Shown one piece after another: positions 1-64,000 of a stretch of 64,000 bases of DNA (its first letter is position 1; each line of letters begins with the position of its first letter). Below the pieces are notes generated by a model. The model saw nothing but the letters and a program-made list of their open reading frames with translations, searched no databases and was not told the DNA's origin. Both the position numbers and the translations under genes were made by a program. Origin of the DNA: Patagioenas fasciata (Eukaryota; Chordata; Aves; Columbiformes; Columbidae); assembly GCF_037038585.1 (NCBI RefSeq), contig NC_092541.1, forward strand, positions 1,063,445-1,127,444, written 5' to 3'.

Positions 1-85
1 CTTTCTGCTCCAACTCCAAAGCGCAGGAGCAGCCCCCGGCACCTTCGCTGTGAGTTCAGCTCCGCAGCTGCTCTGGCAGTGGGTA

Positions 86-250
86 GAATCACAGCATAGT
101 TTGGGCTGAAGGGACCTTAAAGCTCCCCCAGTTCCCCCCTGCCATGACAGGGACATCTTCACCAGCTCAGGGTGCTCAGAGCCCCGTCCAGCCTGGCCTG
201 GGATGTCTCCAGGGATGGTTCATCCACCACCTCTCTGGGTACCAGCCAGC
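86..250 (-). repeat. CR1 LINE 3'-end fragment
   Basis: On the minus strand it ends in the CR1 terminal block, with a gggaaggtcc-like segment and a near-terminal tgtgattct-like motif. It is the same family as 9400-9604, 31493-31922, 51135-51418, 52385-52578, 57085-57298 and 58308-58522. It is 5'-truncated. Confidence 0.85.
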
Positions 251-1664
251 ACAGAAGCTTCTGTCCCCATCCCTGGAGAGCGATGGAGCCGATGGGGAGA
301 GCTCCCAACTCAGGTAACCTCCAGCTTTCTTTGGAGATGTCTCTACTGAATCAGGAAATTCTGTTTGGCCAATTACTCTTTGCATCTCCTACTTTCTCAT
401 TGAGTACAACAGCTAAAGAAAAACCCCAAACACAAAAAGGCCTCAATTCCCTCAACTCCAGGTCCTCGGTTTGATTGATTCTGAGCACTCAGCACCTTTC
501 AGACACTCCAGGAATACACCCTGGAGACCCCAAGTCTGGCACTTCCAAACACATCCACCCCCAAGGCTTGTGTGGCTGCAGACCCGGCCTTCCCTCCCTG
601 CGTGAGTCACCCTCCGCTTGGCACCCAGGTTCGCCAGAAACAGGACCCATGTGCAGCTGTTCACCATTAAAGAGAAGATGGGAGCAAGCCAAAAACCAGC
701 TTAAAAATAAAACCCACGTGGTTGTGTCTGAAATGCTGGGGTGGATACAGCCCTGAGTAGCTCCTCTCATCAGTTGGCAGCCCCCCCATGGCACCGTGAC
801 TCAGAGATGCCGCTCCGGGGCATCTGAAATGTGCTGTTTCATCTATACCAACACAGCGTTCATCTTCATTTGTTCCTTATTAGCTGTTATGAGAGATAAC
901 GAGCCCCCTCGCACGGGCACCCTCCACCCAACAACAGCACGTTGCAAACCAGGAAGGCAAATCTGCATGCAGGGCCAGGATCTGCTCTGCGTGGGGCTCC
1001 CGCGGCCCCCGCCAGCTCCGGCTGGAACACAGACCAGCGCTGCCAAGCCCTCAATTTCTCAGCACCGCGCTCGTCTCGGAGGGATCGCGCTGTAAACTGT
1101 CCCCGCAGACCCAGCAACGCTGCGGCACATGCTGCTTTCTGCAGGGACAGCCAAGAACATCCTTCACGGAATGACGCAGAAATTCATCCCGGCTTTCTAG
1201 AGCGCTGCAGCGACAAGAGGAGCTTCGGGTTCCCTCCCCGCACAGCGGTGCCAGGCGAAAAGTGGCCTTTGGAGACTACAGAGGGTGTTTCCTTTGCTAG
1301 ACACATCCCAGCGTCGCTTCGGCCGGAGGACAAACCTATCAGAGCAGGACCAAGGTGCGGCTGCCTCAGCATCCCCTCCCCATGCACAGCAAGAACCTGG
1401 TACCAGCATCAGACACACGGACACTGTCCCCTCTGCTGCTGTGGGACCAAATCACCCCTCACTGAGCTTCACCCACCCTCCAGCGCTTCCCAAAGTGGGG
1501 CTAAAACCCTTTGGAGCTGCTGCGCACCAGCACACCCTTCCTGAGCTCAACCAGACCTTTCTGGAGCTGAATTCCCAGCTCCAAGAGGCTTTTTGTTGCA
1601 GAGAAATTTATCTGAGCGACCGCCCTGTGTGCAGAGGGACGGTTCTGATGCTCTCAGTCGTACG
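251..1664. other. Non-coding flank or RND2 intron
   Basis: Several open frames cross this moderately GC-rich stretch, but none has a recognisable domain, a sensible start context or paired splice sites. I see no RNA gene. It lies on the side of RND2 where the missing 3' exons would be expected, but no Rho-family coding segment could be read on the minus strand. Confidence 0.5.
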
Positions 1665-1757
1665 GTTTAGTTTTAGGTCACCCTGCGAGGAGCAGGGAGT
1701 TGGACTTGATGATCCTTATGAGTCCCTTCCAACTTGTGATGTTCTCCAATTCTCTGA
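1665..1757 (+). repeat. Old CR1 3'-tail fragment
   Basis: It contains the CR1 terminal motif of the form ggagttggacttgatgatcc followed by gtcccttccaactt. It is more diverged than the other CR1 copies here and lacks everything upstream. Confidence 0.65.
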
Positions 1758-1960
1758 GCCCCCTTCTTGCCTCGCCAAGCTGGGCAGGGGTCCCTCTGAG
1801 CAGCTGGACCTGGTGTGGGAGGAGGATGCTCATCTTCAATCACCACTGGCTTTCCCCACACCAGCGCTCCAGACCCCGTTAATATTACATGAGGTGCCAG
1901 GGAATGTAATGGCTTTCATGATTAGTTGTTCCATCTGCCAGGGCCGATGATGATGAAGGT

Positions 1961-1984
1961 GTTAATAATAATAATAATATATTT
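1961..1984. repeat. AAT-type trinucleotide microsatellite
   Basis: A short run of taa/aat units followed by an A/T-only stretch (tatattttatttatat). It is a simple repeat. Confidence 0.8.
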
Positions 1985-4900
1985 TATTTATATCGCACCT
2001 TTAAGATTGAAAATGAAATCTCAGTCCAATTCACAGACGTGCTGCTCCCGCGTTGGACTGTGGGGATGCAGAGAGATGGGGATGGAATAAGGTGGGTGCC
2101 CCCCACCCCAGCCCCAAATCCCGGAGCCCCAGCTCCAGGGTAAGGCTGTGAACAGGCTCTGCCAATGCAGGCAGCTATTAGCATGAAAAAGGCAGAAATT
2201 CCCCGTTACAGCCCGGCTATTGTCTGCTCCCAGGGCCCTGCAAGGGGAAAGGATAAAAATGCTGGATTGAAAACCTGGCCCTGCATGAAAAGGCAGAAGT
2301 GGCAGCTGTCCCAGCCCCCCGGTGCAGGGGCCAGGCCGGTCCCCATGGTGAGCCCGCAAACATCCCAGCTGGTGGCTGAGCCATCCAGGGCGCTCCAGAG
2401 CTGCCGTTTCCTCTGCAGATGCGACCAGAGGGCACCGAGTCACCCTCAAAAAAGGGAAATCAGCTCAGAGAAACAATGGCAGAGGAATTCGGCCTCAGGG
2501 AACACTGAGGAGCAGCAGTTAAACAGCCCCAAAGGTCATGCCCAGTCCCTTTATCCCACTGGGGACAGACAAGGGAGGACTGGGCTTTCTGGGGGTGCGT
2601 CCTGCTCACACAACCCCCAAGACATCTCTCGATAGCAATAGTGGTGTGGTATGTCTGGCACAGGACGGAGCAGAACATGCAAATGCTCTCCTTGTTCCCT
2701 GTATCATTAGTGCTGATGGGCCCTATGAACAGGAGACCGGGAATTTAGGTATTGCACCCTCCCAGAGCTGCACATCAGGGAGACGCTGATCTGAACCATC
2801 ACAAGTTCAGAGCCCAACTTCATCCTCCCCGCGTGAAATCGGACCCTCTCTCCTGAAAGAGAATCTGAGAATATTTTGTTGTTGGAAAATTGCTAAACTG
2901 CAGCAATATTCATCTGGAAAGTGCACGACTGAAACAACAGCTAATCAGCTCAGACAATTAACCTCTGCTCCCTAATTCTTACGATGCATGTACAAAAGTC
3001 AGTGAACAACTAACCAGCCCACATACGTTCCGACGGACACGACGAGGATGGAGGGAACGGTCTCTGCACGGGCTGACGTGGCATTTCTGGGCCCCACTCC
3101 AGGTCTTATTGCTGGAAACCTGTCCCTCGGGAGCAGGTTGTTCTGCTGGATTTACCAGCAGGAGAATCCCCAGCTCAGCAGGCACAGGGCGCTTCGGTCT
3201 CTCCCAGATCCCGCGCCCCGTCCCACATCTGCAGCTCATGGAGGAGCTCGCTCGCTGCAAACCCCACTCTGCAAACCATGGGGCAGCTCTGGAAGCTCCT
3301 CATAGACATCCCTGCTGACATCCCTGGGGAGCATCACCCCGTGGCTGGGATGGGAGGTCCAGGCTTCTCCCAAGGACGCTGGAAATCACGCCGGTGGCAG
3401 CTGACAGGGAGACAAACTGGAGGCAGAAGTCCCTTCCTGGCACTCTCGCCATGTCACAAGGGCAGCTGGCATTGCCACAACCTGCCCGTCACCCTCTCTA
3501 CGGGCTACAACAAGGACTAGGAGTGGCACCGGATTCCCCTCCGGCCCTGGGGAACGCGTCCGAGGGCTGAACCAACACAATTTGCATTATGCAATGTTGC
3601 ACATTTCAGGTTTGCTGTGCATAAGCAGCAGATCCTTCCCTGCCTGCTCGGCTACCAGATAAGGTTTCTCCCCACAGGGAAGGCTGGGCCTGTACACTTG
3701 TGAAGTTTAATTGAGTGGAGATTTTAATCTTCAGAAGCTGGGGCAAACAGAAGCTGCAGCCGTGTCCTCACCGCACGCACGGAGCCCGGGGCACACGCCA
3801 ACCGGTTCCTTCGGAGCTCTTGCTCCCACAAAACCTCCCGCCATCCCCCACCAGCCATCCGGAGGGTTGGTAGCGCTGTTTGGTGGGGTGACAAGGCACC
3901 CTCGGCCCCACACTGGGTGGGGGCTATTAGAAAGGTATTGCAGGCAGCAGATGGGGGATGACTGTCCCGCTCCAGGGAGTTTCTGCAGGTTTATTGATGC
4001 AACTGCCTCAATAAGCAGCTTCCATTTGCCCTAAACGTGTGGCAAAGTGGCACCAGGAGGTGCCACAGAGCAGACAGATTGACAGAGGAATGGGGAAAGC
4101 AGGGCGCTGCTGTCCTTGTCCCCAGGAGAGAGTGGATCCCCCCGTGCTCCAGAACAGGGGTGTGCATCGCAGCGGGGACAAACCACCCCACGGAAAGCCC
4201 TGTCTTGCCTACAAGGTCGCAGCAGCCACTGAGCAGCACCATCCCTGCTCAGCATCCCTGGGGACATCCCGCAGGCCCATTGGGGACAGAGGACAGATGC
4301 TGCCACAGGACACGCGGCCCTCGCTGCGGGACAAGCGACCTCCATCCCCAAGCCACGCAGCATCGCAGCAACCCACACCATGCCCAGCCCAGCCAGACCA
4401 TCCTCCTGGGGCTGGCATGTCACGGCATGTCACGGCATGTCACCTCCATCCTCCACCCACCCCACCATAAGCATTTCTGCTGCCGTTTCTGCCGCAGCTC
4501 CTGAAACTTCTGTCTGACTGGTTGCTGACCTGCCTGAGAATGTGACCCAGCTGCGCATATTTTTAGGCTTAACTACGTATTTGTGCTGAGGCAGAACACA
4601 AGTATGCTGGTTTCAGGCTCCCGGCCTTAACAGAGAGCATGGGAGGAGCTATTTTGGTCTGGAAAGGGCAGCTCCATGGGGTTTTTTGCTGCCTCAGAGC
4701 GCAAGTGGCATTGAACTCTTCCCAAGACAGAGCTTGCACTTTGGAAGGGGCGGCCATGGCAATCCCGGAGCCGCACGCTGGGAATCCGGGCACAGCCAGC
4801 TCAACATCCATGGAGATGCCGTGGTTAAACTCGGCCCCTTTCAGCCCTCTAATCTCATCAACATTCCTCGGTGGTTCCCCTGAAGAAGGATCTGTTATCG

Positions 4901-5097
4901 CAGCCTGGAGGTTCCCACACAGGCCGTACCAAGGCAGACTGTTTGCTGAGTACGGGCTAAGAGGGAGGCGGAGGGGGATTCGCAACTCACAATGTTATTC
5001 TTGTCTTGAAAGCACATCTGCTTCAGAGAGAGAAGCCCAGCAAAGGAGCAGCAGCCACACAACTCCCCGGCTGTGCACGGCAGCACAGAGGGGTGCA
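1985..5097. other. Non-coding stretch, no gene seen
   Basis: Only short open frames without domain similarity are visible. A small local 10-bp tandem duplication (catgtcacgg, three copies) sits at about 4420-4445. No splice-flanked RND2 exon was recognised on the minus strand. It is best read as RND2 intron 2 or flanking DNA. Confidence 0.5.
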
Positions 5098-5505
5098 AAG
5101 ATACATTGGGGTCAGTTTTGGGCCCCTCATGGCAAGAAAGGCCTTGAGGTGCTGGAGCGAGTGGAGAAAAGGGAACGGAGCTGGTGAGGGGCTGGAGCAC
5201 AAGTGTGATGGGAGCGGCTGAGGGACCTGGGGGCTCAGCTGGAGAACAGGAGCTGAGGGGAGACCTTCTGATCTCTGAACTGCCTGAAAGGAGCTTGGAG
5301 CCAGGGGGGTCGGGCTCTGCTCCCCAGGAACAAGCGCCAGGAGCAGAGGAAACGGCCTCAAGTTGCACCAGGGGAGGCTGAGGTTGGATCTGGGGAACAA
5401 TTTCTTCCCCAAAGGGCTGTGGGGCATTGGAACAGGCTGCCCAGGGCAGTGCTGGAGTCACCATCCCTGGAGGGCTGGACAGACGGAGACCTCTGAGCAT
5501 CACAG
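5098..5505 (+). repeat. CR1 LINE, 5'-truncated (family B)
   Basis: Sense-strand CR1 3' region with the blocks gaacaatttcttccccaaag, gcattggaacaggctgccca and gtcaccatccctggagg. It is very similar to 13496-13790, 17150-17612, 20337-20512, 37968-38425, 49436-49638, 60331-60757 and 63409-63912. The last part of the usual 3' end is missing or replaced after about 5490. Confidence 0.9.
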
Positions 5506-7974
5506 TGCGACCTCCTAGACCCACGGAGAGCCCCTGATCCCACGGGGAACGCAGCCACCAGGCCGTGGTACCCGCGCTCCCTTCCACGACTCTGGAGCGC
5601 GGAAACGAAACTCGCCTACTCTTTGCAAAGCGATCGCAAACCCATCCGCCCTTTCTCCCCTTGGCCGCGAGGATGAAAGCTCTTCCCGACAGGTCTGGGA
5701 GGCACCCAGCCCTTTGGGAACAGCATTCCCAAGCAGCAGGCATCTCGTCGAACAGGAGTTTCCCCCTTGCCACAAGATACCGGCGCCACGCAGAGGAGTT
5801 CGTGTCTGTGCCGAGCGCCTTTGGCCAACAGGCAGCAAAGAAGGAACAGGAGCACGAGGGGCAGAAAAGCACCGTGTCCCTGGTAGGTAGATCTAAGGCA
5901 CTTCAGGTGGTGTGGAGTCCTTGCATTTGCCCCGAGCAGCACAGATTTCATCCTCGTGCAGGACTCTCAGCGCTGGAAACTCTCCCGAGTCACCCTCCAG
6001 CCTCAGAAAAACTAATCGGTGGACAAAGGGTTAAAAGCCATTTAAAGGCAACCCGAGGTCCCAGTCCAACATCCCAGTCTGTACACCGATTATCCAGGAT
6101 TTCTGGGCGGCCAGGTAGGCTGTGGTGGAGCTGGGTCACAATAATGGGAGCTTTCCAGGGAAACTGCTCTTACCCCAACATCCTTCGCTGGGTGGTGCTC
6201 AGCTGCACAGCTCCCGGACTCTTTCACAACTACTGGCTGGGAATTGAAAATAAAATGTAAAAAACCGATAGTCAGCTCCTCCGTCCAGGTCTCTCCTGGT
6301 TTCAGGAGGAGACCTTCAGTTCCAGCTACTTATCTAAGAGATGGTGAGTGCTTAAAATACAGAGGGTGATCTTGACAGGAGGAGGGGAGCAGCTCCCCAG
6401 CACCTCCCTTCCCACTCTTGGGCTGGAATTCATCATGACCAATAAACCCCTGCATGCGAAGCTGCTTAAAAGAGACAGGAGGCAGCGCAGAGACGCGGGG
6501 AAGCGCACCCCAGCGCCCGGCCTTCTGCAATTAGCGACCCTCAACCCCTTCAGCTCAGTTGGTTCAATTCACTCTTGTGCCAAACTTCTTTTTACCAAAG
6601 GTCCCATTCACAAGCGTCTCCGAAGGGCAGTGGAAATCCAACAGCAGCTGGCAGTCCGCAGCTAAAATATCAGTTTGATTACTAAGGAAAATTGCTGTGT
6701 GTTGCTTTGCAGGGCTGCTTGTTGAAGAACTTGCTCCTGTGTATTTCAAATCAAAGCTGCAACAGAAGGCAATTTATCTGGAAAACTACCTAGCAAACTC
6801 TATCTACAACACAGCTGTTAAAAAGGTCTTACGTTTTCCATAAGGAGAAGGGACAAAGAATCAAAGTCCGTTTCCTCGTGGCTATAGAGATAAACGCTAG
6901 ACAAATGTATCTTTTCTTGAAAAGAGTAAAAGTGAACATGTGACAGCATCAGATGCAGATATCAGCGAGACACACACAGCTTTAAAGACGTTTTATCGTG
7001 TCCTTTTAACATCTGTAAGATCAAAGCCAAACATTCCGGAGGATTCCTAAAAAGTGCGTATCAAACGTGCTTCCGCATCCTCAGAGGTGAAGTTTTCACA
7101 TCAAATTCAGATGCTCAGAGCAAAGCTGCTCAGTGCCTAAGAAAGATTCCCCACCCAAACGCTTTCCACAGGGTTTAGAACCCCCCAGCCAGGGGGTGAT
7201 GGAGCTGCAGTGCAGCCTCAAACATATTTTACCTGGTCCAAGACTCAGTAAATCCACTCACTACTCTGGGCTGGTTTCACAGCTGTAGGTTGATGGATGT
7301 GAAATCACAGCACGGAATGTGAGTGTACAAGAGCAAAGAAATTCCCAGCTCATATTTTAATTGACTCTTGCCCTCGGACACTGAGAGGACTTCATTTGTC
7401 ATAAGGACTCCAGAAATTATGAAGAGCCTCAGCAAGCCTGTGATGTAAGTACAAGGACAGAGCACCGTGTTCAGCTGCACCCTGTGCACACAGCAGGCCA
7501 GAAAGGTTGTCAGAAGGAAATGAAAAGGTGCGTATGACCTTTGCTGGATGCCAATATTTTTATGAGCTCTCACTCGCAATTCGCACCTCCACGGACAGAC
7601 AGCACGGAGTTTGGGAAGGGTCTTGGTGTGCTGGGGGCAGCTGCGCCTGCAGCTTCAGGCAGAATCACAACTGAGGACGCCAAGAGGCAAAACCGAACCA
7701 AAAGAAGGAAACCACACGAAACCCAAAGCAAGCAACCCCAGAGGCTCTGTCGCAGAGTGATGAAAGGACAGCGCGTTCCCACAGCGCATTCCTCTCCAAG
7801 GTGAGGTCTCTGTTCTCAGGCTGCGCCTCACCTCTTCCCCGTTCTTCTGGGCCTCACCTCGCACCCCACAACTGGTTTGGTCGTTACTGGGCTGTGTCCC
7901 TGCACGGGCACGGATGGAGACGCTCGAACGCCAATGCAGCACCGAAAGGCAGCGTGGAGCTGCACCTGGGGACC
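5506..7974. other. Non-coding stretch, no gene seen
   Basis: No coding exon, RNA gene or recognisable repeat was found. The part from about 6650 to 7560 is AT-richer than the surroundings and contains no long open frame. Confidence 0.5.
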
Positions 7975-8330
7975 ACGCAGCCTGGGGGGACCAGAGGGGA
8001 CCAGATTGCACCGAACAGGATGGGGGGGACCAAAAGGAACCAGATTGCACCTAATAGGCTTGGGGGGACCAGAGGGGATCGAACAGGATTGGGGTGACCA
8101 AAAGGAACCAGACTGCACCGAATAGACGGGGGGGGACCAAAGGCAACCAGACTGCACCGAACAGGAGGGAGGGGAGCAAAGAGGACCAGACTGCACCAAA
8201 CACGATGGAAGGGAGCAAAGGGGACCAGACCGCACTGAACAAGATGGGGGGCACCAAAGGGGACCTGACAGCATCACACAGGCTGCAGGAGAGGGGACCC
8301 GATCGTACCGCACAGGCTTAGGGGGACCAG
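7975..8330 (+). repeat. Minisatellite, about 39-bp unit, about nine copies
   Basis: Degenerate tandem units, each carrying a ggaccagactgcaccgaa-like core followed by a G-run (ggggggac). Unit length is near 39 bp with some shorter copies. It lies about 200 bp downstream of RND2 exon 2, so it is inside RND2 intron 2. The open frames on both strands here are repeat artefacts. Confidence 0.88.
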
Positions 8331-8526
8331 GAGGGAGCCGACCGCGCAGCGCGGCGACACCCGGCATCACCCCGGCGACACCCGGCATCACCCCGGGATG
8401 CTCGCAGGCTGCTGGATGGTGGGGGGGAGGCCGCTACTTCAGCCCCATCCGGCCCGGGCGAGACCCCCGACCGGAGAAACGAGCCCTGGCCCCGCCGCAT
8501 CCCCCGCACATCGCCCCCGGGCTCAC

Positions 8527-8825
8527 CTGAGGTGTCCCACATGTTGAGCTCCGTGCGCTGCTTGTCGATCTCGAAGCTGGCCGTGTAGTTCTCGAAAACG
8601 GTGGGCACGTAGCTCTAGAGGGGGGGACGGAGGGGAGAGGTGAGCCCAGCCCAGCCGAGCCGAGCCCAGCCCAGCCGAGCCGAGCTCAGCGGAGCCAACC
8701 CCGCCCGCCGCCCCCCGCCGCACCTCGGGGTAGCAGTCCTTGGCGAAGACGTGGAGCAGCGCCGTCTTGCCGCACTGCGTGTCCCCCACCACCACGATCT
8801 TACAGCGAGCCAGGTGTCCCTCCAT
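8527..8825 (-). CDS. RND2: RND2, coding exons 1-2 (partial gene)
   Basis: Rnd2 is an atypical Rho-family small GTPase that binds GTP constitutively and acts in neuronal migration and cytoskeletal control. Exon 1 (8825-8724) opens at an ATG inside a CpG island and encodes [14 protein letters not shown] followed by the P-loop GDTQCGKT. Exon 2 (8614-8527) encodes the switch I region with [14 protein letters not shown] and ends in WDTSG, the Rnd-type G3 box where ordinary Rho proteins have DTAG. Both GT/AG junctions read in phase (phase 0 between exons, phase 1 after exon 2). RND2 rather than RND1 or RND3 is chosen from the MEG start, the EIDK and ELNMWDTSG motifs, and the neighbour VAT1. The remaining exons (about two thirds of a roughly 225-residue protein, including the C-terminal CAAX region) were not found at 1-8526, so the gene probably continues beyond the left edge. 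Confidence 0.93.
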
Positions 8826-9270
8826 GATGCGGGGCCGCGCCGGCCGCGCCGCCGCTTTACCGGGCCGGCCCCGGCCTGGCCGCGCCCCCGGCCCCGACGG
8901 CACCAACCAGGCGCGGAGCGGAGCCGGCGCTGGGCAGGGCCGAGCAGCTACGGCCGCCCCCGGCCGCGGCCCCGGGAGCCGCCCCCTCGGGGCGTCCCCA
9001 CCGGCGGTTTGTCGCGACACCCCCGGACGCGGTGTGGGGCTCCGGAGCGCGGCTTCTCCCGGGACCCGGCACGGTCCCCCCCGGCCCGGCGTCTCCCACC
9101 GCATCGCGGCGGGAGGGTTCGGTCCGGAGCCCCGGGGCGACCGGAGCCCGCCCGCCTTCTGCCACCGGTACCGGGAGCTCGGCTCCCGACCCGCGGCAGC
9201 GCCAACGGCCCGCAGCGGCTGCCGGTCCCTGCCCGGTTCCCTGCGCGTTCCCACCGGGGCGTTCCAGCCC
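8630..9270. promoter_or_regulatory. CpG island at the RND2 start
   Basis: Dense CpG dinucleotides and very high GC surround the RND2 ATG at 8825 and continue upstream, compared with the AT-richer sequence either side. No TATA box is obvious, which fits a CpG-island promoter. The long reading frames that cross it on both strands are a by-product of the composition and resemble no protein. Confidence 0.75.
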
Positions 9271-9399
9271 TGGCACCGCTAAAGGAGCGGGACTTGTTCC
9301 CATTAGGAATTTGGCAGAAATGGGAACGCCCAGCATTTTAGCCAGCTCTGCGCGTTTCGAGAATCCCGTATCTCCAATGTATGTGATCATATATAAGGA

Positions 9400-9604
9400 G
9401 AAAATTGTTGTCCCTGAGGGTGGTGAGAGCCTGGCCCAGGTTCCCAGAGAGGTGGTGGATGAACCATCCCTGGAGACATCCCAGGCCAGGCTGGATGGGG
9501 CTCTGAGCACCCTGAGCTGGTGAAGATGTCCCTGTCATGGCAGGGGGGGGCACTGGGGGAGCTGGGAAGGTCCCTTCAACCCAAACTATTCTATGATTCC
9601 ATAT
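9400..9604 (+). repeat. CR1 LINE 3' end (family A)
   Basis: Sense-strand CR1 3' terminus with gagggtggtgagagcctggc, the tggagacatcccaggccagg block and the terminal ctattctatgattcc. It sits about 600 bp upstream of the RND2 ATG, between the divergent RND2 and VAT1 genes. Confidence 0.9.
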
Positions 9605-10101
9605 CATATCAGTGAGGGCAGGGGACCCACCTTTTGTACAGGCTGCACCACCCCAGGTCTGTACTTCTCCAAGTACAGATGGTGCATCTATAAACGACAG
9701 GCAGTGATTTTAATTAGCAGAATTATTGAAAAAGGGAAGGTTTCCTTACTACTAATATTTCGCTGGCCATACTGCAGAAAGATTTACCGTAATGGCAAAC
9801 TTACATTTGTCAGAGCCAAGCTGTCTGTCACAGAACGCAGTAAAAATAGAGACAATGAAGACAAAGCAAGTCTGAAGAAATGGAAATTAAAATGTTTTGG
9901 CAGTGAAACCGGATTTATTAAGGGACTGAGGGGGCAGATTGTTTTTGCTGAAATCACAGGCGTTTTGCACATATAAATACTGGTGCTGTGCGTGAAGCCG
10001 GGATGAGTAAAGAACAGCGAGACGGTGCGGGGCACGGTGCCATGGAGGTGCCCAGGGGTTCTGAGCGCCGCTTTGCTTTCTGCTGGGACGTGTCAGTGCT
10101 T

Positions 10102-10158
10102 GGGATCACTCCTGCTCATGGGATCACTCCTGCTCATGGGATCACTCCTGCTCATGGG
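10102..10158 (+). repeat. 18-bp tandem repeat, three copies
   Basis: The unit gggatcactcctgctcat is repeated three times perfectly, followed by the start of a fourth copy. It looks recently amplified because the copies are identical. Confidence 0.92.
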
Positions 10159-11939
10159 ACGCACAGGTCCCGTGTCTTGCTTTGCAGCGTGGGCACAGGG
10201 GCCAAATGCAGAGCAGGGCTGCAGGTGTGTCCTTAGTGCATTGGGCTGGGCAAACCGGAGCTCAGGTCTCACCTCTCTGCATCATCCATCACACACCAGA
10301 CTGCAGAGCGGAGGGGATGAGGAATTACAACCTGGAATTGCAACCACAGCAGTGCAGCTCACGTCCTCACCTGCGTGATCTGGGCTGGGAAAGTGTTGTC
10401 AGCCGATTCCTCGTCCTGTAGCTTTGCAAGGTGTGTTGTGCAGCATCTCGGTGCCGCCAGCCTTGCCCGAAGCGATGTGATGAGTAACTGTCACATGCTG
10501 CTTTCCTTGCGCCCTCCCCAGGGAAAGCAGCTTGTGCAGCACCGTGTCATGTTTTGTAAGCCCTGTAGGGGTTTTTTGGGCCTTCTGATATGTGTGCACA
10601 TTGCTCAGCTTTTATGTGGAGGAACAGAAAGAAACGTTCGTTGTCCTTTCGACTGCGGGTAGAGCGCTGGGTGGCCATAGGTGTCACCTGGAGCGAGCTG
10701 CTCCCCTGGCCAATACCTTTCTTCTGAAAGCTTTGCGCTGTGTTTCTTGATCAGAATTAGCTTTTTGCTTCCAGCCAACAAGATGATTGTGACTCCACTC
10801 CAGAGGAGCTTTTTGTAGTGGATTCTCAAGGCCTTTGCAAACCCGCCAGCCGCATTTGCCTCCCCCCAGGGAGGGAAAGCAGCAGCAGCAAGAGCCTTTT
10901 GCTCAGAGCCACTTGGGGCACTGTCAGCGCTGAGCCTGCTGTCCCATTTGGTGCAATGCACCTTTTGGCAGGCAACACTTGCAAAATATGTTCGGCAACC
11001 TACAGGCACGGTGTAAATTTTCCGGGTGGGATGCGGAGGGAGAGATGCTGTGACTGTCACCACGGCTGGTGAGGCGACAGATGGCTCCCACACATTTGCT
11101 CCCGAAAACGCTTCCCCTGTGGCTGGCTCCTCCCTGGCTGAGCCGCACTCTCGGGGATTTTAATTGCTATTATGAATGAGCTTGATTGTGTTATATTTAT
11201 TTGCTGTACAAAGAAACTACGAGACATCCTCAGGACTGGTATTAATGTGCTGGGAGGAAACAACGTTCACCAAAGGACCCACAGCCCGAAATCTGGAGCC
11301 GGTGACACCTTCTTCTTGTGCCTGCACAAAGTGTCACCGTCTGGTCCCCTGCAGCCGGTCACAGGCTCTGGGCTTCGTTTTAGGCGTGATAAAGCAGGTG
11401 AATATAATGAGTGAGGGATCTCCTGTACTCTGTTGTATGACCATGACCCCTGCATGTACCTAATAAGAGTTGCATGAGTGTCACCCTCGGGGACACAGAG
11501 CTCATGCCCATCACATTTTCATGATGCATTCCCTGTTAACTTCATACATATATTTTCTGTGCCATTTGGTTCGGTGTGCAACATCCTATTTCCACTCGTA
11601 AGCCTCCAAACTGGAACAGAAATGAGGGACGTGCTTTAATTTCTCATCAGATCCAGTCGTCAGTATCTGTTTGGGCCTGTCAAATATGTGAAAGAGCTAG
11701 GAACTTGCCAGCCAAAACCGCGGAGTGTTTCTAACTGTTAATGCTCAGCAGTTAAATCATTCCGTGGCAAATGGTTTGGTGTTTGATGGTTTCCCCTGTA
11801 AGACGAGGAGGTGCAGGAGCAGCAGAGTTTGAACACATACAGCACAAAGATACAAATCAACAGCAATTAGGGAGGTTAAAAGAAAGCAGAAGAAATCCCA
11901 GCTAAATTCCCTTTCATGTGTCCAGCCTGTTTACATTCC

Positions 11940-12060
11940 GTGCTAGAATAACAGCGCTCAGCCTCGCCGCTGCCATTAATGAAGTTGCACCTCTGGGTGA
12001 GCAATTTAATTTATCTCAGCAAGCCAAAGCTCATTATAACAGTCCATAAATGGTATCAGA
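11940..12060. promoter_or_regulatory. Candidate conserved non-coding element
   Basis: A non-repetitive AT-rich block with several homeodomain-like cores (ccattaatg, caatttaattta, cataaatgg) embedded in a GC-rich region. This motif density resembles vertebrate enhancers, and it lies between the divergent RND2 and VAT1 genes. This is inference from composition only. Confidence 0.25.
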
Positions 12061-13495
12061 TGAAAGCAGCATCCTTCAGCAATCTCGGGGATTAAAGCAA
12101 AGAGGCATTCGACTGACAAGGCTTCTGCTGGAAAAGCTGCAGTTGCAGCACGTGTGTTCCAGGCTGAGGAGGCACAATCCCTCAATTATTGCTGCGGATT
12201 TCTGTCGAGAAATTGATCTGGAGCCTCTGAGGTGAGGGGTTTGCAGCAGCACGGGCACCAAGAGGCTCGGGGCGGGAGGAGGGAAGGCACTGATTCCTTC
12301 TATTCTGTTCCTTAGGGAGTGGAAACCTCCTGCCACACGCATCCCTCCCATGCTGGATCCAGAGATGCAGCTGCTATGGCTGCGCTGGCCGTGCCCTCCC
12401 TTTGCTCGAGGTGGAGGTGACACAGCACGAACGCGGTTGTCCCCATCGCGCCCTTTCTGCCACCGCCAGCACGGCTCCGGCACACAGCACCGGGTGCCGC
12501 GGGGATGCACTGAACCCATCCGGACCCTCCCTGGCACGGGTGCTGGGTGGCAATGGTTTCTGCAGCAGCGGAGTTTCCATTGACTCAGAGAACCCCCCTC
12601 CCGCTGCTGCCATCCCTCGAAAGCCACAGCGAGCACACGGAGGGAGGTTGGTGTGTTTCCAGCGAGGTGAGACACGCCGAACCAAATCATCACCTTGCAA
12701 TGGGCGCGCAGCGTGCGGATGTGCTAAGCCTGTAATTTGGGGACTGTAACTGTCAGTAAATTATTGATGCTGCGGTGAGGGGAGGGTTAGGAGAAGGATC
12801 CTCTTTTCCCAGGGTTTCTCCAAGGGCTGCGGCAGAGGAAGCCTCCGGAGCAGGAGAACGCGGCGGGACGCTGCGCACACCTGGAACGCAGCCCCGCACC
12901 GGCCGTGCCGCTTGGTTGTGCTGCAATTCCTCAGCGTCTGCTCGCTCAGGTTTGTGCAGGGGAAGATGCTGGAGCAGCCCCAGCCCAGCTAAGGCAACGC
13001 TCTTTGTGGTAATGAGCCTCTGCTGGGAGATTTCGTCAGCCTGCTGTCGCCGTGAGGAGTGAACCCCGTTCACTGAGCTTCAGTTCCCACTTGACAGTCG
13101 CCTCCATTGTGCCTGTGATCAAAACAGGCGCGCGGGGAGCTGCGCCGGTGAGTGGCAGGTGCGGCTGAGGGCTTGTCAGATCTTTTCCACCCGCTGCTCT
13201 GCCTGTCAAATCTCAGTGTAATTTGCTGTGATACCGGCACGGTGTCATCCAGGAAAGCACAGCGTTCCTGGTACGTGCAATGCAGCTGGGAGCTCTCGTC
13301 TGGGTCTGTGTGCATCCCGGCACTCTGAAAAATAAAAGGGAAAAGCAGACAGATGGAGGAGGAATCTCTCTCCGAGCTCCTGACAAACCCAGATAGATGG
13401 GTTGAGGTCGGTCCTTGCTGTAGTTCCAGGGTGACAAAACATACAGACCTGAAAACATCACTGTGGGCCACACAGCCCCTTCTTTACAACAACCC

Positions 13496-13790
13496 GAAAG
13501 GAGCTTGGAGCCGGGGGGGTCGGGCTCTGCTCCCCAGGAACAAGCGCCAGGAGCAGAGGAAACGGCCTCAAGTTGCCCAGGGGAGGTTGAGGTTGGATCT
13601 GGGAACAATTTCTTCCCCAAAGGGCTGTGGGGCATTGGAACAGGCTGCCCAGGGCAGTGCTGGAGTCACCATCCCTGGAGGGTTGGACAGACGGACATGG
13701 GGTTCTCAGGACATGGGGTGGGTGAACAGTTGGACTCGATGATCTTGAGGGCCTCTTCCAACAAAATGGTTCTGTGATTCTATGATTCCA
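13496..13790 (+). repeat. CR1 LINE 3' end (family B)
   Basis: It starts at the ggagcttggagccggggg block and runs to the 3' terminus gttctgtgattctatgattc. 5'-truncated, in sense orientation, intergenic. Confidence 0.92.
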
Positions 13791-16009
13791 GAGCAAACCT
13801 CAGCCCCGAGCGGGGTCTCAGGTCTCAGGCAACCTCACTGGGTCCATCCTGAGCCAGCCCTGGGGCCAAGGCCGCTCTCCCCCAGGCTGCTGATTGCTGC
13901 AAACCCCTGCCAGGCTTCCTTATCTCCTGCCATTCATTGTTCCTGTGTCCTTGAGAGCGGAGCAGAGGGACTGTTAGAGTCCTGTGTGAAAATGAAGGGA
14001 GGTGGAGCAGAGCCAGGCAGGGCTGGCACTGCTCCGCTGGGCACGTCCTCCCTGGGGGAGCAGCGGAGGCTGCGGAAAAGCAGGCGGGAGCTCAGGGGGA
14101 GGCGCAGGGCTGTTGGGAGCTGAGCATCTGCCAGGGAGACAACCAGAGCGGTTTCTGGGTGGCCCGTGCCTACCTCTGGCTGTAAATCACAACTCGGGGC
14201 CATTCCGAAGGTCCCAGCGCCTCGGCTGCGTGCTCCTGTGCAGCAAAAGCCCCAGCAGCGGTCAACCAGAGCTGCCCCTCTTAAATACAGTGGAAATACT
14301 ACCCAATCTGAACCGCATAAAGTAAGAGTCACAGGGAAAATGCCACTAAAGTGAACTGATAAGGAAAGATTGACTCAGGAGCACAAAAGAGACAAAGGCA
14401 GCAAGGACTGCCCGCCCAATCGAACAGACCTTCCACTATGCAAAAATACCCCTATCTAATCTGCTTTAGAGCTGTAAACAGCTGGAGCGGGCTAGCAGAA
14501 GAGGAGCCTGGCTCCCAAAACCTTCATCTACCGCTCTCTGAGCCTTTGGGAATCACCCGCTTATCTCGGGTCTCTGTAGGGGCTCCCTCCCGGCCAGCAC
14601 GTCTCATCCATCGCTGTGAAAATAAACCTGGAAGGACAAATGGTAGGAAAGCCCCTGGGAAGAGCAGTAGGAGGCAGAGGATTGTGCTTTGACCGCTTCT
14701 TCCTAATTTTGGGCGTGGGAGATGCCCAGACACCAGGAAGGGCCATGTGTGTTTCTCAGAGCTAAGCAACAGCAAACAAAGATGTGAAGCAGCTTTGTAA
14801 GCCAGGCTGCGGTCCTGTCGTGCAACTGGACACGAGCCCCTTCCTGGTTCCCACTCCAGCCATCCAAACACCCATAAATATGCCAGACCGCAGCGCCAGA
14901 TGATGTGCAGCCCGCTCCAGGCCGCTCTGCCCTCCTGGCCGCTTTCCTGCCTTTGTGCTCCGCTTCCTGAGCAGCCCCAGCCCGCCCGGCTCGCTCGGCC
15001 CCCGGGCCAGCCCAGCTCTGCAGGACAAGGCCATATTCATGCGAAAGTCCCGCTGGCCTCGGTCAGCAGACTCGCATTGGCGTAAGGAGCCGGCTTGCTG
15101 TCGCAAACAAAGCCCTTGGAAACGCTGGGCTTTGCTAATCCGCCTTCCACCAAACGCTGGCAGCAGCAAACTGGGAATTCTGGAGCGACACAGAAACTCC
15201 CCCAGTACGTTTTGATTACACTTCAGGTGGTCTTGGCTTTCTTTTTGGGGATGGATATTTCTTTCACAAGGCATCTTTCACGCGTCTGCTCGTGCGGTCA
15301 CCCTGCGATGGCTGCAGGTTATGGGGGACAAGGACGCGTTCATCCAGCAGCAGACAAGCGAGGCAGGGACCCGACTGCCTCTTCACACCCAAAACTGCAC
15401 TGAATCAACAGCCTTGATGGCAAGTGTGATCCAGGGGAGCTGGGCAGATTCGAGTGGTGAATGCACGAGAGGGCTGCTGTCTGCTGGCAGATGCTTCACG
15501 CTCAGAAAAAGAGGCCGAATCCATCAATCTGTCCACGCATCCTGCCTTATTTATTTGTCTTTAGTTACAGGATAGAGCTCTACTCCTCCCTCTTGTCTGG
15601 GAGCCAGTCCGTGCCTCATCCCTGCTGCACGCAGCCATTTCAGGGCTGGGAGCAGAGAGATGTTTATTAAACCTCCCTGCGAGCGACATCAGTTACTCCC
15701 AATAAATTGCAGAAGTAACTCAGCGAGATGACACTCCAAGCAAAACAGCCATTTCAAACGTGCCTCCAGAAAATACGCGGGCAGTTTGTTGGCTTGAAAG
15801 GAATCATTTAGCAGAAGAAAAAAATACCCTTTAAAAACCAACCCGTGGTGTGGAGGAAGAGATGCTACGTGCAGAACAGGGAGCCGAGGGCTCCGCAGAG
15901 CTGCAGCCGCACTGCAGATGCTGAGGGCTGCGGGTGAAGGACCTCCCGTTAATTAGCACCCGGGAGCTCCCGTTAATTAATGCCCAGGCCCCGGCGGGGG
16001 GGTGTACGA
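13791..16009. other. VAT1 upstream region, no gene seen
   Basis: No recognisable exon or RNA gene. A small inverted or duplicated cccgttaatta motif occurs at about 15946-15980, just upstream of the VAT1 CpG island. Confidence 0.45.
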
Positions 16010-16900
16010 GCAAATCGCCCCCCTCGCCCCATTCTCCCCGGTTTTATCGGCTTCAGAGCAGCCGGGGGAAGCGACCCCTGTGCCCCACGGGGCCGGCGCG
16101 GGGCGGGACGAAGCCTCCCCCGGGACACCGGGCTGCGGAGGGGCGGTTGGCACCGGGACCGCCCCGCCGCGCTGGCCCCGCCCGTCCCCGTTCCGCCCCC
16201 CCAGCCGCGCCCCGGCTTTTCCCCGCCCGCCGCCTCCCCGCCGCTCCGCAGCCGCTCCGTTCTCTTCCGCTCCGCCATGTCCGCCGAACCGGCCCCGGCC
16301 GCCGCCGTAGCCGCCCCCGAGCAGACCCCTGAGCCGCCGGCGGGCGGCGGGGAACCGGCGGAGCACCGGGCGCTGGTGCTCACGGGTTTCGGTGGCTACG
16401 AGAAGGTGAAGGTGCAGACGCGGCGGGGCGGCGGCCCCCGGCCCGGGGAGGTCTCGGTGCGGGTCCGCGCTTGTGGCCTCAACTTCGCCGACCTGCTGGG
16501 GCGGCAGGGGCTGTACGACCGGCTGCCGCCGCTGCCCGTCTGCCCCGGGATGGAGTGCGCCGGGACCGTTTGTGCCCTCGGCGACGACGTCCGCGACCGA
16601 CAGGTGAGGGACATCCCCGGTGCGACCCGGTTCGGTACGGCCCCGCCCGGCCCCGCCGCACTGCGGTGACCCCGCCCTGCAGGTGCGGCCCCTCCGGGCT
16701 CTGAGCCCCCGGAGGGCCCGGTGCCGGCAGCTCCATCGGTGAGCGTCTCTCCGCGGGGTTCCCCGTCGGGGCGGGCGGGCTGGTCCCGGTACAGCCGCGC
16801 TCCGTGCGCGGGGGCGCCCGGCAGTGTCGCGGTCCCGCCCGCGGCCGCTCCGGCAGCGGACAAAGCCCCGTGACAAAGGGGCTGCGTGGGCAGGATGTCA
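16010..16900. promoter_or_regulatory. CpG island over VAT1 promoter and exon 1
   Basis: CpG-dense, GC-rich sequence begins about 270 bp upstream of the VAT1 ATG (16277) and extends past the exon 1 donor at 16604. No TATA box is evident. It is a typical housekeeping-type promoter. Confidence 0.75.
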
Positions 16901-19900
16901 GCGGGGCGTCCCTGCCCATCCCTGCCCGAGCCTCCCGGTGAACGCTTCCCCAGCCCCAGGGCGGGAGGGCATCACTGTCCACCCTAAGGGCTGGGGGCTT
17001 TGGGGTCTGCAGTTGGGAAGAAAAGCTGGAAGCGGTTGTGTTCCTTGGGAAGGTGCATTTGCATTAACTAAATGTTTTTTGTTAGTGGTGAGTGCTAGTA
17101 GGGTGTTGGGCTGAAGCGTGATTGCTAAAACATGAGGCCACACCTAGAATCTTGGGTTCAGTTTTAAGCACTTCACGCCAAGAAAGGCCTTGAGGTGCTG
17201 GAGCTGAGAGAAGGGAACGGAGCTGGTGAGGGGCTGGAGCACAAGTGTGATGGGAGCGGCTGAGGGACCTGGGGGGTTCAGCTGGAGAACAGGAGCTGAG
17301 GGGAGACCTTCTGATCTCTGAACTGCCTGAAAGGAGCTTGGAGCCAGGGGGGTCGGGCTCTGCTCCCCAGGAACAAGCGCCAGGAGCAGAGGAAACGGCC
17401 TCAAGTTGCCCAGGGGAGGTTGAGGTTGGATGTGGGGAACAATTCCTTCCCCAAAGGGCTGTGGGGCATTGGAACAGGCTGCCCAGGGCAGTGCTGGAGT
17501 CACCATCCCTGGAGGGTTGGACAGACGGACATGAGGTTCTCAGGACATGGGGCAGTGCCAGGGTTGGGTTGATGGTTGGACTTGGTGACCTTCAGGGGCT
17601 TTTCCAACCAAGACTTCACTCCTTGTCCCAACTTGGGCAGGGAGGGCAGGACCCTGCTCTGGTTCTTCTTACCTCCTTAGTCCCTGGAGACCTCCATTTA
17701 AGGGACAGCACATGGATACCGGGCCCTGGCATAGGGAGGAAAAGGGTGTGATGACCTCTGCTAGCCTTGGGCTTCCTTCAGGCTGCCTTCTGTTTGATTT
17801 TTAGGTTGGCGATAAGGTGATGGTCCTGGCTAGGTCAGGGCTCTGGCAAGAAGTTGTGAACGTGCCAGCTGTTCAAACCTTCCTGATGCCCGAGGGGATG
17901 AGCTTCGAGGAAGGGGCTGCTCTTCTTATCAACTACATCACCGCCTACATGATCCTGTTTGACTTCGGAAACCTGAGGCCCAACCAGAGCATCCTCATCC
18001 ACATGGCTGCAGGTAAATGGTTCTTGTGCTGAGACTCTTGGCTGTTTCTGAATGGGTGGCATGGGTGAGGACGCCATCAGAATGGGGCTGGGCTGCTGAA
18101 ACGTCTCCTCCCAGAGATGCGGGCTTCACGCTGACCCAGGCATTGGCGAGTATTGAACCCGTTTCCCAGCAGCCGGGGTCGGCGTCCTGCAGCATGTCAC
18201 CGGACTCATCCTGCCATAGGAGACCTCTTAATTCCATCCCCTCCTGGTGCTCAGTACCAGCAGGGATAATTCACCTGTCTGGAGGCTCTTCTGGCCGCTG
18301 GGGCTGTTTGTTTCTAAGTGTTTCTCACCGCTGCTTTTCAGGTGGTGTGGGAACTGCTGCCATCCAGCTGTGCAAGACTGTAGAAAACGTCACCATTTTT
18401 GGCACCGCGTCTGCCTCCAAGCATGATTTCCTCAAGGAGAGCGGGGTCGCTCACCCCATTGACTACAGAACGATGGATTATGCGGAGGAGGTCCGGAAAA
18501 TCTCCCCCAAAGGTACGGTGTGGTGGAGGCCTTCTGCAGCTGTCTGAGATTTCTTTCAAGTCCAAAGAAACTTCTATAGTTACTGTCAATTCCCTGCAGG
18601 TGTTGACATCGTCCTGGACCCCTTGGGAGGATCTGATACGACCAAAGCGTTTCACCTGTTGAAGCCGATGGGCAAACTCATCACTTACGGTAAGCGTGAG
18701 CAGCGTGGCCAAATCTCAGCTCCTGGGACCATGGGAATACTCCGTGAGGATGCACAGACATGACGGAGCATCTCTTGCTGTGTGTGTCGTATTAATCTGT
18801 TATTTCACAAGGAGCTTTAAGATACTTCTCCTGGGTGAGGTGCTGGAGGGAGGGAGATTTGTACCTTGTCCCCAGAGCTCCGATCACAGGCTCTGAGGCT
18901 CTTCCATGGTAAAACCTCTCTTGGAGCGTGAGCCGGTGCCTGCAGGGGAAGCTGGAATGTCCTCGGGGAGGAACGCTGGCACGGCCGCTTTGTCCAGGCT
19001 GCCTTAATGCACGGCACTCATAGAGCCTTGCTTTTCTTCTAGAGGATGTGTGGGTGATGAGGTTTGAGGCTACTGAATACTTATCTCTCCCTTCCCCAGC
19101 CCTGAAACACTGTGATTCTTGTTCGGCGGACAAAGCCCTCCCACAGCCCCAGCGCGGCTGCAGACACTTGCAGCAGTGTCCTGTGGCTCTTGTCCCGGCC
19201 GTGGCAGCGTGTGGCTCCCCTGAAGGAGCCGGGCTGTGGGAGAAGGGCAGTGCTGTCCTGCCAGCCCGGCTGGGTGGCACTTGTAACCCTCTCTTGCCAG
19301 CACTCCGGTCTTGCTGCACCGCTGCCGCGCTCCTAGGAGAGCTGTTGTTCTGTATTCTTGCAATATATTTGTGCTGATGATCCAAATTCTGCATACCTCG
19401 AGGCTGAGGCAGGTACCTGTTTCCATTGAAGGTCGATTGGGCAGATCCTGATGCGATCCATTTGTCTCTGTGCCCCCTGTGTGGGCTGCCACCCCGAGCT
19501 GTGACATGGAAACTCCACTGCCCCCCCCGTTTGTGTTGATTCCAGCTCATCCATGGCTTCCCTTCTTTTTAGGGGTAGCAAACGTGCTCACTGGGCAGAA
19601 GAAGAACCTCATGGCTATGGCTAAAACCTGGTGGAACCAATTCAGCATCAACGCCTTACAGCTCCTACACCATAACAAGGCCGTGTGTGGCTACTACCTT
19701 GGATCCATGGAGGAAGAAGTTGAGCTTATTGGAGGTGTTGTAGCCAAGCTGATTAACCTGTACAGTCAAGGCAAAATCAAGCCTAAAATAGACTCTGTAT
19801 GGCCCTTTGATCAGGTGAGTCTGAGCTAACATATAAGTTTGCAACACCCAGAAATCGCCGGGCAATTGTTTTCTGCGCGGTGAGCTCAGCGTGAACACCT

Positions 19901-20721
19901 CGTTCATGGGGGCTGAGCTGTTGCAAATGTTTAATAACCATCTGTTCTGACATTCGGTGCCTTTTTTTCTTTCAAGATATTAAGGGGGGGAGTGAAGCGG
20001 CTCCTCCGCTCCAGTGCGCAGAGCCGGGCAGCGCCAGACAGTGTCCCCGTGGAGCGGGGCAGGTGCTCAGCTGCGCTCAGCCCGCGAGGGGGCTGGATGG
20101 TGCGCCAGGCTGGAGCCTGCACCCTGTCATTAAGCAGACAGCTGGGAAGGCTGCTGCTGCCCTTCCACGGCTGATAAAGAGCCCGGGCAGCGGAGCAGGG
20201 TGGAATTGCAGGGTTTCCAGCCGCTCTGCTGCGCTGGGGGTTGTTGCGTCGGTGTGTCCGGGCAAGAGTGAGGTTCTTCCCTTGGAAATCCTTTTTGGGT
20301 AGGATTTACTGCAGGGGAGCAAAGGACTTGGTGATGACAGAATCATTTCGGTTGGAAAAGACCCTCAAAGTCATCAAGTCCAACTGTTGCCATGTCCTGA
20401 GAACCTCTTGTCCGTCTGTCCAACCCTCCGGGGATGGTGACTCCAGCACTGCCCTGGGCAGCCTGTTCCAATGCCCCACAGCCCTTTGGGGAAGAAATTG
20501 TTCCCAATGTTGGGCTACCACAAAAGCTGCCTCGTGGGTGGCCCTTGGGCTGGTTTGGTGGCCCGAGGGACCCGGGAAGGCCATGGGTGTGGGTCTCATG
20601 ACATTGCTGTTGCTTCCAGGTGGCAGATGCCATGAGGCAGATGCAAGAGAAGAAGAACGTTGGAAAGGTCATCCTGGTTCCTGAAGCACCCAAGGAAGAA
20701 GCCAAAAAAGAAGAGAACTAA
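16277..20721 (+). CDS. VAT1: VAT1, vesicle amine transport protein 1 (MDR-type oxidoreductase)
   Basis: VAT1 is a zinc-free medium-chain dehydrogenase/reductase of the quinone-oxidoreductase class, found on synaptic vesicles and the mitochondrial outer membrane, where it is linked to mitofusin regulation and lipid transfer. Coding exons: 16277-16603, 17805-18012, 18342-18512, 18600-18689, 19573-19814, 20620-20721. All introns are GT/AG and the sum is 1140 nt, giving 379 residues (human about 393). Exon 1 carries LVLTGFGGYEKVKV and LNFADLLGRQGLYDR. Exons 2-3 form the nucleotide-binding fold with HMAAGGVGTAAIQLC across the intron. Exon 5 has TWWNQFS and exon 6 ends in KEEAKKEEN. The N-terminal 35 residues are low-complexity Pro/Ala/Glu, as in other VAT1 proteins. 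The start is the first ATG (context gccatgt) in the CpG island. Introns 1 and 5 each carry a CR1. RND2 is divergent upstream. Confidence 0.97.
17150..17612 (+). repeat. CR1 LINE in VAT1 intron 1 (family B)
   Basis: Sense-orientation CR1 3' region, starting near the gccaagaaaggccttgaggt block and running to the cttttccaaccaag end. It is nearly the same as the copies at 5098 and 37968. Confidence 0.92.
20337..20512 (-). repeat. CR1 LINE fragment in VAT1 intron 5 (family B)
   Basis: Antisense copy covering only the last roughly 175 bp of the CR1 3' end, from the agaatcatttcggttgg terminus to the aagaaattgttccc block. It lies about 100 bp before VAT1 exon 6. Confidence 0.9.
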
Positions 20722-23700
20722 GCGGAAGAGCTGTGTGCGGATTGTGAATTCATGGGTTAACTCCCTGCTCTCTTTGGGACCTGGAAATGGACAGATCAGT
20801 AGCTTCCATCTTCAGCAGAACATCGTGGTTACGGTTCAGATGAGTTTGCATGCTCTCGGTGTGAGTGACCCCTTGCCAGCCTCGCCTCAGCTCTCCGCTT
20901 TGAAGCCTGTTTATTTCGTACATTATTCTGATCACTTGTTTCCCTCCTGAATTGCCCGAACTAACCTTACTTTTCCCTGGCAGTGCAGCTGAAGCTTCCA
21001 GGCAGTTGTTATTAACACCTGCACAGCCTGGCCCTGTGAAATCAGGATGAACGTCCTGTCGCTGAGCCCTGCTGAAGCATTTGCGCTCTCACCTTTGGGA
21101 AGGTTGTTCAGCAGGAAAACGGGCCAAACTGAGGACTTTTCCTCAAGTTTGGAAGAGGAAATAGCCAGAGGAAAAGCACATCTGGCCTTGTTTAATTCCA
21201 TCACGGGCCACTCTTCTGTTTGCTCTAAGCACCCTCTTTCTCCTCTGCTTTCGTAGACCTCTAACACTGGTCAGGTAGTGACAGCTCGTGCTGTCTTTGC
21301 CTTCTAAATAACCACCCTGGCATTTTGGAGTCTGTGGCGTATCCATTTAATTTGCGGTGGCAAATAACCCGACAGGCTGGTCTGTGTCTGAATGCAGAAG
21401 AATTTCACTTGGGTAACTTGATCGTGTCCATTTTCTGATTCCAAACTGTACAGGGAGATCAAAACTGTGTCTGATTCTTTTAGAGACCATAAGGACTCAA
21501 CTGTGTCTCAAATGACTGAAACAATTGTTGTTGGCTCTGTGCTTTATTAATGTTGGGCTCCAGGTCGGTATTGTTAAGGCTAAACTTCACCTTTGTGTTT
21601 GTATTTCCAAGGGCTGCGGTGTCGAATTGATTCAGCAAGAGGGGAACGGAACCAATCCCCTGCTCGTGTTTGCGTTGTGCTGTGCCCTGTGTGCTGGGGG
21701 GTGCTGCAGTTTGGAGGTTAACGTGCAGGAACCAGCCCTGAAAACCTGGGCTGGCTCTTTCCGGCTGCGTCACCCAGTGAAACTATCACCACGTTCCCGG
21801 TTTGGGTGGTAACCTGTCCAGCTCTGCGCCAAACCCCTCGGCTTGGGCATCTTGAGCAGTTTGAATTGTGCTTTTCGTTCTTTTCCAGCCAGCTCCTTAG
21901 ATATCCGCCCAGACCAGCCCTGGCCTCGTGCTTCAGGGCTCTTCTTCCCCAAAAACTGCAAACCTTGGGCCCCTCGGGCTCTCTCCATCACCATGGGTTT
22001 AGGGGCTGCTTGGGGTGCTCCTCCCAGGCCACAACTCAGTTTCTCTTCCTCTTTCCTTCCTTCCATGCGTTTGGAAACGTGGCTGTGCGGAGATCCAGGC
22101 CCGGTTCTGTCCTGGGTGGTGTCCCCCTTCCTGCTGGACCCCGTTTTCAGTGACTCCGGTGCCGTTTGTTCTTGCTTTGAGGCTTTGTCACGGATCGTAG
22201 GTGCTGCAGGATTTTAGGCTTGGTTTTAGATTTGAAAACGTTAAACCCGGGGGTGCCAGGAAGAGCTGCCCGTCAGGGAACAGCTCGGGCTCCAGGAGCA
22301 AAACCTTGGGACCAGGAGTCCTGCTCAACCCAAGCCCAAGGCGGGGAGGTACCGGAGGGCCAAGGGCCCCCAAAGTGATGCCCCTCTGGCAAACACTGCC
22401 CAGGGCCGGGGGTTCCTGGGCAGGTGGGGATGGTGGTTTGCTCCTCAGCCAGCTCCAGCCTCCATTGGGGCTCCTCCATCCATGCAGTTTGGATTTTGGG
22501 TGCTCGGGCTCAACCCCTGGTTCTGCCACCTCTTAGCAACACGTAGGCACAGCACCGAGGGTTAACCCTGGTTAACCTGGGGTATCAAAACAATCCCTGC
22601 GACCTCAGGAAGGCTTGAGCTCTGTCACAGGTCCTTGTGGGTCCACCTCTCGCACTCGATATGTGAACGTCACGAACATGGTCTGAAACGCACAAAGCAC
22701 AACTTGGAAAACAAAAGTATCCAAAAACCTTGCTGCTTCTCCTTTCAACCCGCCCTGTCACGCTAATTCAGATCGAATCCAACAGTGTCCAATGCTGCTT
22801 AAGCAGGTCTGACAGCAGGACCGTCTGCGTTGCTCAAACGGGAAGTCTGGACCTGCTCCTGGAGAACCGGGGTTCACCGTGATGAAAAGCAGCGTGCTCA
22901 GACGGCACAGCCCCGCGCACTCGTAAAGGGGGGAAAACCTATCAGATCGTGTTTCCCGGTGCCATCCTCTCCTCGCTTTGCCCCGGGCTAAGCACACGCT
23001 CAGTGCCTTACTTGGATGGCCTTGGATGGGGCGGCGGTGCCGGGGTCCCGCGGTCCCTCCCGACTGAGGGTGGTGGGAGCACCCCCGGCCGCGCAGCCTC
23101 GTGTGTGCTCACAAAACCAGTGCGCCACGCTGACCAGTATCTCGGAGCCTTCTTCCGCCTGTCCCTAAGGACTGGGAAGTCACTGGAGCCTTTTCCATTC
23201 CGGCCTTTCGAAGTATTGCCAAAAAAATAACCTGTTACGCCTCTCGCTAGCTCTGTTTTGTGGTGTAGTCTGACTTAAGAGTGAAATGCTCTGTTTCGGT
23301 GTATTTTACGGCCTTTCCTGGGGGTTCTGTGCTCCCTGGTTCCCGAAATGCTGTTGCAGAGCCCGGCTCTCCCCTAGGGCAGCTGTTGGGCTCAGGCCAG
23401 TCCTTGAGCTGGGCTTTATCTGCCTTGGCTCTCTGGGAACGATCCCAGCTCTCTGTGGGTGGCTGCTCGTGTATCTTCTACCAACAAATTCCCAAAGCCT
23501 TTCCGAGGGCAGGAGCGCCGAGCAGTGATTATCTGACCGGTTTACCTCCCTTGGCAGAAACAATGTTTTCTGCAGAAAAACCAAGATTAACTGTAACCTT
23601 GCTCTTCACTGCCCCGCTGCTCCGTGCTCTGCTCTGGGTGCTTGTGCTTAGTTGGTTTTTGATATAATGGACAAACATTTAATGGGCCAATAAGTATAGA

Positions 23701-25011
23701 ACCTCTGTAAACCAACTGCAATTGTCTTAACGAAGTGAACCAGCAGGACCAAAGCAAAAAACCAAATCCACAAACAAAAACCCTGGGATAAAAATGATCC
23801 CACTCGATGTTGCTTAACTGTTTAGGGCAAAGTCGCGCTACTGGGGAAACGGGAGGCTCCTGTGTTTAAACTGCGTGTGCCATTCCAGCTCTCGGAAGTG
23901 CAATTTAATGTGTATTTGACTGATTGTGCTGTGAGGAGTCCGAGTGGGATGTGTAGGAGCTCACAAGGGGAGGGGGCCCAGCCCTGCCGGTCCCACTATG
24001 GCCAGTCCTGCGCTCGCCGTCCCAGACTGGGACTGCTGGTTAACCCAGAGGTGGCTCCTTTGCTATCACCAGGCAGCTTCTGTCACCTTTTCTTTTGACT
24101 CTTTGGTTTCTCTCAAGCTCACGAAGTGCAGGAGGGGAAGGGAGCGGAGGCTTTGGCTTGTGCAGGGGAGCAGAACCCCCACCAAATACTTTGCGAGGGG
24201 GGAAGGAGTTTAGCTGTACATTTCATTTTGGACACGTATAAAATTAGGATTGACCAGAGGGAAGGAAGAATCACGGTGGGCTTCAGGCTTTAATTGGGCC
24301 ATTACAGCTGCTATCGTAGGCGTAAAACCACTTTTGTTGCCCAACAAAGTCCATGCCAAGCCCTGGTGATGGCAAAGCGGGACTGGCAAGCGGTGCCTGA
24401 GCGTGATGTGAAATGCGTTCGACTCTGAGCCTCTTACAACGTACGGTCTGGTCTGTGCTGTCTGCGTCGTGTTGGTTTGCGTTCGGTGTGACTCGAGTGG
24501 TGCTCATCCTACAGACACGTGGAACAATGTATTCCGCTTTGTGCGTGTAACCAAGTCGGACAGAAAGCAAGTGTGCCAATGCTGTTTACATGACTCTACT
24601 GTGTAATGCTCCTCTGTCTAATGTTACCATATGCCTTATGTGTTTCAAATGGTAATTAAAAGCATAACAAAACCCTCAGCGGTATGGGGCTCAGTCTTCT
24701 GTGGGAATGAACCTTCTGCCTCCGGGGCACTTTTATTGCTTCTCCAGGCACTCAGTGGGTGGACACATTCAGTGTATAAACTGTGACTCTCCAGGGTGAG
24801 AAGATGCCTCTGCTCTCAAGGATAACTGCTAATTGTGCTGATCTTCTACTGCCCTGCTCTGGAAAGCAGCAATTTTTGTTTGCAAAGCCCTTAGCTGACC
24901 CCCGCGCTTCACCGTGTCGAGGGGTCTCCGTAGCCAGTTGAGATTGAAATTGTGCCTGGGCTGACGCCGAGGCAAAGCATGAACAATCACGACTAAAAAG
25001 ATGGGAATAAA
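20722..25011 (+). other. VAT1 3' UTR and convergent intergenic space
   Basis: From the VAT1 stop codon no coding exon is seen for about 4.3 kb. No canonical AATAAA on the plus strand was noticed before about 25006. A variant aattaaa lies at about 24653. The VAT1 3' UTR may therefore be long, or end at a non-canonical signal. The facing gene on the minus strand may end inside the same stretch, with minus-strand AATAAA at 24732-24737 and 25017-25022. No conserved RNA gene was recognised. Confidence 0.45.
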
Positions 25012-25022
25012 TCTTGTTTATT
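25006..25022. terminator. Back-to-back poly(A) signals for convergent genes
   Basis: AATAAA lies on the plus strand at 25006-25011 and on the minus strand at 25017-25022, within 17 bp. They are candidate 3' ends for VAT1 (plus) and for the RBM43/DTX3L-like gene (minus), whose stop codon is about 515 bp away. An earlier minus-strand alternative is at 24732-24737. Confidence 0.4.
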
Positions 25023-25535
25023 TGTGTTCCTCCACTTAAGAGAATTATTCTCACGGGAGGCAGCAGCCCTGGGTGCTAAAAGCTGGTAATGGTGCCCAGG
25101 GGAGCAGCAGGTTCCAGAGCAGGGGCTGGAGCTCAGCGCTGTCCGAAATAGCTGAGCGAGGAGCTGAACTTAACGACAGCTCCGTTCTGGCTGAGCTGGA
25201 ACCTGCCTGGAGTGGGCAGAGGGGAAAGAGACTTCCAGAAACCCCATTTACGCTGCTGAAAGCCACGCCGGGGCTCATCCTGGAGCCGGTGTTGAAATAA
25301 GCTGCGTAACCACGTACCCAGGAGGAGCTGGAGCTGCAGGGAAGCTCCGGTCCCTGCTGAGGCTTGGGGGGGCGGGCTGGAGGTGCTGCTGGTGCTGATG
25401 TGCACATTTCTGGCTACACAGGAGCTCGCTGGACAAACACCCACTTTTCTTCCTGAGCGGTCTGCGTTAAGCTGCAGTTATTTCAGCTGGAAGGTGAAGC
25501 GAAGGCACAGGTGGCGGCTGCTCAGGGAGGGAGTC

Positions 25536-26619
25536 TCAGGCGATGCCCAGTTTCTCCAGCACGGTGCAAACCTCACGGAGATACTGGGAGTCTGGATAAC
25601 CGTTCCTGCGGGGCGGAGAGGGAAGTGGTGTAAATCCTGCTGACGGTGCTAAAACCACAGAGGGGAGCAGCAGTTTATTTTTGCCCTGACCCTCCAAGAA
25701 GGGCTGAGGGTGGAAGTGCTGCTCCCCAGGAGCAGAGCTTGCACCCAGCGCTGGCTGCAGGGCGCTCATGGGAGAAAACAGCAAAGGTGTGAGGGAACGA
25801 GGCCCAGAATTCGCGTTCTTGGGAAATTTAGGGGTGTGGGATGGGCAAGGGCTTTAGCTCCAGCTGGAGGGTGCCAGGGCTGGCCTGTTGCACCACAGAA
25901 GCAAAGGGAGGCACCAACTCTGCCATTGTGGGAGCCTCAAAAGCCACCCACGCCAGGATTTGTTGAGCTGGAGCTCTTAGTTCTCCTCCGATTGCTAAAA
26001 ACAAAGCTCCTGGAAGCTTGGCTGAGCTGGGCTGTACCTGGCTCTGCCTCCATCCCAGGAGGTTTTGTGCAGAATGAGGCCCCATGTCACTCTTTCCTCG
26101 CCGTTGTGGGACTTGATCTGGAAGGTCAGCCCGCGCTCAAAGGCTTTTTTCAGCAGCATCGCCGTCTTCTGCCCGTCCCTGTTGTCAGGCAGGAAGGCAC
26201 AGAAACTGCCCCCTTTGTAAGGCTGCCCTGGGCGGGGGTCGCCAACCTTGGAATGGAAAGAAGGGATATTAAACACCACCTCTTAAACACCAGCAGGAGT
26301 GCTGGGCCGCAGGGCTGGTGTCTGAGAGTCCGGCAGATGGAAACGCACAGGGGACTGCGGCCCCCCCAGGATGCTGCTCCCAAACCTGGGGTGGAGCTTC
26401 GTGCCTTCCACGGGTCAACACAGGCTGCTCTGCAGGGGGACGTGGAGCTGGGGCTGGACCCTTGCTGCAGACAGACAGACAGATGGACGTACAGACAGAC
26501 AGGCACGCAGAGAGACACACACAGAGACACACAAACGCGAACACACAAAGACACACACACACGGACAGGCTCACAGGGACAGACGCACACACGTGGACAC
26601 ACAGACAGACACATGGACA

Positions 26620-26655
<36 letters not shown>

Positions 26656-29600
26656 CACGGACACGGACACACACACAGACCCCACCGCACATCCCGCCGC
26701 AGGCCGGGGAAGCCCGAGGTGCCACCTACCCCCTGCACCCCGTCGGGGATGCTGTAGCCAACCTGCAGCGTGGGGTCTCGGTAGTAACCCGGCAGACTCT
26801 GCGACAGGGACGAGATCCTGAACGTCCCCGAGATCCTGCGGCTCGGGGCAGCCGAGGAGGAGCTGCAGCACGCCGGCTGTGCGCTGTCGCCCGCGAAACA
26901 CGTCCTGCACAAGGCGTGACCGCAGGGGGCCTGGCAGGTCACACCTGAGCCCTGGCAAGCGTCACACCGGCCCAGAGGGGTCTTGCCGCTTTCCTGTCCG
27001 ACGCTGGGACCTCTTGTCTGCTGTGATGAGAGGTCAGAATCCTCCCGCTCGTTGCTCCCGGCCATGGGAAGCAGGGCCCTTCTCTGTCCCTTGGGCTCAG
27101 CCGGAGGTGACAGCTGTGCTGAGGACTCAGGTGGCTCTGCAGCAGGAGCCCTGTACAGCCAGGTGGGCAGGGAGCGAGGGGCACCGTCTGATGCAGGAAC
27201 CGGTGAGCGCAGCTGTCCCGGCACTTCGGTGTGGGCCCCTCTGCCCTTGTCTCTCATTAACTGGAATCTGTCTGGCAAAACCTGCCTTAGTTGGGCCATG
27301 TCAGGCTCCCCCACATGCAGTTTTGGCTTTGGCTGTACCTGGGGTTCCCTCAGAGCAGCAGGACTTGGCTTATCTGCTACACTAGGGCTCAGAAAGCTGC
27401 TTCCTCCTTGCGCAGCCCCAGAATCAACATGGTCATCGGTCTCCTCCTGCCCCAGTGTTTGCTGGAGCCTCCAAGGACTGGGGGATCTCTTTTCCTCAGC
27501 GTCTGATGGCTGGAAAGCCCTGGGCACACCCGTGTGCTCTGCTTTATCGCTGATGTTGAGCTGCTGCAGCCCCATCTGCAGGGACTCCAGGCTGTCGGGA
27601 AGGGCTGCGCCCAGCACCGTGTCCTGAGCAACACTTGAGCGCCCTGTGCTCTCTGGTCCTGGAGACAAGGACGAGGATTTCGGGGCACGGAGCCTCCTGG
27701 AAGAAAACATGTGGAAGGCCTCGGTCACTCCTGGCAGCATCTCCTTGGGACAGACAACGTGTAACTTGTGTTTGTCTTTGCTGAGTACAATTTGGTGGTT
27801 GTTTCTTTGCAAGAGGCTGCACAGCGCGCTCAGGGCAACGTCATCTGGACCATCCACGCCGAGCTCCGAGTAGCTCATGCTCTGGCACGCGAGGTCAGGA
27901 CACTTCTGCACAAGAGCTTCCACCTTCCATTTAGCGTGGAAAAGCTTGTTCCCGCCCGCCGCCCGCAGCGTCAGCACGGTGCAGTCCCCGGCGCGCTGCT
28001 CCGAGATCTGCACACCCCCATCCCTGCACAGTTCATCAATCGCTGCGCGATGAGCGTCCTTCAGGTAACACCACTGCAGAGAGTCCAGGCTCATTTCTTC
28101 ACTCACCCCACCGCCAGCGCCTTGGGGTTTGTCACCTTCCTTTGGCCTGGGCAGGGAGAAGCTGTTGGAACGTCGCAGCACGGGCCTGGAGTCAGAGGGT
28201 TTAGAGTCTAAAGCAGAAGAGGCCCTTGTGGTGTCAAACGTACCAGATGTGCCAGTGAGGGGGTGGGTTCTGATGGGACCTGAGCCCTTCGAGTCCCCAG
28301 GATGCCGTGTGGCGCTGTTTTCTTTGCCCCCAAAGGGAGACGGAGCCTTGTGTCTCAGCCTGGCAACTCCTCTCACGTGGTCCCATTCTTTGGGGTCCTT
28401 GAGCTGAAACTCTGCTGCTGACCCCAAAACCACATCTGTTGGAGAGCCACGAGGCTGGTGCTGCTGGGTCAGCGCTGCTGGGTCACCAAGAGCATCTGTC
28501 TCTGGTAAATGCTTTCCAGAGAGCTGCGCCAGCGGAGGATCCTCATTCAGCAAGGGGCCCTGGCTGGCCTGAGACCTGTCGGCCTTCAGAGTGCTGAAGT
28601 TGGCAGCCAGCTTGAGCTCAGTTTTCAGCTCCGGTTTGCCTGGGCCGAGCTTTGAGGTCAAGGTGTCCACAGGCACTTTGGGTTTGTGCAGCGCAGCCTC
28701 TGCGGTGCGGGAGGTCGCGGGGTGCGAGGGCAGGGAGCTGCCGGCCGCGTGGGCAGCACTTCTTCTGCTCCCGAAATCCTGAAGGTTCTGCTTGGCCTGG
28801 GACACATCGACGAGGTTTCCGATAAGATAAAGCTGCTTCTCGTCCTCGTGACACAGCAACTGGGGATAGAGCTTCTGCAGGTCGCGTGTCAGAGCCTTGA
28901 ATGCCTGGCTGTCCATCTCCAGCCCCGCCTTGGCGATCTTCTCCTTGCGCAAGCTCAGCTCCAGCCGCTGGTAAAGCTGCTGCAGGGCCAGGCGCGCCTG
29001 TCGCAAGGCGTCCATGTCCCCGGGCGTTCCTGTAGATGACTGGAGGTACAGTATGGCGATGCCATCGCTGCTGACATCCACCACGTCCACATGATGCCGG
29101 TGTAGCACACCCTGGTACTCGGCAGCGCAGAACCTCTGCATGTACAAGTAAATGTCCGAGTCCATCACCAGGGAGAAGTCCTCCAGCTGTTCCACAGCTT
29201 CCCCATCCACTGGGCCCCGAGGCGACGGGACTTGCCGTGCCTTTTCCCACACCTGGTCCCAATTCGGCAGCTTTGCCGTCCCTCCTGTTGCCTCCAGGGG
29301 GTCACGCACTTGCTGGTGATCAGACATTCTGGTCTCTTTGGCCACATGGCTGGAATCTGGCAGGAGGATCTCTCCCTCGGCTTGGTTCTTGAGGTTCAGG
29401 CTGCCCAGCAGCTCTCTGCTGAAGGCCTGAAGCTCCGTGAACGGCCCCTTGACGATGCAGTACGTGTTCTTGGAGTCGAAGTTGAACTGCACGTTGCTGT
29501 AGCCTTTTCGCAGGTTCCTCAGAAGGGTTTTGCCAGCAGGAAGTTTGCCGTAGTCAACTATCATGCAAGCGCGTATGAAGATCTGCAGGTAAACAGCGAG

Positions 29601-31226
29601 GGAGTCAGAGAGCAAGGACCAAAAATAAACCCCTCCCAAAGCACAGGGGGAGGCAAATGCACCTGACACTTGCCACAGCCACTAAACCATGATGACAGAA
29701 GAGATGACATGATCCCCCACCTCTCTCTCAGCATCCCGCTGCCAGGATGGGAATATAACACAGGCAGGACCGAAAGACCCAGCCAGCCCATAGCCAAAGG
29801 CTTTTTGCAACCAAGGAACGTGAGGGGCAGGTTGCACAGGGATGTGGGCCCCCTACGCACGCCCTCTGCAAACAGCCCAAACCAAATAACTCCACTATCG
29901 CTTCTGCATCTAGAAGGCAGTTGCCCTCTTGCTGTCCCAGACCTTTGAGCACTCTGGCACTACAGCCTTGCGGAAGCGTCTGCAATGCCAAGCGAACTCC
30001 CGTGCCCTTGTTTTCAGTGCTCAGACATGAAAACAAGAGATGTGGTGACTGCCATACTCTCCTGAAATTGGAAGAGGAGATGAGAACCCTCCAGTGCCTC
30101 CCAGACACCAGCATGTCTGTCTCCTAAGCTTTCCTGACAAGGAAAGAGGAAAAACACCCTGTGTGTCTCCAGCTAACGACACTAACGACATTAACAGGAT
30201 CCCCTGTGTGCCACTAGATGGGCTGGGGAAAAGTGCCCCTTCCCTCCAGCCTGACTGTTCTTCCTCGCTTTGACAGCCACAAACACCAAAGGACCGAGTG
30301 CAGAGCCCGCCTGGCTGACCCCGTGTTATTAGCAGAGAAAAAGAATAATAATCCTTCATTTTAATATGAATAAAAATGGATTTGCTTTACAGAATCACAG
30401 ACAGAGTGGATGGTGTTAAGGGACCCCTGTGGATCCCCAGCCCTGCTCACGCAGGGTCCCAGAGCAGATCACACAGGATCCCAGGGGGTTTGAATGGCTC
30501 AGAGAAGGAGACTCCACACCCGCTCTGGGCAGCCTGGGCCAGGCTCTGGCACCGCAAAGGAAAGAAGTTTCTCCTGGTGTTCAGATGGAGCCTCCTGTGT
30601 TTCAGTCTGTGCCCGTTGCCCCTCACCCTGGCGCTGGGCACCGCTGAACAGTGTGGTCCATCCTGACACCTACCCTGAGACATTGATCCCATTGATCAGA
30701 TCCCTCTCAGCTTCTCCAGCTGAGCAGCCCCATCTCTCTCAGCCTTTCCTCACAATAAACGTGCTCCAGACCCTCGGTCTTTATCACAACACGCTGCCCG
30801 CTCTCGCTACCTCATCAGGGCTCAGCTCCGCCACATGCGCCGTCACCTCCAGCGGGTATTTCTTCCCTCCCACGGACAAGACGTGATCCTTGGCCTCCAG
30901 GACCCTCTGTGCCACTGTGTGGGACAAGACCCGGCGTCAGCCCGGGCCCAGGAGCGGCCGCCGCGGCGCAGGGGGGGACACGGGGCGGCCGGGGGGACCC
31001 CTTGGGGCGGCCGGGGGGACCCCTTGGGGCGGCCGTTACCTTCCGGAGCCTCGAAGGCGATGAGGGCGCAGGGCGGGGGCCCGGGCAGCACCCGCAGCTC
31101 CGCGATCTCGCCGCCGCCGTTGCGGGAGCGCAGGAAGTGGATGGTCAGCTTGTCGGCCAGGCGGTCGGCGGGCAGCTCGGCGGGGAGCCCGCTCACCCGC
31201 ACCGTGCGGCCCGCCGCGCCCGCCAT
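25536..31226 (-). CDS. RBM43/DTX3L-like protein with Deltex C-terminal domain
   Basis: Likely an interferon-inducible, cytoplasmic or nuclear RNA- or ADP-ribose-related ubiquitin ligase; the function is inferred from domains only. Exons: 31226-31040, 30914-30811, 29582-26730, 26246-26038, 25605-25536. All junctions are GT/AG and the sum is 3423 nt, about 1140 residues. Residues 1-97 form an RRM/NID-type module ([17 protein letters not shown], then RNGGGE). Residues about 98-165 form a second RRM-like module ([18 protein letters not shown]). Next comes a KH-like stretch ([13 protein letters not shown]) resembling the rest of RBM43. About 400 residues of Ser/Pro-rich linker include another KH-like copy. 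A degenerate RING follows at about 970-1005 ([14 protein letters not shown]). The Deltex C-terminal fold occupies about 1010-1140 ([32 protein letters not shown]). It lies in tandem with IFI35. DTX3L is the closest C-terminal match, but this is not the DTX3L-PARP9 locus. Confidence 0.88.
26468..26690 (+). repeat. CA-rich compound microsatellite in intron 3
   Basis: Imperfect cagacaga/cacacaga/cacgga units run for about 200 bp and include a pure (ca)n core at about 26625-26652. The block ends about 40 bp from the donor of the 2.85-kb exon 3 of the RBM43/DTX3L-like gene (exon end 26730). The open frames across it are artefacts. Confidence 0.92.
30388..30785 (-). repeat. Older CR1 LINE (CR1-Y-like) in intron 2
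   Basis: Antisense CR1 with the blocks caggatcccagggggtttga, gagaaggagactccacaccc and aagtttctcctggtgttcag, typical of the CR1-Y/F consensus as I remember it. It is more diverged than the family A and B copies. It ends within about 25 bp of the donor of exon 2 of the RBM43/DTX3L-like gene. Confidence 0.8.
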
Positions 31227-31379
31227 GCCCGCCGCGCCCCGAGCCCCGGCAGCAGCGCCGCCCGCCCCGCGGGGCTGCGTCCCGGGCCTGGGTTTCACAC
31301 TCCCCGCTCAGGGCCCCGGCGCAGCCCCTGCCCGGCCCCGCTGCCCGCAGCACCGCGGCCCGGGCCCTAACGCAACCGG

Positions 31380-31395
31380 GAAACGAAAGCGAAAG
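31380..31395 (-). promoter_or_regulatory. ISRE: triple GAAA array
   Basis: The sequence GAAACGAAAGCGAAAG contains three GAAA cores spaced by two bases, which fits the IRF/ISGF3 consensus GAAANNGAAA twice over. It lies about 155 bp upstream of the ATG of the RBM43/DTX3L-like gene, in its CpG-rich promoter (about 30940-31480). This is a strong sign that the gene is interferon-inducible. Confidence 0.8.
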
Positions 31396-31492
31396 CCGGG
31401 CCGCCCCGCCTCGGCCGGCACCGCCCCCGGCCCGGCCCGACAGAGCCGCAGTGCCCACAGAGCCCGGGGCTCTTGCGGTGGGGCCGGTTCTC

Positions 31493-31922
31493 ATACAATC
31501 ACAGAACGGTTTGGGTTGGAGGGACCTCCCCAGCTCCCCCAGTGCCCCCCCTGCCATGACAGGGACATCTTCACCAGCCCAGGGTGCTCAGAGCCCCGTC
31601 CAGCCTGGCCTGGGATGTCTCCAGGGATGGTTCATCCACCACCTCTCTGGCCAACCTGGGCCAGGCTCTCACCACCCTCAGGGCACCAATTCCTTCCTCA
31701 TGTCCAGCCTGAATCTCCCTCCTCTAGTTTCAAACCATCACCCCTTGTCCTACCACAACAGGCCCTGCAAAAATGTCTGTCCCCATCTTTAAGTCCAAAA
31801 AGGCCACAATAAGGTCTCCCCAGAGCTTCTGTTCTCCAGCTGAACACCCCAGCTCTCTCAGCCTGTCCCCCAGTAGAGCTGTTCCAGCCTTGGAGGGGCT
31901 CCTCTGGCCCCTCTCCAGCAGG
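31493..31922 (-). repeat. CR1 LINE between IFI35 and its neighbour (family A)
   Basis: The longest family A copy, in antisense orientation, running from the 3' end (cacagaacggtttgggttgg) back past the ataaggtctccccagagctt block. It begins about 100 bp upstream of the ISRE and runs into a pentanucleotide repeat. Confidence 0.92.
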
Positions 31923-32014
31923 TCATCCCCATCCCATCCCATCCTCCCATCCCATCCCATCCCATCCCATCCCATCCCATCCCATCCCATCCCATCCCAT
32001 CCCATCCCATCCCA
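31921..32014 (+). repeat. ATCCC pentanucleotide microsatellite
   Basis: About 17 copies of catcc/cccat with one or two interruptions. It abuts the 5' end of the CR1 at 31493-31922 and lies just past the IFI35 poly(A) signal. Confidence 0.95.
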
Positions 32015-32040
32015 ACAGACACAGAGCTCCCTGCAGATGC

Positions 32041-32046
32041 TTTAAT
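32041..32046 (-). terminator. IFI35 poly(A) signal (ATTAAA)
   Basis: ATTAAA on the minus strand lies 50 bp past the IFI35 stop codon. This gives a very short 3' UTR and less than 900 bp between the IFI35 stop and the next gene's start codon. Confidence 0.65.
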
Positions 32047-32095
32047 TCTTGCAGCACCCACTGCACGGCGCTGGCGGGGCTGATGGGGTCGGGGG

Positions 32096-35032
32096 TTAAC
32101 CCACGTCCTCCGTGAAAACGGCCACAGCCTGGCGACCCGCTGGGACATAGGCGAGCGCGTCCACCTCTCCCCCGCCGCGGCTGGCCTTCTGGAAGTGGAT
32201 CTCCAGGGTGTCCCTCATGGCCTCCTGACCCAGCACGTCTGGGATCCCCGAGAGCAGGACAGTCCGGGGGCAGCGGGAGGGCTGGAGCTGGGCAGAGCCG
32301 GGTATGAGCCCCTGTGCCGCGGGGGGCAGCCGCAAGGGACCCCCCCCATGGAAGGGATCCCCTTGGGCCACTTGCTGAGCAGGGTGAGACGCTGCTCTGC
32401 TCAGGAACTGTGCCCCGGGCTGCATGGTGACGGGGAAAAGGGGCTTCAGGAGCCCCCAGGCATGCAGGCTCACCCTGGGCTTGCAGGTGCTGCTTGGCCA
32501 TGGGGCTCACGCTCTTACCTGCAGGTCAATGACGTCTCCGCTCATGTACGGTGATATTTTGATGTCGTATTTCCCCTTCCCAATAAGCACCTGCATGCGT
32601 CCTCTCGCAATGAGCGGCTCAGCCACTGCAGATGGAGAGGAAAGCCCTGAGCCGCCCAGGCCCCCGCTGGGCTCCCAGGAGGTGACATCCCTGGCACAGA
32701 CACCGAGGCCAGCACTGTGCAGCCCACCTCACCTGTCTAGGGGAGACAGGGCAGGCTGGGCTCACTCTGCCTTCCCCATTCCCCACACACACAGCTCCAT
32801 CTGCACTCAGGAAACGACATGAGCCCCCCCAGAGCAATCTGGGCTGCTCCCCCCTTGCTGGCAGCCCAAGCTCAGCATGTCCCACGCACCTCCGTCCTGC
32901 ACGAAGGTCAGCACCACCTGGTTGGAGTTGTCCAGGAACTCCCTGCTCTCCACCTCGCCGCCTCCATTCTTCGTCTTGCTGAAGAAGAGCTCCAGCTTGT
33001 CCAGCAGGGCCTCCTCGGGGATGCCCAGGCTGGGCAGGTCAGATACCAGGATAGTCCTGCTGCTCCGAGTCAGCCCAATCTGCGGGTGGCACAGGCTGGT
33101 CAGGGCCAGGACAGGGCTGTCCCCGGAGCTGCGGCACTAATGTACCGAGCTGGGCCGGTACCAGCAACCTGGCAGACACAAGCTTAGGCGGACACAGCGA
33201 AGCCGGAGCACACCCAGGGCAGCTCTGCGGTTCTGCGCAGCCCTCGGGACCCACCTCCAGGGCAGACGGCAGCAGCAGCTCCACCGGCGCTGCCTGCACT
33301 CGCACCTTGCAGCAGTCAAGCTCCTCCAGCTCCTCCCCGCAGCTCAGCTCCACCACGTGCTCCTTCAGGTCTATGATCGTCTGGGCCACTGTGGGCAGGG
33401 AGAGCCCCCAGCTCAGGGGATCGAGCGACTGCTCCGAGCGTGTTGTGGGGACACGGGGCAGACAACGCTTTGGGGGGGCATAACCCCACATAATGCTGGC
33501 AGGGGGGCAGAGCTCTGAGCCCCAGCCCAGGGAGGGGACGCAGGGCAGGGCCTGAAGCCAATGGACACCTGGCTGCGGCAGCGCTTGTCTGGCTCTTACC
33601 CTCTGCCTTCTCAAAGGTGATGAGAGCTGAGCCCCCCAGCAGAGGGTAGCGGACCAGCGGGGTGAGGATCAGCTTGTTCACATCCTCCTTGTTTGTCTCA
33701 AGTCCCTTAAACACCATTTTCTTCTCTGGCAAGGCAGGCAGCATCTAGGGTTGAGTGCACAGACAGCACCTGGAGGAGACTGAACCCCACACAGGGCCTG
33801 TCCCTGCCCACCCGCAGACTAGAAATGAGCTCATGGCTCGAAATAAACAGCGACAGAGCCTCAGCAGAGTCTCTCCTGGGGTCTGGCTGTGCCTGGAATT
33901 GTGGCCTTGGGAAAAGCAGGAGCTGTGCCAGTTGTCACACACATCCAGCTGTTTGCCTGCAGATCCCCAGCCAGGCTCGCGCCCCTCGCCAGCTCAGCCG
34001 GGTGCCCGCACGCAGTTACCGTCACCGGATCCTCCCAGCAGAACCTCTGCCTCGCTTCTTCCAGTTTCTTCTCCAGCACCTGCTTCTCCAGACTCAGTCT
34101 GTCCCTCTCCTCCTTTGCTAAGAAAATGTCCATCTGGAAGGAAGGAAGGAAAGGGGGGGCAGTGAGGGAACCCCCAGGATGCCAGGGGCTGCAGCACACT
34201 CTCCATTCCCAGCACAGGTCTTGGACGCTGCTCCACCCACACGGTTTTTCTGGAGCTCTGCCCTGGCTCCTTGTGTTTGACCCCAGCCCTTCCTCCACCA
34301 CTGCAGCACTCACCCCCTTTTTTGGCACAGTCCTGATGTGATCCCGCAAAACCTCCACCGGGTGCGGAGCAAAGTGATCTCAGAGCAGCGAGCCGGGTGA
34401 CACAGTCCCACCAGCCACTGCCCGCCCCCCCAAGCCCACGCCACCTCCCTCCGACCGCCAACCTGCCAGTATTCCACTTCATCCCTGCTTAAAATCTTTT
34501 GCTGCTCCAAAGTTTTACGAAGAAGTTCTCCCTCTTCCCTCAGATCTCGTGTCCTTTGCTCTACAGCTTCCTTGGCCGCTTGTAGCTTTGCGTGGTCTTG
34601 CTCCAGAGCGCTGCAAAGCTCCTGGGAGAGGCACCATCAGACAGCGAGACCCTGCGGACCTTGTGCCACCCCCAAAACACGCTGCTCTTTTGGGAAGGGG
34701 GTGGCTGCCCCCCGTGTGGAGCCCCGGTCCCCACTGTAGGTTCTCATAACCGTGGGGCGTCCCCTCTGGGATCATAACCCCAGCAAAAATAAGAAACTCA
34801 AGCTCACAGCCCGAGCTGGTCGGATCCGACCCCGTTCCTCCCCCTCTCACCTTGCAACGCTCGATCTCCTGCCGGATTTGCGCCGGGGTCCCCTCCGGGG
34901 TGTCGCCCTCCAGCTCCCCGGGCTGGGACAGCTGGATGAAGGAGTCCTGGGGACAGCAGGGTCCCTCAGCCGGGCTGCGAGCCCGGCACCCCCCGACCCC
35001 CGGGGCTCACCCCTCACCTCCTCCGAGTCCAT
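32096..35032 (-). CDS. IFI35: IFI35, interferon-induced 35 kDa protein
   Basis: IFI35 partners with NMI and modulates innate signalling. It has an N-terminal coiled coil and NMI/IFP35 (NID) domains, and can act in the cytosol or be released as a danger signal. Exons read: 35032-35018, 34946-34851, 34621-34463, 34133-34020, 33744-33600, 33388-33255, 33079-32890, 32625-32519, 32287-32096. These sum to 1152 nt, 383 residues (human about 286). The coiled-coil part spans exons 2-4 of this list (QIRQEIERCK, EERDRLSLEKQVLEKKLEEA). The NID modules show PLLGGSALITFEKAE, SRTILVSDLP with KNGGGEVE, and CPRTVLLSGIPDVL with SRGGGEVDALAY. The C-terminus AVFTEDVG closely resembles human. A possible extra exon near 34380-34316 (VEVLRDHIRTVPKKG) was left out because its acceptor does not fit the phase of the preceding donor. 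An alternative donor at about 34456 would make it fit. Confidence 0.9.
34137..34156 (-). repeat. Short GGAA repeat
   Basis: Four or five ggaa units lie directly upstream of the acceptor of the IFI35 exon at 34133. On the coding strand this is a ttcc-rich polypyrimidine tract, so it may simply serve the splice site. Confidence 0.6.
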
Positions 35033-35069
35033 CTCCGCGGGTCGGGCCCCGCTGCTCCACCCGCCCTTT

Positions 35070-35087
35070 GCTTTTACTTTCGGTTCC
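35070..35087 (-). promoter_or_regulatory. ISRE-like element at IFI35
   Basis: The minus strand reads ggaaccgaaagtaaaagc, an imperfect IRF/ISRE site (GAAA, two bases, then AAAA). It lies about 40 bp upstream of the IFI35 ATG (35032). It fits the known interferon induction of IFI35 but is weaker than the element at 31380. Confidence 0.5.
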
Positions 35088-35709
35088 GTGGCCCCGCCCC
35101 ATCCCGTCCCGTCTGCATCCCGGGGCGGGGGGACAAGAGCCCCATCCCGCCCAGGCCCAGCCCAGCCCGCCCGCGGGGGGTGCGAACCCCAAAAACCCGG
35201 TATTAGCACCCATTCCCTGCACAGCCTCCCCCGCTCGGAACGCACCTTCCCCCCACTGCAGTCCCAGGCAGTAAATCGCCTCTTCCCCTCCCACCCCCTC
35301 ACCCATTTTTAACACCCAAACTCCCCACTTTGTGCCATCAAGAGTGTTTGCAAACATGACAAAAATGTAACACACACTGGTAAACCATAAATTGCTGCAC
35401 ACGTCGCTGTTTCTCAGCCAAGGAAGCGATGAGAGACGCAGAGATCTGGAATTATCCGCTATCCTCTTACAGGGATTACTGGAGTTTTGGGAAGGCCATA
35501 AATCGCCCCTCGGCAGCACGAAGGGGACAGAGCAGCCTCTGCCCCACGGCAGAGGGGACAGTCCCACAGATGGCTCCGGCCACACAGCGCTCTGATACTC
35601 ACCTGGACTGCAACCGCTTCTTAAACACAAGCAAGAACGTCTACACCACCGCAAAACAAAGGCCTAGCAACGCGTTTACACAACAAAACAAAGCCGTTTT
35701 TAATAAACA

Positions 35710-35715
35710 TTTATT
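35710..35715 (-). terminator. RPL27 poly(A) signal (AATAAA)
   Basis: AATAAA on the minus strand begins about 20 bp after the RPL27 stop codon, giving the very short 3' UTR usual for ribosomal protein mRNAs. Confidence 0.8.
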
Positions 35716-35735
35716 GATGCAATTTTGTTACGCCT

Positions 35736-37798
<2,063 letters not shown>

Positions 37799-37967
37799 TC
37801 ACCTCGTGTCACGATACGTCACTTCCGCCTCGCAATCCTAGTGCAGGTCCCGCATGCGCAGAGCGACGCCGCCGTTGCCAGGCAACGGGTCCCGGTGTCG
37901 GGTACCCCGGCACACAGCGGCGCGGCCTCCAAACTGTGCGGGCACCGGGGAGGACCAAACCTCCAAT

Positions 37968-38425
37968 CCTGGGGGCAGTTCTGTGCCCTTCACGCCAAGA
38001 AACCCTCGAGGTGCTGGAGCGAGTTGAGAGAAGGGAGCTGGTGAGGGGCTGGAGCACAAGTGTGATGGGAGCGGCTGAGGGAGCTGGGGGGTTCAGCTGG
38101 AGAACAGGAGCTGAGGGGAGACCTTCTGATCTCTGAACTGCCTGAAAGGAGCTTGGAGCCGGGGGATCGGGCTCTGCTCCCCAGGAACAAGCGCCAGGAG
38201 CAGAGGAAACGGCCTCAAGTTGCGCCAGGGGAGGTTGAGGTTGGATGTGGGGAACAATTTCTTCCCCCAAGGGCTCTGGGGCATTGGAACAGGCTGCCCA
38301 GGGCAGTGCTGGAGTCACCATCCCTGGAGGGCTGGACAGACGGACATGAGGTTCTCAGGACATGGGGTGGGGGAATGGTTGCACTCAATGAGCTTGAGGG
38401 GCTTTTCCAACCACAGAGCCACTAA
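37968..38425 (+). repeat. CR1 LINE between RPL27 and RUNDC1 (family B)
   Basis: A nearly full copy of the family B 3' region, in sense orientation, from the cttcacgccaagaaaccctc block to the cttttccaaccacagagcc end. It begins about 190 bp upstream of the inferred RPL27 transcription start. Confidence 0.93.
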
Positions 38426-38505
38426 ACAGAATGCCAGTAACAAACACAAATGACACCACAGTCACTGGAGATGGGCTCTCCCCACACGTACACTTGCTAA
38501 AGCGG

Positions 38506-38511
38506 TTTAAT
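38506..38511 (-). terminator. Candidate RUNDC1 poly(A) signal (ATTAAA)
   Basis: Minus-strand ATTAAA lies about 605 bp past the RUNDC1 stop codon and just before the CR1 at 37968-38425. It is one plausible 3' end; no AATAAA was noticed closer. Confidence 0.4.
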
Positions 38512-39115
38512 GCATCCCCTCTAAACCACCAGGCTGCTGACCATTGCACACAAAATCTGAAAAAGGAGCTCAGGGACTGCTGGGCAAAGCTGCCAGTGCC
38601 AGCCCCTCACCAGGTGGTTCGCTAAGGCGCCAGAGCAGCACAGCCCCCACACCTGCAGCTCTCAGAGCCCAGTGTTTTCACACATCCGTCCCAGGAGGAC
38701 AAGTTGCTCAAGCCCATAGAACACCCACCAGCCTGTCACACCCTTCAACAAGGGTTGTCTCACAGGGACATCATTTAGAGTGTGGTCTTCAAGGAATAAC
38801 CACACAGACACAGCGCAGGAGTGAAGCTGCATGTTCTGAGGGGATTCCCCCCACACCAACCTCTTGCTGCCATCAGCTCACCAGCAAAGCACTTCTGCTC
38901 AGAGCTGCACAAACTGGGCAGCGTGAGGTGCTGTACAGCAGCTTTGCAGCAGCAGCCTTGTAAAACACAGATTTCCAGCATCAAGACACTGTGAGAGTTC
39001 CCTAAAAGCAAACACCGATTTCAAAGAGCCCAATTTGGTCTTAAAAAAAGCCAGGCTTCTCGAGCCCAACAGCTGCCGACTTATGGAAAACGGATGATCG
39101 ACAATTAAAAATACA

Positions 39116-44552
<5,437 letters not shown>

Positions 44553-44721
44553 GCCCGGGCCCACCGGGGGACACCGCAGCTGCAGGAAGCCTCCCGGGGC
44601 ACCGGCACCACCCACCGAGAAAGCGGAGCCGCCGCAGCCGGCTCCCCACCGGCCGCACGGAACCCCGACCCGGGATGGCGGGAGCTGTCCGGTCTGCCCG
44701 TGCCCGTTACCCGCGCGGGGT

Positions 44722-44727
44722 AATAAA
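44722..44727 (+). terminator. PTGES3L poly(A) signal (AATAAA)
   Basis: AATAAA lies about 170 bp past the PTGES3L stop and about 300 bp before the AARSD1 start codon. Confidence 0.7.
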
Positions 44728-44905
44728 CACGAACCGCCGTGACCGTCTGTTCTCCGCTCGGGCTGCGCAAACCGCGCTTTCCCCCCCACTTCCCGCCACC
44801 ACCGGCACCGGGAGCGCGCGCGCCGCGCAGGCCCCGCCCACCTGCGCCGCGGCGGCCGCGACTGCCAGCCCCGTGTCCCTCCTCGGCCGCCGTCGCTACC
44901 GTTCC

Positions 44906-45018
44906 CCCGTGTCGCCGCCGTTCGCCCCGTGTCGCCGCCGTTCTCCCCGTGTCGCCGCCGTTCGCCCCGTGTCCCGCCGTTCTCCCCGTGTCCCGCCGTT
45001 CCCCCCGTGTCCCGCCGC
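44906..45018 (+). repeat. GC-rich 18-20-bp tandem repeat before AARSD1
   Basis: About six copies of a gtgtcgccgccgttcgcccc-like unit (later copies shortened to gtgtcccgccgttctcccc). The array ends 13 bp before the AARSD1 ATG at 45031, so it lies in the core promoter or 5' UTR. Confidence 0.85.
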
Positions 45019-45030
45019 CGGTTCGCGGCC

Positions 45031-48000
45031 ATGGTGTTCCAGTGCCAGCGGGACAGCTGGGCCCGGCAGGTAGCGGCGAGGCCGGGGGGCGGAGGGCGCG
45101 GGCCGGTCCTCCCGGTGCCTGCCGGCCCTCACGGCGCCGCCGTCCCCGTTACAGTTCATCACCAAGGTGGTGTCGTGCCGGGCGGCGGAGCTGCGGCCCG
45201 AGGGCGGCGGGGAGCCGGTGCGCGGCTTCCAGGTGGTGCTGGAGGACACCATCCTCTTCCCCGAGGGCGGCGGGCAGGTACGGACCGGGACCCCGGGACG
45301 GGGACACCGGGACCGGGACCGGCGGCACTGACCCCTCCGTGTCCGCAGCCGGACGATCGCGGCCTCATCGGGGACGTGCCGGTGCTGCGGGTGACCCGGC
45401 GGGGACCCGAGGCCGTTCACTTCGTCCCCGCGGCGCTGGAGCCCGGGACCAAGGTGCTGCTGTCGCTGGACTGGGAGCGGCGCTTTGACCACATGCAGCA
45501 GCATTCAGGTCCGTGGGTGCCCCCGCCGCACCGGGGGCGGCCGGTAACGCCTCACGGTGCCCCCGGTAACGCCTCACGGTGCCCCCGGTATGGGGCAAAT
45601 GTCGTGGGGAATGTCAGCAGATACAAATCTGGCCAAACATCTCTTTTCCTGCGTACTCAAAGCTGTTCCTTGTGCTTCTTTTCCAGGACAGCATCTCATC
45701 ACCGCCATCGCCGACCAGATGTTCGGATTCAAGACGACTTCATGGTGAGCAGGGAGAAGGCTCCTTTTGACCCCAGTCTCACCTCGTTTGGCCTGGAATC
45801 AAAGGATATCTCGGTTGGAAGGGACCCATCAGGACCAAGTGCCACTGTGCTGGGCTGCACATCGATAAATCCAAAGCAGCTCGGCCATTTCAGCCGAGCC
45901 CAGAGGGTCTGGGAGAGGTGGTTGAACTGGAGAGAAGCTGTGCGAAGCGTTTGCTCTGTCTTGTCCTCCTCCGGACGTTGGGTTTGTGGCCAGCGCTCCG
46001 TAAATAACAGGGAGAGGAGTTTCAGTCACCGCGTTCCCAGCAGCGCGATGGCACAAAGGGACCTTCCAGCTGTTCGTGGCTGCAGATGTTCTTTCTTGGC
46101 GCAGGGAGCTGGGCCGCCAGCGAAGCATCATCGAGCTGGACACCCCCTCCATGACAGCACAGCAAATGGACGCCCTGGAGAGGAGCGTGAATGAGAAAAT
46201 CCGGGCGAGGATACCGGTGACCGTGAGGGAGCTGCCTGCGGACGACCCCGAAATTGAGACGGTGAGTGGTGACGAGAGAACCGACGGCACCCGCGGGACC
46301 GAAACGACCGCGGCGTGGACGTCACCGTGTTTGCCGTTGTCCCCCTTTGGCCAGGTGAGAAGCCGCGGTTTGCCCGACGACCACGCGGGGCCGGTGCGGG
46401 TTATTGACATCGAAGGCGTCGACTCCAACATGTGCTGCGGGACTCACGTCTCCAACCTGAGCGACTTGCAGGTGAGGGGCGCTGAGCTGCCTTGGGACCC
46501 TCAGCAGAAGCCCCTGGGATCCACAGAAACTGTCCTGATAGTGAAGGGGGTGGCGGGAGCCCCGTGCTGGGTGAGGTCCAGGGAGTGGAGATCAAATTCT
46601 AGAGTTGTCTTTAAGTGTTTCTTTCATTTCAGTCGTTTGTCGCCGTCTGTATCCCAGCAGAGACATCCAAGTCTTACTACAAAACTATTCATTCCACCAT
46701 ATCCCCACCCCTTTTTTTTTTAATACATTGATCTTATGCTTGATTTTCATCAGTTTTTCGCTGGCGGAGAGTCAATATTCACAAGGAGGTGTAGTCTCGT
46801 AGGAACTCACCACCTGCTCATTTGCTTTTTAAGGTTATTAAACTCCTTGGCACAGAAAAAGGGAAAAAGAACAAAACCAACCTGGTTTTCCTGGCAGGAA
46901 ACAGAGTGCTGAAGGCAATGGAGCAAAGCCACAGCACGGAGAAGGCTCTGACCTCGCTGCTCAAGTGAGACCCTGTCTGCTTTGATTCGTCTTTACTGTT
47001 TCTTCTGACAAATATCACATAAGCCTCAGGGTGCATCTGCACAGGGGTTTTTATGGTGTTCTCTGCTTTTGTTCCTCTAAGAAATCCTTCGTCCTCCAGA
47101 CCAGCCATCCAAATTCTCCCTGTTCTTTCAGAAATGGACCGGGCGAGCACGTGGAGGCTGTGAAGAGGCTGCAAAGTTCTGTGAAGCTGCTTCAGAAGGT
47201 ACGAGGGTGGCTGAGAAAAGCAGGTTGTGGCTGTTTCTCACAGACCTGAGCTTTACTCATGATGGGAGGTGAATCGTGGGCATCAGCTTTTCTGGCTGTG
47301 ATGAAAACCGCTCCAATGCTTGGAACACAACTCAGTTTGCGCGGCGATTTCTCCACCTGCAGGACAGCTTATTTGCTTTTGTTTCAGAATAACCTGAACC
47401 TGCTCCGAGACATGGCTGTTCTGATAGCCCGGGACTTCAAAAGCAAACCTGCTCAGAGTCAGCTCTTCGTGTTACACCGGTACGGGGCAGTTCGGGGAAA
47501 AGGGTGACGTGGGATCTTAGTGTTTGGTGGCATTTGCATCTCTCTGACACCTGCCAGCTTGGGTCTCAAGCAGCGATATAAAGGGGGTGAACAGAATTTT
47601 AAAGCTGCCTCAGCCTGCTGGAGGGTTGTGTAATAAAGAGACGTGTGAGCAATTCGGTCTCTGAATTCTGGGTTTATAGCCAAGAAATAACTATGTCTGT
47701 CTGATTTCTGTCTGCCCTTGGCGTTTTCAAATAAAACTGAGGAGCCCTCTTCCTGAAAGAGAAACACTTGAATAATTCCTAAGATGTCCACAAACGCACA
47801 GTGAGGATTTAGCTACAGAGAAGAAAATTGATCTCCATTTAAGAGCAAGAGGCCAAAATCCCAGAGCTGCTCAGGCCTTTGGTTTCTGGTTGATGGTTTG
47901 GGCTCTTTTTGCTTCTTTCTGAACTGCTTTTTTCTTTTTCACCCGTTGCTGCAGGAAAGAGGGTGACTCTGAATTTATGAACATCATCGCCAATGAGATT

Positions 48001-48785
48001 GGGACAGAGGTGAGTCACTGCTGTCACTAAACCTGCCACCACCGCCTTCGTCGTCCAAGCCGGCTTCGCTTTGTCCTGTAGGCACAACCTACAGCGCTGT
48101 GTCCTTTCCTAAGGGTCCTGTGTCCCTGTCCCCTCCCAGTCACAGAGGGTTATTCTGGTTATTCTGGAGTCCAATCTGTCCCTAGGAAACGCTGCTGTTC
48201 CTGACTGTGGGAGATGAAAAGGAAGCAGGACTCTTCCTTCTAGCCGGACCTGTTGAAGCGGTTGAAAATTTGGGTCCCAGGTAACGCGTTCTGTGGTTTC
48301 TTTAGGAAGAATTCTGATGTTGGATAAGCTGAGCGGTATCAGTGCAAGTACCTGGTCAGGGCAACCCTGGTGTCGATACTGGGGATGGAGGGATGGAGAG
48401 AAGCCCTGAGACGGCTGGGATGTTCAGCCTGGAGAAGAGAAGCTCCAGGGGCACCTTATTGCACCGTTCCCTATTTAAGAGGAGCCGATAAGAAAGATGG
48501 GGACAGGCTTTTTAGCAGGGCCTGTTGCAACAGGACAAGGGGGTGATGCTTTTAAAGCAAAGGATGAGCTCTGAAGGTCCCTTCCAACCCAGACTGCTCT
48601 GTGATTCTATAATCCGGACGCGGATCTTTGCTCTCCGCTGTCATTGCAGGGTGGCCGAGCTGCTGGGAGGCAAAGGAGCTGGGAAGCGCGGCCGCTTCCA
48701 GGGCAAGGCGACCCAGATGAGCCGGCGAGGAGAAGCGCAGGCTCTGCTCCAGGAATTCCTCAGCCACCGAAGCCCCGAAGCGTAA
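45031..48785 (+). CDS. AARSD1: AARSD1, alanyl-tRNA editing protein (AlaX-type)
   Basis: AARSD1 is a free-standing homologue of the AlaRS editing domain that removes Ser (or Gly) wrongly attached to tRNA-Ala. Exons: 45031-45069, 45155-45277, 45349-45508, 45687-45744, 46105-46261, 46355-46471, 46834-46964, 47132-47198, 47388-47479, 47955-48009, 48186-48280, 48650-48785. The sum is 1230 nt, 409 residues (human 412). It starts MVFQCQRDSWARQ. FPEGGGQPDDRG marks the AlaX N-terminal fold. The zinc-site motifs are intact: H-S-G-Q-H in HSGQHLITAIADQ and C-C-G-T-H in SNMCCGTHVSNLSDLQ. The C-terminal part carries VIKLLGTEKGKKNKT, KEGDSEFMNIIANEIG and a DHHA1-like glycine-rich end (LLGGKGAGKRGRFQGKA). 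Intron 11 holds a CR1. AATAAA at 48853-48858 and 48864-48869 mark the 3' end. Confidence 0.97.
45800..45870 (-). repeat. Possible short CR1 remnant in AARSD1 intron 4
   Basis: tcggttggaagggacccatc followed by ctgtgctgggctgcaca resembles the inverted CR1 3' end. It is short and diverged, so the call is weak. Confidence 0.4.
48390..48618 (+). repeat. CR1 LINE in AARSD1 intron 11
   Basis: Sense-orientation CR1 3' region with cagcctggagaagagaagct, gcctgttgcaacaggacaag and the terminal gctctgtgattctataa. It ends about 30 bp before AARSD1 exon 12, so it may provide part of the acceptor region. Confidence 0.88.
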
Positions 48786-48852
48786 GAAACAACTCCCGAA
48801 GTAGAGCTGTTCTGCCCGCTTCGCGTAATCTCCACCAATTTCTCCACCAGAG

Positions 48853-48869
48853 AATAAAGATGTAATAAA
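48853..48869 (+). terminator. AARSD1 poly(A) signals, two AATAAA
   Basis: Two AATAAA hexamers (48853-48858 and 48864-48869) lie about 70-85 bp past the stop codon. Confidence 0.85.
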
Positions 48870-49435
48870 ATAACAGCTGGTGTGCATCTGTGCTGTGTGA
48901 GCTCGTTTGGTGCTGGTGGGAAGCTGGAGGAGGGGATCTGCCATGCACACTTTGCTGCACGGGTTCTTCCATTGCCTCAGGGACAGGGTGCACAGTTCTC
49001 AGCGACCAGAAGCAGTCATTATTAACCATTTCCTAGGCTTCCTAAAGCAGAGTGGAGCCTCCTGGCGTGCAGCTCGCTGGGACTTTTCACTTTGTACCAG
49101 CTGCTGAAGAGTAACTGCTTTCTTTTGTTCATAATATGGATGCCTCTAAAAAATTAGAATAGTGGTTAAAGCAGAGGGTTTGAGGATGATATTTGCCAGG
49201 AAGTGCAGAGAAATTCAATCGAGCTTTTGCTGCTGAAATTTTGTAGGGAGAAGAAGGAAGGAAAGGTGGCAGGAATTGGAGCTCAGAGGGGTAGAGCAGG
49301 AACTGATGCTCAGATCAGTAAATCCCCCTTGAAAGACCAAAGTAAGTGGGTCAGCAGTTATCGGTGCCTGAGACAGAACCAGGAGGCAAGAAAACAAGAT
49401 GCTGTTGTCAAACCTGTGAGCAAGGAAGGGAGGGG
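48870..49435. other. Convergent AARSD1-G6PC1 gap
   Basis: No coding segment or RNA gene was recognised between the AARSD1 poly(A) signals and the CR1 at 49436. This is where the two genes' 3' ends face each other. Confidence 0.5.
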
Positions 49436-49638
49436 ACAGCCTGTTCCAGTGCCCCACAGCCCTGTGGGGAAGAAATTGTTCCTAAATCCAACCTCACCCT
49501 CCCCTGGCGCAACTTGAGGCCGTTTCCTCTGCTCCTGGCGCTTGTTCCTGGGGAGCAGAGCCCGACCCCCCTGGCTCCAAGCTCCTTTCAGGCAGCTCAG
49601 AGATCAGAAGGTCTCCCCTCAGCTCCTGTTCTCCAGAT
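49436..49638 (-). repeat. CR1 LINE fragment near G6PC1 3' end (family B)
   Basis: Antisense piece covering the aagaaattgttcctaaatcc to tcagctcctgttctccag blocks. The CR1 3' terminus is missing, so it is truncated at both ends. Confidence 0.9.
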
Positions 49639-49786
49639 GCTGCATTTGGGTGAGCGGTGCTGGATTCTGTGCCAGCATCACCCACCGACCCCCCTCCAGA
49701 GCTGAGCAGCAGCTCTGTGCCTGCAGCTCCGGGGCTGCTCAGCGCCAGCAGGATGCCCAAACTCCCCAGCTAAACACACCTTCGGC

Positions 49787-49792
49787 TTTAAT
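49787..49792 (-). terminator. Candidate G6PC1 poly(A) signal (ATTAAA)
   Basis: Minus-strand ATTAAA lies about 605 bp past the G6PC1 stop codon. A purine/pyrimidine-rich tatatg-type stretch lies just upstream in the transcript (about 49815-49865). Confidence 0.45.
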
Positions 49793-50397
49793 AAAACACC
49801 TCTTGTTTACAGACACATCCATATGTATATGTGTATACAGGTACGTGTTATATACACACATATGCATACGTGTACCCCGTGCTGCTTCACACAGCTGCCA
49901 ATACTGAACCCCTCAGGGCTGGGGGGGCTCCCACAAGCCAGTGTTTTGTCTCCAAATCACAGTTTCTGCCCGTTGCTGTAACAGCTGCCTCGCCAGCAGA
50001 CCCCGAGCATCCACGGGTGAGCACCCACGGGTGAGCGCCCCGCTCCTGGTGCTGCCGTCCCCAGCCCTGTGCTTGGAGCTGGCGCATCCCCATGAGCCGC
50101 AGGGGAGCACAGGGTCCTCCCTGGGCTGATGTCCCCAATCTGTGGGTGCGGGAAGGGCAGCAGGAGAGCCCTGGGAGCATGGGGACCAGCTGGCCTCATG
50201 TCCCCCAAGCCTACGGCACAACCGGCATCGCGTGTCCGTGCCGCGGGAGCCGTCGGGCAGTGCCACCAGCCCAGCCTTTGCTCTCACCTCCCGGTGCGGA
50301 GCCAGTCTGCGCGGATTCAGCGGGGAGCAAACAGCGGCTGGGGTGCACCCATAGTCTGGTGACTGTCCCCGAGGTGGCCACCTGCTTGGGGACACCC

Positions 50398-53300
50398 CTA
50401 GACGCCCTTCTTGTCCTGCGTGGCCAGGAGCTGCGAGACGCAGTAGGGGATGAGGCCGGCGGTGGCCAGCGGCACGGCCGCGCTCTTGCAGAACGAGAGG
50501 ACGTAGAAGAGCAGCTGCATGTGGGCCGGCGGCTTGAAGGCGTCGAAGAGATGGAGGACGAGGAGGGAGGTGACGGCGCAGCCCAGGCGGAAGGGGAGAT
50601 GCTGGCCCTGCTTCCCCCGGCAGCTCTCCAGGTACATGTGGGAGTTGAGCGCCAGCCCCAGCCCGAAGAGGATGCCCAGGTTACGGAGGAGGCTGGCGAA
50701 GGGGGTGGTGTCCATGTGGACCCACTCGGGGCGGTCGCACCACCTCTGCGCCTTCTCCAGAGTCCAGAGCAGGTCCACGCCGAGCGCCCGCAGCAGCAGG
50801 TAGAAACCCAGGGCGAAGGTGAAGAGGAAGAGGGTGATGCCCAGGTACCGGCGGAGGCTGGCGTGGTAGATGCAGCGGACGTGCTGGAAGGTCTTGGCCA
50901 CGGCCATCCCTGCAGGTAAGGAAGCAGGAGAGGAGGGGGGGACAGTCAGGGGACAATCGCCTGCCTTGGGGTGGTGGGGACATGTTCCAGGGGCCACCCA
51001 GGTGCTGCCTGTCCCAACAGCCACCGCTGCATCCCATCACCTGCAGATTCTGCTCCCTCAGGCAGTGACACCCCCGTCACACCCCGAGCCTGCCCTGCCT
51101 GTGCCTTCCAGCCACGCTCACAGACTTGCGGGGACAGACTTTTGAGCAGGGCCTGTTGTGATAGGACAAGGGGTGATGGTTTTAAACTAAAGGAGGGAGA
51201 TTCAGGCGGACATGAGGAAGGAATTGTTGTCCTTGAGGGTGGTGAGAGCCTGGCTCAGGTTCCCAGGGAGGTGGTGGATGAACCATCCCTGGAGACATCC
51301 CAGGCCAGGCTGGACGGGGCTCTGAGCACCCTGAGCTGGTGAAGATGTCCCTGTCATGGCAGGGCGGGCACTGGGGGAGCTTTGGAGGTCACTTCAACCC
51401 AATCCATCCTGTGTTTCACTGTCCCTCAGAGCCTGGCAGCAGCTGCCATTGCCATGCCCGCCCACCTGGGGCTCATGGCTCAAAGGGGACAGGGACAAAG
51501 GCCCATCCTGCCCACGATGACACTTCAGAGCCACAGCCACAGCTTCATGTCACAACCCTCACATCTCTGCGAGACCGTGTGCCCGTCCCAGCGGTGCTGT
51601 GGCCCAGCACGGTGGTGCAATGGGGACGGAATGGCGGGGTCCATGCACTCACCTGAGATGACCCCTGCGATGACCTGATGGGGGAAGTGAGCGGCGATGA
51701 AGACTCGGGACAGGCAGACGCAGACTTGAACGGCCCAGAACCCCGTCCAAAGCACCGTCCACAGCACCCTGCGAGGGGCAGGCGGCCACGTCAGCGCCAG
51801 GGCCGGCTCGAGGGCATCGCCATCATGTCCCCAGCCACCCGACGAGCCCATCCTCGTGCACACCCGACGAGCCCATCCTCGTGCACACCCCACCACGGTG
51901 CCATGGTCTGGCTGCCCACAGCCGTGTGCCCGTCAGCGCTGCCCAGCATGGCTGGCTTTGGACCCTTACCGATATTTGAGCGTCCTCGACTGCTTCTTCC
52001 CGGCGGCAGCGGAGAGGATGGCCGTCACCATGACATAGTACACGCCCGCTGCGCCCATGGCGTGGCCGGAGGGGCTCCCTGGGATGGAGGAGATCGGCAG
52101 GTCAGACCCCGCTTTGTGCCTGGGGGGCTCCCCGGCAGCAGCCCAGGTCCCTGGGGCTGTGGCACTGGGTGACACGGCACTGGGCAACATGGCACCGAGC
52201 ACCTGTCCCCTGGTAGTTGCGGTGCCACCTCCACGGCAGGCGCCCGGTTCCCCCAGCGCTGGAGAGGGACAGCACGGCAGGGACAGTGTGGGAATGGGGC
52301 TCTGGCTCCATGGTCTGTCTGCCAGGTGGGAGTGGGCAGAGGGCACGGGGCAGAGGGCACTGAGCATCCCTGATGACTTCTACACTGAGGGTGGTGAGAG
52401 CCTGGCCCGGGTACCCAGAGGGGTGGTGGATGAACCATCCCTGGAGACATCTCAGGCCAGGCTGGATGGGGCTCTGAGCACCCTGAGCTGGTGAAGATGT
52501 CCCTGTCATGGCAGGGGGGGCACTGGGGATGCTGGGAAGGTCCCTTCAACACAAACTGTTCTGTGATTCTATGACGGCTCACACCGAGCACGCCGGAGTC
52601 GCCTGCGGCCCATCCCCAGCTCCCCTGGAAAACCATGGGCAAAGTACAGACAGAGCCACCCTGGAAGCAGCTGAGCCCCTTCCCGTGAGCAGCTGCCCAC
52701 GTTAGTGCCACGAGGGACAGCACGGCCAAGGCTGCGGCTGAGCACGAGCAGGGTTTGTGCTGCAGCTCCACGTCTGCGCCGGGGTCAAGGTCTGCTCCGC
52801 GCAGGGGCTGTCCTGCCTCCACCCGGCAGCACCGCGGGGACAACGCCGCGGTTTGGTGACAACAGCCGGGGACGTGTGCCACCGGTGGGCTGTCAGCCGC
52901 CACACCAGCCATGCCAGCACCCCCCTCCCTGCAGGGACTGAGACCCGGAGTTGGGAGCCGCATGTGCACGTCCCCATGGACAAGTGCTCACTGTCCCCAC
53001 TGGGGCTGGGGGACCTACAGGGGCTGGGAACCATACCAGGGCCGGTCTCGCAGGTGAGCGGGAACTGCTGGATCTCTGGGGCGGAGGTGTTGCTGTAATA
53101 GTTCGTCTCATGGACCCACCAGTACGGCCTCTCCCCAAAAAGGATCCTGCAAAGAAAGAGTGGAGGCTGTGGGGTCCTGGGCAGCAGAGCAGGTGGGTAC
53201 GGCTGCGGTTCCAGCTCTGGCCTGGGAGCTGGAAGAGGCAAAGAACCCAGGGGTGGTCCAGGGTGACCCATCAGACACAGCATCCCGCCGGCTGCTCGCT

Positions 53301-54380
53301 CCCAACAGCCGCCACTGCACGTCCGTGTCCCTGTCCCCATGTCCTGAAGGGGAAGAACAAAAGCTTCCCGGGAGCAAATCAACACGCTGAGAAAGAGGAA
53401 CAGTGTCTGCTTCTTCTACATCATTTTCAGACTAAGAGCAACCGTCTCATGGTGGCATCAGAGGCCACTCGTCCCTGTCACACGTGCAGGCAGCGTGGGG
53501 GATTCGAGCTGTGGGGAGGATGCAGCGCTGGAGCAGCCGGCTCACCCCCCAGGGACATGGGACACAACCCATGCACAGGGGCACAGGCAGCCCCAAAACC
53601 TGGGGACGCTGAAATACAGCGGTGGGGACGGCACCACGCTGGTCCAGCACCCCTGTGGCCACAGGTACCACAGCGGGCACAACAGCCACAGCTACCAGCT
53701 GGCAGGGTGGATCATCCCCCCGGTACAACGATGCCATCCCGTGCCCAAAGCGGTGGCCGGGTCCCTCACATGCTCCCGCCATGGCTCCTTTTGTGTTAAA
53801 GGTGCCAGCATCACCAGGAAGGGGATATCAGTGCAAAACACTCGCCTAAAAGATCAGGGATGCATCAAGCCCTGATCCTGCACATCAGACCCATGCCAGC
53901 CCACCCCCATGTCCCCCCCACCATGGCAGGAGGCTCCGTGCAGCCCCAGCTGATGGTAAAGGGCTCTGTTTGCTGGAGGCTCCATCTCTGTGCCCGGCTC
54001 GGGGAGGAGCGACCACCACCACTGCCAAGCTGGGAGCCGAGTCCTGCTCTTTGGTTTATACCGGCGCCACGGTTGACAACGCACATCTGGCTCGTGTTGG
54101 TCCAGCTGTGCCAACACGCCCAGCGGGAGCCGTCACACAGGGGCACTCACCACTTGAAGACGAGGTTGAGCCAGTCGCCGATCACGGCCACCCAGATAAG
54201 CCTGACGCCCACCGACTCGCTAACGTGGAACCAGATGGGGAAGAGGACGAAGAAAGCGTTCCGGAGGTCAGCGGCGAAGGAGATGAAAAGGAACCAGTCC
54301 TGGGAGCCCTGGAAATGCTGCTGCAGCCAGCGCGTCGCCTGGATGCCCGAGTCGTGCAGGACGTTCATGCCGCTCTCCAT
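50398..54380 (-). CDS. G6PC1: G6PC1, glucose-6-phosphatase catalytic subunit
   Basis: G6PC1 is the ER multi-pass enzyme that hydrolyses glucose-6-phosphate in the last step of gluconeogenesis and glycogenolysis, working with the SLC37A4 transporter. Exons: 54380-54151, 53146-53037, 52078-51970, 51768-51653, 50909-50398. Sizes 230, 110, 109, 116 and 512 match the human coding exons apart from one extra codon in exon 3. The total is 358 residues (human 357). The start [14 protein letters not shown] parallels human MEEGMNVLHD, so this ATG is preferred over one 45 bp upstream. The phosphatase signature is intact: Lys76 and Arg83 ([13 protein letters not shown]), His119 (SPSGHAMG), and Arg171/His177 ([13 protein letters not shown]). 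Hydrophobic membrane segments recur throughout. The C-terminus KKGV is a KKxx ER-retrieval signal. Introns 3 and 4 each carry a CR1. Confidence 0.97.
51135..51418 (+). repeat. CR1 LINE in G6PC1 intron 4 (family A)
   Basis: It runs from the gagcagggcctgttgtgata block to the cacttcaacccaatccatcc end. It is antisense to G6PC1. Confidence 0.92.
52385..52578 (+). repeat. CR1 LINE in G6PC1 intron 2 (family A)
   Basis: A 3'-end copy from gagggtggtgagagcctggc to the terminal gttctgtgattctatgac. It is antisense to G6PC1 and lies between exons 2 and 3. Confidence 0.92.
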
Positions 54381-54438
54381 CCTCCTCGGCCGCCGCTGCC
54401 CTCGGCGCAGCTCGGCCGTCCCCACCGCGCCGCCGCCG

Positions 54439-54465
54439 TTTTATACCCTGCGGGCTCTTGTTTGC
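54439..54465 (-). promoter_or_regulatory. G6PC1 TATA box and adjacent forkhead-like site
   Basis: On the minus strand TATAAAA (54445-54439) lies about 60 bp upstream of the ATG, implying a 5' UTR of roughly 30-35 bp. A forkhead core GCAAACAA (54465-54458) sits 12 bp upstream of it. FOXO/FOXA control of the mammalian G6PC1 promoter is well known; function of this particular site is inferred. Confidence 0.55.
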
Positions 54466-54879
54466 CGCGGGCAGGTCGCTTGTCCCAGCGCTGATCTTTG
54501 GACCCAAAACCACTTTTGCCAAAGGTGCATCACCCGGGGCGGGGGGTTGTTGCAAACATTGCTTGGAACAAGTTACATAAAAGGGAAAAAACAGGCTGCG
54601 AGGGCGCGTGGAGCGTGGGGTGCTCCGACAACAGCACCTTAACCCTTCCCAGCATCGTCTGCTGTCCATGCATGGGGGATCCTGCATCACTTCTAGGGGG
54701 TCCTGTAGCCCCTGCTCCTCCTGAACAGCAGTTCAGCTGCTGCTGCTGAACCGCAGCATTTGCTCCGTTATCAGGGAGGAGATTCAAGCACCTGCGCTCG
54801 GTGTGAACGGCACCACTGAGCTGCTGTGGCTTTTGTCTGTTTCCTCTGCCATTGCCCCAAGCAGCACTGGAGCATCACG

Positions 54880-55265
54880 AGGATACCCAGGAACATCATA
54901 GGGATACTCCAAAGCATCACAGGGATACTCAGGAACACCACAGGGATACTCTGAAGCATCACAGGGATACCCAGGAACACCACAGGGATACTCCAAAGCA
55001 TCACAGGGATACCCAGGAACACCACAGGGATGCTCCGAAGCATCACAGGGATACCCAGGAACACCACAGGGATGCTCCGAAGCATCACAGGGATACTCCA
55101 AAGCATCACAGAGATACCCAGGAACACCACAGGGATACTCCAAAGCATCACAGAGATACCCAGGAACACCACAGGGATACTCCGAAGCATCACAGGGATA
55201 CTCCAAAGCATCACAGGGATACCCAGGAACACCACAGGGATACTCCGAAGCATCACAAGGCTACC
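54880..55265 (+). repeat. Minisatellite, 42-bp unit of two 21-bp halves, about nine copies
   Basis: The unit alternates atcacagggatacccaggaa(c) and accacagggatactccaaag(c). The 21-bp half repeat is still clear within each unit. Because 21 is a multiple of three and the unit lacks stops in several frames, long open frames run through it on both strands. It lies about 500 bp upstream of the G6PC1 start codon. Confidence 0.95.
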
Positions 55266-57014
55266 CAGGAGCAGGGACTGGGGGGTTTGCGGAGTGGAAC
55301 GCAGGCTGCCCAGCACCCCCATCAGCTGAAAGCTCCAGCTGGTGAAGCCACCTTGCTGCCACTGCCCGTGCCAGGACTCTGCGTGACGGGAAACTTTCCA
55401 AGCTGTTCCTGGAGCTCCCGCAGCCTCAGACGGGGCAGCTCGAGGAGCTCCTGCCTGCCAGGGCTGTTTGTCTGCTCTCTGGTGTGGGGTTAAAGAACCT
55501 TCGCAAATGAGTCCCCGGGGAGGGCAGGCATTCCTCCCAGCACAGCTGCGCCGCCTTAACCCCCTCCTGCACAAAACCGCCCCGTCACACCCTGCTTGCG
55601 GGGATGGAGCTGAACAGGCCACTCGTCCTGCTCGTGACAGATCCCTGTGGCATTTTCCTCCCTGCTGTGCTGTTGCTGGCACCGCAGCTTTATCGTCCGG
55701 TTCCTCCCAGGGTGGTAGCGCTGGATGAGTAACACAGAGGGTTATTCTGGGAGCCCAGGACACAGGGTCAGCCTGGACCTCCTTCCCCAGCTCCGCCTGG
55801 CACACAGACACGGAGCAAAACAGGCGGCAGGGGAACAGGCAAGGAGGCGTTAATGATTAGCAGCCAGTGAAAATGCATCACTTATCTCCCTCCTCGAGAA
55901 AGTTCAGGTCAAGATCCTTGAACCGCTACCCCCGAGCTGTTTGCCAGGGTGCGGAGCAGGCAGAGGTCGTGTCCAGCGCCATCCTGCCCACAAACCCTGG
56001 GCTCCGCGGGCAGCATCCTCCCCCTTCGCCTGCACGTAGCCTAGCGGGGGGCTCAATAGCAAAACCAAAGCAAACCCTCCTGCCTGGAACACAGGCACGG
56101 AGCTGCTGGGCTGGGGGAAAGCGGTGGTGTTTGCAGATGCAGTTGGATGATTAGAGATCTGCATTCAATAGCATGAGGCTGGGGCAGATCTGCAGCCACA
56201 AAGCAACAATGTCCCCTGGTCACAGCCCAGCAATGTCCCTGCTCCGTGGGCAGACTGTCCCCAGCCCCCAGGAGCTGCCCATCAGGATCCCAGCATCCCC
56301 AGTTCACACCGGCAAAGGGAACAGCGGGCACTGCCAAAGCCCGGCCCTGGGCTCAGCATCCTTGGTCCAGGCTGAACCAACCATGTCCACAGGGATGGAG
56401 AAGCCCCATCAAGGTTGGGGATCCCGGGATGGCCATGAGCGTGCATGGGGGGATAACACCAGGAGTCACACCGGTCCTGCCAAGTCACAATTTCCCAGTC
56501 GCCATCAGCGAATGGGAAATGCACATGAAGGAAAAATGGTGCAAACGGTGCAGGATCAGGCGCATCCCTCCCCAGGGCTGCTCCTGCCAGCCTGGCCTCG
56601 CTGCACCCAGGGATACAGAGCCCAGCGTTCCCGCCCCAGATGGAGCTCCCAACCTACAGAAAAACCCAGCAAAGCAGACGTTTGCACAGAACTGGAATTG
56701 CTCGTGCAAAACAAATTCTCCAGCAGCCCATTCCAGGGTCCTCAGCTGAGAGCGGCTTTGGCCAGCGCGAAGGAATGCAACAGACTTGGCTTCTGCATCA
56801 AAAATATTTTGAAACAGTCAGCAATAAATTCTCCCGGAGAGATTTCACAGCAGAAAACGGGGGCAAAAGGCGCTGGGGGATGGGGACTGGTGTGCTTTAG
56901 TCCCCTTGGAAAAAGTCACTGCAGGAAAACTGGGGCCACAGCAGGGAGAGGATGGGAAATGGGATGGGGCGGCCACCTCCTCCTCCCAGCACGGCGGGAG
57001 CAGCGCAGGGCGAG
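55266..57014. other. G6PC1-AOC3 intergenic, no gene seen
   Basis: Upstream flank of G6PC1. Open frames are short or composition-driven and none shows a domain. No RNA gene was recognised. It may hold distal G6PC1 control elements. Confidence 0.45.
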
Positions 57015-57092
57015 CGCGATGTGAGGGTGATCATGAATGAGGGTGATCATGAATGAGGGTGATCATGAATGAGGGTGATCATGAATGAGGTG
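57015..57092 (+). repeat. 16-bp tandem repeat, four copies
   Basis: The unit gagggtgatcatgaat is repeated perfectly about four times and runs into the CR1 that starts at about 57085. Confidence 0.93.
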
Positions 57093-57298
57093 ATGGGACA
57101 CTGGCCCAGGTTGGCCAGAGAGGTGGTGGCTGAACCATCCCTGGAGACATCCCAGGCCAGGCTGGACGGGGCTCTGAGCACCCTGAGCTGGTGAAGATGT
57201 CCCTGCCCATGGCAGGGGTGGCACTGGGGGAGCTGGGAAGGTCCCTTCAAGCCAAACGGTTCTGTGATTTGATGAGTCTATGATTCTATGACTCTACA
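57085..57298 (+). repeat. CR1 LINE 3' end (family A)
   Basis: Sense-orientation terminal CR1 segment ending in a doubled gagtctatgattctatgact. 5'-truncated at the 16-bp tandem repeat. Confidence 0.92.
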
Positions 57299-58307
57299 AA
57301 GTGCTGCCAGTCGAGCTGTGCTCCAGTGTCCCCCTGCCAGGCTGGGGCTGCTTTATTTCTGCGCTGAGGTCTGTGTGCAACGAGCCCGATGCGCTGGCAG
57401 CGCAGGAGCTGTGTGCCAGCAGCGGGACACGGTGGCCCCGCGGTTGCCCAGGCGCCGGATGCGGCTCCAGGAGGCGCAGCACAGGCGGGTGCTGTACTGT
57501 GCCGTGCCGCACGCGGTGCCGAGCTCCCATCCAGAAGGTTCCCAGCCTGCTGCAGGGGCCGCAGCCCGAGCACGGAGCACGGCTGGTCCTGCCTGCATCA
57601 GCACGCGGGCAGAGTCCAGCAGCGCTCGCACACACGTGGGCACACGGTGGCAGGTTGGGAGCAGGCTGGCTGCCACCTTCCCGTTGCAGGGAGCATCCTG
57701 CCGGCTCCTGCTGAGCCCTGCGAGGCGCCTCCGGGACCTGTCACCCCAGGGACCACCCCTGTCTGATGTCCCCTCCCTGCTGCAGAGCTGAGCTGGCTCC
57801 CAGGGGTCACATCACTGCTGTTTGGGTTCCTGGAGCCCATCGCAGCTCCATGGGCAGACCCAGCTCCCAAAGCGAGGGGTCAGGGGGGACGGACACCCGC
57901 CATGCCCCCAGCGGTGTGTTGTCCAGCACTTGGCACCTGCAGCCATGTGCCTGGGCCAGGATGTGAGGCTGGAGCTGAACCGCTGTCACCAAGTCCCTCA
58001 GTGTCCCTCCCATCCTGGCACAGCAGTGTCCCCTCACATCCTGTCTGTGCACGCAGCCGGAGGCACGGGATCAAGGGTCCCCACACGGGCAGGGGCTGAG
58101 CACACTGGGCAGCAGCCAAGGCCAGACCCGATTACCACGGCTGGGTACAGCCGTTATACATTAACTCCCTTGTTTGTCCATATTCCCCAGCAGGAGCCTC
58201 CTGCCATGCGTGGGGTCCAAGAGCACGGCCGTGCACGCCGGCGCAGCCGTGCTGGGGGATGTGCCGGCCCCGTAGCCCTCAGGGCCCTGCAAGCAGGGTG
58301 GGCTGGA
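57299..58307. other. Intergenic, no gene seen
   Basis: GC-rich sequence crossed by several short open frames on both strands. None has a recognisable domain or matching splice sites. Confidence 0.45.
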
Positions 58308-58522
58308 CATGAGGAAGGAATTGTTGCCCTGAGGGTGGTGAGAGCCTGGCCCAGGTACCCAGAGAGGTGGTGGCTGAACCATCCCTGGAGACATCCCAGG
58401 CCAGGCTGGACGGGGCTCTGAGCACCCTGAGCTGGTGAAGATGTCCCTGTCATGGCAGGGGGGGCACTGGGGGAGCTTTGAAGGTCATTCCAACCCAAAC
58501 TGTTCTGTGATTCTATAAGCAC
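58308..58522 (+). repeat. CR1 LINE 3' end (family A)
   Basis: It runs from gacatgaggaaggaattgtt to gttctgtgattctataag. It lies about 150 bp beyond the AOC3 poly(A) signal. Confidence 0.92.
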
Positions 58523-58665
58523 CAGGTTATTCTATAACCATCGGTTACAGAACAGCAGCACCCACAGCATCAGCAGCACTGGGGCTCTGGCCACCAGCCA
58601 CGAGAGCCGCAGCAGCACCCATGAGCAACGCGGGAGTTTGGTCAGAAAAAGCACCCGAGCGCCTG

Positions 58666-58671
58666 TTTATT
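58666..58671 (-). terminator. AOC3 poly(A) signal (AATAAA)
   Basis: Minus-strand AATAAA lies about 665 bp past the amine oxidase stop codon, just before a CR1. Confidence 0.65.
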
Positions 58672-59336
58672 GGTGAAGGGTGGACAAGGGGCAGCTCAGC
58701 CTGGGCAGTACCTGTCCCGCGGTCCGGTAGTGCCCTTCTGCAGGCTCCCGGTCCCTGTCCCCAGAGCCTGGCACTGCCACAGCAGTCAGAGCTCAGCATC
58801 ACCTGGAGTTGCAGCAGCCGAGGGGCTGGGTGGATGCTTTGGGCATCCTGGAGCTGCTGGCTCCCTATGGCCCAACACCCTCGGGCCACAGCACCCCACG
58901 CCACCCACTCCCGTCACCCTGCGCAAAACCTTGGCACGGGCCATGGCTCCAAGGGGAGCTGCGGCTTTGTGCAGTGCCCAGCGCCCTAGCCCTGCGTGCA
59001 CCCACCTACTTCAGGGAGGTGACAGGAGCCCCAGTCCCACAGCAGGAGAGCAGCCATGAGCACCTTTGGGTGGCCTCATGGACGGAGTCTCCAAAACCCA
59101 CTCCTAGGGACTGTTTTTCAGAGGCTTTGAGTCCACCCTCGACAGCGCTGCGGTGCCAAAACGAGCTGAGCTCCTCCAAAAACCTGACCCTGAGCAGATC
59201 ACACCCCAGGGATGGGGAGCGCAAGTCCTGGTGCGGTGGCAGAACCAGCCCGTCCCCACTGTCACCACCGGAGCCTCTCTAAGGACACTGACCCTCCTCA
59301 GCGGTGGGGACAGGGACAGCGGTGGCCCTGTCCCTG

Positions 59337-62300
59337 TCACAGCCCGCCGGGCGGTGGGGCCAGGCTGAGGTTGAGGAAGCCCCCATAGTGGAACGGGGGC
59401 AGCTGGGGGGCACAGGCGGCGTTGGGGGGCAGGCAGGCGAGGGGGTTGACCCCGCACGCTCCGGCATCCTGCTCACCGCTGAAGTACACGCTGTCTGGCG
59501 ACTCCACCGACGGATCCTCATCGAAATAGTTGTAGGGCCTCAGGAAAAAGCCAACGCCATTCCCCACCGTCACCGTGTTGGGGACATCTTCGGCGTGGGG
59601 GATGTGTAGGAACCCCACAGAGATCCAGGCAACCAGGTCCTGGGTAGAATGGGAACCGGGTACCACGTCAGGCTGAGCGGAACCTTCCAGCCCAGCAGCG
59701 CCCAGTTTGGCACCTGGGGCGCTCAGCTCCCCTTGCCCCAGGGACCCCAGCTCACCTCGTTGGTGATGGTCTCGTTGTCGATGAAGTCGGCGAAGGCCAC
59801 GGTGGGCGTCCAGGGGTCGTTCTGGTTGTAGACGCTGGTGCTGGTGGGTTCCTCCTCCTTCCGCCGGGTGACGGCCAGTTGGTACCTGGGGACGAGACAA
59901 GAGATGGGGGCAGCTCCAGCACCTGCGGGTTGGCAGGGGATCGCCCGCTGCTCCGGTACAACACACAAATGAATCCAGGCACGGATGCTGCTGCTCGCTG
60001 CCTGGCCATGGCTGCTGGACGTTTTTAACTCCTCCAGCCCCCCCGAGCACGGAGCCATTAAATTTCACCCTGACACGGAGCCAGTTCTGTGCTCATCCCG
60101 CGTTCCAGGAAACATTCTGTCCTCACGTGAAGATGTCAAGAGCTGGGGAGGCCGGATCTTCCCCTGGGAGTTTGCTCTACAGCTCGGTGCCCTCACAGGG
60201 AACAAATACATTTGGTTGCTCTTATCTGGGGTCAGATTCTTGCCTGTGAACTACTATGAGCAGATGTCATTGAGCAGCTTTTCAGTGGATTCTCAGAGCC
60301 AAAGAATATACGTTTGCTGTTTAACCCTTCATAGAATCACAGAATCGTTTTGTTTGGAAAAGCCCCTCAAGATCATGGAGTCCAACCATAACCCACCCCT
60401 GTCCCCACCCCATGTCCTGAGAACCTCGTGTCCGTCTGTCCAGCCCTCCAGGGATGGTGACTCCAGCACTGCCCTGGGCAGCCTGTTCCAATGCCCCACA
60501 GCCCTTTGGGGAAGAAATTGTTCCCCACATCCAACCTCAACCTCCCCTGGCGCAACTTGAGGCCGTTTCCTCTGCTCCTGGCGCTTGTTCCTGGGGAGCA
60601 GAGCCCGACCCCCCTGGCTCCAAGCTCCTTTCAGGCAGTTCAGAGATCAGAAGGTCTCCCCTCAGCTCCTGTTCTCCAGCTGAACCCCCCAGGTCCCTCA
60701 GCCGCTCCCATCACACTTGTGCTCCAGCCCCTTCCCCAGTTTCCTTTCCCTTAGTGCAGCAGCCCCTCCCGAGCTGGGATGCAGGAGCAGCCAGGGGTGC
60801 GGTGACAGGGTGGGACGAGAGGGGATGGGACACACACACCCCAGCCCCAGCACCCACCTTCCCCAGCTGATGGACCTCTCCATGGAGCTGCTGACGGGCA
60901 GGTGCTCCCCGGCAAAGCTGCTGATCTGGATGCGGTAGCTACGCGGATGCCCCCACTTGTTGCGCTTGGTGCTGGCAAAGGAGAGGTAGCGGGGCATGGG
61001 GGCGTTGAGGGGGAACGCCGCCTCGTCCTCCCTCTCCAGCCTCTCCCTGCGGAGGTACGGCCGCTCAATGGTGTTTTCCAGGCTCCACGGGTCTTTCACC
61101 AGCTCGTACCCCATGTCCTGGGTCTCCAGGGAGTTCAGCTGCCCTGTGAGGCAGGAGAGAAAAACCCCCTCGAGCTCCGCACGCCGGGCAGAGCCGCGCT
61201 CGTGCACCAAGGTGCCCAGACCTACCGTCAACATCCAGGTCCACCTTGTAGTGGATGTGGTGCAGGTGCATCGTCCCCAGCGTGTGGGGCCCAACCCTGT
61301 TGCCGTAGTTGGTCCCTCGGCCGTGGAAGAAGGCAGAGCTGATGTAGCCGGTGGCATGAACCCGGACCTCCACGGCCCCGCTGCCGTGGAACACGAAGTC
61401 CCAGATGTAGTCGTAGTTGATGAGAGTGGAGACGGTGCGGATGACCAGCGCGTTTTTCCGCAGCCCGCCGTAGTACGAGGAATGAGAGTCGGAGAAGTGG
61501 CGCCGCAGCGGGATGGCAGCGTCGTGCTCGAAGATGCAGAGCGAGTTTTGGTTGGTTTTGGGGGTCTCTGACTCCACCAGGTAGTGCTGGTCCACGTAGG
61601 TCGCCGCGTAGGGGCAGTCGAGGCCGCGGACGAGCTCGTAGGCGAACCTGCCGATGCCGAAGCTGCCGTCGAGGTAGCGCGTGGACATTCCCCCGGGGCA
61701 GTTGGAGCCATACAGGGCTAAGGCTTCCTGCAGACTCAGCTCGTACACAATCCTCTCCCCGCGGTACCTGATGTCGAAAAGCCGCGGGCCGGAGTTGGGG
61801 TCCATGCCGAAGGTGATGCTCCACCCCTGGTAGGTGACACGGTTGTCCCTGACGCTATAGCGGGGACCCTGAGGCTCGTACTGCAGCGGCCCCGGGGAGC
61901 CGGGCGGGCGCCGGGGTCTCATGGAGCCCAGGACCGTGTCCGCCTGGGGCTTCCGCATCCTCACGACCTCCAGTGAGTTGGTCAGGAACGCATCCTCCAG
62001 CTCCCTGGTGCTGGCAAAGTACCGGCCATTGTAGAAGACTTGGCGCAGCGACCAGCGGGAGACGTGGAGGTCCCGGTGCTCCACCAGCACCTCCAGCCCC
62101 ACTGGTGACAGGTAGTAGCCGGTGCCGGTGACAGCGTGGAAGAGGACAAACCAGGTGGCACGGTCACCGGATTTGAAGCCCCGCGGGGCTGTGGTGAGGA
62201 AGATCAGGTCGGTCCCGTCTGACTCGCAGCAGGCGGCGAGGACGTGCGGTGCCTTGCTCAGCTCCCGCTGGATGAGGGCGTTGATGTCCGTGTATTCGCT

Positions 62301-62795
62301 GCCGGTGACGGGTCTGCGGTGGTACGGCACCTTCCCCCCGTACTTCTGCACCGTCACGTCCCGGTGATACGTCGGCGTCGGCAGCGGCCCCACCACGTAC
62401 TCGGTGACGTTGGGGTCCGGCTGGTTCCCGAAGTGCAGCACGGCCAGCGCCTCCCGGGCCGGACGAGCCCCCCCGGCATCCAGGAACCGCAGCACCTCTG
62501 CCTTGGCGGGGACCTGCACGGCCACCGAGGCGATGCAGTTGTCGGAGGGTTTGGCGCGGGAGGCGTCGACCAGCGGCACCCCGAGGTGTCCCCGCAGGTA
62601 CCGCACCACTTGCAGCAGCTCCTGGGGCGTCAGGTCGGCAAAGACCAGGCTGTGCCCGGCATCGGCGTCCTCCTGCTCCGGGGGCCGGTGCTGGCAGGTG
62701 CTGGGGGCCCTTCCCCTGGTCAGCAACACGCAGACGAGGGCGAATACCGTGGCTAAAGCCAGCACGAGGAGGATGAGGACGGTTTTCACGTTCAT
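59337..62795 (-). CDS. AOC3: AOC3-type membrane copper amine oxidase
   Basis: Copper/topaquinone amine oxidase (VAP-1/SSAO type) that oxidises primary amines to aldehyde, hydrogen peroxide and ammonia at the cell surface. Exons: 62795-61226, 61143-60858, 59885-59756, 59639-59337. The sum is 2289 nt, 762 residues (human AOC3 763). Residues about 5-26 form the single N-terminal membrane anchor ([15 protein letters not shown]). The catalytic base region is [15 protein letters not shown]. The topaquinone precursor is Tyr461 in [12 protein letters not shown]. Copper ligands are in [16 protein letters not shown] and [17 protein letters not shown]. The C-terminal part has [15 protein letters not shown]. 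The site is complete, so the enzyme should be active. AOC3 is preferred over AOC2 because the gene is next to G6PC1, but the residue before Asn-Tyr is Ile where human AOC3 has Leu469, so substrate range may differ. A CR1 lies in intron 2. Confidence 0.92.
60331..60757 (-). repeat. CR1 LINE in AOC3 intron 2 (family B)
   Basis: A nearly full family B 3' region, in the same orientation as the host gene, from the 3' terminus atagaatcacagaatcg back to the tcccatcacacttgtgctcc block. It begins about 100 bp from exon 2. Confidence 0.93.
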
Positions 62796-63408
62796 GTCTG
62801 CGGAGGCACTGAGAGCTCCCGCGGTCCGACAGGGAGGGTTTCCAGCTGCAGAATCCTCCCGCTGACACGAGAAGGCTGGGTTGGGTTTTTTCCCCTCATT
62901 TTTCTCGGCGGAGAACAGCCCGGAGGAGCTCGCAGGGGAACGTTCTCGGAAGTGTCCGGGGTTTGCTGGGAACCATAAAAGGCAACTTTGCTCTGCTTCC
63001 CCCAGGGGGCCATAATTTTAAATAAACCTAATGCTTCTGCATCTGTCCTTCCCCTCTCATCCCGCGCGCTGCGCTGCAGCTCTTACCGAGCACAGACGCA
63101 GTCGGCTGGGGGAAATTAGAGCGTCTCCCTTCGCCTCCTTCTCTGAACCCTGTGGACACGCAGAGTGGGCAGCAGGGACTGCAGGGACAATGCTCCTCTG
63201 TGCAGAGCACTGCTGAGCTCAGCACCGCGGCCCCATCCTGCCACGACCCCGCTGTCACAGCGCCTGTGCAGGGACACTGTGGCATCGCTGGTGGCTGCTG
63301 ACAATCGCAGGTGTGGGAAGGAACCGGTCCTGCAGCTGGGAGGGAGGGGACAGCTGCTTGTGACCTCCTGGCATAGACAGGGCAGTGAGGAGGGGGATTA
63401 GGGGGATG
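62796..63408. other. AOC3 5' flank
   Basis: Upstream of the amine oxidase ATG. A minus-strand AATAAA-like tract (about 63017-63024) and a ccataaaag motif (about 62974) occur, but no firm core promoter element was identified. It is not a strong CpG island. Confidence 0.4.
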
Positions 63409-63912
63409 GAATCATAGAATCATTTGGGTGGGAAAAGCCCCTCAAGTTCATCGAGTCCAACCATAACCCACCCCTGGCACTGCCCCATGTCCTGAGAACC
63501 TCATGTCCGTCTGTCCAGCCCTCCAGGGATGGTGACTCCAGCACTGCCCTGGGCAGCCTGTTCCAATGCCCCACAGCCCTTTGGGGAAGAAATTGTTCCC
63601 CAGATCCAAACTCAACCTCCCCTGGTGCAACTTGAGGCCGTTTCCTCTGCTCCTGGCGCTTGTTCCTGGGGAGCAGAGCCCGACCCCCCTGGCTCCAAGC
63701 TCCTTTCAGGCAGTTCAGAGATCAGAAGGTCTCCCCTCAGCTCCTGTTCTCCAGCTGAACCCCCAGGTCCCTCAGCCGCTCCCATCACACTTGTGCTCCA
63801 GCCCCTCACCAGCTCCGTTCCCTCCTCTCAACTCGCTCCAGCACCTCAAGGGCTTTCTTGGTGTGAGGGACCCAAAACTGACTCCAGGATTCAAGGTGTG
63901 GCCTCGCAATGA
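63409..63912 (-). repeat. CR1 LINE upstream of AOC3 (family B)
   Basis: The longest family B copy here, from atagaatcatttgggtggg (3' end) back through gctttcttggtgtgagggac to ggattcaaggtgtggcctcg. Sequence to the window edge may still belong to the same element. Confidence 0.93.
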
Positions 63913-64000
63913 GGAGGATGACGGGATGAAGGCTCCAGAGCCCATTGAGCATGCAGGCAAAGAGGCAGTGGCACTGGCCGTGCTGCATCACCAGTAGCCA

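What the first reader, a model, noticed from the sequence alone, without database searches (positions are those of the whole stretch)
25536..31226. Chimera-like RBM43 + RING + Deltex gene between IFI35 and VAT1
Seen: five exons summing to 3423 nt, an N-terminal third that follows RBM43 over its whole length (RRM-like start, second module, then a DTDxFLY-like [10 protein letters not shown] segment), and a Deltex C-terminal domain with [13 protein letters not shown] and GYPDSQYL. Known: human has no gene between IFI35 and VAT1 as I recall; human RBM43 sits next to NMI, the IFI35 paralogue; DTX3L sits with PARP9/PARP14. Inference: an ancestral pair 'NID gene + RBM43-type gene' was duplicated, one copy being NMI-RBM43 and the other IFI35 plus this gene. 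Mammals would then have lost the second partner, or lost the Deltex end from RBM43. It could be a poorly described avian antiviral ubiquitin ligase.
Basis: partly seen in the sequence, partly recalled or inferred. Interest (0 to 1): 0.9.

Follow-up and report, generated by a model that had tools for sequence, protein, structure and literature searches.

The report
Deltex-like partner gene of bird IFI35
A bird genome carries, next to the interferon-response gene IFI35, an intact gene that looks like the full-length version of the shortened gene RBM43 with a Deltex-type ubiquitin-ligase end whose key residues are changed, which suggests an immune protein that regulates or binds rather than catalyses.

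Summary
A minus-strand five-exon gene model (3423 nt, 1140 codons) lies between IFI35 and VAT1. Residues 1-367 match this genome's RBM43 (z=27, 0 of 500 shuffles); the end is a Deltex C-terminal domain (Pfam E=2e-29). RBM43-like KH part and Deltex start share one open 951-codon exon. "Chimera" is not the best word: exon layout and phases match DTX3L, so RRM-KH-RING-DTC looks ancestral and RBM43 truncated. The duplication idea gains strong support: CACNB - NID gene - RRM/KH gene - RND lie in the same order on two contigs (with NMI-RBM43 on one, IFI35-this gene on the other), as expected of whole-genome-duplication ohnologs. "Ubiquitin ligase" is doubtful: the DTC residues equivalent to DTX3L H707, Y719 and E733 are L, N and V, whereas 5 of 5 other Deltex genes here keep the H and E; one RING zinc ligand is Q and no RING model matches significantly. 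A 20-base ISRE-like word upstream occurs exactly twice in 1.45 Gb, here and before DTX3L, so interferon control is likely. Best reading: an interferon-inducible pseudo-Deltex scaffold, ohnolog of RBM43. Transcription, orthologues in other species and biochemistry could not be tested.

The parts
31040..31226 (-). exon 1, start codon at 31226; first part of an NID-like RRM
30811..30914 (-). exon 2; second part of the RRM (intron phases 1 and 0)
26730..29582 (-). exon 3, 951 open codons: KH1-like, RBM43-like KH tandem, putative second KH tandem, degenerate RING, start of DTC
29394..29582 (-). residues 98-160, KH1 / DTX3L alpha-beta-like by position; strand-helix-strand-strand-helix in a single-sequence model; no significant sequence match
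28767..29195 (-). residues 227-369, tandem KH-like region, closest to RBM43
27699..28100 (-). residues 592-725, putative second KH-like tandem (weak evidence)
26865..26966 (-). degenerate RING, residues 970-1003; zinc ligand 7 is Q999
26730..26828 (-). Deltex C-terminal domain (DTC), first part, in exon 3
26038..26246 (-). exon 4, middle of DTC; L1107 at the position of the catalytic His
25536..25605 (-). exon 5, end of DTC and stop codon; N1119 and V1133 at the positions of Y719 and E733 of DTX3L
31377..31396 (+). ISRE-like 20-mer CGGGAAACGAAAGCGAAAGC upstream of the start codon; its only other exact copy in the genome is before DTX3L
25017..25022 (-). AATAAA, 513 bases after the stop codon

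Best explanation
This is an intact gene of the DTX3L/RBM43 kind: NID-like RRM, KH-like modules, a degenerate RING and a Deltex C-terminal domain. It is the duplicate (ohnolog) of RBM43, as its neighbour IFI35 is of NMI, and it kept the RING-DTC end that RBM43 lost. It is probably switched on by interferon through the ISRE-like element upstream. Mechanism proposed: it does not ubiquitylate ADP-ribose or nucleic acid itself. It uses its RRM and KH modules to bind RNA or partner proteins (IFI35/NMI through the NID-like RRM; DTX3L or PARP14/PARP9 through KH modules), and its dead RING-DTC competes with or tethers the active DTX3L complex. Shown here: gene structure, homologies, syntenic block, changed catalytic residues, shared promoter word. 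Inferred: transcription, interferon induction, loss of activity, binding partners, dominant-negative or scaffold action.
For: Gene model and open frame. Domains. N-terminus: RBM43 z=27.1 (0 of 500) against DTX3L z=4.3 (2 of 500); KH tandem: RBM43 z=10.7, DTX3L z=1.9; DTC: DTX3L z=45.7. Same exon phases 1-0-0-2 as DTX3L; RBM43 has phases 1-0 and stops inside exon 3. Block: CACNB C10:2.179 Mb, NMI 2.424, RBM43 2.431, RND 2.564; CACNB C29:2.255, IFI35 1.096, this gene 1.095-1.089, RND 1.072 (gene names given by me). Catalytic positions L/N/V; His and Glu kept in 5 of 5 other Deltex genes of the genome; their role seen in passages of PMC10810221, PMC7615817 and PMC11460948. RING ligand 7 is Q and the best Pfam RING hit has E=0.45, against 2.9e-10 for DTX3L of the same genome. 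The promoter word occurs exactly twice in 1.45 Gb.
Against: No transcript or orthologue was seen, so expression and selection are untested. The DTC tree is unresolved with a very long branch for this gene, which also fits decay. The clade {this, RBM43} was not recovered in the short RRM tree, only not rejected (p-AU 0.342). The KH1 and KH4-5 regions show no significant pairwise similarity to either relative. The structure models are weak (mean pLDDT 64.6 and 42.5) and the 50 Foldseek rows listed are mostly aspartate-kinase regulatory domains and engineered ferredoxin folds at TM about 0.3, none named as KH. An unpaired Cys sits next to RING ligand 8 and might still bind zinc. The block rests on four gene families; the genes between them were not examined. 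Partner binding rests on analogy only.
Confidence: 0.55

Rival explanations
1. An active antiviral Deltex E3 ligase with altered chemistry, for example lysine ubiquitylation without the ADP-ribose-directed His/Glu.
For: DTC fold signature strong; 7 of 8 RING ligands kept plus an extra Cys. PMC10810221 says that His/Glu are needed for ADPr but not for canonical lysine ubiquitylation (passage).
Against: RING ligand 7 is Q and no RING model matches below E=0.45; the RING has lost residues between ligands 6 and 7 against DTX3L and DTX3.
Confidence: 0.15
2. A true chimera: an RBM43-type gene beside IFI35 that later captured a Deltex end.
For: N-terminus RBM43-like, C-terminus closest to DTX3L.
Against: Exon layout and all four intron phases equal those of DTX3L, which itself has RRM and KH domains; the KH part and the start of DTC lie in one exon.
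Confidence: 0.12
3. A second copy of DTX3L moved next to IFI35.
For: Same architecture; identical 20-base promoter word; DTC closest to DTX3L among five Deltex genes.
Against: The RRM clade {this, DTX3L} is rejected (p-AU 0.0006); N-terminal similarity is far higher to RBM43; the block order points to duplication in place.
Confidence: 0.08
4. A decaying gene or recent pseudogene with the frame still open by chance.
For: Changed catalytic residues and long branch.
Against: 1140 codons open, all splice sites canonical, ISRE-like element and poly(A) signal in place.
Confidence: 0.1

Closest known systems
RBM43
   Same: NID-like RRM, KH tandem, intron phases 1-0, lies downstream of an NID gene (NMI) on the same strand, in an equivalent CACNB...RND block
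   Different: RBM43 here ends after KH3 (342 residues in my model, whose 5' end is uncertain); no significant RING/DTC remnant in the 12.9 kb downstream
DTX3L (BBAP)
   Same: RRM - KH - RING - DTC architecture, five coding exons with phases 1-0-0-2, identical 20-base ISRE-like promoter word
   Different: DTX3L sits near PARP14-like RRM exons, its RRM groups with a PARP14-like RRM1, and it keeps RING and catalytic His/Glu; this gene has long linkers (about 220 and 245 residues) and has lost these residues
IFI35 / NMI (NID proteins)
   Same: the RRM scores above the Pfam NID cut-off and matches the solved IFI35 NID (E=6e-11)
   Different: one NID-like RRM only, no tandem NIDs; KH, RING and DTC regions are not part of IFI35/NMI (recall)
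DTX3
   Same: last two introns at matching positions (my reading); lies on the third RND/CACNB contig (C35)
   Different: no RRM seen in its exon; intact RING and catalytic residues; DTX3 is 2.4 Mb from the RND and CACNB genes of that contig

Membership tests
Deltex E3 ligases | Deltex C-terminal domain | tested here: met
   Pfam DTC E=2e-29, 102.9 bits against a cut-off of 25
Deltex E3 ligases | RING with eight zinc ligands before DTC | tested here: not met
   7 of 8 aligned ligands; ligand 7 is Q999; no RING model below E=0.45
Deltex E3 ligases | catalytic His and Glu of DTC (DTX2 H582/E608, DTX3L H707/E733) | tested here: not met
   L1107 and V1133; 5 of 5 other Deltex genes of the genome keep H and E
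Deltex E3 ligases | ubiquitin transfer activity | not testable with these tools
   needs biochemistry
DTX3L orthologue | location beside PARP9/PARP14 | tested here: not met
   DTX3L is at C10:10.496 Mb near PARP14-like RRM exons; this gene is on C29
DTX3L orthologue | RRM groups with DTX3L | tested here: not met
   clade rejected, p-AU 0.0006
RBM43 family | sequence similarity along RRM and KH2-3 | tested here: met
   z=27.1, 0 of 500 shuffles
RBM43 family | protein ends after the KH region | tested here: not met
   exon 3 runs on to RING and DTC in the same frame
RBM43 ohnolog | equivalent block of neighbouring gene families | tested here: met
   CACNB - NID gene - RRM/KH gene - RND on C10 and C29
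RBM43 ohnolog | sister to RBM43 in a tree with other vertebrates | tested here: inconclusive
   only one genome available; {this, RBM43} neither recovered nor rejected
NID family (IFI35/NMI) | tandem NID domains | tested here: not met
   both NID stretches lie within residues 1-97, that is one RRM; exon 3 alone has no NID match

The most novel reading that the evidence does not exclude
One pre-vertebrate RRM-KH-RING-DTC gene beside an NID gene was copied by whole-genome duplication into the RND/CACNB paralogon and then split three ways: RBM43 kept the front (beside NMI), DTX3 kept the back (RND1 contig), and this gene kept the whole length but turned into an interferon-induced pseudo-Deltex paired with IFI35, later lost in mammals.
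Probability: 0.3. Interest if true: 0.78.

Novelty: new variant of a known kind. Interest (0 to 1): 0.62.

Why it matters
It would give RBM43, a protein of unclear role, an ancestry (a Deltex-type gene that lost its ligase end), tie the IFI35/NMI and DTX3L/PARP9/PARP14 interferon pathways to one gene neighbourhood, and add what would be the first Deltex-type protein with lost catalytic residues that I know of (recall; passages of two papers, call His/Glu strictly conserved). Birds would have an interferon-response component that human-based gene lists miss, which is testable in interferon-treated bird cells.

Tried and rejected
Viral contigs were scanned for relatives with the whole protein: no pattern matched. 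Prokaryote and metagenome collections were not scanned (no use for a vertebrate gene; no metagenome scan was allowed). The two structure jobs gave weak models; the Foldseek hits were set aside as uninformative. A tblastn search for RING/DTC remnants around RBM43 found nothing better than E=1.3 (downstream part: 2.0), so its truncation left no visible fossil there. Similarity of DTX3's N-terminal part to the KH2-3 region is only suggestive: z=4.9, 0 of 500 shuffles against this gene, but z=1.7 or less against the four other KH segments tested, and the aligned piece is 38 columns long and helix-rich. The DTC tree was unresolved. A DNA search with the promoter told nothing: I had typed the query loosely; its first 17 letters did not match and the rest matched the window at 91%. 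My first splice model had two junctions off by one base and was corrected.

Papers: 10 searches, open-licence PMC only. In their listings I saw no paper that links RBM43 to DTX3L or describes a gene between IFI35 and VAT1; 4 papers hold both DTX3L and RBM43, seen as listing only and on unrelated topics by title. Nine papers were seen as passages only.

Full report
Gene. The finding's coordinates and exon count are exact. On the minus strand, exons 31226-31040, 30914-30811, 29582-26730, 26246-26038 and 25605-25536 join with canonical GT/AG sites into 3423 nt, 1140 residues. Exon 3 is 2853 nt and fully open; in 300 first-order Markov simulations the longest open stretch was 363 codons. The RBM43-like KH region (residues 227-369) and the RING remnant with the start of DTC (970-1048) lie in this same exon, so separate genes are unlikely whatever the splicing of the small exons.

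Domains. Pfam finds DTC (1016-1139, E=2e-29), NID (best stretch 5-42, E=1.3e-15), RRM_PARP14_1 (15-86, E=3.9e-10), RRM_PARP14_3 (8-75, E=5.5e-05, just below cut-off) and, below its cut-off, KH_DTX3L (238-362, E=0.0028). Both NID stretches fall within residues 1-97; exon 3 alone has only the weak KH_DTX3L match. By sequence, the nearest solved structures are the DTX2, DTX3L and DTX1 DTC domains, and IFI35/NMI NIDs for the front; the KH2-3 piece has no meaningful match there (best E=0.47). Residues 592-725 may be a second KH tandem: the profile score of 18.9 exceeded all 50 shuffles (best 17.5) but with only 2.5% probability; a single-sequence AlphaFold model of 593-754 shows two strand-helix-strand-strand-helix units at pLDDT 64.6; Foldseek's top rows were aspartate-kinase regulatory domains and engineered ferredoxin folds with TM about 0.3. 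This part stays open. The model of residues 98-372 is poor (pLDDT 42.5), with a better first 60 residues (block means 52-85).

Relatives in the same genome. The genome (1.45 Gb, 359 contigs; bird-like by gene order and repeats, my judgement) has DTC matches on six contigs: C10, C35, C23, C21, C5 and C29, this gene (13 exon matches). I rebuilt RBM43 (C10:2.43 Mb) and DTX3L (C10:10.496 Mb). Residues 1-367 score z=27.1 against RBM43 (0 of 500 shuffles) and z=4.3 against DTX3L (2 of 500). By part, RBM43 then DTX3L: RRM 22.7, 7.5; KH1 0.7, 1.3; KH2-3 10.7, 1.9; linker 363-592 -0.6, 1.4; KH4-5 1.1, 0.8; RING -0.1, 3.8; DTC 0.9, 45.7. The DTC core scores best with DTX3L (183), then DTX3 (151) and the three others (150, 135, 129). 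A tree of nine RRM/NID exon pieces groups DTX3L with a PARP14-like RRM1 (100/99) and rejects {this, DTX3L} (p-AU 0.0006); {this, RBM43} and {this, RBM43, four NIDs} are not rejected (0.342, 0.335) nor recovered.

Exon layout. This gene and DTX3L both have phases 1, 0, 0, 2; RBM43 has 1, 0 and stops inside exon 3; DTX3 seems to share the last two intron positions (splice sites of DTX3L, RBM43 and DTX3 chosen by eye). DTX3L itself has an RRM and five KH domains (PMC10810221, PMC11080071, passages). So RRM-KH-RING-DTC is most simply the ancestral form and RBM43 a truncation; no significant RING/DTC remnant is found in 12.9 kb downstream of RBM43.

Neighbourhood. NID matches were found only at NMI, RBM43, IFI35 and this gene (7 matches from 8 scored candidates). 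With two RND2 exons of the window as query, 14 matches came back: the window itself (100% and 97%), C10:2.564 Mb (86% and 84%), C35:3.708 Mb (79% and 63%), and eight others at 43-64% identity, one of which (C3) has the best E-value because its match lies in one exon; I take the first three as RND2, RND3 and RND1. The CACNB N-terminal family has four places: C2, C10:2.179, C29:2.255, C35:3.721 Mb. Hence CACNB - NMI - RBM43 - RND on C10 and CACNB - IFI35 - this gene - RND on C29 (VAT1 lies between this gene and RND2), with NID gene, RRM/KH gene and RND in the same relative orientation; CACNB is turned. CACNB is 1.16 Mb from IFI35 on C29 and 0.24 Mb from NMI on C10; genes between were not examined. 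C35 has RND and CACNB 12 kb apart and DTX3 2.4 Mb away. This is the pattern of a whole-genome-duplication paralogon; the match to human 2q23, 17q21 and 12q13 is recalled, not tested.

Catalysis. DTX3L H707, Y719 and E733 (DTX2 H582, H594, E608) matter for ubiquitylating ADP-ribose and single-stranded nucleic acid (passages of PMC11460948, PMC7615817 and PMC10810221). The aligned residues here are L1107, N1119 and V1133. The His and Glu are kept in 5 of 5 other Deltex genes of this genome; the middle position is F in DTX3L and DTX3 and H in the other three. In the RING, ligand 7 is Q999, with an extra Cys after ligand 8; the best RING model gives E=0.45, against 2.9e-10 for DTX3L. A Deltex-type catalytic role on ADP-ribose is therefore unlikely.

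Control. Upstream of the start codon (31377-31396) lies CGGGAAACGAAAGCGAAAGC. Exactly two copies were found in the genome: here and just before DTX3L, where its 19-base core begins 36 bases before the start codon (here 170 bases, in the opposite orientation to the gene); the pattern read backwards gave 0. With up to 2 mismatches there are 7 sites (control 2), one of them 56 bases before a PARP14-like RRM match. Longest shared word of the two 500-base promoters: 20, against at most 15 in 200 simulated pairs. The loose pattern GAAANNGAAA as such is not rare in the window (5 found, 1.36 expected; 4 of 100 shuffles reach 5), and none of the 5 lies between 31.4 and 47.7 kb, where IFI35 starts. A cross-species table on avian influenza lists IFI35, NMI, RBM43, PARP9 and PARP14 together for chicken, duck, goose and turkey (PMC10011077, passage; DTX3L does not occur in its text). 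A chicken region list names RPL27, IFI35, VAT1 and RND2 in order without a gene between IFI35 and VAT1 (PMC7240924, passage).

Mechanism. I commit to an interferon-induced, catalytically dead Deltex-type scaffold: RRM/KH modules bind partners or RNA, and the altered RING-DTC tethers or competes with DTX3L complexes. Supporting analogies: NIDs mediate association of IFI35 and NMI (PMC13030082, passage), and KH modules of DTX3L bind PARP9 and PARP14 (PMC11080071 and PMC13224862, passages). I give about 0.85 to 'RBM43-type gene with a Deltex end in an ohnologous block', 0.75 to 'no Deltex catalysis', 0.75 to 'interferon-controlled' and 0.4 to the scaffold or competitor role.

Limits. One genome, no transcripts, no orthologues; public vertebrate records could not be searched, so the gene may already carry an automatic name such as a DTX3L-like or RBM43-like label in some birds.

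Noticed in passing
L022 (C35:6114000-6123999, minus strand): DTX3's N-terminal part resembles the KH2-3 region of this gene (z=4.9, 0 of 500 shuffles) and DTX3 lies on the contig with the third RND and CACNB genes: it may be a back-end remnant of the same ancestral gene.
   Followed up: partly
C10:10503892-10504053 and C10:10523969-10524130 (L030, L031): Two PARP14-like genes with nearly identical first RRM exons, so perhaps a recent tandem duplication; the second has a 2-mismatch copy of the shared ISRE-like word 56 bases upstream of the RRM match.
   Followed up: no
window 32096-32300: The last IFI35 exon stops soon after the third strand of the second NID, which looks shortened.
   Followed up: no
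window 26460-26690: Intron 3 holds a long CA-rich microsatellite that creates spurious open frames on both strands.
   Followed up: no
window 31920-32015: CCCAT/TCCCA tandem repeat between IFI35 and this gene.
   Followed up: no
L020 (DTX3L, C10): This bird's DTX3L has Phe where human DTX3L has Tyr719 in the ADP-ribose pocket; its DTX3 has Phe too.
   Followed up: no
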